Source: Candidatus Methanoperedentaceae archaeon HGW-Methanoperedenaceae-1
GTDB lineage: Archaea; Halobacteriota; Methanosarcinia; Methanosarcinales; Methanoperedenaceae
Direction of reading: 5' to 3'
Length of the DNA stretch: 32,502 bases
Assembly: GCA_002839545.1 (NCBI GenBank)
Contig: PGYG01000030.1
Coordinates: 1-32,502, forward strand
A program made the translations under genes and the position numbers. The notes below the pieces were generated by a model, which was not told the DNA's origin, did no database searches, and saw only the letters and a program-made list of their open reading frames with translations. Below are positions 1 through 32,502 of this stretch, in pieces. Position 1 is the stretch's first letter. Each line of letters starts with the position of its first letter.

Positions 1-52
1 ACTGCATCATAAAAACCACGAAAATTCATCCTTTCCAGCCTACTGACAAAAC

Positions 53-1528
53 ATGTTCAAATTAAACACCTTTTTCTCACGCATCATGTCCATCGAGCCA
101 ATACGGCGGCAGAGTATAGTGTCGCTTATCTGGCAGATCGCATTTACTTTCATAGGATTTTTGAGTACGATGTATTTTGCGCATGCGGTGGGTGCAGGTG
201 TTCTTGGTGCGTATTTCCTGTTCATAGCATATTTCGGCATCATAGGTCTTATGACTGACGGCGGTTTTGGTGGTGCTGCGATCAAGCGCATAAGTGAAGG
301 AGAAGAACCTGATGCATATTTCAGTGCATTTGTTGTACTGCGCTCTGTGTTCGTGACAGTGGTTATAACGGCACTGATTGCATTTCACAGATATTTTGTC
401 GATATTGATAGTGCTGGAACATTTAGTTGGCTTTTGGCGGCATTGGTCGTGTCACTATTGCAGGGAGCAGTTTCAAGCGGTATCGCCGGATGCGGTAAAA
501 TGGGGATAGGTGCAACGGCAAGTTTTATTGATAACGTTTCACGCATTATTATTCAGGTCGTTGCGGTATTCTTAGGTTATGGTGTTGCAGGATTGGCTGG
601 AGGCTTTGTTGTGGGGGCACTTGTTGGAGCCGTCATACAACTGCGTTTTTTCGAACTGCATTTTGTGCGTTTTGGTTGGAGTCACCTGAAAAGTTTATCT
701 TCATTCTCGTTCTGGTCATTTCTGATTTCTGGTGGAAGCCTTGTCTTCATGAATTCTGATGCGGTGATGATCGGGTATTTCCTGAATAATGCTGATGTGG
801 GAGTGTACCGGGTAATATTCCAGTTTACCTCACTTGCAGCATTTACCACTACCGCACTTCGCGGAACATTGTGGCCAAGAGTCAGCCGATGGAATCAGAT
901 TAGCGAAACTGGGCTTATAGAAGAGTCACTATCCCGTGCATTCACCTATTCACTCATACTGGCATTACCATTGTTTGTTGGTGGCGCTTTGCTTGGTGAT
1001 AAATTACTTTACTTTTTCTACGGCGCAGATTTTGTAAGTTATACGACACTTCTGTTATTGTTTACGGTACAAATTATAAACATTTTCCAGTACTTTTATA
1101 CCACATATCTAAGTGCAATGAACCAGTTAAAGGATTTGTTCAAGATCACGGTTGCGGCAGTTGTTGCTAATATTGCACTTAATGCGGCGTTAATTCCTGT
1201 TATGGGCATATCGGGAGCAGCGGTTGCGACTTTGGTAACTATGAGTCTGAATACTGTTCTTGCAAAGCGTGTTCTTGCACGAAAGATTACTCTTCGGTTG
1301 GATCGTAGCAGTTTGGTGAATATTTGTAAAGCTTCTATTGCTATGGGAATTGTTGTAGGCGGATATCGGATGCTTATACCACTATCCAATGTGTGGCTGG
1401 CACTGGTTCCGGTTGTGCTTGGCGGAGCAATATATGGAATTCTTATATTGAAATTAGATAGGAAGATTTATGAAGAGTTGAAGGGAATTGTGTTACAGAT
1501 GAATGTAGTATGGCCGGAATGGTTATGA
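53..1528 (+). CDS. Wzx-type polysaccharide flippase (MATE/MVF superfamily)
   Basis: This 491-residue protein is almost entirely hydrophobic, with about 12-14 predicted membrane segments. The first begins near residue 23 with the sequence SLIWQIAFTFIGFLSTMYFA. Length and pattern fit the polysaccharide biosynthesis (Wzx/RfbX) family, which flips lipid-linked oligosaccharides across the cytoplasmic membrane. The paired six-helix layout is suggested by an AlaGly-rich segment in the C-terminal half (NIALNAALIPVMGISGAAVATLV). It is the first gene of a same-strand glycan locus and is followed after 46 bp by the nucleotide-sugar genes. The chosen ATG at 53 gives a short hydrophilic N-terminus before the first helix. 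In this context the substrate would be the glycan later transferred by AglB, which is inference. The family assignment is confident, the substrate is not. Confidence 0.88.
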   Translation: MFKLNTFFSRIMSIEPIRRQSIVSLIWQIAFTFIGFLSTMYFAHAVGAGVLGAYFLFIAYFGIIGLMTDGGFGGAAIKRISEGEEPDAYFSAFVVLRSVFVTVVITALIAFHRYFVDIDSAGTFSWLLAALVVSLLQGAVSSGIAGCGKMGIGATASFIDNVSRIIIQVVAVFLGYGVAGLAGGFVVGALVGAVIQLRFFELHFVRFGWSHLKSLSSFSFWSFLISGGSLVFMNSDAVMIGYFLNNADVGVYRVIFQFTSLAAFTTTALRGTLWPRVSRWNQISETGLIEESLSRAFTYSLILALPLFVGGALLGDKLLYFFYGADFVSYTTLLLLFTVQIINIFQYFYTTYLSAMNQLKDLFKITVAAVVANIALNAALIPVMGISGAAVATLVTMSLNTVLAKRVLARKITLRLDRSSLVNICKASIAMGIVVGGYRMLIPLSNVWLALVPVVLGGAIYGILILKLDRKIYEELKGIVLQMNVVWPEWL

Positions 1529-1574
1529 GTACTGAACAAAAAACATATGATTGCGGAATTAGAAGTGGTTTAAA

Positions 1575-2360
1575 ATGAAAGTAGTAATACTCTGCGGCGG
1601 AAAAGGCACACGTATGCGAGAAGAAACTGAGTACAAGCCGAAACCATTAGTGGAAGTTGGCGGTATGCCAATACTCTGGCATATAATGAAGATATACAGT
1701 CATTATGGTTTCAATGATTTTGTGTTATGTCTTGGTTATAAAGGAAATATGATAAAGGAGTATTTCTTAAATTTTGAATGGTTTACCAATGACTTCACAT
1801 TGCATATGGGTAATGGAAAGGGAAAAATAACAACTCATGCTCACTCCATGGAACACTGGAATATTACTTTTGCTGACACAGGCGAGGATACAGATACAGG
1901 GGGCAGGGTGAAGAAAATTGAAAAATATATCGATGACGATACCTTTTTCTTAACTTACGGTGATGGGGTGGCAGATGTCAATATCTCAAACCTATTGGAA
2001 TTTCATAGATCAAAAGGTAAAATCGCTACTGTGACGGGGGCAAAACCAACATCACGTTTCGGTGTTCTTAATGTGGATGAATTCGGAATTGCAAAATCCT
2101 TTGCAGAAAAACCTGCTACAGACGGTCTAATAAATGGTGGATTTGGTGTATTTGATCGTGAAATATTTAACTATCTGACTGAAGAATCGAATTTCGAGAG
2201 GGATGCTTTGCAAAAACTGGCGAAAAAAGGAGATGTTGCTGTTTATCGACACGATGGATTCTGGCAATGTATGGATACATATAAGGAAGTTGAAGAATTT
2301 AACAAGCAATGGAACTTAAATAATAGACCATGGGTTGTCTGGAAAAATGATGACATTTAA
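1575..2360 (+). CDS. rfbF: Glucose-1-phosphate cytidylyltransferase
   Basis: The protein makes CDP-D-glucose from CTP and glucose-1-phosphate, the first step of CDP-6-deoxyhexose synthesis. The 261-residue length is that of RfbF. The nucleotidyltransferase signature [11 protein letters not shown] lies at residues 8-18 and is followed by [10 protein letters not shown]. The MREET..KPKP form is typical of the cytidylyl enzyme rather than thymidylyl RmlA. Further family blocks are [14 protein letters not shown] and [11 protein letters not shown], which carry metal- and sugar-binding residues. The gene overlaps the next one, rfbG, by 14 bp if that starts at 2347, implying translational coupling. 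It is predicted to be a soluble cytoplasmic enzyme. Identification is strong. Confidence 0.95.
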
Positions 2361-3333
2361 TTGGAAGGATAAGAATGTTTTTATTACCGGTGCAACTGGA
2401 TTGGTTGGTTCATGGCTGACCAAGTTCCTGGTTGACGAAGGTGCCAATGTTGTTGCATTAGTCCGTGATATCGTTCCAAAATCAATATTATGGAGTAGCT
2501 CAAATGAGTTTGACTATATCAAAAACAGTTTAACAGTAGTTAATGGTGAACTTGAAGATTATCTGCTGCTTGAAAGAACGCTTAATGAATATGAAATAGA
2601 GGTTGTATTTCATTTAGGTGCTCAAACGATTGTCGGGATAGCTAACCGCAATCCATTGTCCACATTTGAATCGAATGTGAGAGGGACGTATAATTTATTG
2701 GAAGCCTGTCGAAGGTCAACGCTTATAAAAGCCGTAGTTATTGCCTCAAGTGATAAAGCATATGGCGAGCAGGAGCAATTACCATACGATGAGACAACAC
2801 CACTGCAGGGCACACATCCATATGATGTTTCTAAAAGTTGTGCTGATCTAATTGCATACACTTATTATAATACGTTCAAGTTGCCTGTTTGTGTCACCAG
2901 GTGCGGTAATTTTTATGGGCCAGGGGATCTTAATTATAACAGGATCATTCCGGGAACTATTCGTTCGTTGCTGAATAATGAGAGTCCGATTATCCGTAGT
3001 GATGGAAAATTCATTCGTGATTATTTCTATGTGAAAGATGGAGCATTTGCATACATGCTCCTTGCGGAAAAAATGATTGTAGATGCATCAATCCACGGAG
3101 AGGCATATAATTTTAGTAATGAAATCCAGGTGAATGTTTTGGATTTGGTTGATAAGATTATCGATCTAATGGAAGTTGATGTTGAACCAGCGATATTGAA
3201 CCAGGCTCAGCATGAGATTAGAAACCAATATCTATCTGCAAAAAAAGCTAAAGATCAACTTGGGTGGAGTGCAAAATATACTCTGGATTCTTCCCTGGAA
3301 GAAACGATTGAATGGTATAGAAACCTAAAATGA
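2347..3333 (+). CDS. rfbG: CDP-glucose 4,6-dehydratase
   Basis: This extended short-chain dehydrogenase converts CDP-glucose to CDP-4-keto-6-deoxyglucose. Counting from the ATG at 2347 it has 328 residues, with the NAD-binding motif GATGLVG at 15-21, the SSDKAYG block including D136 and K137, and the catalytic pair Y159/K163 in PYDVSK. The SDK-x-YG and PYDVSKS signatures separate RfbG from dTDP-glucose dehydratase RmlB. The frame extends upstream to a TTG at 2335, but ATG at 2347 (or 2350) gives a normal N-terminus and still overlaps rfbF. The stop overlaps the next reading frame by a few bases. The rfbF-rfbG pair commits this block to CDP sugars. Confidence 0.94.
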
Positions 3334-3344
3334 GGGGTGATGAT

Positions 3345-4565
3345 ATGCAATGCAGATTTTGTGATAATACAAATGTAAAACGATTTCTTGAATTGGGAGA
3401 AATGCCTCTTGCAAATGCTTTCTTGACTGGGGATGAGGTCAATGACATCAAGGAACCGAGATTTCCGCTTGACGTTTTTTTCTGTGACGATTGTGGGCTG
3501 GTTCAAATAGGTCATGTAGTCCCTCCACAAGATATATTTAAAGATTATATTTATTTTTCATCAACATCAGATGCAGTCCATAAGCATGCACAATATCTGG
3601 CACAAAGCTTTAAGGAACGGTTTAAATTGCATGATGGATCATTCGTTGTTGAGGTTGCAAGCAATGATGGTTGTGTGCTTAATTATTTTAAGAATTTGAA
3701 TGTGAATATACTGGGGGTAGAGCCCGCTGAAAATATAGCAAAGGTGGCAGTGGATTCTGGGATTGAAACATACATTGATTTTTTCAATGAGGATAATGCC
3801 AGGACCATTAAAGAAAAGTATGGTAGTGCGGATGTGATCCTTGCCCGTCATGTATTTGCCCATGTTCCTGAGATCCATAGTTTCATGCGGGGACTTAAAT
3901 TACTATTAAGTACGAATGGAGTCATTGCAATTGAAGCTCCTTATCTGGTGGATTTTATTGAAAAAGCAGAGTTTGATACAATTTATCATGAACACTTATC
4001 ATATCTGTCTTTACGTCCAATGTCAAAGTTATTTAAAAAATACGGCATGGAGATTTTCGATGTTGAACATTTTGATATACATGGGGGTTCGCTCATCTAT
4101 TTTATAAGCAACGAGGGAACCCATAAAGTGAGCCCGAAAGTAGGGCAATATGTTGAGAATGAGATACAAAAGGGCTTTGATGATGTTGATATTTATTATG
4201 ATTTTGCAGGCAAGACATCACATATCAAGACGAAACTCATGGAGCTATTACAACAATTAAAACATGATGGACATTCCATAGCTGCTTATGGGGCACCTGC
4301 AAAAGGCAATACACTGTTGAATTATTGTGGAATCTCAACCGACATTGTTGATTATATAGTGGATAAGAGCAAGTATAAACAGGGTCTGTATACCCCTGGA
4401 ACGCATATCCCGGTCTACAGTACAGAGAGACTGCTTGAGGATATGCCTGATTATACGTTACTCCTGGCATGGAATTTTGCAGATGAAATTTTAGGGCAGC
4501 AAAAATTGTATCGTGAAAAAGGTGGAAAGTTTATTATTCCAATCCCTGACATTAAAGTGGTATAG
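3345..4565 (+). CDS. Zinc-finger SAM-dependent sugar C-methyltransferase
   Basis: The layout is that of NDP-hexose C-methyltransferases such as TylC3-type enzymes. An N-terminal zinc-binding module has C3 and C6 followed by a second CDDC pair. A class I SAM domain has motif I EVASNDG at residues 103-109. A C-terminal Rossmann-like domain contains AYGAPAKGNTLLNYC near residue 314. The family transfers a methyl group to a carbon next to the 4-keto group of an activated deoxysugar. I prefer the ATG at 3345 over 3330 because GGGGTGAT sits just upstream and the zinc-finger protein then begins MQCRFCDN. The gene lies directly after rfbG, whose 4-keto product is the expected kind of substrate. The carbon methylated (probably C3) is inference. 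Confidence 0.85.
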   Translation: MQCRFCDNTNVKRFLELGEMPLANAFLTGDEVNDIKEPRFPLDVFFCDDCGLVQIGHVVPPQDIFKDYIYFSSTSDAVHKHAQYLAQSFKERFKLHDGSFVVEVASNDGCVLNYFKNLNVNILGVEPAENIAKVAVDSGIETYIDFFNEDNARTIKEKYGSADVILARHVFAHVPEIHSFMRGLKLLLSTNGVIAIEAPYLVDFIEKAEFDTIYHEHLSYLSLRPMSKLFKKYGMEIFDVEHFDIHGGSLIYFISNEGTHKVSPKVGQYVENEIQKGFDDVDIYYDFAGKTSHIKTKLMELLQQLKHDGHSIAAYGAPAKGNTLLNYCGISTDIVDYIVDKSKYKQGLYTPGTHIPVYSTERLLEDMPDYTLLLAWNFADEILGQQKLYREKGGKFIIPIPDIKVV

Positions 4566-5093
4566 ATGAAATTTACAGAAACACGGCTAAAAGGAGCATT
4601 GATCATTGAACCTGAGCGTTTGGAAGATGAGCGTGGTTTCTTTGCACGTACTTTTTGCCAAAAGGAGTTTGAGGCTCATGGTATGAATCCCAGAATAGTC
4701 CAGTGTAACATTTCGTATAACAAACATAAAGGAACCTTACGAGGTATGCATTATCAGGTTGCACCCATGGCTGAAGCCAAATTAGTGAGCTGCACCAAAG
4801 GAGCTATCTATGATGTTATTATAGACCTGCGTCCCGAATCGCCCACTTACTGCCAGTGGTTGGCAGAGGAACTTAATGCTGAAAACCGCAAAATGATCTA
4901 TATTCCAGACGGTTTTGCACATGGATTCCAGTCTATTGAAGATGAAACAGAGGTCTTTTATCAGATGTCCGAATTCTACTCTCCTGAACATGCACGAGGG
5001 GTGCGATGGGACGATCCGGTGTTTGGAATTGAATGGCCTTTGAATTCGAAGATAATTTCTGAAAAAGATATGAACTACCCTTTAATAAGTTAA
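4566..5093 (+). CDS. rfbC: RmlC-family NDP-4-keto-6-deoxysugar 3,5-epimerase
   Basis: This 175-residue cupin matches dTDP-4-dehydrorhamnose 3,5-epimerase in length and landmarks: ERGFF near the start, the LRGMHYQ block with the catalytic histidine, a conserved lysine in AEAKLVSC, IPDGFAHGF, and the terminal WDDPVFGIEWP segment. It begins on the base after the methyltransferase stop, so it belongs to the CDP-sugar block. It may act on the CDP-linked, possibly C-methylated 4-keto sugar, as 5- or 3,5-epimerase. Alternatively it could complete dTDP-rhamnose synthesis with the rmlA and rmlB homologues 15 kb downstream. Family certain, natural substrate uncertain. Confidence 0.9.
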   Translation: MKFTETRLKGALIIEPERLEDERGFFARTFCQKEFEAHGMNPRIVQCNISYNKHKGTLRGMHYQVAPMAEAKLVSCTKGAIYDVIIDLRPESPTYCQWLAEELNAENRKMIYIPDGFAHGFQSIEDETEVFYQMSEFYSPEHARGVRWDDPVFGIEWPLNSKIISEKDMNYPLIS

Positions 5094-5123
5094 ATAAATC
5101 TAATGTGGTATGTGGGACATAGA

Positions 5124-5987
5124 ATGAAAATTTTAATTATTGGCAAGACAGGACAATTAGGAAGTGCATTGTTAAAAGATGCACTCGCATTAGGACACGA
5201 TGTTCTTGCCCCTTCCAGACAAGAACTTGATATTTTAAATGAAGAGTCGTTCTTGAAAGCAATGATGCACTATAAGCCAGAAGTTGTTATTAATACCGCT
5301 GCATTTCATAATGTACCATTGTGCGAAGTGGAGCCTATAAAAGCATTCCAATCAAATTGCATAGCAGTAAAAAAAATGGCTGAAATATCACATGAATTTG
5401 GTGCCTGGTTTGTTTCTTTTAGTACAGATTACGTGTTCAGTGGTGCGAAACAAATACCATATATTGAATCCGACACACCTGGTCCACTTCAAATGTATGG
5501 TTTATCAAAATTGGCTGGCGAATATGCTGCTCTTTCGTATAATAAATCAATTATTATCAGGACATGTGGATTGTATGGAATACAAGGTGCCACATCCAAA
5601 GGTGGCAATTTTGTAGATAATCGAATTAAAGATTCAAAACAGAATAATAGAATCGAGATTGGCAATGACCAAACAATAAGCCCGACTTATGCAGGAGATC
5701 TGAGTAAAGCTGTCTTGCAGCTGATTGCTCACCCATCCAAAGAATCGGGCATATATCATTTAGTTAACGAAGGATATTGCACATGGTATGAATTTACTAA
5801 GGAAATCTTTAAGATTTTAGACATTGGTGTTGAACTTGTGCCAGTGGATCGTGGTGGTAAAACGGATAAGATGAGAAGACCACGGTTTTCAGCTTTGAAA
5901 AACGAAAAGGGTGCTAAGATGGAAATAGATTTACCTAATTGGAAGGATGCTCTTAGTAGGTATTTAAATATGAAATATAATATGTGA
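5124..5987 (+). CDS. rfbD: RmlD-family NDP-4-dehydrosugar reductase
   Basis: This short-chain dehydrogenase of about 287 residues starts MKILIIGKTGQLG, the RmlD nucleotide-binding motif. It has STDYVFSG and the catalytic YGLSK, followed by AGEYAA and RTCGLYG. The family reduces the 4-keto group of the epimerised NDP-sugar with NAD(P)H, usually ending a 6-deoxyhexose pathway. The frame extends to an ATG at 5103, but the start at 5124 gives the canonical N-terminus. The segment AAFHNVPLCEVEP replaces the more common AAYTAVDKAE, a variant I associate with divergent members. Its place after the epimerase suggests it completes the CDP-sugar route, with dTDP-rhamnose as the alternative. Confidence 0.88.
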   Translation: MKILIIGKTGQLGSALLKDALALGHDVLAPSRQELDILNEESFLKAMMHYKPEVVINTAAFHNVPLCEVEPIKAFQSNCIAVKKMAEISHEFGAWFVSFSTDYVFSGAKQIPYIESDTPGPLQMYGLSKLAGEYAALSYNKSIIIRTCGLYGIQGATSKGGNFVDNRIKDSKQNNRIEIGNDQTISPTYAGDLSKAVLQLIAHPSKESGIYHLVNEGYCTWYEFTKEIFKILDIGVELVPVDRGGKTDKMRRPRFSALKNEKGAKMEIDLPNWKDALSRYLNMKYNM

Positions 5988-6035
5988 GTAATTTAGGGTT
6001 GCAAGATAAATGAAAACCGGTTTTTAGAGGGTAAA

Positions 6036-7043
6036 ATGAAAGCAAAAATCAAACCAAGAATAGACTTAGAAAACAGAACGAAGCTTGAGACCGTCATACC
6101 ACTTAGCGTCCCGTTTATAGTCTTTGTAGATCCTTCTGATTCATGTAATTTTAAATGCAAATTTTGTCCCTCTGGTGATAGGGAATTAATGAAGGAAGTC
6201 GGCAGAAGTCTTAGATACATGGATTTCGACCTTTACAAAAAAATAATAGATGACATTTGTGAATTTGAAAAACCCATCAAAGTTTTGAGACTTTACAAAG
6301 ATGGGGAGCCTTTGTTAAATCCGAGATTTGCAGAGATGATCCAGTATGCAAAAGGAAAAAATTGTTCCGAGAGAATCGACACTACAACAAATGCATCGCT
6401 ACTCAATCCCAAAAGAAACCTTGAAATTATTGAAGCGGGATTAGACAGAATTAATATCTCTATAGAAGGTATTAACGAAAAACAATATTTAGATTTTGCT
6501 AGTTATAAGATTGATTTTGAAAAACTCGTAGGAAATATTCGCCATTTTTATGAACACAAAAAAGACTGCGAAATGATCATAAAGATTAATGGTGATACGA
6601 TATCGGAAGATGACAAGACTAAATTTTACGAGATATTTGGAGATATAGCTGATGGTGTGTATATTGAGCACACTATGTCGTGCTGGCCTGAGTTTGAGCT
6701 AAAAGAAGTCGAAGTCAATAAAGAGGTTGGGATATATGGTCAAAAGATAAAAGAAGTTCAAGTCTGTCCTTATATATTCTATTCTTTTTCAATCAATTCG
6801 GATGGTTCGGCAAGTGCATGTTTTCTTGACTGGTCTAGAAAACTTATCATAGGTGATGCGAAAAGCGAAAGTATAAAAGATATATGGCATGGAGAAAAGC
6901 TCTTAAACTTACAGAAGATGTTTCTGAATAAAAAAAGAAAAGAACATCCAGTGTGTTGCAATTGCGGTCAGATGTCGCACGGGTTGCCCGATGACATTGA
7001 CGGCTATGCGGAGATGTTATTAGATCGTTTGGAGAAAAAATGA
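6036..7043 (+). CDS. Radical SAM/SPASM domain protein
   Basis: The 335-residue protein has the radical SAM cluster motif C37-x3-C41-x2-C44 in DSCNFKCKFC. A C-terminal SPASM-like region has C244, C262 and a closing group C307, C308 and C310, expected to bind an additional iron-sulfur cluster. SPASM enzymes modify peptides, proteins or sugars by radical chemistry; in surface-glycan loci their substrates are mostly unknown. A Shine-Dalgarno GAGGGT at 6027-6032 supports the ATG at 6036. It lies between the CDP-sugar genes and a GT4 transferase. Its stop overlaps the start of a 43-codon ORF whose product resembles this protein's own C-terminus. Function beyond the family cannot be read from sequence. 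Confidence 0.87.
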   Translation: MKAKIKPRIDLENRTKLETVIPLSVPFIVFVDPSDSCNFKCKFCPSGDRELMKEVGRSLRYMDFDLYKKIIDDICEFEKPIKVLRLYKDGEPLLNPRFAEMIQYAKGKNCSERIDTTTNASLLNPKRNLEIIEAGLDRINISIEGINEKQYLDFASYKIDFEKLVGNIRHFYEHKKDCEMIIKINGDTISEDDKTKFYEIFGDIADGVYIEHTMSCWPEFELKEVEVNKEVGIYGQKIKEVQVCPYIFYSFSINSDGSASACFLDWSRKLIIGDAKSESIKDIWHGEKLLNLQKMFLNKKRKEHPVCCNCGQMSHGLPDDIDGYAEMLLDRLEKK

Positions 7044-7171
7044 AACGAAGGAAAAACGCTGTGTGCGGACAATGCAGCCAGCTTTCACATTGTTCGTCAG
7101 ACAACATCGATCCATATGTCGATGAATTAGCTGAGCGGTTACTGGCATCGCGTCAAAGGAGAATTGGATAA
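7040..7171 (+). CDS. 43-residue ORF repeating the SPASM C-terminal tail
   Basis: This small frame starts at an ATG overlapping the stop of the radical SAM gene (ATGA), and its TAA overlaps the ATG of the next gene, so it sits exactly between two real genes. Its product, starting MKRRKNAVCGQCSQLSH, aligns with the last part of the preceding protein: the shared pattern is V-C-x2-C-x-Q-x-S-H-x3-D-x-I-D-x-Y-x5-L-x2-R-L, about 13 identities in 28 positions. The preceding protein has VCCNCGQMSH followed by the same helix. It may be a translated mini-protein or the remaining 3' end of a second radical SAM gene after deletion. The homology is visible; expression is not known. Confidence 0.6.
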   Translation: MKRRKNAVCGQCSQLSHCSSDNIDPYVDELAERLLASRQRRIG

Positions 7172-8457
7172 TGCAGGTATTGCATATTACTGCGCACCTT
7201 GGCGGTGGAGTAGGAAAGGTTCTGAGCGGACTTGTTGCGCAAGCGAGTATATCAAACTCAGGGATTAAGCATCTTATAGTTTGTCTTGAAGAGCCTGAAA
7301 AAAACCAATTCGTTGATAAAGTTCGCGAATATGGTGGTGAAGTCATTGTATGCCCGAGCATGGATATGCTCGAAAAGATAATAGAAGATTCAGACATCGT
7401 TCAGTTGGAGTGGTGGAACCATCCTGCAACGATCAAATATCTCTGTTCCTTGTCAATCCCGCCTATTCGACTCCTTACCTGGAGTCATGTGTCTGGCCTG
7501 CATACCCCTATTATTCCTAAAAAACTAATTTTGGCATCACATGTGTTTCTTTTCACATCCCAATGCTCGTTTGAAAGCAAAGAGGTAATGAGTCTGCCCC
7601 CCGAGTTTGAAGATCGGCTAGGTGTCGTATCCAGTAGTGGAGGATTTCCAGGATTGCCTGAGAGGAGGGACGGAATAAATGAGAGTGTTTCGGTTGGATA
7701 TTTCGGGAGCCTGAATTTTGCAAAACTTCATCCTCGTTATATTGACTATCTGGCAGCAGTAGAGATCCCTGGATTCAAAGTAAAGATCATTGGAGACTTG
7801 CACAATCAAGATACTCTGAATCAACAGTGTGATGCCATAGGTAAGACAGGAATACTTGAGTTCGCAGGATTTGTGCCAGATATAGCATCTGAACTTGCCA
7901 CAATCAATGTGCTTGCTTATCTTCTGAACCCAGAACATTATGGGACAACAGAAAACGCTCTCCTTGAGGCGATGGCGATGGGGGTAGTGCCTGTTGTATT
8001 AGATAATCCGGCAGAGCGCCAGATCATTGATGATCACAGTACAGGATTGATAGTCCACTCGCCAGACGAATTCGCTGATGCGATTCAATGGCTATCAGAA
8101 AATCCTGATGAGCGGCAAAGACTCGGAATCCAGGCCGCTAAGTCAGTTCGAGAGAGATTTTCCGCAGAAAAAATGGAAGCATCTCTTAATGAGTATTATC
8201 GAAAAACCATGTCAATGGAAAAAAGAACGATTGATTTCTCTGAGATTTTTGGTATCGATCCTGCTGAATGGTTCCTTTCATGTCAAGATGACAAAAGCAT
8301 TTTTATTGAAGATGGTAGTATTGAACTGGATGATGACACTATCGTTAGCTATGGACTGTTTGAAAAAAGCAAAGGATCGGTATTTCATTTCAGTGAGTAT
8401 TTTCCGGATAATTTGGAGTTGAAGTTATGGGCGAAAAATTTGAAATTGCTACAGTGA
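7171..8457 (+). CDS. GT4-family glycosyltransferase with C-terminal extension
   Basis: This 428-residue GT-B fold transferase begins with an N-terminal Rossmann-type start (HITAHLGGGVGKVLSGLV). It carries the family-4 donor-site segment HYGTTENALLEAMAMG with E261 and E266, followed by VVPVVLDNPAERQII. After the GT domain ends near residue 345 there is an extension of about 80 residues containing acidic segments, unlike compact GT4 enzymes and of unknown role. It starts on the TAA of the preceding mini-ORF, and its end overlaps the following FkbM gene by 31 bp, so the three are probably translated from one message. Donor and acceptor sugars cannot be predicted. Confidence 0.85.
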   Translation: MQVLHITAHLGGGVGKVLSGLVAQASISNSGIKHLIVCLEEPEKNQFVDKVREYGGEVIVCPSMDMLEKIIEDSDIVQLEWWNHPATIKYLCSLSIPPIRLLTWSHVSGLHTPIIPKKLILASHVFLFTSQCSFESKEVMSLPPEFEDRLGVVSSSGGFPGLPERRDGINESVSVGYFGSLNFAKLHPRYIDYLAAVEIPGFKVKIIGDLHNQDTLNQQCDAIGKTGILEFAGFVPDIASELATINVLAYLLNPEHYGTTENALLEAMAMGVVPVVLDNPAERQIIDDHSTGLIVHSPDEFADAIQWLSENPDERQRLGIQAAKSVRERFSAEKMEASLNEYYRKTMSMEKRTIDFSEIFGIDPAEWFLSCQDDKSIFIEDGSIELDDDTIVSYGLFEKSKGSVFHFSEYFPDNLELKLWAKNLKLLQ

Positions 8458-9647
8458 AATATACGAAAGCGCCTAATCGAAAGGTTGCACGCCAACTGTT
8501 GCACAAGATTGCTAAAAGACCGATTTCCTTCGTACCACGCAAGGTCGATAAGCCATTGATATTATATGGTGCAGGTAATCTTGGAAAAATGGCTAAGGAG
8601 TATTTTGAAAAACTTGGTATTCCCTTTTTGTTTGTGGTAGATGCAAATCCGGATTTGCACAGGCAAGACCCTTTCTGGGCAGGTGTTGATATTTTAGGAA
8701 TTCATGATGTCCCAATTAAGCAACGGGAATCTGCTCTATTGGCTATTTGCGTGGTAACGGCGCCTTATTCAAAAGTGACCGCTCCGTTAAAGGAGCAAGG
8801 TTGGCTTGATATAGTACCTTTTTATGATATTGCTGAGGCTTATCGTGACAAACACCCTTTAAGCAATGGCTGGCATTCTGGCTTATTAACTGGGGAAGAT
8901 ATCATTGGTATAGAATCTGTCTTATCCAGATGGGAGGATAATATTTCTCGTGCCCACCATTTACAATTCCTTGCTTGGCGCAGTTTGCGGAAAGAATGGT
9001 TTTTCGACGATGCACCAGTAACGACGCACGATCGTTTTTTCATACCACTGGTGCTTTCAATTTTGCATAATCATGAAGTATTTGTTGACATTGGTGCACA
9101 TCATGGAGAAGTCATCATCAGATTTTTAAATGCTGTAAAAAATGAGTACAAAGAGATATATGCTATCGAGCCTGACTCGGAGAACACTACCCAGTTTCAC
9201 AATTTTATGAAAGAATACATGTCGAAAGACAGTGAGAAAATCCATTTGTTGACGTGTGCACTTGGTTCGGATACAAATGGAAAAAGTTTTTACCATGGAT
9301 TGGACTATGTATCACAGTTTAGTGAATTGGGGCAAACAGGGATTGATGTTAAATGCCTTGATGAACTTTTGATTCCCACAACATTTATCAAAATTCATGT
9401 TGAAGGTTGGGAGTGTGGAGTCATTAGTGGTGGATTGGAAACACTTATCAATAACCGTCCTATACTCACAGTAACTTCATATCATAATCGAAATGGATTG
9501 TGGTGTCTTCCGGCTCAGATAATGACCTGTCTTGATAACTATGCTTATTATTTCCGATTACATAGTTGGCATGGGACAGGTGGTGTAATCTACGCAATTC
9601 CAAGAGAACGGATTTGCCAAAAAGATGAGTTAGATAAAATAATATAA
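8427..9647 (+). CDS. FkbM-family methyltransferase with N-terminal Rossmann-like domain
   Basis: The 406-residue protein has two parts. Residues about 44-135 form a nucleotide-binding-like domain (LILYGAGNLGKMAKEYF, glycine motif G48-A-G-N-L-G53). Residues about 215-390 form the FkbM SAM methyltransferase, with DIGAHHGE starting at D221, AIEPD, and KIHVEGWECGVISGG, the FkbM K-x-D/H-x-E-G block. FkbM enzymes usually O-methylate sugar hydroxyls in antibiotics or glycans. Its start lies within the preceding glycosyltransferase gene. The first acidic residue of the common KIDVEG motif is histidine here (IKIHVEGWE). Likely a cytoplasmic glycan methyltransferase; target unknown. Confidence 0.83.
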   Translation: MGEKFEIATVKYTKAPNRKVARQLLHKIAKRPISFVPRKVDKPLILYGAGNLGKMAKEYFEKLGIPFLFVVDANPDLHRQDPFWAGVDILGIHDVPIKQRESALLAICVVTAPYSKVTAPLKEQGWLDIVPFYDIAEAYRDKHPLSNGWHSGLLTGEDIIGIESVLSRWEDNISRAHHLQFLAWRSLRKEWFFDDAPVTTHDRFFIPLVLSILHNHEVFVDIGAHHGEVIIRFLNAVKNEYKEIYAIEPDSENTTQFHNFMKEYMSKDSEKIHLLTCALGSDTNGKSFYHGLDYVSQFSELGQTGIDVKCLDELLIPTTFIKIHVEGWECGVISGGLETLINNRPILTVTSYHNRNGLWCLPAQIMTCLDNYAYYFRLHSWHGTGGVIYAIPRERICQKDELDKII

Positions 9648-9678
9648 TTATTATAATGAATTGATAAAGGTGCAATTA

Positions 9679-10419
9679 ATGATATCGAATGACTTGATTT
9701 TTGATCTTGGATTTCATAATGGGGATGATACGGCTTTTTACCTTACAAAAGGTTTTCGTGTGGTAGCGGTTGAAGCTAATCCAGAATTGTTTGAAGCTGG
9801 TTTGCATAGGTTTGATTCAGATGTTAGAGCAGGACGTCTAATTCTTCTGAATAAAGCTATTTCCGAAAATACTGGAAAAGTTGATTTTTTCATTCATGCA
9901 ACAAAGACAGAATGGAGTAGTTGTTTGTTGAGCATGGCTGAGAGCGATGGTTCTTCTGCAACTCGCGTGACAGTAGATTCTACAAATCTACACGAATTAA
10001 TTTTAGAATATGGAGTTCCGCATTATTTGAAAGTTGATTTAGAAGGATGCGATTTGTTCGTGGCAAAACATCTGTCTGAATGTGAATTGAAACCCAAATT
10101 TGTTTCATTTGAAACATCTAAAAGGGATTATTTTGGAATATTTTCATATTTGTATGTTTCAGGTTACACAGGATTTCAGCTGATTAATCAGGCGAATAAC
10201 CCAAATCGAGTTATTCCAAAGACAGCAACTGATGTCAAGGATGATAATTTCATATTTTCTGAGTTTTCGAGCGGATTTTTTGGTGAAGACTTGCCGAAGG
10301 ATAAATGGTTGACATTTGAGGAATCACTTACTCGTTACATCAAATACAAAGAGTTAAAGCAGATTGACAATGTTGAACTTGGCCTTGGTTGGCTTGATGT
10401 GCATGCAAGAATGGATTAA
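9679..10419 (+). CDS. FkbM-family methyltransferase
   Basis: This is a single-domain FkbM methyltransferase of 246 residues. Visible landmarks are FDLGFHNGDD at residues 8-17 (SAM-binding loop), VVAVEANPELF, the acidic KVDLEGCDLF block, and FVSFETSK. The open frame reaches a TTG at 9661, but ATG at 9679 follows a GGTG and places the SAM motif normally. It comes 31 bp after a second FkbM protein with which it shares only family-level features, so the two probably methylate different positions. It is likely an O-methyltransferase acting on a sugar of the glycan; substrate not determinable. Confidence 0.84.
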   Translation: MISNDLIFDLGFHNGDDTAFYLTKGFRVVAVEANPELFEAGLHRFDSDVRAGRLILLNKAISENTGKVDFFIHATKTEWSSCLLSMAESDGSSATRVTVDSTNLHELILEYGVPHYLKVDLEGCDLFVAKHLSECELKPKFVSFETSKRDYFGIFSYLYVSGYTGFQLINQANNPNRVIPKTATDVKDDNFIFSEFSSGFFGEDLPKDKWLTFEESLTRYIKYKELKQIDNVELGLGWLDVHARMD

Positions 10420-10469
10420 TGATGGGATCAAGTGAGTATATTTTCTTTACATGAAACATAGGACTACTA

Positions 10470-12104
10470 ATGATGGATGATACTAACATAAAAATTTTGT
10501 ATATAGTTCCGCCATATTTTAACATTGCTGACTACGTAGGAAATTTAGAAACAACTGCTTTACCCGCATTCACAATTCCCTATGGAATACTATCAATAGA
10601 TGCTTTCATAAAAGGAAATGTTAAAAATGGCAGAGTAAAAACAGATATACTTGATTTTAACATAGAAGCTTTCAGAATTATAACAGAGAAACGACAAAAT
10701 CATAATTATGATTTATTAAAGGTATTAAAAGATAGAGTTAAAAAATTTAAACCTGATATTGTAGCTATATCTGCCCTGTTCAATACCTCTTACAATTATC
10801 TTGCACCTATTTCAACCGTTATAAAGGAGCAGGTAGATTCTGCTTTAATTGTTGCTGGTGGTGGATTACCTACAAATTTATATAGAAAAATATTGAAAGA
10901 ATGTATTCATATTGATGCAATATGTTATGGGGAAGGAGAAATACCCATGGCGGATTTAGTGAATGCTACAGACCATGAAAAACTTATAGAAAAACATCAA
11001 TCATGGATAAATAGAAAAACGATTAACTCTGGAAAAGTACCGATTAACTCATTTGTTAATAATCTCGATGATATACCTGAATTTGATTATAGTTTAGTCA
11101 ATCTCAATGATTACAACGCCCGTTCGTTAGACAAGAATTATTCAGCTCAAGAAGGAAAAAGAGAAATGAGTATTCATACTTCCAGAGGTTGTCCATTTAA
11201 TTGTGTATTTTGCGCTAATGGAAAATTACATGGTAAAAAAGTTAGATTTATGAGTGTTAAAAAAGTAGTTACTGATGTAAAAAATATGGTCTCAAATTTC
11301 GGATTGACAGTACTTATCATTGAAGATGATCACTTTTTATCAGATAAAAATAGAGCCAAATACATTTTAAAACAATTGAATGAATTTGGTATTCGAATTG
11401 AATTTCCGAATGGCCTTGCAGTGTATGGAATTGATGAAGATATCGGACAATTGTTGAAAAATGCAGGAACAACTTCGGTTTCATTAGCAATAGAATCGGG
11501 CTCAGATTATGTTTTACAAAAAATTATTAACAAACCACTCAAAGTTGGCATGATTAAACCAAAAGTAAGAATACTAAGAGATAACGGTATTCAGGTTCAC
11601 GCCTTCATCGTTTGTGGACTCCCAGGAGAAATGGATGAGCACCGTTTAGAAACTATAAATATGATCGAAAATGTTGGGTTTGACTGGGTTCACGTCTTTA
11701 TTGCGATTCCAATTGTTGGAAGCAGATTATATGATATTTGTATTGATAATAATTACATAGTGAACGATAATATGGATAACCATATGATTTCCAAGGCAAA
11801 CATTAAAGCTCCTGGCGTAGATCCCAAAGAGATTGAAGATTTTGCATATCGATTGAATTTATCTGCAAATTTCGTGAATAATTTTAATATGTCTCAAGGA
11901 GAGTGCGAAAAAGCAGCTATTTCTTTTAAGAATGTTGCACAAAAATACCCCGAACACGCATTTGCTCATTACTTTTTATCAAAAGCATATGATTGTCTGA
12001 ATTCGGATCATGAATTGGTAATAAAACATATGAATGCTTTTTCTTATTTAGTTGAAAATAATGAAATGTGGAAAAAATACGCAAACGACTTTAAATTAAT
12101 ATGA
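10470..12104 (+). CDS. Cobalamin-type (B12-binding) radical SAM protein
   Basis: The 544-residue protein has an N-terminal B12-binding-like domain (ILYIVPPYFN, then PDIVAISALFNTSYNYLAP and IVAGGGLPT). A radical SAM core follows, with C241-x3-C245-x2-C248 in RGCPFNCVFC and the downstream pattern LIIEDDHFLSDKNRAKYIL typical of this class. The last 90 residues (CEKAAISFKNVAQKYPEH, then AHYFLSKAYDCL) look like one or two TPR-type helical repeats. Class B cobalamin radical SAM enzymes often methylate unactivated carbon or phosphorus. Among sugar methyltransferases and transferases, a C-methylation of glycan or polyprenyl carrier is possible. This gene is AT-rich, like its neighbours. Confidence 0.83.
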   Translation: MMDDTNIKILYIVPPYFNIADYVGNLETTALPAFTIPYGILSIDAFIKGNVKNGRVKTDILDFNIEAFRIITEKRQNHNYDLLKVLKDRVKKFKPDIVAISALFNTSYNYLAPISTVIKEQVDSALIVAGGGLPTNLYRKILKECIHIDAICYGEGEIPMADLVNATDHEKLIEKHQSWINRKTINSGKVPINSFVNNLDDIPEFDYSLVNLNDYNARSLDKNYSAQEGKREMSIHTSRGCPFNCVFCANGKLHGKKVRFMSVKKVVTDVKNMVSNFGLTVLIIEDDHFLSDKNRAKYILKQLNEFGIRIEFPNGLAVYGIDEDIGQLLKNAGTTSVSLAIESGSDYVLQKIINKPLKVGMIKPKVRILRDNGIQVHAFIVCGLPGEMDEHRLETINMIENVGFDWVHVFIAIPIVGSRLYDICIDNNYIVNDNMDNHMISKANIKAPGVDPKEIEDFAYRLNLSANFVNNFNMSQGECEKAAISFKNVAQKYPEHAFAHYFLSKAYDCLNSDHELVIKHMNAFSYLVENNEMWKKYANDFKLI

Positions 12105-12168
12105 GTTTAATAACAAATTACAAAATCCATATGTATTCTAGGTTTAGATTAATTGAGGGATATAAAAT

Positions 12169-12948
12169 ATGACACAACACAATGATTTTTCGGAAGAAGT
12201 TTTAGAAAATATTAAATCACTTGCGAAAGATAGAGATTTTCTAGGGTTATCAAATATTTGGGTTCGTGAGGCCAGTAGGCATAACTACGCGCATAACTTT
12301 TCATGGCTTGGCCGACCAATTATGCAGGTTCCCCAGGATATTTATGCTATTCAGGAATTAATATGGAATATCAAACCAGATCTGGTTATCGAAACAGGAA
12401 TTGCACATGGCGGCTCTTTAATCTTGAGTGCCTCAATGTTGGCTTTGCTGGATTATTGCGAAGCAATTGAACAGGGGACGACACTGGATCCTCAAAAATC
12501 GAAAAGGCGAGTACTTGGGATTGATATTGAGATTCGACCACATAATCGTGAGGCGATTGAGGCACACCCAATGACGCACCTTATTGAGATGATCGAAGGT
12601 TCCTCTGTTGCACCTGATGTTGTTGAAAAAGTTAGGACAATAGCAAAAGGTTATAAAAAAATTCTTGTGTTTTTGGACTCACTTCACACACATGACCATG
12701 TTCTGGCTGAGTTAGAAATTTACGGACCACTAACGTCTGTAGGTAGCTACTGCGTTGTATGGGATACGGGCGTGGAAGACTTGCCAGATAATTTTTGTAC
12801 CAATCGCCCATGGGGTAAAGGAAATAATCCAAAGACTGCGGTGTGGGAATATTTGAAAAATACGGATTGTTTTGAAATTGACAAAACGATTGAACATAAG
12901 CTGCTGATTACGGCATCTCCGGATGGGTTTTTGCGGAAAGTGAAATAA
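12169..12948 (+). CDS. CmcI-like (cephalosporin hydroxylase family) methyltransferase
   Basis: This 259-residue protein resembles the CmcI/rhamnosyl O-methyltransferase family: IQELIWNIKPDLVIETGIAHGGS gives the SAM-binding region, VLGIDIEIRPHNREAIEAHP the second strand, and VFLDSLHTHDHVLAELEIYG the metal or catalytic region. Members annotated as cephalosporin hydroxylase are in practice mostly SAM-dependent O-methyltransferases in glycan or glycopeptidolipid loci. A GAGGG ribosome-binding site at about 12153-12157 supports the start. It follows the cobalamin radical SAM gene after 64 bp. A sugar O-methyltransferase role is the best inference; hydroxylation is unlikely but cannot be excluded. 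Confidence 0.8.
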   Translation: MTQHNDFSEEVLENIKSLAKDRDFLGLSNIWVREASRHNYAHNFSWLGRPIMQVPQDIYAIQELIWNIKPDLVIETGIAHGGSLILSASMLALLDYCEAIEQGTTLDPQKSKRRVLGIDIEIRPHNREAIEAHPMTHLIEMIEGSSVAPDVVEKVRTIAKGYKKILVFLDSLHTHDHVLAELEIYGPLTSVGSYCVVWDTGVEDLPDNFCTNRPWGKGNNPKTAVWEYLKNTDCFEIDKTIEHKLLITASPDGFLRKVK

Positions 12949-13000
12949 TCGTGTCGTGGGTATACCTAAAATCAGATGATGGTAGAATGGATGAAACAAT

Positions 13001-13909
13001 ATGAATAAAACCAAAAATATACCGTTAGTTAGCATAGGGCTGGCTGTGTATAATGGGGAGCGATTTATACGCGAAGCGCTTGACTCCCTTTTGGCACAAA
13101 ATTTCAAGGACTTTGAACTAATCATTGTGGATAATGCATCAGAAGATACTACGCAACAGATTTGTCTTGAGTATGCATCTAAACACAACCGAATTCAGTA
13201 TTATTGTAATGATGCAAATATTGGAAGTAAATCTTTTGATCGACTTTTGGAACTATCATCTGGCAAATACTTTATGTTCGCAGCCGATCACGATCTTTAT
13301 GAACCAAATTATATATCCCGCTGTGTAGAAATTCTAGAAGATGATACATCGGTAATTATATGTTATTCTCAAACAATGCTTATCGATATTGATGGTAATG
13401 AATTAATGATTACTCCTGATCGTCTCGATACATGTTCCATTGAATCTCCCTCAAAACGATTCCATATGACGATATGGGGACTCCATTGGTGTAATATGAT
13501 GTATGGTCTAATGCGGTTGAGCGCACTACAGCATGCATACGTATTTAAGCCAACGATTGGTGGTGACAATCTTCTACTCGCTAAATTAAGCCTTGTTGGC
13601 AAATTTGCACAAATACCTATACCTTTATTTTATCGTCGCGAAAATCGTCCAAGTGAGAGTGCAAAACAAGCTTTAAAAAGATGGTTGACAAATATAAATA
13701 GTTGTACATGCACCATGTCCCCATACACTGTTCTAATGTATTATCATCTAAACGCTGTTGCAAATGCATCGATCACGTTTCAAGATAAAATAAAATTGAT
13801 AATAGATGTGTGTTTTTGTTTTAATCTAAGATTTGGTGTTTGGAAAGAACTGCTATATTTGCCTATAAACATAGTTAAATATTTAGTATGCACCACTAAG
13901 CAAAATTAA
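13001..13909 (+). CDS. GT2-family glycosyltransferase
   Basis: This GT-A transferase begins VSIGLAVYNGERFIREALDSLL, the family-2 nucleotide-binding start. It continues with ELIIVDNASEDTTQQI and a DxD-type site in AADHDLYE. The 302-residue length is usual. The C-terminal 60 residues become hydrophobic (IDVCFCFNLRFGVWKELLYLPINIVKYLV), suggesting membrane association. The donor is probably an activated sugar made in this locus, but neither donor nor acceptor can be read. The gene is followed by a 179-bp stretch of unusual composition before the next transferase. Confidence 0.87.
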   Translation: MNKTKNIPLVSIGLAVYNGERFIREALDSLLAQNFKDFELIIVDNASEDTTQQICLEYASKHNRIQYYCNDANIGSKSFDRLLELSSGKYFMFAADHDLYEPNYISRCVEILEDDTSVIICYSQTMLIDIDGNELMITPDRLDTCSIESPSKRFHMTIWGLHWCNMMYGLMRLSALQHAYVFKPTIGGDNLLLAKLSLVGKFAQIPIPLFYRRENRPSESAKQALKRWLTNINSCTCTMSPYTVLMYYHLNAVANASITFQDKIKLIIDVCFCFNLRFGVWKELLYLPINIVKYLVCTTKQN

Positions 13910-14088
13910 GTATGAATATTTATAGTAATGATTAACATGATCCTCGCCCTTTTCGTCTACAACGCCTTGAACACACCCACAAGACGATTGGGGGCCTGAT
14001 GGCGAACGCTGAGTTCTCCGACGGCCCACATTAGGTGTTCTGTGACATAGTGAAGAGTAAATATTAAAAATAAACTGGTGCCATAACT
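13910..14088. other. Intergenic stretch with a GC-rich patch, no confident gene
   Basis: This gap separates two glycosyltransferase genes. About 13937-14055 is clearly richer in G and C than the AT-rich genes on both sides. Short open stretches exist in several frames. The plus frame from 13939 to 14034 gives 31 codons ending GGLMANAEFSDGPH. The minus strand gives about 34 codons ending NRLVGVFKAL at 13957. None has a credible start or a family I recognise. It may be a remnant of an inserted element or gene fragment. Confidence 0.4.
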
Positions 14089-14136
14089 ATGAATATCTTA
14101 ATCCTCGATAATTATTACAATGCCACCCGGAAGTAA
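14089..14136 (+). pseudogene. Out-of-frame original N-terminus of the CgeB-like transferase
   Basis: An ATG at 14089 opens a 15-codon frame, MNILILDNYYNATRK, that stops at 14136. MNILILDNYY is the expected beta-strand start of CgeB-type transferases. In the frame of the main gene, codons upstream of 14172 remain open back to 14112 and read VKKQNFEENRSSI just before MSQRFGTSD, which also fits family N-termini. Joining both needs a -1 frame change at about 14112-14135, as a one-base deletion would leave. It could be a real mutation or an assembly error. Confidence 0.55.
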
Positions 14137-14171
14137 AAAAGCAGAATTTCGAAGAAAACCGTTCTTCAATC

Positions 14172-15170
14172 ATGTCCCAGCGCTTTGGCACTTCAGATGC
14201 ATATTCCCATAATTTAAAGAAACTTGGACACGATGCGCAGGAGATCATCACAAACGATGATTATCTGCAAATTAAATGGGCACACGAAAATGGTATTAAA
14301 CCATTACCTTTGCCGTTACCTCGTTATTTAAATTATGGGTTAAATTATATTTTAGATTATGATTGGCGCTACAAAATCATAAAAGCTCAGGTAGAGAAGA
14401 TCAAACCAGATGTGCTCTATATTCAAGAATATAACATCTTATCTGATGGTTTCATAGCCAAATTAAAACCGCTGGTTAAATTAATTGTAGGGCAGGTTGC
14501 ATCGCCAATTCCAATACATCGTTCATATAAATATTATGATCTTATTTTGACGTCTTTCCCTCATTTCGTGGAACGTTTTCGCAAAAAGGGAATCAAATCA
14601 GAATATTTTCGATTAGCTTTTGACGAGAGGATATTGAAAGAAGTGAATCTGTTTGATCCAAAATATGAGGTTACATTTATAGGGGGGATATCGAAAGCCC
14701 ATAGGCATGGGAAAGAATTAATAAATGAGGTAAGCAATCATTTACCGATTGAACTATTTGGCTACGGTAAGAATGCCTTGGACCCATTATCTATCGCATA
14801 TAAACACCATCATGGAGAAGTATGGGGATTAGAAATGTATAAAATCCTTGCACAAAGTCGCATTACGCTGAATCGTCACGTTGATATAGCAGAAAACTAC
14901 GCAAATAATATGCGTCTATTCGAAGCAACTGGTATGGGAGCATGTTTGGTGACAGACTGGAAAGAAAATTTACATACTTTGTTTGAGCCAGAGAAAGAAG
15001 TAGTAACTTACCGTTGTGCAGATGAATTGGTAGAAAAGGTTACTTATCTATTGGAAAATGATAAAGAATGCCAAAAAATCGCAAGGGCAGGACAGAAAAG
15101 GACGCTAAAAGAACACACATATCAGAATCGAATGAAGGAATTGTTAGAAATATTAGATGAATATATTTAA
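14172..15170 (+). CDS. CgeB-like glycosyltransferase (5' end probably truncated by frameshift)
   Basis: The 332-residue product has RFGTSDAYSHNLKKLGHDAQEI near its start. In relatives this segment usually lies some 40 residues inside the protein. The C-terminal half has the nucleotide-sugar binding region with ITLNRHVDIAENYANNMRLFEATGMGACLVTDW, then a helical tail (AGQKRTLKEHTYQNRMKELLEIL). This is the pattern of CgeB/Glyco_trans_1_2 proteins. The ATG at 14172 has no good Shine-Dalgarno site, and the native start appears to be at 14089 in another frame. If translated only from 14172 the enzyme lacks the first beta strand of its N-terminal Rossmann domain and may be inactive. Confidence 0.75.
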   Translation: MSQRFGTSDAYSHNLKKLGHDAQEIITNDDYLQIKWAHENGIKPLPLPLPRYLNYGLNYILDYDWRYKIIKAQVEKIKPDVLYIQEYNILSDGFIAKLKPLVKLIVGQVASPIPIHRSYKYYDLILTSFPHFVERFRKKGIKSEYFRLAFDERILKEVNLFDPKYEVTFIGGISKAHRHGKELINEVSNHLPIELFGYGKNALDPLSIAYKHHHGEVWGLEMYKILAQSRITLNRHVDIAENYANNMRLFEATGMGACLVTDWKENLHTLFEPEKEVVTYRCADELVEKVTYLLENDKECQKIARAGQKRTLKEHTYQNRMKELLEILDEYI

Positions 15171-15180
15171 AGTGATTAAG

Positions 15181-15840
15181 ATGATCGATGACCCTACAAT
15201 AAATAACAATCGTGAATATAACTATACAGGTCATGAAACTCAATATAGGGACGAATATCCTATAATAGAGGATTTAATCAAACCTAACTCAAAGGTTATT
15301 GATCTTGGATGTGGGAACGGGTCATTATTACAATTACTGAAAGATAAAAAAAACATCCAGGAATATGGAATCGAGCTTGTTCGGTCAGGTGTAGACATGT
15401 GCCTTGAAAAAGGATTAAATGTCCGCCAGGGGTCAATTGATTGCCATTTAAGTGAAATTGAAGACAAACAGTTTGATTATGCAATATGCAACGTAACAAT
15501 CCAGATGGTCATGTATCCTGAAGTACTTTTGTCGGAAATGAAGCGAATCGCACACTACCAGATTATTTCATTTCCAAATTTTGCGAACTGGAGAAATAGG
15601 CTTGATTTACTGTTAAGAGGAAGGATGCCAAAACCTATGCTCTTTGGATATGATTGGTATAATACAGGGCATATTCACCAGCTTTCGGTAAAGGATTTCC
15701 TTGATTTAGCTGAAAAATGTGATTTAACCGTTTGCAGACAGATTCATATAGGAATATGGAGTTGGATTGGATATATTCGGAACTGGAATTCAAATCTATT
15801 TTCTACTATATCCATATATCTTTTAAAGGATAAACTATGA
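15181..15840 (+). CDS. MetW-like SAM-dependent methyltransferase
   Basis: The product (219 residues from the ATG at 15181) has the SAM motif VIDLGCGNGSLLQLL starting at about residue 39, then YGIELVRSGVDMCLEKGLNVRQG, FDYAICNVTIQMV, and FPNFANWRNRLDLLLRGRMP. This series is characteristic of the MetW family, normally linked to homoserine acetyltransferase MetX. No metX is present, so here it is probably recruited to glycan modification. An ATG at 15157 is also in frame, but AGTGATTAAG before 15181 favours the later start. It is coupled to the next methyltransferase by an ATGA overlap. Confidence 0.83.
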   Translation: MIDDPTINNNREYNYTGHETQYRDEYPIIEDLIKPNSKVIDLGCGNGSLLQLLKDKKNIQEYGIELVRSGVDMCLEKGLNVRQGSIDCHLSEIEDKQFDYAICNVTIQMVMYPEVLLSEMKRIAHYQIISFPNFANWRNRLDLLLRGRMPKPMLFGYDWYNTGHIHQLSVKDFLDLAEKCDLTVCRQIHIGIWSWIGYIRNWNSNLFSTISIYLLKDKL

Positions 15841-16562
15841 TGGCCAAGCTGAAGAGTTATGTGAAAAAACAAGCCTTTCACCCTACACTACCAGGCATTT
15901 TTTTGAATCCTTTTTATATCGCACGAGTTAACCTGTTGAAAAACATCAAAAAATTAGCACCCCACTTTCATGGCGGGCGTCTTTTGGATGTAGGTTGCGG
16001 AAGAAAACCATATGAATCATTGTTCAACGTAACTTCATATATTGGTTTAGACATTGCTGGTGGTGGACACGATGATGATGCAAAATCCGCAGATATATAT
16101 TATGACGGAAAAGTCTTCCCATTCAGCGATTCTTTTTTCGATTATGTCATCTCAAACCAGGTACTGGAACATGTTTTTGAACCCGGACAATTTATGGATG
16201 AGCTATATCGTATTCTAAAACCAAACGGGTTACTTCTTATAACAGTTCCGTTTGTGTGGGACGAACATGAAGCACCTTATGATTATGGGCGTTATACGTC
16301 ATTTGGTCTGAATTATTTAATTTCAAAAAACGGTTTTAAGATTATTGAGCAACATAAAAGTGGTGGTTATATAGATACATTGGCACAAATGTTTGCTTCA
16401 TACGTTTATACTATTTTTTTAACTAAAAATCATTATCTCAATGGTTTGACTTCTTTATTTATATGTTCTCCTATTTTGATAAGTGGACTACTCTTGTCCA
16501 AAATCCTACCGAAAAATGACATTCTATATCTGGATAATGTAATTTTGGCGAGGAAATTATGA
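15837..16562 (+). CDS. Class I SAM-dependent methyltransferase
   Basis: This 241-residue protein has motif I LLDVGCGRKPYES (D51 onward), YIGLDIAGG, FDYVISNQVLEHVFEPGQFMDELYRILKPNG, and LLITVPFVWDEH, the usual Methyltransf_11 order. A hydrophobic segment near residues 205-225 (LFICSPILISGLLLSKIL) suggests attachment to the membrane, where lipid-linked sugars are assembled. The start overlaps the preceding stop in ATGA, and its own stop overlaps the next ATG in the same way, so three genes form a tightly coupled unit. Substrate unknown. Confidence 0.85.
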   Translation: MMAKLKSYVKKQAFHPTLPGIFLNPFYIARVNLLKNIKKLAPHFHGGRLLDVGCGRKPYESLFNVTSYIGLDIAGGGHDDDAKSADIYYDGKVFPFSDSFFDYVISNQVLEHVFEPGQFMDELYRILKPNGLLLITVPFVWDEHEAPYDYGRYTSFGLNYLISKNGFKIIEQHKSGGYIDTLAQMFASYVYTIFLTKNHYLNGLTSLFICSPILISGLLLSKILPKNDILYLDNVILARKL

Positions 16563-17521
16563 CCTACAATTTTTGCACATTCTTTGATCGAAACTACCTG
16601 TACAAAGGTCTTGCTTTATATTATTCATTGTTAGAACACTGTAATGAATTCAATCTATGGATTGTTTGTTTCGATGATACATCACATTCAGTGCTGCAAA
16701 AAATGAACTTGAAAAATGTAACATTAATTTCAATGGAAGAGTTTGAAGATGCGGAATTACTTAGCATCAAAGATAAACGTTCATCAACTGAATATTGCTG
16801 GACATGCACCCCTTCTGTTCCCCTCTATATATTAAATAAAGAAAGATCATTGGATCATATTGCATATTTAGATGCAGACCTGTTCTTTTATGGTGACCCT
16901 GCGCCGATTTTTAAGGAATTTGAGGGAGGGTCAATTTTGATCACTGAACACCGCTATGCTAATAATGTAAAACATTATGCCAAAAAATATGGCAAATATA
17001 ATGTCCAGTTTATGGTCTTTAGAAATAATTCACATGGACTTGAATGTTTGAAATGGTGGCGTGATAGATGTCTTGAATGGTGCTATTCCAGACCATCAGA
17101 TGGCAAATTCGGCGACCAGAAATACCTGGATGATTGGACAACCCGGTTTGAGGGTGTTCATGTGCTGAAACACCTGGGGGGTGGATTGGCGCCCTGGAAT
17201 ATTTCTGAGTATGAAATATCAAATATAAATAATAAAATATACGTAAATGAAGATTTATTGATTTTTTATCATTTTCACTCTCTTAAAATAATTAATAATG
17301 AGAAGTTTGATCTTGTGGGCGGGTATAATTTGAAAAAGGAACATATATTTAATATATATATGCCTTATGTCAAAACTATTAATAAAATAATTGATAACGT
17401 ACATGATATGGATCCAAATTTTAAGTATGGGTGTCACACAAATAATTTAATGGATTATGCAAAACTAATTATAAGAATTATCAAAAAGTATTATTTTATA
17501 ATTCATTTGAAGGAAAAATAA
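16559..17521 (+). CDS. GT8-like glycosyltransferase
   Basis: The 320-residue protein starts with an N-terminal GT-A pattern (FCTFFDRNYLYKGLALYYSL). It carries a clear DxD metal site in AYLDADLFFYGDP (D105, D107). Later blocks are QFMVFRNNSHGLECLKWWRDRC, GKFGDQKYLDDW, and HLGGGLAPWNI. These resemble GT8-like or GT-A transferases commonly found in surface-polysaccharide loci and often annotated only as hypothetical. The gene overlaps the previous methyltransferase by 4 bp. The 3' third is notably AT-rich. Transferase activity is likely; donor and linkage unknown. Confidence 0.75.
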   Translation: MTYNFCTFFDRNYLYKGLALYYSLLEHCNEFNLWIVCFDDTSHSVLQKMNLKNVTLISMEEFEDAELLSIKDKRSSTEYCWTCTPSVPLYILNKERSLDHIAYLDADLFFYGDPAPIFKEFEGGSILITEHRYANNVKHYAKKYGKYNVQFMVFRNNSHGLECLKWWRDRCLEWCYSRPSDGKFGDQKYLDDWTTRFEGVHVLKHLGGGLAPWNISEYEISNINNKIYVNEDLLIFYHFHSLKIINNEKFDLVGGYNLKKEHIFNIYMPYVKTINKIIDNVHDMDPNFKYGCHTNNLMDYAKLIIRIIKKYYFIIHLKEK

Positions 17522-17526
17522 AAAAT

Positions 17527-18522
17527 ATGTCACAAAATTTAATAAATTTTTTCACAGATAAGAATGTCCTGATCACAGGCGGATTGGGATTTATTGGTAG
17601 TACACTTGCAATCAAACTCGCAAAAGTTAATGCAAACGTCACTATAGTAGATTCGTTGATTCCGGATTCTGGAGGTAATATATTCAATATCCAACCTGCC
17701 AAAGACAGGATAAAAATCAATATTTCAGATTTGAGAGATAAAAACAGTCTGGATCATCTTGTGCAAGATAAGGAGTATATATTCAACCTTGCAGGAACCC
17801 TGAGTCATATTGATTCCATGAAATATCCATATACTGATATGGAAATAAACTGTTTGGGTCAGCTTAACATTCTTGAATCGTGCAGGAAGAATAATGCCGA
17901 TGCAAAAATAGTATTTACAGGTACTCGCGGACAATACGGAAAGAGTCTATACACTCCAGTTGATGAAAAACATCCTTTAATACCAATTGATGTCAATGGC
18001 ATAAATAAAATCGCCGGAGAACAATATCATATTTTGTATAATAAAGTATATGGTATCAAGGCATGTTCTTTAAGGCTAACCAATACTTATGGTCCTCGCC
18101 ATCAAATGAAACATCATCGTCAGGGCGTGCTAAACTGGTTCATAAAGCAAATAATAGATGGCGAAAAAATTAAGATATACGGGTCAGGACGACAGATAAG
18201 AGATACGAGTTATGTGGATGATGTGGTGGACGCTTTAATTCTTGCTATGATGAATAAAGGAACTGCAGGCGAGGTATATAATATAGGTGGAGAACCACTT
18301 TCACTTGTTGATTTTGTCGAAAAATTGATCAAAATATATGGCAGTGGTACATATGAACTTGTCAAATATCCCGATGAATCCAAAGATATTGAAATTGGGG
18401 ATTATATTGCAGATTACTCAAAATTCACTAAGTTAACTGGATGGAAACCAATAATTTATTTGGAGGAAGGGTTAAGAAGAACACTTGCCTATTATATTCA
18501 AAATAAATCAGAGTATTGGTGA
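17527..18522 (+). CDS. NAD-dependent epimerase/dehydratase-like SDR without the catalytic tyrosine
   Basis: The fold is an extended short-chain dehydrogenase: GGLGFIG at 18-24, NLAGTLSHIDSM, FTGTRGQYG, and SLRLTNTYGPR. The expected YxxxK is changed to N157-G-I-N-K161 within DVNGINKIAGEQYH, so the catalytic tyrosine is an asparagine while the lysine remains. I recall other NDP-sugar epimerase-like proteins with the same NGINK segment, so this is probably a subfamily trait rather than decay. Length (331) and the rest of the protein are intact. It begins the dTDP-sugar block and lies 3 bp before the aminotransferase, suggesting an NDP-4-keto-sugar or hexose substrate. The reaction is unknown. 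Confidence 0.8.
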   Translation: MSQNLINFFTDKNVLITGGLGFIGSTLAIKLAKVNANVTIVDSLIPDSGGNIFNIQPAKDRIKINISDLRDKNSLDHLVQDKEYIFNLAGTLSHIDSMKYPYTDMEINCLGQLNILESCRKNNADAKIVFTGTRGQYGKSLYTPVDEKHPLIPIDVNGINKIAGEQYHILYNKVYGIKACSLRLTNTYGPRHQMKHHRQGVLNWFIKQIIDGEKIKIYGSGRQIRDTSYVDDVVDALILAMMNKGTAGEVYNIGGEPLSLVDFVEKLIKIYGSGTYELVKYPDESKDIEIGDYIADYSKFTKLTGWKPIIYLEEGLRRTLAYYIQNKSEYW

Positions 18523-18525
18523 ATT

Positions 18526-19647
18526 ATGGAGATTCCATTTCTAGATCTCAAAAGACAATTTGAAGAACATAAGAATGAAATTAATTCTGTGGTTCTTGAG
18601 GTACTGGCAAGCGGATGGTACATTCTGGGCAAAGAGTGTGAAAAATTTGAATTAAATTTTAAGAATTATCTTGTAGGAAAAGATGAAGGATATGTAGTTG
18701 GCGTGAACTCTGGAACGGATGCTCTTCGATTATCTTTAATAGCAGCTGGTGTTGAAGTTAATTCTGAAGTGATCACAGTAGCCAATACAGCAATTCCTAC
18801 AATTAGTGCGATATGTTCTGTTGGGGCAAAACCTGTTTTCTGCGAAGTCGATGAAAAAACATGGTTAATGGATACAAATAAGCTTGAAGAATTAATAACC
18901 GAGAAAACAAGGGCAATTATCCCGGTTCATCTCTATGGATTTTGTGCGGATATGGATATAATTAATGAAATCGCCCAAAAAAATGATTTAAAAGTAATTG
19001 AAGATGTTGCCCAGGCCACTGGTGCTGTATATGGAAGCAGAAAAGCAGGAACAATCGGGGATTATGGGGCATTCAGTTTTTATCCATCCAAAAATCTTGG
19101 TGCGTGTGGGGATGGGGGGGCTATATTTGTTCATAATAGAGAACAATATGATAAATTGATAAAACTTCGAAATTACGGTCAAAGCTCGAAATATATTACC
19201 GAAATTGAAAATGGGATAAATAGCAGGTTAGATGAGATCCAGGCCGCCATCTTAAATTCCAGAATAAAATATATTGACGGATGGAATCTATCAAAAGCGA
19301 AACTTGCGCAAAGATATATAAATAAATTTAAATCATTAAAAGTACCTGTACAATTTCAAATTAGTTATGATGAGGTTATACCCCAGTATCATTTGTTTGT
19401 TATAAAATTACTGAAAGGTGATAGGGATAATCTCATGAGAATACTGGAAAAACAGGGTGTACAAACATTGATTCATTATCCTGTTCCTCTTTATGATCAA
19501 AATGCGTTCAAAAAATATAAAAAATGCAAATTGGAAGTTACAGAAAATCTTACAAAGAATATTTTATCGCTGCCTTTGAATCCGTATATGACTGAAATTG
19601 AAGTTGATTATATAGTAAATATCATTGCAAAAAGTTTAAACACATAG
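18526..19647 (+). CDS. DegT/DnrJ/EryC1/StrS-family sugar aminotransferase
   Basis: This PLP enzyme of 373 residues starts IPFLDLKRQFEEHKNEI and has GVNSGTDALRLSL, PVHLYGFCADMD, and the catalytic lysine K189 in FSFYPSKNLGACGDGGA. It transfers an amino group from glutamate to a keto sugar nucleotide. The FSFYPSKNLGACGDGGA and HLYG pattern resembles 3-aminotransferases of the TylB/FdtB type more than 4-aminotransferases, though this is only suggestive. RmlA and RmlB homologues just downstream would supply dTDP-4-keto-6-deoxyglucose. A TylB/FdtB role would need a 3,4-ketoisomerase, and none is visible in the window. The product is therefore a dTDP-amino-dideoxyhexose of unknown position. Confidence 0.9.
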   Translation: MEIPFLDLKRQFEEHKNEINSVVLEVLASGWYILGKECEKFELNFKNYLVGKDEGYVVGVNSGTDALRLSLIAAGVEVNSEVITVANTAIPTISAICSVGAKPVFCEVDEKTWLMDTNKLEELITEKTRAIIPVHLYGFCADMDIINEIAQKNDLKVIEDVAQATGAVYGSRKAGTIGDYGAFSFYPSKNLGACGDGGAIFVHNREQYDKLIKLRNYGQSSKYITEIENGINSRLDEIQAAILNSRIKYIDGWNLSKAKLAQRYINKFKSLKVPVQFQISYDEVIPQYHLFVIKLLKGDRDNLMRILEKQGVQTLIHYPVPLYDQNAFKKYKKCKLEVTENLTKNILSLPLNPYMTEIEVDYIVNIIAKSLNT

Positions 19648-19668
19648 ATTAACTTAAGGAAATAATAT

Positions 19669-20397
19669 ATGAAAGGAATAATACTTGCAGGAGGAACGGG
19701 TACACGTTTGTATCCTTTGACTAAAGTCACCAATAAACATCTTTTGCCAATAGGGAAAGAACCGATGATTTACCATTGTATAAAACAATTCGTATCTGCA
19801 GATATAACATCGGTCCTTATCGTTACCAGCAAAGAACATATGGGTGATGTCGTTAATTTGTTGGGAAGTGGAAAGGATTTCGGCTGCGACTTAACATATA
19901 AAGTACAGGAAACAGCTGGCGGTATTGCTCATGCATTGTATCTTGCAAAAGATTTCTCAAATGGTGAAAAAATTGCAGTAATCCTTGGAGATAATGTTTT
20001 TGAATATAGCATAAAGCCATATAAAGATAATTTTTTAAAACAAAATAATGGAGCTAGAGTACTGTTAAAAGAGGTTGGAGACCCTGAAAGATATGGTATA
20101 GCCGCTTTGGATGAACAACATATTTTGGAAATCGAAGAAAAACCATGTAATCCAAAAACAAATTTTGCCGTTGTCGGCATGTATTTCTATGATAACAAAG
20201 TTTTTGAAATTATCAAGAATTTGAAACCATCGAAACGGGGAGAGCTTGAAATTACTTCTGTAAATAATGCATATATTGAATTAAATCAATTGGAATACGA
20301 TATCGTGAAAGGCAGATGGACTGATGCGGGCACATTTGAATCCATGATAGAAGCTAACGAGATTCTATTTTCTAATAATAATGAGATTTTGAAATGA
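19669..20397 (+). CDS. rfbA: Glucose-1-phosphate thymidylyltransferase (short form)
   Basis: This 242-residue nucleotidyltransferase has GGTGTRLYPLT at 8-18, NKHLLPIGKEPMIYH, ETAGGIAHALYLAKDF, ILGDNVFEY, and GRWTDAGTFESMIEAN. It lacks the C-terminal extension of bacterial RmlA (about 290 residues), the usual case for short archaeal-type enzymes. It makes dTDP-glucose from dTTP and glucose-1-phosphate. An AAGGA site precedes the ATG, and the stop overlaps the rfbB start in ATGA. With the following dehydratase it feeds the aminotransferase upstream and possibly the rmlC/rmlD homologues at 4566-5987. Confidence 0.92.
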   Translation: MKGIILAGGTGTRLYPLTKVTNKHLLPIGKEPMIYHCIKQFVSADITSVLIVTSKEHMGDVVNLLGSGKDFGCDLTYKVQETAGGIAHALYLAKDFSNGEKIAVILGDNVFEYSIKPYKDNFLKQNNGARVLLKEVGDPERYGIAALDEQHILEIEEKPCNPKTNFAVVGMYFYDNKVFEIIKNLKPSKRGELEITSVNNAYIELNQLEYDIVKGRWTDAGTFESMIEANEILFSNNNEILK

Positions 20398-21434
20398 AAA
20401 ATATAGCAATTACAGGTGGAGCGGGGTTTATTGGTTCAAATCTTGTCAGGTATATGGTCAATAAGTATAGTGATTATAATATTATTAATTTAGATTGTCT
20501 GACTTATGCGGGAAATCTTTTGAACCTCGTTGATATAGAAAATGCTCCAAACTATTTTTTTGAATTTGTTGACATAACTGATTTAGCCGCTTTGAGACGA
20601 ATATTTGAAAAACATCAAATTGATGGTATTATCCACCTGGCGGCTGAAAGTCATGTTGATAGAAGCATACAGAATCCTGCTAAATTTGTAAAGACAAATG
20701 TGATCGGTACTTTCAATATTTTAGAAATAGTAAGGGAATATAATGAAAGTGGCAAACATTGTAGGTTTCATCATGTAAGTACGGATGAAGTATACGGTTC
20801 ATTGAATGATAAAGGGTATTTTACAGAAAGAACATGTTATTCCCCAAAATCTCCCTATTCCGCATCAAAAGCCAGCAGTGACCATTTTGTGAGAGCATAT
20901 ATAAACACTTACGGAATTGATGCTGTTATTACAAACTGCTCTAATAATTATGGCCCGTTCCAATTTCCTGAAAAATTGATTCCACTCGTCGTATCCAATA
21001 TAATTTCGGGCAAAAACATACCGATATATGGAGATGGATTAAATGTCCGGGATTGGCTATATGTTATTGATCACTGTGAAGCAATAGATATTGTATTTCA
21101 TAAAGGTGTCACCGGGGAAACATATAATATCGGCGGTAATAATGAACTGACTAATCTTGACATAGTGAATACCATTTGTTCAATAATGGATATTAAATTA
21201 AATTTGCCTGTTGGAAAATCATTCAAGAATCTTATTGAATTCGTAAAAGATCGACCGGGGCATGACAGAAGGTACGCGATAGATGCAACTAAAATAAAAA
21301 ATGAACTCGGGTGGGAACCAAGATGGAAATTTAAAATGGGGCTTGAAGCAACAATAGATTGGTATTTATCTAATAAAGATTGGATTGAAAAAATTACGTC
21401 TACTATATATAAACAAGATTCAAATGAAACTTGA
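20394..21434 (+). CDS. rfbB: dTDP-glucose 4,6-dehydratase
   Basis: This 346-residue extended SDR has GGAGFIGSN (G8, G11, G14), LDCLTYAGNL, HLAAESHVDRSI, the STDEVYGSL block, and the catalytic Y155/K159 in PYSASKA. The combination is diagnostic for RmlB. It removes water from dTDP-glucose to give dTDP-4-keto-6-deoxyglucose, the branch point for rhamnose and amino sugars. It overlaps rfbA by 4 bp. After its stop the operon seems to end, since a new TATA-like box and the VapBC pair follow. Confidence 0.95.
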   Translation: MKNIAITGGAGFIGSNLVRYMVNKYSDYNIINLDCLTYAGNLLNLVDIENAPNYFFEFVDITDLAALRRIFEKHQIDGIIHLAAESHVDRSIQNPAKFVKTNVIGTFNILEIVREYNESGKHCRFHHVSTDEVYGSLNDKGYFTERTCYSPKSPYSASKASSDHFVRAYINTYGIDAVITNCSNNYGPFQFPEKLIPLVVSNIISGKNIPIYGDGLNVRDWLYVIDHCEAIDIVFHKGVTGETYNIGGNNELTNLDIVNTICSIMDIKLNLPVGKSFKNLIEFVKDRPGHDRRYAIDATKIKNELGWEPRWKFKMGLEATIDWYLSNKDWIEKITSTIYKQDSNET

Positions 21435-21442
21435 ATTATTCT

Positions 21443-21470
21443 TATCTATATAAGTAACATAAACAAGGTG
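21443..21470 (+). promoter_or_regulatory. Candidate TATA box and Shine-Dalgarno site of vapBC
   Basis: The 41-bp gap after rfbB contains TATCTATATAAG at 21443-21454, a good match to an archaeal TATA box, and AAGGTG at 21465-21470, a ribosome-binding site 5 bp before the antitoxin ATG. The TATA box to ATG distance is about 25 bp, so a start from this box would leave little leader. Read-through from rfbB may supply the leadered transcript. Confidence 0.45.
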
Positions 21471-21475
21471 AAATT

Positions 21476-21730
21476 ATGAAATCGTTGAATTATACTGCCA
21501 GGGTATTGTCTGATGGGCACATATCACTGCCTGCCGAGATCAAAGAAGCGATGGGGCTCGCAGTCAATAGTGTGGTGAAGATCACATTAGAGCGAGATTT
21601 GCGAAAAGAAGATGCGATCAACGCATTTGGTGCCTGGTCTGAAAGAAGCGAGATTGAAGGCGGGGTTGAATATGTTGAGGACATAAGGAGTGGATGGGAT
21701 AAGAGGACGAAGAGGATCGATAATGCATAG
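21476..21730 (+). CDS. VapB-like antitoxin (AbrB/MazE swapped-hairpin fold)
   Basis: The 84-residue protein begins with a swapped-hairpin DNA-binding pattern (YTARVLSDGHISLPAEIKEAMGLAVNSVVKITLE), as in AbrB/SpoVT antitoxins. An acidic and charged tail (EGGVEYVEDIRSGWDKRTKR) follows, of the sort that wraps the toxin. It overlaps the downstream PIN toxin gene by 8 bp when that starts at 21723, the usual antitoxin-first order. The protein is expected to repress its own promoter alone or with the toxin. The composition is somewhat more GC-rich than the flanking rfbB gene. Confidence 0.82.
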   Translation: MKSLNYTARVLSDGHISLPAEIKEAMGLAVNSVVKITLERDLRKEDAINAFGAWSERSEIEGGVEYVEDIRSGWDKRTKRIDNA

Positions 21731-22124
21731 AACCAGGTTCCTTGTTGATACGGACATCATTATAAACTATCTGAAAGGGGGAAGAAAAGCCAAAGATTTC
21801 CTTATGGGGATTATTGACGATAGGATCGCAGGATTCTTTTCAGTCATAACTGAAGCTGAACTGTTATCCGGTGCAAGAAATGCTGATGATGAATCTGCTA
21901 TTTATTCAATACTTGATTGTATGGAAGGGATAGAAGTTGAAAGGAATATCGCTGTCACTGCAGGAAGGTTGAGACAGAAATATTATGCTGTTTACAGAAC
22001 TGAACTCCCCGATGCCATAATTGCGGCAACTGCAAGTGAATATGATCTTGTATTGGCTACTGCTAATGAAAAGCACTTTAATATGTTTGAAGGATTAGAA
22101 GCTGAATATATAAAAGAACTATGA
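21723..22124 (+). CDS. VapC-like PIN-domain toxin ribonuclease
   Basis: The product is a 133-residue PIN-domain protein, with D9 in LVDTDIIINYLKG, an acidic TEAELLSGAR block, and ELPDAIIAATASEYDLVLATANEKHF carrying the remaining acidic and asparagine residues. PIN toxins cleave RNA, often tRNA, when not bound by the antitoxin. The frame is open from an ATG at 21690, but GAGGATCG just upstream of 21723 makes that the better start. The catalytic set appears complete, so the toxin is probably functional. Neighbouring genes have nothing to do with its role. Confidence 0.85.
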   Translation: MHRTRFLVDTDIIINYLKGGRKAKDFLMGIIDDRIAGFFSVITEAELLSGARNADDESAIYSILDCMEGIEVERNIAVTAGRLRQKYYAVYRTELPDAIIAATASEYDLVLATANEKHFNMFEGLEAEYIKEL

Positions 22125-22142
22125 TTTTGGAGTCTGGAGTTA

Positions 22143-23126
22143 ATGATTGCTCAAGAACAAAATAAAATATCTCCAGAACTTATAAAAATGAACCCCCTAT
22201 CAAAAATCTACATCCCTGGTCACCGCGGCATGGCAGGCTCAGCCATCCACCGCAACCTGAAATCAAAAGGCTACACCAACATCATAACCCGCACCCGCTC
22301 CGAGCTTGACCTCACAAACCAGCAGGCTGTAAACAACTTCTTCGAAACCCAAAGACCGGAATATGTTTTCTTAGCAGCAGCAAAGGTCGGCGGAATCCTT
22401 GCAAACAGCACATATCCGGCTGAGTTCATCTACGAAAACCTCATGATAGAAACCAATGTCATCCATGCGGCATACACCACTGGCGTGAAAAAACTGCTAT
22501 TCCTCGGATCATCATGCATATATCCCGGACTTGCGCCGCAGCCGCTCAAAGAAGAATACCTGCTAACAGGCGAACTTGAGGTCACAAATGAGGCTTATGC
22601 GGTGGCGAAAATCGCAGGGATACGGATGTGCAAGCATTACAACCAGCAGTATGGGACGAACTTCATCTCAGTTATGCCTACTAATCTTTTTGGGCCCAAT
22701 GATAACTACGACCTTGAAACATCCCATGTTATGGCTGCGCTTATCCGCAAGTTCCATGAGGCAAAACTGAACAATGCGCCGCAGGTCGTTGTATGGGGTA
22801 CAGGGACGCCAAGACGGGAGTTTCTGTATGTTGATGATATGGCAGATGCCTGCGTTTACCTTATGGAGAACTATGATGCCCCGGATATCGGGGAGTTTGT
22901 TAATATCGGGGTCGGAGAGGATGTCACGATTCGGGAGCTGGCTGAATTAATAGGGGATGTCGTGGGATATAATGGGGAAATAGTTTATGATACCACTAAA
23001 CCTGACGGAACTCCGCAGAAACTGCTGGATGTCAGCAGGCTGCGGAAGCTTGGGTGGAATGAAAGGATTTCGCTCAGGGACGGGATTAAGCAAGCATATG
23101 ATTGGTACGTAAGTAAAAAGTTATGA
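22143..23126 (+). CDS. fcl: GDP-L-fucose synthase
   Basis: This is a 3,5-epimerase/4-reductase of the SDR family that turns GDP-4-keto-6-deoxymannose into GDP-L-fucose. The 327-residue product has the Fcl start [10 protein letters not shown] (G26 onward), [27 protein letters not shown], catalytic Y152/K156 in [10 protein letters not shown], and [12 protein letters not shown]. These are near-diagnostic. GGAGTCTGGAG precedes the ATG at 22143; a later in-frame ATG at 22188 also gives a good N-terminus. The codons are visibly richer in G and C than those of the upstream genes. The GDP-mannose 4,6-dehydratase it needs is not in the window. Confidence 0.93.
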
Positions 23127-23132
23127 AATAAA

Positions 23133-24020
23133 ATGACCTCTACACCTTTAATTTCTGTTATTGTAGCCGTGTATAACGGCGCCAAAACCTTACAGCGCTG
23201 TATCGATAGTGTGTCTGCCCAGACATATCCCAATAAAGAGCTTATCATCATTGATGGAGGTTCTACAGATGGCACGATAGAAATTATAAGCTCCAGCCAG
23301 GATAAAATCACTTACTGGCAGTCAGAGCCGGATAACGGTATCTATAATGCATGGAATAAAGCACTGGGTAAATCAAAAGGGGATTGGATATTATTCTTGG
23401 GGTCTGACGATTATCTCTGGAAAAACAGTGTATTTGAAGAAATTGCACCGCATTTGATTAAAGCTGACTCCCTGAACATACGAATGGTTTATGGACAGGT
23501 TGCAAGAGTAACAGAGCAGAATGAGATAAGTTGTATTGATGGTTATTCGTGGGAGAACACCTGGAGGAGCATCATTATCGATGGAATAGGCACTTTTACG
23601 CACCAGGGAATGTTTCACCATCGCAGCCTCTTTGAACTCTACGGAAAGTTTGATGAATCTTTCAAAATAGCAGGAGATTATGAACTGCTAATCAGGGCGT
23701 TTAAGGAGGGTGGAGATGCTATTTTTGTAGATGGCTTGATTGTTACAGGAATGCAAGTTGGAGGAATTACCTCCAACTGCGTAAAGCTGGTCAATGAGAA
23801 TGCCAGGGCACGCAAAAATAATCGATTGAAGGTGATTACAATACCCTGGCTAATATCTTATGCATGGGCAGTTTGTTATCCTTTTTTGAATTATATGATT
23901 GGAGAAAAGTATGTCAGGTATTTATTAAACTCTGGAAAACGCCTGGTGATGTATTTTTCTTACAGGAAAAAAGTAATCTTTGGACGCAAGAATCGAAAAT
24001 TTAACAAACACGTATTGTAA
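23133..24020 (+). CDS. GT2-family glycosyltransferase
   Basis: The 295-residue transferase starts PLISVIVAVYNGAKTLQRCIDSV and has ELIIIDGGSTDGTIEII and a DxD-type site in FLGSDDYLW. These are standard for GT2 enzymes of the WcaA type. The sequence FTHQGMFHHRSLFELYGKFDESFKIAGDYELLIRAF is also typical of this group. It lies 6 bp after GDP-fucose synthase, so it may use GDP-fucose or the product of a neighbouring pathway. It is followed by aglB, whose start is 70 bp downstream. Confidence 0.9.
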   Translation: MTSTPLISVIVAVYNGAKTLQRCIDSVSAQTYPNKELIIIDGGSTDGTIEIISSSQDKITYWQSEPDNGIYNAWNKALGKSKGDWILFLGSDDYLWKNSVFEEIAPHLIKADSLNIRMVYGQVARVTEQNEISCIDGYSWENTWRSIIIDGIGTFTHQGMFHHRSLFELYGKFDESFKIAGDYELLIRAFKEGGDAIFVDGLIVTGMQVGGITSNCVKLVNENARARKNNRLKVITIPWLISYAWAVCYPFLNYMIGEKYVRYLLNSGKRLVMYFSYRKKVIFGRKNRKFNKHVL

Positions 24021-24090
24021 CGCAGTATCTCATTTCCATAATCTTTATTAGTTGTCACATCCACTTATAACCAATCAACTGAGGTGTACA

Positions 24091-26634
24091 TTGGCTAAAG
24101 TAAAATCCAGGAAGCAATCTACGGAAAAACCTGATAAAAAGAAAAACAATACTGAGAAAGAAAACGGGACGTTTTTTAACGTCAGTTACCTTTCGTATAT
24201 TATATTATTTGCAATATTCCTGTTTTCGTTTTATATAAGAGGTATTACCCCAATAGATAATGTTTTTCGCAATGGAATCGTTGGTTTTGCAATGGATGAT
24301 TCTGTTTTTCATATGAGGCTTGTGGAAAATACCATCCAATTTTTCCCGCACAGGATATTTTATGACGCGTTTACAATATACCCATCCGGAACCACACTCC
24401 ACTGGGGTCCCCTCTTTACCCAGATATTGGCGTTTTTTGCTTTGATTGCAGGGTTATTTACAACTGGCGGGATGCCCTCACAGTCAACTATTGATGCTCT
24501 TGGAGCTTTTTATCCCGCTGTTCTGGGTGCACTGGTTGTGTTTCCGGTTTATTTTATCGGAAAAGAGCTGGTTGATAATAAAGCAGGGCTTATCGGGGCG
24601 TTTTTAATAACAATACTTCCGGGACAGTGGCTGTCAAGGTCTGTGCTTGGATTTACTGATAATCACGTTGCAGAAGTATTCTATTTAACGCTAATGATGA
24701 TGTTTTTCATAATGGCTATTAAAAAAGCGGAAAACATTACTTTTAACCACTGGCTAAACAAAGACTGGAAAGCATTAAAAACACCCATAATTTATTCTCT
24801 TTTTGCAGGCATTTCTTTCGGGGCGTATCTCCTCAACTGGGTTCATGGTGTTTTCTTTGCAGCTGTGTTTGGTATTTTTGTTATCATCCAGTACATTATA
24901 GATCATTTCAGGGGGAATTCCACAGAATACCTGGGTGTAGTAGGTACAATATCCTATATCGTTGCCATGATAATGGTAATTCCTTATATTGAGCTTAGCA
25001 ATGGCTTTGGCTCATCAAGATACTCTCTCCTTCACTTAAGTGTAACAGGCGGCGGCGCAGTTGTGTTTGCTTTCCTGAGTCTTGTTTCCAGGGAAATGAA
25101 CCGGCGAAAATATAATGGGGCTCATTATTTATTATTTATATCAGGCGCGATATTGACTGGTCTGATAGCCCTAAAAATCCTATTGCCTGGATTGTACGGT
25201 GCAACCGTAGGACAAGTAGGTGATATATTTACAGCACATACCGGCGGTGCATTAACAATCGCAGAAGCATCACCCATAACCCCTGATATGATTATGGGCA
25301 ATTTCGGTTATAATTATTATCTGGCTTACCTTGCAATCGGGCTACTCTTCTATTATATTATCAAAAAATCAAATGCAGAATATACATTACTTGCAGTCTG
25401 GAGTCTATTCGTCCTTGCCATAATGCTGGCTCAGAACCGGTTTGCGTATTATTACGCAGTCAATGTAGCAATACTTGTAGGAATTCTGGGTTCCAAACTT
25501 CTTGATTTTGGCGACTGGAAACGTTTTGAATCAAATGATATTGTTGAATGTGTGAAAAAGCTCAGGATTCAGCATATACTTTCCCTGATTCTTATAATCA
25601 CGGTTATCGGATTTTTACCATCAAGTGCATCTCCATACAGAAACACAATGGAATCCGCGCCGTGGGGTGCAGTTTCCGGGGGATACTATGAATGGCATGA
25701 TGCCCTTACATGGATGAAAGACAATACACCGAAACCTGATTTACCATACTACTCAATATACGAAAAACCACCCAGTGGTGAATTATATCCTTATTCCAAG
25801 AACGATTACGGAGTAATGAGCTGGTGGGATTACGGGCATATCATCACATACTGGGCTCACAGGATTCCAAATGCAAACCCGTTCCAGGCAGGCATCGGCG
25901 GCGGGTCATCGCATGCACCAGGCGCTTCCACTTTCCTTATAGCACAGACTGAAGAAGGCGCAAACGAGGTTCTCGATAAACTTGGCATTAATGGAAAGCC
26001 AGGCGCAAGATATGTTGTGAGTAACGCTTACATGGCATATTCAATCCTTACCGTATTTGCGGAATGGGATGAAACGAATTACGGCTACTATACCCAGATC
26101 CAGACAAATAACGGACAGCAGGTTGTACCAAGCCAGAAATACTTTGGCACAATGGAAGCAAAACTCCACATATTTGATACAAACGGTCTTAAAAACTACA
26201 GGCTTGTGCATGAGTCCACGCCCAACCCGTATACGCGTGGCGGGAATGAGGAGCAGTGGTTTAAGAATGTTTACAATGTTTTGTACGGCGGCTCCCTCCA
26301 GGTTGAAAATTCAGGATATGCCAAGATTTTCGAGCACGTAAAAGGTGCAGCAATCACAGGACAAGCCCCGCCAGACACAACAGTTACAATCTCGAACATT
26401 ATCTTCACAAACATCGGACGAAGCATTCCGTACTCACAGACGACAACTGCGGTGAATGGCACCTACTCTTTCACAGTTCCGTATTCCACACTCGGACCAG
26501 TTTCAGGGGAAACCCAGTTTGATACAAAACCGACCGGAGCTTACACAGTGACTGCGGGCAACATCACCAGACAGGTCGATGTCAGTGAAAGGGATGTCCT
26601 TGATGGTCGAACTGTGGCACTTGACATGGTATAA
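24091..26634 (+). CDS. aglB: Archaeal oligosaccharyltransferase AglB (STT3)
   Basis: AglB moves the finished glycan from its dolichol-type carrier to Asn in N-x-S/T sequons on the outer face of the membrane. Counting from the TTG at 24091, the protein has 847 residues. After a lysine-rich N-terminus come about 12 membrane helices. Catalytic features are MDDSVFH (D69, D70), DNHVAE at 190-195, the TIAE loop at 389-392, and WWDYGH at 578-583 in the soluble domain. The C-terminus carries a beta-sandwich (about 750-847). The frame extends to a TTG at 24052, but GAGGTG at 24081-24086 supports 24091. Placement at the end of the glycan genes is the classic agl arrangement. Confidence 0.93.
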   Translation: MAKVKSRKQSTEKPDKKKNNTEKENGTFFNVSYLSYIILFAIFLFSFYIRGITPIDNVFRNGIVGFAMDDSVFHMRLVENTIQFFPHRIFYDAFTIYPSGTTLHWGPLFTQILAFFALIAGLFTTGGMPSQSTIDALGAFYPAVLGALVVFPVYFIGKELVDNKAGLIGAFLITILPGQWLSRSVLGFTDNHVAEVFYLTLMMMFFIMAIKKAENITFNHWLNKDWKALKTPIIYSLFAGISFGAYLLNWVHGVFFAAVFGIFVIIQYIIDHFRGNSTEYLGVVGTISYIVAMIMVIPYIELSNGFGSSRYSLLHLSVTGGGAVVFAFLSLVSREMNRRKYNGAHYLLFISGAILTGLIALKILLPGLYGATVGQVGDIFTAHTGGALTIAEASPITPDMIMGNFGYNYYLAYLAIGLLFYYIIKKSNAEYTLLAVWSLFVLAIMLAQNRFAYYYAVNVAILVGILGSKLLDFGDWKRFESNDIVECVKKLRIQHILSLILIITVIGFLPSSASPYRNTMESAPWGAVSGGYYEWHDALTWMKDNTPKPDLPYYSIYEKPPSGELYPYSKNDYGVMSWWDYGHIITYWAHRIPNANPFQAGIGGGSSHAPGASTFLIAQTEEGANEVLDKLGINGKPGARYVVSNAYMAYSILTVFAEWDETNYGYYTQIQTNNGQQVVPSQKYFGTMEAKLHIFDTNGLKNYRLVHESTPNPYTRGGNEEQWFKNVYNVLYGGSLQVENSGYAKIFEHVKGAAITGQAPPDTTVTISNIIFTNIGRSIPYSQTTTAVNGTYSFTVPYSTLGPVSGETQFDTKPTGAYTVTAGNITRQVDVSERDVLDGRTVALDMV

Positions 26635-26651
26635 ATGAACTTATGTTAAAA

Positions 26652-26720
26652 CCCGCCATCAGCGGGGTATCTCATGGGGTTGCAACCCCCCCCTGCCCCG
26701 TTCGAGACTTTTTATTATCG
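26652..26720 (+). terminator. Candidate terminator region after aglB
   Basis: Seventeen bases after the aglB stop is a hairpin CCCGC-CATCA-GCGGG (26652-26666). A perfect 14-bp palindrome GGGGTTGCAACCCC follows at 26676-26689, then a C run and a T-rich stretch starting at about 26709. Archaeal termination relies on T tracts, so the T-rich part is the likely stop signal. The hairpins could also be processing signals or parts of a dispersed repeat. Confidence 0.4.
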
Positions 26721-26732
26721 TCTGGTTTGAAA

Positions 26733-26800
26733 AACCACAGAAAGCACTGAGGACACAGAGAAAAGGCTCCCCTCTGTGCTCTCTGTGTACTCCGTGGTTG
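26733..26800. repeat. Imperfect inverted repeat of CCACAGAG/CACAGAG type
   Basis: The two arms of about 33 bp (26733-26765 and 26768-26800) match in reverse complement at 23 of 33 positions by my hand count. Both start with AACCAC, and both contain short CACAGAG-like units about 10 bp apart. Arrays of this kind recur between genes in many archaeal and bacterial genomes. No gene lies in 26635-26900. The transcript could fold into a long hairpin. Confidence 0.55.
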
Positions 26801-26900
26801 ATTAGCTTTGAATCGATTCCTTTTTCCAGAACAAATTTAATCGTCTTTCCCGTTCTCTCGTTCCTACTTCCAAGACACAGGCATCAGAAGTCCTCATTCA

Positions 26901-28151
26901 TCACCATAAAAATCCGAAAAGTATCAGCGGGATTCCTTTTTCTAAATTTCCTGGCTGCGAGAGAATAAACCTGCTGCCTGAAATTCCCTTCAATTGCTTT
27001 CTTGTTTTCCCAGCCCCGCCGATTTCAAATATGATTTTTTCATTTTTATGGAACACGACATAATCCGGCAGTTTTTCGCCTCTTGCGCTTTTCAGATAAT
27101 TCATTTCCACATCGACATTCGAGAGATGGTGGACAAAAAATTCCTCCCTGATGGCCCCAGTGATCTTGTCATCTTCTGTGCCTTCGGAAAAATATGACCT
27201 GAAAGGGAGCCTGTAAAGGATTTTCGGCTCCCTGGTTACATTCGAGCCGTATGGCAGCATGACCTTCAAAAGAAATGCCTGTTCCAATAATCCGATATAT
27301 TCCTGCACCTTATATTTTGTTATTCCCGTATTGTGGGATATTACAGAATAATTGCAGACATCAACTGGTGAGCGGCTTATGAACCGGAGAATATTGCCGA
27401 TATTGATTATATCCTCCCTGTTCAGTTTTCCATATATCAAAAGGTCGTGGTTGATTATTTTTTCAACAATATTGCGTATTGTCTGCGTGAATGGGGCGTC
27501 TATAGTGGACGGAAGGGCTCCCCGAATGCAAAATTCGTGAAACTCCGGCTCAAAAGTATAAACTTTCAGGTAAAGGTCCCGGTATTTAGTCAGAATATCA
27601 TCAAGGCTAATCTTTTCCACAAGAGTGTTTTTCTTGAAATACAGGTACTCCCTAAAAGAGAAAGGGAACATGTTTATGATGGCAACTCTTCTCGAAAGGT
27701 CGTATTTGCTGCGGATTATGTCGATGGATGCTGATGACGTGAATACGAGCTTGATTTCCAAAAAATCGTATATTTTCTTGAGTTCCATCTGCCAGTTCGC
27801 ATGGTTGTGGATTTCATCTATCAGGAGGTATTTTATTTTGTAATTGCTGCTCAGTTCCTTAGCAAGCTCGAAAAGACTTATGCCAGCATCAAGAGCATCC
27901 ATGCTTATGTAAATCGAGCCCTCAAGCTCTATTGAAAGCTGCCTGAGCAATACTGTTTTTCCCACACCCCGCAGCCCTGCAATTCCTATGAACAGCCTGT
28001 TTCCGAGAAGCTTTTTTACATCCTCGTAGATAAACCTTTTTTTATCAAACTTTGCCGTGCTTTCCTTTGCCAGATTATGCAGTTCCAGTATCTTTTCCAT
28101 CTGTGTCGGCAGAATCATGAAATATTTATTGGCTTGAAAGTAGATAAGCAT
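26901..28151 (-). CDS. AAA_14/DUF4143-type ATPase
   Basis: This minus-strand gene encodes up to 416 residues. The N-terminal AAA_14 domain has Walker A GLRGVGKT at 59-66 and Walker B YLLIDEIH at 108-115, with a sensor-like VFTSSASIDIIRSKYDLSRR. The second half fits DUF4143, a winged-helix and nuclease-like region (GIRGALPST, then TGITKYKVQEYIGLLEQAFLL and the terminal VVFHKNEKIIFEIGG). Function of this widespread family is unknown; roles in DNA metabolism or defence have been proposed. In-frame ATGs at 28118 and 28100 may be the real start, since a TATA-like AAATATTTATC lies just before 28151. It is unrelated to the neighbouring glycan genes. Confidence 0.82.
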   Translation of the reverse strand: MLIYFQANKYFMILPTQMEKILELHNLAKESTAKFDKKRFIYEDVKKLLGNRLFIGIAGLRGVGKTVLLRQLSIELEGSIYISMDALDAGISLFELAKELSSNYKIKYLLIDEIHNHANWQMELKKIYDFLEIKLVFTSSASIDIIRSKYDLSRRVAIINMFPFSFREYLYFKKNTLVEKISLDDILTKYRDLYLKVYTFEPEFHEFCIRGALPSTIDAPFTQTIRNIVEKIINHDLLIYGKLNREDIINIGNILRFISRSPVDVCNYSVISHNTGITKYKVQEYIGLLEQAFLLKVMLPYGSNVTREPKILYRLPFRSYFSEGTEDDKITGAIREEFFVHHLSNVDVEMNYLKSARGEKLPDYVVFHKNEKIIFEIGGAGKTRKQLKGISGSRFILSQPGNLEKGIPLILFGFLW

Positions 28152-28294
28152 TATGATAAATATTTTTTACAGAATGCATACTGTTTAGAAAACATTTTTT
28201 CCAGAATGCATGATTGCAAGCTTAAACCCTCCATTATCCCCGCCGTCAGGCGGCGCATCCAGGAGTCTGGGGCATAGCCACAGCGCTGATGATA
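28152..28294. other. Intergenic segment with a CCGCC/GGCGG hairpin
   Basis: The part next to the ATPase start is AT-rich and includes the TATA-like sequence of that minus-strand gene. From about 28229 the composition changes. A hairpin CCGCC-GTCA-GGCGG lies at 28240-28253; its flank CCCGCCRTCAG is shared with the hairpin just after aglB at 26652. No coding sequence is recognised. Confidence 0.4.
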
Positions 28295-28414
28295 ATGTCC
28301 TCTGAATACGATTACGGAGTAATGAGCTGGTGGGATTACGGGCATATCATCACATACTGGGGGCACAGGATCCCAAACGCAATGTTTGTTACCCTCTCGA
28401 CCTACTTTATGTAG
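28295..28414 (+). pseudogene. Relic of an aglB gene: WWDYG segment
   Basis: A 39-codon frame begins MSSEYDYGVMSWWDYGHIIT and continues YWGHRIPNA before ending in unrelated residues. Bases 28309-28361 are identical to 25803-25855 of the intact aglB (53 bp); the next 21 bp differ at four positions, and similarity then stops. WWDYG is the catalytic signature of the oligosaccharyltransferase soluble domain, so the fragment must come from an aglB copy. No membrane helices or C-terminal domain remain. It is almost certainly non-functional as an enzyme. Confidence 0.8.
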
Positions 28415-28559
28415 GTGCAAGAATGTTTTTAGTTTCTCGCAAGGATGTTGTATATACGAACGCAGATACGATGCAGCAATCTGCGTTAATTTGCGTTTTC
28501 TGCGGTTTGGATTTTTATACGTTTGGCAGGGCTATTCCAGTTAGAAAAATAAAAAAATA
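28415..28559. repeat. CTGCGTT-type repeats between the relic and tRNA-Phe
   Basis: Around 28461-28506, CGCAGAT is followed by the inverted ATCTGCG (28479-28485), then TTGCGTT at 28491 and CTGCGG at 28500, at about 10-bp spacing. This resembles the widespread intergenic CGCAGATnnACGCAGAT repeat type. No gene is supported. The remainder, 28541-28559, is A/T-rich and probably contains the tRNA terminator on the other strand. Confidence 0.4.
28540..28559 (-). terminator. T-rich tract after tRNA-Phe
   Basis: Reading the minus strand, the base after the discriminator A starts a run dominated by T, with seven consecutive T and then five T. T tracts of this type end archaeal transcripts of stable RNA genes. 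Confidence 0.5.
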
Positions 28560-28632
28560 TGCCCAGACCCGGACTCGAACCAGGGACATCTGCCTCTTCA
28601 GGGCAGCGCTCTCCCAACTGAGCTACCTGGGC
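28560..28632 (-). tRNA. tRNA-Phe (anticodon GAA)
   Basis: On the minus strand the 73-nt sequence folds as a complete cloverleaf. The acceptor stem is GCCCAGG with TCTGGGC (last pair G-U). The D arm contains AGCTCAGTTGGGAGAGC. The anticodon stem CTGCC/GGCAG has loop CTGAAGA, giving GAA. The T arm is CCTGG-TTCGAGT-CCGGG. The discriminator is A73. The CCA end is not encoded, so it would be added by CCA-adding enzyme. No intron is seen. Confidence 0.95.
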
Positions 28633-28656
28633 ACGCTTATCCATAATCGGCGGCAT

Positions 28657-28666
28657 TGTATATCTA
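28657..28666 (-). promoter_or_regulatory. TATA-like box of tRNA-Phe
   Basis: On the minus strand TAGATATACA lies 25-34 bp before the tRNA 5' end, the distance expected for an archaeal TATA box and a start site close to the mature end. Confidence 0.5.
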
Positions 28667-28775
28667 TTCTTCGGAAAATTTTAACGAAATGCCTCTCCAA
28701 TTATTAAGCACGAAATAAGGGCGCAGAGAGAAAAACTTTTCGCAATTACAGCAGTATGAAAAAACGTCTCCCCAA

Positions 28776-28817
28776 GACTTAATATAAGATAAATATCATT
28801 TAAATCAAAGAAGGTGG
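28776..28817 (+). promoter_or_regulatory. Candidate promoter and Shine-Dalgarno site of the MoxR operon
   Basis: TTAATATAAG at 28779-28788 is a good archaeal TATA box with purine-containing bases just before it. AAGGTGG at 28811-28817 is a strong ribosome-binding site 4 bp before the ATG at 28822. Spacing is consistent with a short-leader transcript. The preceding bases back to the tRNA contain no gene. Confidence 0.5.
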
Positions 28818-28821
28818 CTGC

Positions 28822-29688
28822 ATGAGTGATTTTCTGGATAAATTTCTAAAAATCCGGTCCGGGTTTTTCAGCCGGATGAAGTTTCTTTTTATTCTGGATT
28901 TAGTTACGTTTTCCAGCATCTTATATGCCATTTTTATCATATTAAACGCAGGGTTTTTCCTTGAAAAAGCAGCGCTGGCTCTTCCGATTCCTATTAAATT
29001 CATCCCGCCTCTTTCGGCTTTTATACTGGCATTGCTCGCCTCTGTATTGCGGCATAAAAAAGATAAGAATATAAACGTCACCCTGCTTATTGAAAAGAAA
29101 GCTCCTGCCCTGAATGAAAAACTAAGGACAGCCTATGATAACAGGCATGAGAGCAACGTCATCATCGATTCCCTGAACGAACACGTTTCAGACCTTCTTA
29201 TGGGTGTTTCGTCATCCCAGCTTTTATCTGGGAGCAGGATTGTCATGAAACTACTGGTTACTGTCATTTTTATTGCTGGCGCAGCGACTATTTCATCAAG
29301 TCCAGAGTACTGGATTCCGGTAGAGAAAATCGAAGGCGCATATACGAATCTATCAGATACCCTAACAGGAAACAACCAGACCACAGGACCAATCGACGCC
29401 GTGGGTCAGCCTGTCGGGCAAAAAGGCGGCGGCGAAATTTTCAGCAAGCCAAAGATTGCCTCAATTGAAGGCAAGAATATCGACCTGACACTGGTTTCAG
29501 GGACAGGGACTGGATTTGATGTCAGGGATGCAAGCGAGACCATGAACCAGTTTATACAATCGGCAGATTACCCTGTTGATGTGCTTGGTTCTAACGTATC
29601 AGACGGGGGATACAGTATGCTTATGAAAAAAACCGAAACGGAAAAAGAATTAATTAATAAATATGCAGTTGAAAGGAGTAAGATTTAG
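28822..29688 (+). CDS. Membrane protein of the MoxR-DUF58-VWA operon, unknown function
   Basis: I do not recognise a named family. The 288-residue protein has a charged N-terminus, then two closely spaced hydrophobic helices (about residues 22-46 and 56-75: FLFILDLVTFSSILYAIFII and FIPPLSAFILALLASVL). A cytoplasmic-looking helical region (EKKAPALNEKLRTAYDNR) and a third membrane helix at about 143-160 (VMKLLVTVIFIAGAATI) follow, then a Gly/Ser/Asn-rich soluble C-terminal part. It lies 15 bp before moxR, so it probably works with that complex at the membrane. The layout resembles small membrane proteins that precede moxR in archaea, an impression rather than a database match. Confidence 0.6.
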   Translation: MSDFLDKFLKIRSGFFSRMKFLFILDLVTFSSILYAIFIILNAGFFLEKAALALPIPIKFIPPLSAFILALLASVLRHKKDKNINVTLLIEKKAPALNEKLRTAYDNRHESNVIIDSLNEHVSDLLMGVSSSQLLSGSRIVMKLLVTVIFIAGAATISSSPEYWIPVEKIEGAYTNLSDTLTGNNQTTGPIDAVGQPVGQKGGGEIFSKPKIASIEGKNIDLTLVSGTGTGFDVRDASETMNQFIQSADYPVDVLGSNVSDGGYSMLMKKTETEKELINKYAVERSKI

Positions 29689-29703
29689 GGAACGAGGTAA
29701 AAC

Positions 29704-30651
29704 ATGAGTAATGAAACTTATAAAAGCTCGGACAAGGTTTTTAAGGAACTCCTTGCCGAGATAGGGAAGGTTATTGTAGGGCAGCACGAAGCTGTTGAAC
29801 ATATCTTGATAGGGATTTTATGTAACAGCCATGTACTTGTGGAAAGCAATCCAGGACTGGCAAAGACGCTGACAATAAGCACCATTTCAAAAGCACTTGA
29901 CATGAAATTTAACAGGATACAGTGTACGCCCGACCTTATGCCTTCAGATATTACAGGAACTTACATCATCGAGGAAGTGAACGGGAAGAAAGAGTATGTT
30001 TTCGAGCCAGGACCGATTTTTGCAAATATTGTGCTTGCCGATGAAATAAACAGAGCCTCACCCAAAACGCAAAGTGCCATGCTTGAAGCCATGCAGGAAA
30101 AACAGGTTACGCTTGGCAATAGGACATATGAACTTGATAAGCCGTTTTTTATCCTTGCAACGCAAAACCCGATTGAAATGGAAGGGACATATCCTTTACC
30201 TGAAGCCCAGCTTGACAGGTTCCTCCTGAAAATCCTGATGGATTATCCAACGTTTGAGGACGAGAACGAGATTGTGTACAGGTATACCAGGAATATCGTA
30301 CCCAAAGTGGATAAGGTTATAAGTAAAAGTGAAGTGTTGCAGCTTCAGAAACTTACCCGTGACGTGCCTATTGCAGAGGATATTAAAAACAGGGCAATAA
30401 AAATCGTTACATCCACCAGGGTTAAAGGTGAAAATATAGAATACGGCGCATCACCGCGCGCCTCAATCGGCATAATACTTGCAGCAAAGGCAAGGGCGTT
30501 GATGAACGGGCGCAACTACGTGAGCAGGGAAGATGTAGATGCAATGGCATATCCGGTTTTGCGCCACCGTGTTATTTTAACATTTGAATCCGAGCGCAAG
30601 GGTATGACTTCTGACCAGGTGATTTCCAATATCCTGAAAAATGTGAAATAA
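29704..30651 (+). CDS. MoxR-family AAA ATPase
   Basis: The 315-residue protein has a MoxR Walker A region ESNPGLAKT at 47-55, in which the usual first glycine of GxPGLAKT is Ser48. Walker B is VLADEINRASPKTQSAMLEAMQE, with QVTLGNRTYELDKPFFILATQNPIEMEGTYPLPEAQLDRF behind it. This is the standard order of AAA_3 MoxR proteins. They act as chaperone-like ATPases that help fold or load metals and cofactors into VWA-domain partners. Next genes encode a DUF58 protein and a VWA membrane protein, the conserved MoxR neighbourhood. Client unknown. Confidence 0.93.
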   Translation: MSNETYKSSDKVFKELLAEIGKVIVGQHEAVEHILIGILCNSHVLVESNPGLAKTLTISTISKALDMKFNRIQCTPDLMPSDITGTYIIEEVNGKKEYVFEPGPIFANIVLADEINRASPKTQSAMLEAMQEKQVTLGNRTYELDKPFFILATQNPIEMEGTYPLPEAQLDRFLLKILMDYPTFEDENEIVYRYTRNIVPKVDKVISKSEVLQLQKLTRDVPIAEDIKNRAIKIVTSTRVKGENIEYGASPRASIGIILAAKARALMNGRNYVSREDVDAMAYPVLRHRVILTFESERKGMTSDQVISNILKNVK

Positions 30652-31518
30652 ATGATTGATACATCGTTTCTAAAGGAACTTGACCGTTTCACGTTCATGG
30701 TACGCAAACGCGTATCAACCGCATACAGCGGGTCGAGGCGTTCCATACTGAAAGGCAGGGGCATGGAACCTGTCAGTTACCGTGAATATACAAGAGGGGA
30801 TGATTTCAAGACCATTGACTGGAAAGTGTACGGGCGGACGGAAAAGCTTTATGTCAAGGAATTTGAGGAAGAAAAAAGCCTGACAACTCATATCCTGCTT
30901 GATTCCAGCAAAAGCATGGATTTTCGGAATAAGTTCGAGTACGCTTCCATGCTTGCACTTGGGTTTGCATATCTTGTGACAAAGGATAATGAAAAGTTTG
31001 CAATATCCACTTTTTCCGAAGAAATAGCAATCACAAAACCCAAACGCGGCAGGCGTTACCTTTCACTTAACATCGATACCTTAAACGAGATGACTCTTTC
31101 AGGGAAAACAATTTTTGATTACTGCATGGAAAAGTATGCAAGCGTGATAAAATCAAGGTCTCTTGTGTTTATTATTTCGGATTTCATGACTGATGCGGAT
31201 TCTGTCAGGAACGCTGTTTTCAGGCTCGGTGATAATGAGCTTGTGCTGATACAGGTTCTTGACCCTGTGGAGAAAAGCCTTGACCTTGGCGGGGAGGCAA
31301 AATTAATCGACCTTGAAACAGACGCAAAACTGGATATTTACTCAAGTCCCAGGCTTCGTTCCGAGTACCAGAAGCGCCTTGATGACCACATTGCTAAAAT
31401 AAGGGAAGCGTGCATCCAGGTCGGGGCTGATTTCCATTCTGTTACGACTGATAAGCCAGTTTTTGATGCCATATTCGAAGTGATTAACAAAAGAGCTGTG
31501 ATATCGGTAAAAGGATGA
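30652..31518 (+). CDS. DUF58 (VWA-like) protein
   Basis: It starts on the base after the moxR stop. The 288-residue protein has the DUF58 signature: GRGMEPVSYREYTRGDDFKTIDWKVYGRTEKLYVKEFEEE, then THILLDSSKSMDF with a DSSKS site similar to a MIDAS metal motif. DUF58 proteins accompany MoxR ATPases in bacteria and archaea and are thought to be their partners. No membrane segment is evident, unlike longer DUF58 proteins that carry N-terminal helices. It is followed after 3 bp by the VWA gene. Confidence 0.9.
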   Translation: MIDTSFLKELDRFTFMVRKRVSTAYSGSRRSILKGRGMEPVSYREYTRGDDFKTIDWKVYGRTEKLYVKEFEEEKSLTTHILLDSSKSMDFRNKFEYASMLALGFAYLVTKDNEKFAISTFSEEIAITKPKRGRRYLSLNIDTLNEMTLSGKTIFDYCMEKYASVIKSRSLVFIISDFMTDADSVRNAVFRLGDNELVLIQVLDPVEKSLDLGGEAKLIDLETDAKLDIYSSPRLRSEYQKRLDDHIAKIREACIQVGADFHSVTTDKPVFDAIFEVINKRAVISVKG

Positions 31519-31521
31519 AAT

Positions 31522-32502
31522 ATGGCTGTCGCAATACCCACTGAAATATTGAACCTGTTTTACTCAAACCCCATGCAGTTTGCCAACCAGATGGGATTGT
31601 ATGCGCTTCTTTCCATTATCCCGCTTATTATAATCTACCTGCTGCGCCCAAGACCGCTAAAGATAAAAATCCCGTCCCTCATGTTCCTGATGGACATCGA
31701 GAAAAAGAAACGCCTCAACATTTTCCGGAAATTCCTGAAAGACCCGTTGTTTTTCATCCAGCTGCTTGTCTTGCTTTTGATTTCATTTGCCATAGCTGAG
31801 CCGTTCATAATGTCGAATGAAGAAGTCGGCGGCGGGCATACGGTAATGATACTTGATGCCTCAGCAAGCATGCAGGCTGACGGAAAGTTCGGGCGGGCAG
31901 TTGATGAGGCTAAAAAGTTCCTGAGTTCAAGGAATACTGTGATTCTTGCAGAAAGCGTGCCGATAATCGTGATGAAAGAAGCGCCGTCCGGCAGCACGCA
32001 GGATGCGCTTGGGAAACTAAAAGCAAAAGCCACAACTGCTGATTTGTCAAGCGCCATCCTTACAGGAAGACGGATGCTCCCTGAAGGCGGGAGGATGGTA
32101 GTGTTTTCTGATTTTTCAAGCTGGAGCGGTGACAGCCCCGAAGTTGCAAGGAAACTTGCGGAAGCTAACGGAATCAATGTTGAGTTTATTACGATTAGCG
32201 GAAGAACGGATAATATCGGGATTGTCAGCGGATGGTTTGAATCAAACGGCGATTACAAGATAATTGCCAGGAATTTTAATAAAGACCCGGAAACTGTCAA
32301 TATAGGCGTTACCACAAACGGCAGGAGCGTGCTTTCAACCACGCTTAACCTGAAAGCAGGGTCAAGTGAGTATTTAGCGATAAGTGACCTCCAGCCTGGA
32401 AAGACGGAGATTAAACTGGAAACAGACGATGCGCTTGCTGCTGACAATACCGCTTATGTCCTTATACCTGATTCCATAAAACGCGAAGTTCTTTATGTAA
32501 CC
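31522..32502 (+). CDS. BatA-like VWA-domain membrane protein, 3' end outside window
   Basis: An open frame of 327 codons runs from ATG 31522 past the window edge without a stop. Residues about 24-42 form a membrane helix (MGLYALLSIIPLIIIYLLRP) followed by RPLKIKIPSLMFL, the BatA-type N-terminus. A second helix is FIQLLVLLLISFAIAEPF near 80-97. Then a VWA domain has TVMILDASASMQA with the MIDAS DASAS and later MVVFSDFSSWSG. After that comes an Ig-like region (NIGVTTNGRSVLSTTLNLKAG). Together with MoxR and DUF58 it completes a conserved module. The C-terminus is not visible. Confidence 0.85.
   Translation, partial: MAVAIPTEILNLFYSNPMQFANQMGLYALLSIIPLIIIYLLRPRPLKIKIPSLMFLMDIEKKKRLNIFRKFLKDPLFFIQLLVLLLISFAIAEPFIMSNEEVGGGHTVMILDASASMQADGKFGRAVDEAKKFLSSRNTVILAESVPIIVMKEAPSGSTQDALGKLKAKATTADLSSAILTGRRMLPEGGRMVVFSDFSSWSGDSPEVARKLAEANGINVEFITISGRTDNIGIVSGWFESNGDYKIIARNFNKDPETVNIGVTTNGRSVLSTTLNLKAGSSEYLAISDLQPGKTEIKLETDDALAADNTAYVLIPDSIKREVLYVT

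Follow-up and report, generated by a model that had tools for sequence, protein, structure and literature searches.

The window, by which we mean the whole stretch of DNA analysed here (32,502 nt), is one entire contig (PGYG01000030.1) of the 128-contig assembly of Candidatus Methanoperedentaceae archaeon HGW-Methanoperedenaceae-1, whose genome bears MCR. Part of its glycan cluster reads rfbF - SDR - methyltransferase - rfbC - RmlD - rSAM_new - stub - GT - FkbM, where rSAM_new is a SPASM radical SAM (rSAM) gene, GT a glycosyltransferase gene and the stub a mini-ORF between them (Table 1). The mini-ORF is translated as MKRRKNAVCGQCSQLSHCSSDNIDPYVDELAERLLASRQRRIG* (43 codons plus stop). It shares its ATG with the stop codon of rSAM_new in an ATGA overlap (7040-7043) and its TAA with the ATG of the GT gene in a TAATG overlap (7169-7173), as an earlier sequence-only reading had described. 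Further downstream, the glycan cluster includes an AbrB-like antitoxin and PIN-domain toxin pair that is VapBC-like by eye (21476-22124), and a large membrane protein, AglB/STT3 oligosaccharyltransferase-like by eye, is encoded next to bacterial-type glycan genes (24052-26634).

Table 1. Features around the mini-ORF in the window.
Feature	Position	Strand	Description and basis
RmlD (dTDP-4-dehydrorhamnose reductase)	5103..5987	+	TIGR01214, 255 bits, above cut-off
rSAM_new, SPASM radical SAM gene	6036..7043	+	Complete, 335 aa; PF04055 (E 6e-18), PF13186 (E 3e-12)
Stub start region	7031..7043	+	GGAG (7031-7034), 5-nt spacer, then stub ATG over rSAM_new TGA; from the sequence
Mini-ORF (stub)	7040..7171	+	43 codons plus stop; probably what is left, at the 3' end, of a SPASM rSAM gene since displaced (rSAM_old); keeps CX2CX5C; from L025/L026 tail matches, dN/dS like that of GT, and tree
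AAAGGAG	7155..7161	+	Shine-Dalgarno-like site for the GT gene, within stub codons; from the sequence
Glycosyltransferase (GT), family 4 type	7171..8457	+	PF00534 (E 7e-19); probably inherited with the stub
FkbM methyltransferase	8427..9647	+	PF05050; 31-nt overlap with the GT end

When the whole 2.0-Mb genome is searched in six frames, the sole other match to the mini-ORF is the end of the preceding rSAM (44% identity over 34 residues, E = 7e-5). The likeness noticed in the sequence-only reading is better than chance, and better matches are found in bacterial rSAM tails, namely 76% in L025 (a Planctomycete MAG) and 74% in L026 (also a MAG) over 38 residues (E about 1e-16). In both, the matched rSAM gene lies upstream of the same GT as in the window. 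The stub aligns with L025 rSAM residues 301-338 and with the equivalent L026 segment, with the orthologous GT next in each case, and an ASRQ end is common only to the stub, L025 and L026. The stub thus shows the one-end homology to a longer gene, intact at the same place in L026, that marks a remnant. Its counterpart in SPASM radical SAM proteins (PF04055 plus PF13186) is the homologous C-terminal CX2CX5C segment, but the stub, unlike these proteins, lacks the radical SAM core with its CX3CX2C motif and the first half of the SPASM domain; with 43 residues and only CX2CX5C, it is not itself a SPASM protein. Searches of Pfam and NCBIfam gave no match above cut-off, including PF04055 and PF13186. 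The body of rSAM_old was not found elsewhere in the 92%-complete genome assembly. No phage carries a match to the mini-ORF tail, and the plasmid matches are only full rSAM genes of Brachyspira.

Loci of the rSAM family were found by scanning genome contigs with the preceding window rSAM. The family is bacterial, with members in Cyanobacteria, Brachyspira, Clostridia, Elusimicrobia, a Planctomycete and others. L026 has a single intact rSAM gene, which ends KRKAHAICGQCSQLSHCLPDNIDPYADELSVRLIASRQVLKK* and is overlapped by the GT start as ATGA, in the order rfbF - SDR - methyltransferase - rfbC - epimerase - rSAM_old - GT. Window and L026 are collinear, the sole exchange being [epimerase + rSAM_old] versus [RmlD + rSAM_new + stub]. 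Identities between the two are 56% for rfbF, 60% for SDR, 45% for the methyltransferase, 64% for rfbC, 56% for rSAM_new and 74% for the stub, and RmlD has no full-length match to the epimerase that occupies the same place in L025 and L026. Over its full length, the window GT is 75% identical to that of L025 and 59% to that of L026, where the GT directly follows the rSAM gene. In a six-frame search of the family rSAM loci, the tail motif otherwise always lies inside open frames of about 310-380 codons; the exceptions besides the window are L025, with two nonsense codons, and L040, with a split frame. The L025 rSAM (5001-6020) is conserved in sequence throughout and, with TAG at 5667-5669 and TGA at 5874-5876, is apparently a recent pseudogene. 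A repeat-like insert, about 180 bp long and possibly a MITE, separates it from the GT (L025:6030-6200; CATGCCCGAATGCTTCTATCGGGTATCC...).

Divergence from L025 assigns the stub to its downstream flank. Stub and L025 tail are 77% identical in amino acids and 74% in DNA (dN 0.141, dS 1.75), and the corresponding values for the GT are 75% and 76% (dN 0.149, dS 1.29), whereas the body of the window rSAM shares 58% of amino acids and 60% of DNA with L025 (dN 0.35). Branch-unique residue changes amount to 3/39 in the stub versus 20/427 in the GT. In the tail tree, which rests on a short alignment of 39 columns, the stub groups with L025 and L026 (support 94/94). In the body tree, the window rSAM falls with L018-L024, to which it is closest (65-67% identity for most, 61% for L023), and outside the L025/L026 branch, grouping with which is rejected (AU p 0.008). 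As stub and GT have diverged equally from L025 and the trees concur, the stub belongs with the GT and not with the preceding rSAM. If the window rSAM had itself undergone a local tandem duplication at its 3' end, this would explain why the two tails adjoin and share 44% of 34 residues. However, the stub is 74-76% identical to, and grouped with, other rSAM tails, the topology that makes it the sister of its own neighbour's tail is rejected (AU p 0.015), and the ASRQ end is confined to the L025/L026 type. We therefore give this explanation next to no credence.

The mini-ORF is very probably (probability about 0.92) a 3' remnant of an older SPASM rSAM gene of the L025/L026 type that once lay directly upstream of the GT, and hence a recombination scar, as judged from sequence comparison. 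Of the two possibilities raised by the sequence-only reading, the one favoured is thus that a second rSAM gene was deleted except for its last codons, on the grounds of the L025/L026 junctions, the trees, and the fact that stub and GT have diverged to the same extent. The ancestral state would have been as in L026, with rSAM_old directly before the GT. We infer that the body of rSAM_old and the preceding epimerase were lost, that RmlD and the divergent, homologous rSAM_new now stand in their place, and that the 3' breakpoint spared about 42 codons of rSAM_old. This could have happened in one exchange of [epimerase - most of rSAM_old] for [RmlD - rSAM_new] or through a tandem rSAM_new-rSAM_old pair, the second gene of which lost its body; both routes fit the data alike. 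The putative 3' replacement junction is placed at about 7035-7047, an A-rich stretch, from the sequence and the comparison with the L025/L026 tails, in which similarity starts at stub residue 2. An assembly chimera of two strain variants of the cluster might also juxtapose such segments, in favour of which one can cite that the assembly has 128 contigs and that the window is one entire contig. However, the junction offers only short A-rich similarity and no long repeat, and a chimera is very unlikely.

The stub shows none of the usual signs of decay, that is, stop codons, frameshifts or lost conserved residues: its frame is open and its Cys and Asp residues are kept. Decay is a usual but not strictly required mark of a remnant, and a recent event would look identical. 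Its absence fits a recent truncation or continuing constraint equally well. The synonymous-biased divergence that the sequence-only reading proposed to look for is present (dN/dS versus L025 about 0.08) and does not prove maintenance. Since this low ratio is inherited from the time inside the full gene, it is uninformative on present function.

The sequence-only reading had further taken the exact overlaps as a sign of maintained translation, an argument that loses its force here, as they can be accounted for by the origin of the junction. The overlap on the GT side is older than the mini-ORF because rSAM stop and GT start already overlap as ATGA in L026, and -4 overlaps are routine in the window cluster, with four other junctions (3330, 15837, 16559 and 20394) showing them. 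The 5' ATGA overlap arises where the stub ATG sits in the AAATGA stop region of rSAM_new itself, a gene ending also found in L026, L032 and L034. By chance, this ending would have given the stub an in-frame ATG behind GGAG. Ribosomes that finish rSAM_new could then start again on the stub, translate it and terminate at TAATG, which holds the start of the GT. Strict coupling of overlapping gene pairs was observed in Haloferax volcanii and E. coli, in 13 of the 14 cases tested (PMC6728339). The stub resembles such termination-reinitiation pairs in its ATGA and TAATG overlaps and Shine-Dalgarno-like sites, and differs from them in that a gene fragment takes the middle position and coupling is putative. 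The stub may well be translated, and a ribosome relay to the GT is plausible. That selection keeps the stub as a bridge by which ribosomes reinitiating after rSAM_new reach the GT, with no regard to the amino acids encoded, is a stronger proposition. The same overlaps, the AAAGGAG just upstream of the GT start and the coupling data speak for it, but this site is the GT's own, the overlaps follow from the junction origin, and there is no sign of selection. We consider it unlikely, a grading that refers to positive selection on the relay; a relay as such agrees with the stub origin.

The other possibility in the sequence-only reading was a small partner that is translated and provides a cluster ligand, in other words a maintained peptide whose CX2CX5C cysteines serve the rSAM_new enzyme in an auxiliary iron-sulfur cluster. 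The open frame with its start and Shine-Dalgarno-like GGAG, the conserved Cys residues and the low dN/dS are consistent with this, and rSAM_new has CX2CX5G where the stub has CX2CX5C. However, the closest relatives of rSAM_new (L018, L019, L020, L022 and L024) also miss the third SPASM Cys and have no small frame, suggesting that rSAM_new needs no helper for it. The L025 tail, too, follows a nonsense codon as a 45-codon ATG frame of its own, but the second, earlier nonsense codon indicates a dead rather than a split gene. Broken genes aside, the rSAM loci with the tail motif contain no separate small gene beside intact homologues, and plasmids and phages hold no standalone version. L026 is an orthologous locus without the small frame, its tail being part of the rSAM gene, which speaks against a maintained partner. 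A candidate small frame in the relative G032 (L017) lies antisense within long membrane-protein frames, Mtr operon-like, and was dismissed as a chance match. The dN/dS signal reflects inheritance from the full gene. A maintained partner is very improbable, and it is equally improbable that the last cluster-binding segment of the displaced enzyme became a separately translated 43-residue peptide lending CX2CX5C in trans to the replacing homologue. The present use of the stub, if any, is perhaps that of a ribosome relay to the GT and not a task of the peptide.

The cluster itself probably comes from outside the archaea. None of 200 related genomes has the GT, and none has an rSAM above about 36% identity; a genome of the same genus has neither. 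Because these genomes lack the GT and a close rSAM, an acquisition of the cluster from bacteria would fit. Genomes related to L025 and to L026, about 290 for each, yielded no further close GT loci and only a 32% match (G552), viral contigs contain no relative of the GT, and no same-species genome with an intact tandem or the pre-replacement state was found.

Recombination scars of this kind are known. O-antigen clusters contain gene remnants at recombination junctions, such as the wzy remnants of Salmonella groups B1 and D1 (PMC3715488). As in these, part of a gene remains, flanked by intact genes, where the cluster was rearranged and a function replaced. Unlike them, the window stub is an rSAM 3' end that lies next to the divergent homologue now in its place, its host is an MCR-bearing archaeon, and it has kept an open frame and overlaps at both ends. 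Its value as a mosaic record is mild: it would document a cassette exchange (epimerase + rSAM to RmlD + rSAM) in a glycan cluster from the bacterial gene pool, with a breakpoint resolved to within a dozen bases. It also calls for caution in small-ORF annotation, as a scar can mimic a small gene through an open frame, two overlaps and a low dN/dS that are all inherited or incidental.

Another stub is present in L025 after the GT, where the first 37 FkbM codons remain (L025:7458-7568; 65% over 37 aa) and are followed by a stop codon. This truncated FkbM 5' stub of about 37 codons (L025:7458-7620) is the mirror case of the window's 3' stub, suggesting that stubs at cassette borders are a repeated by-product here. 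In L020, L022, L024, L027, L035 and L038, which come from unrelated bacteria, the glycan clusters carry related SPASM rSAM genes in tandem, two or three to an array. Finally, 36-kb plasmids of Brachyspira hyodysenteriae carry rSAM relatives (NC_012226.1:15107-15205; NZ_CP019601.1).
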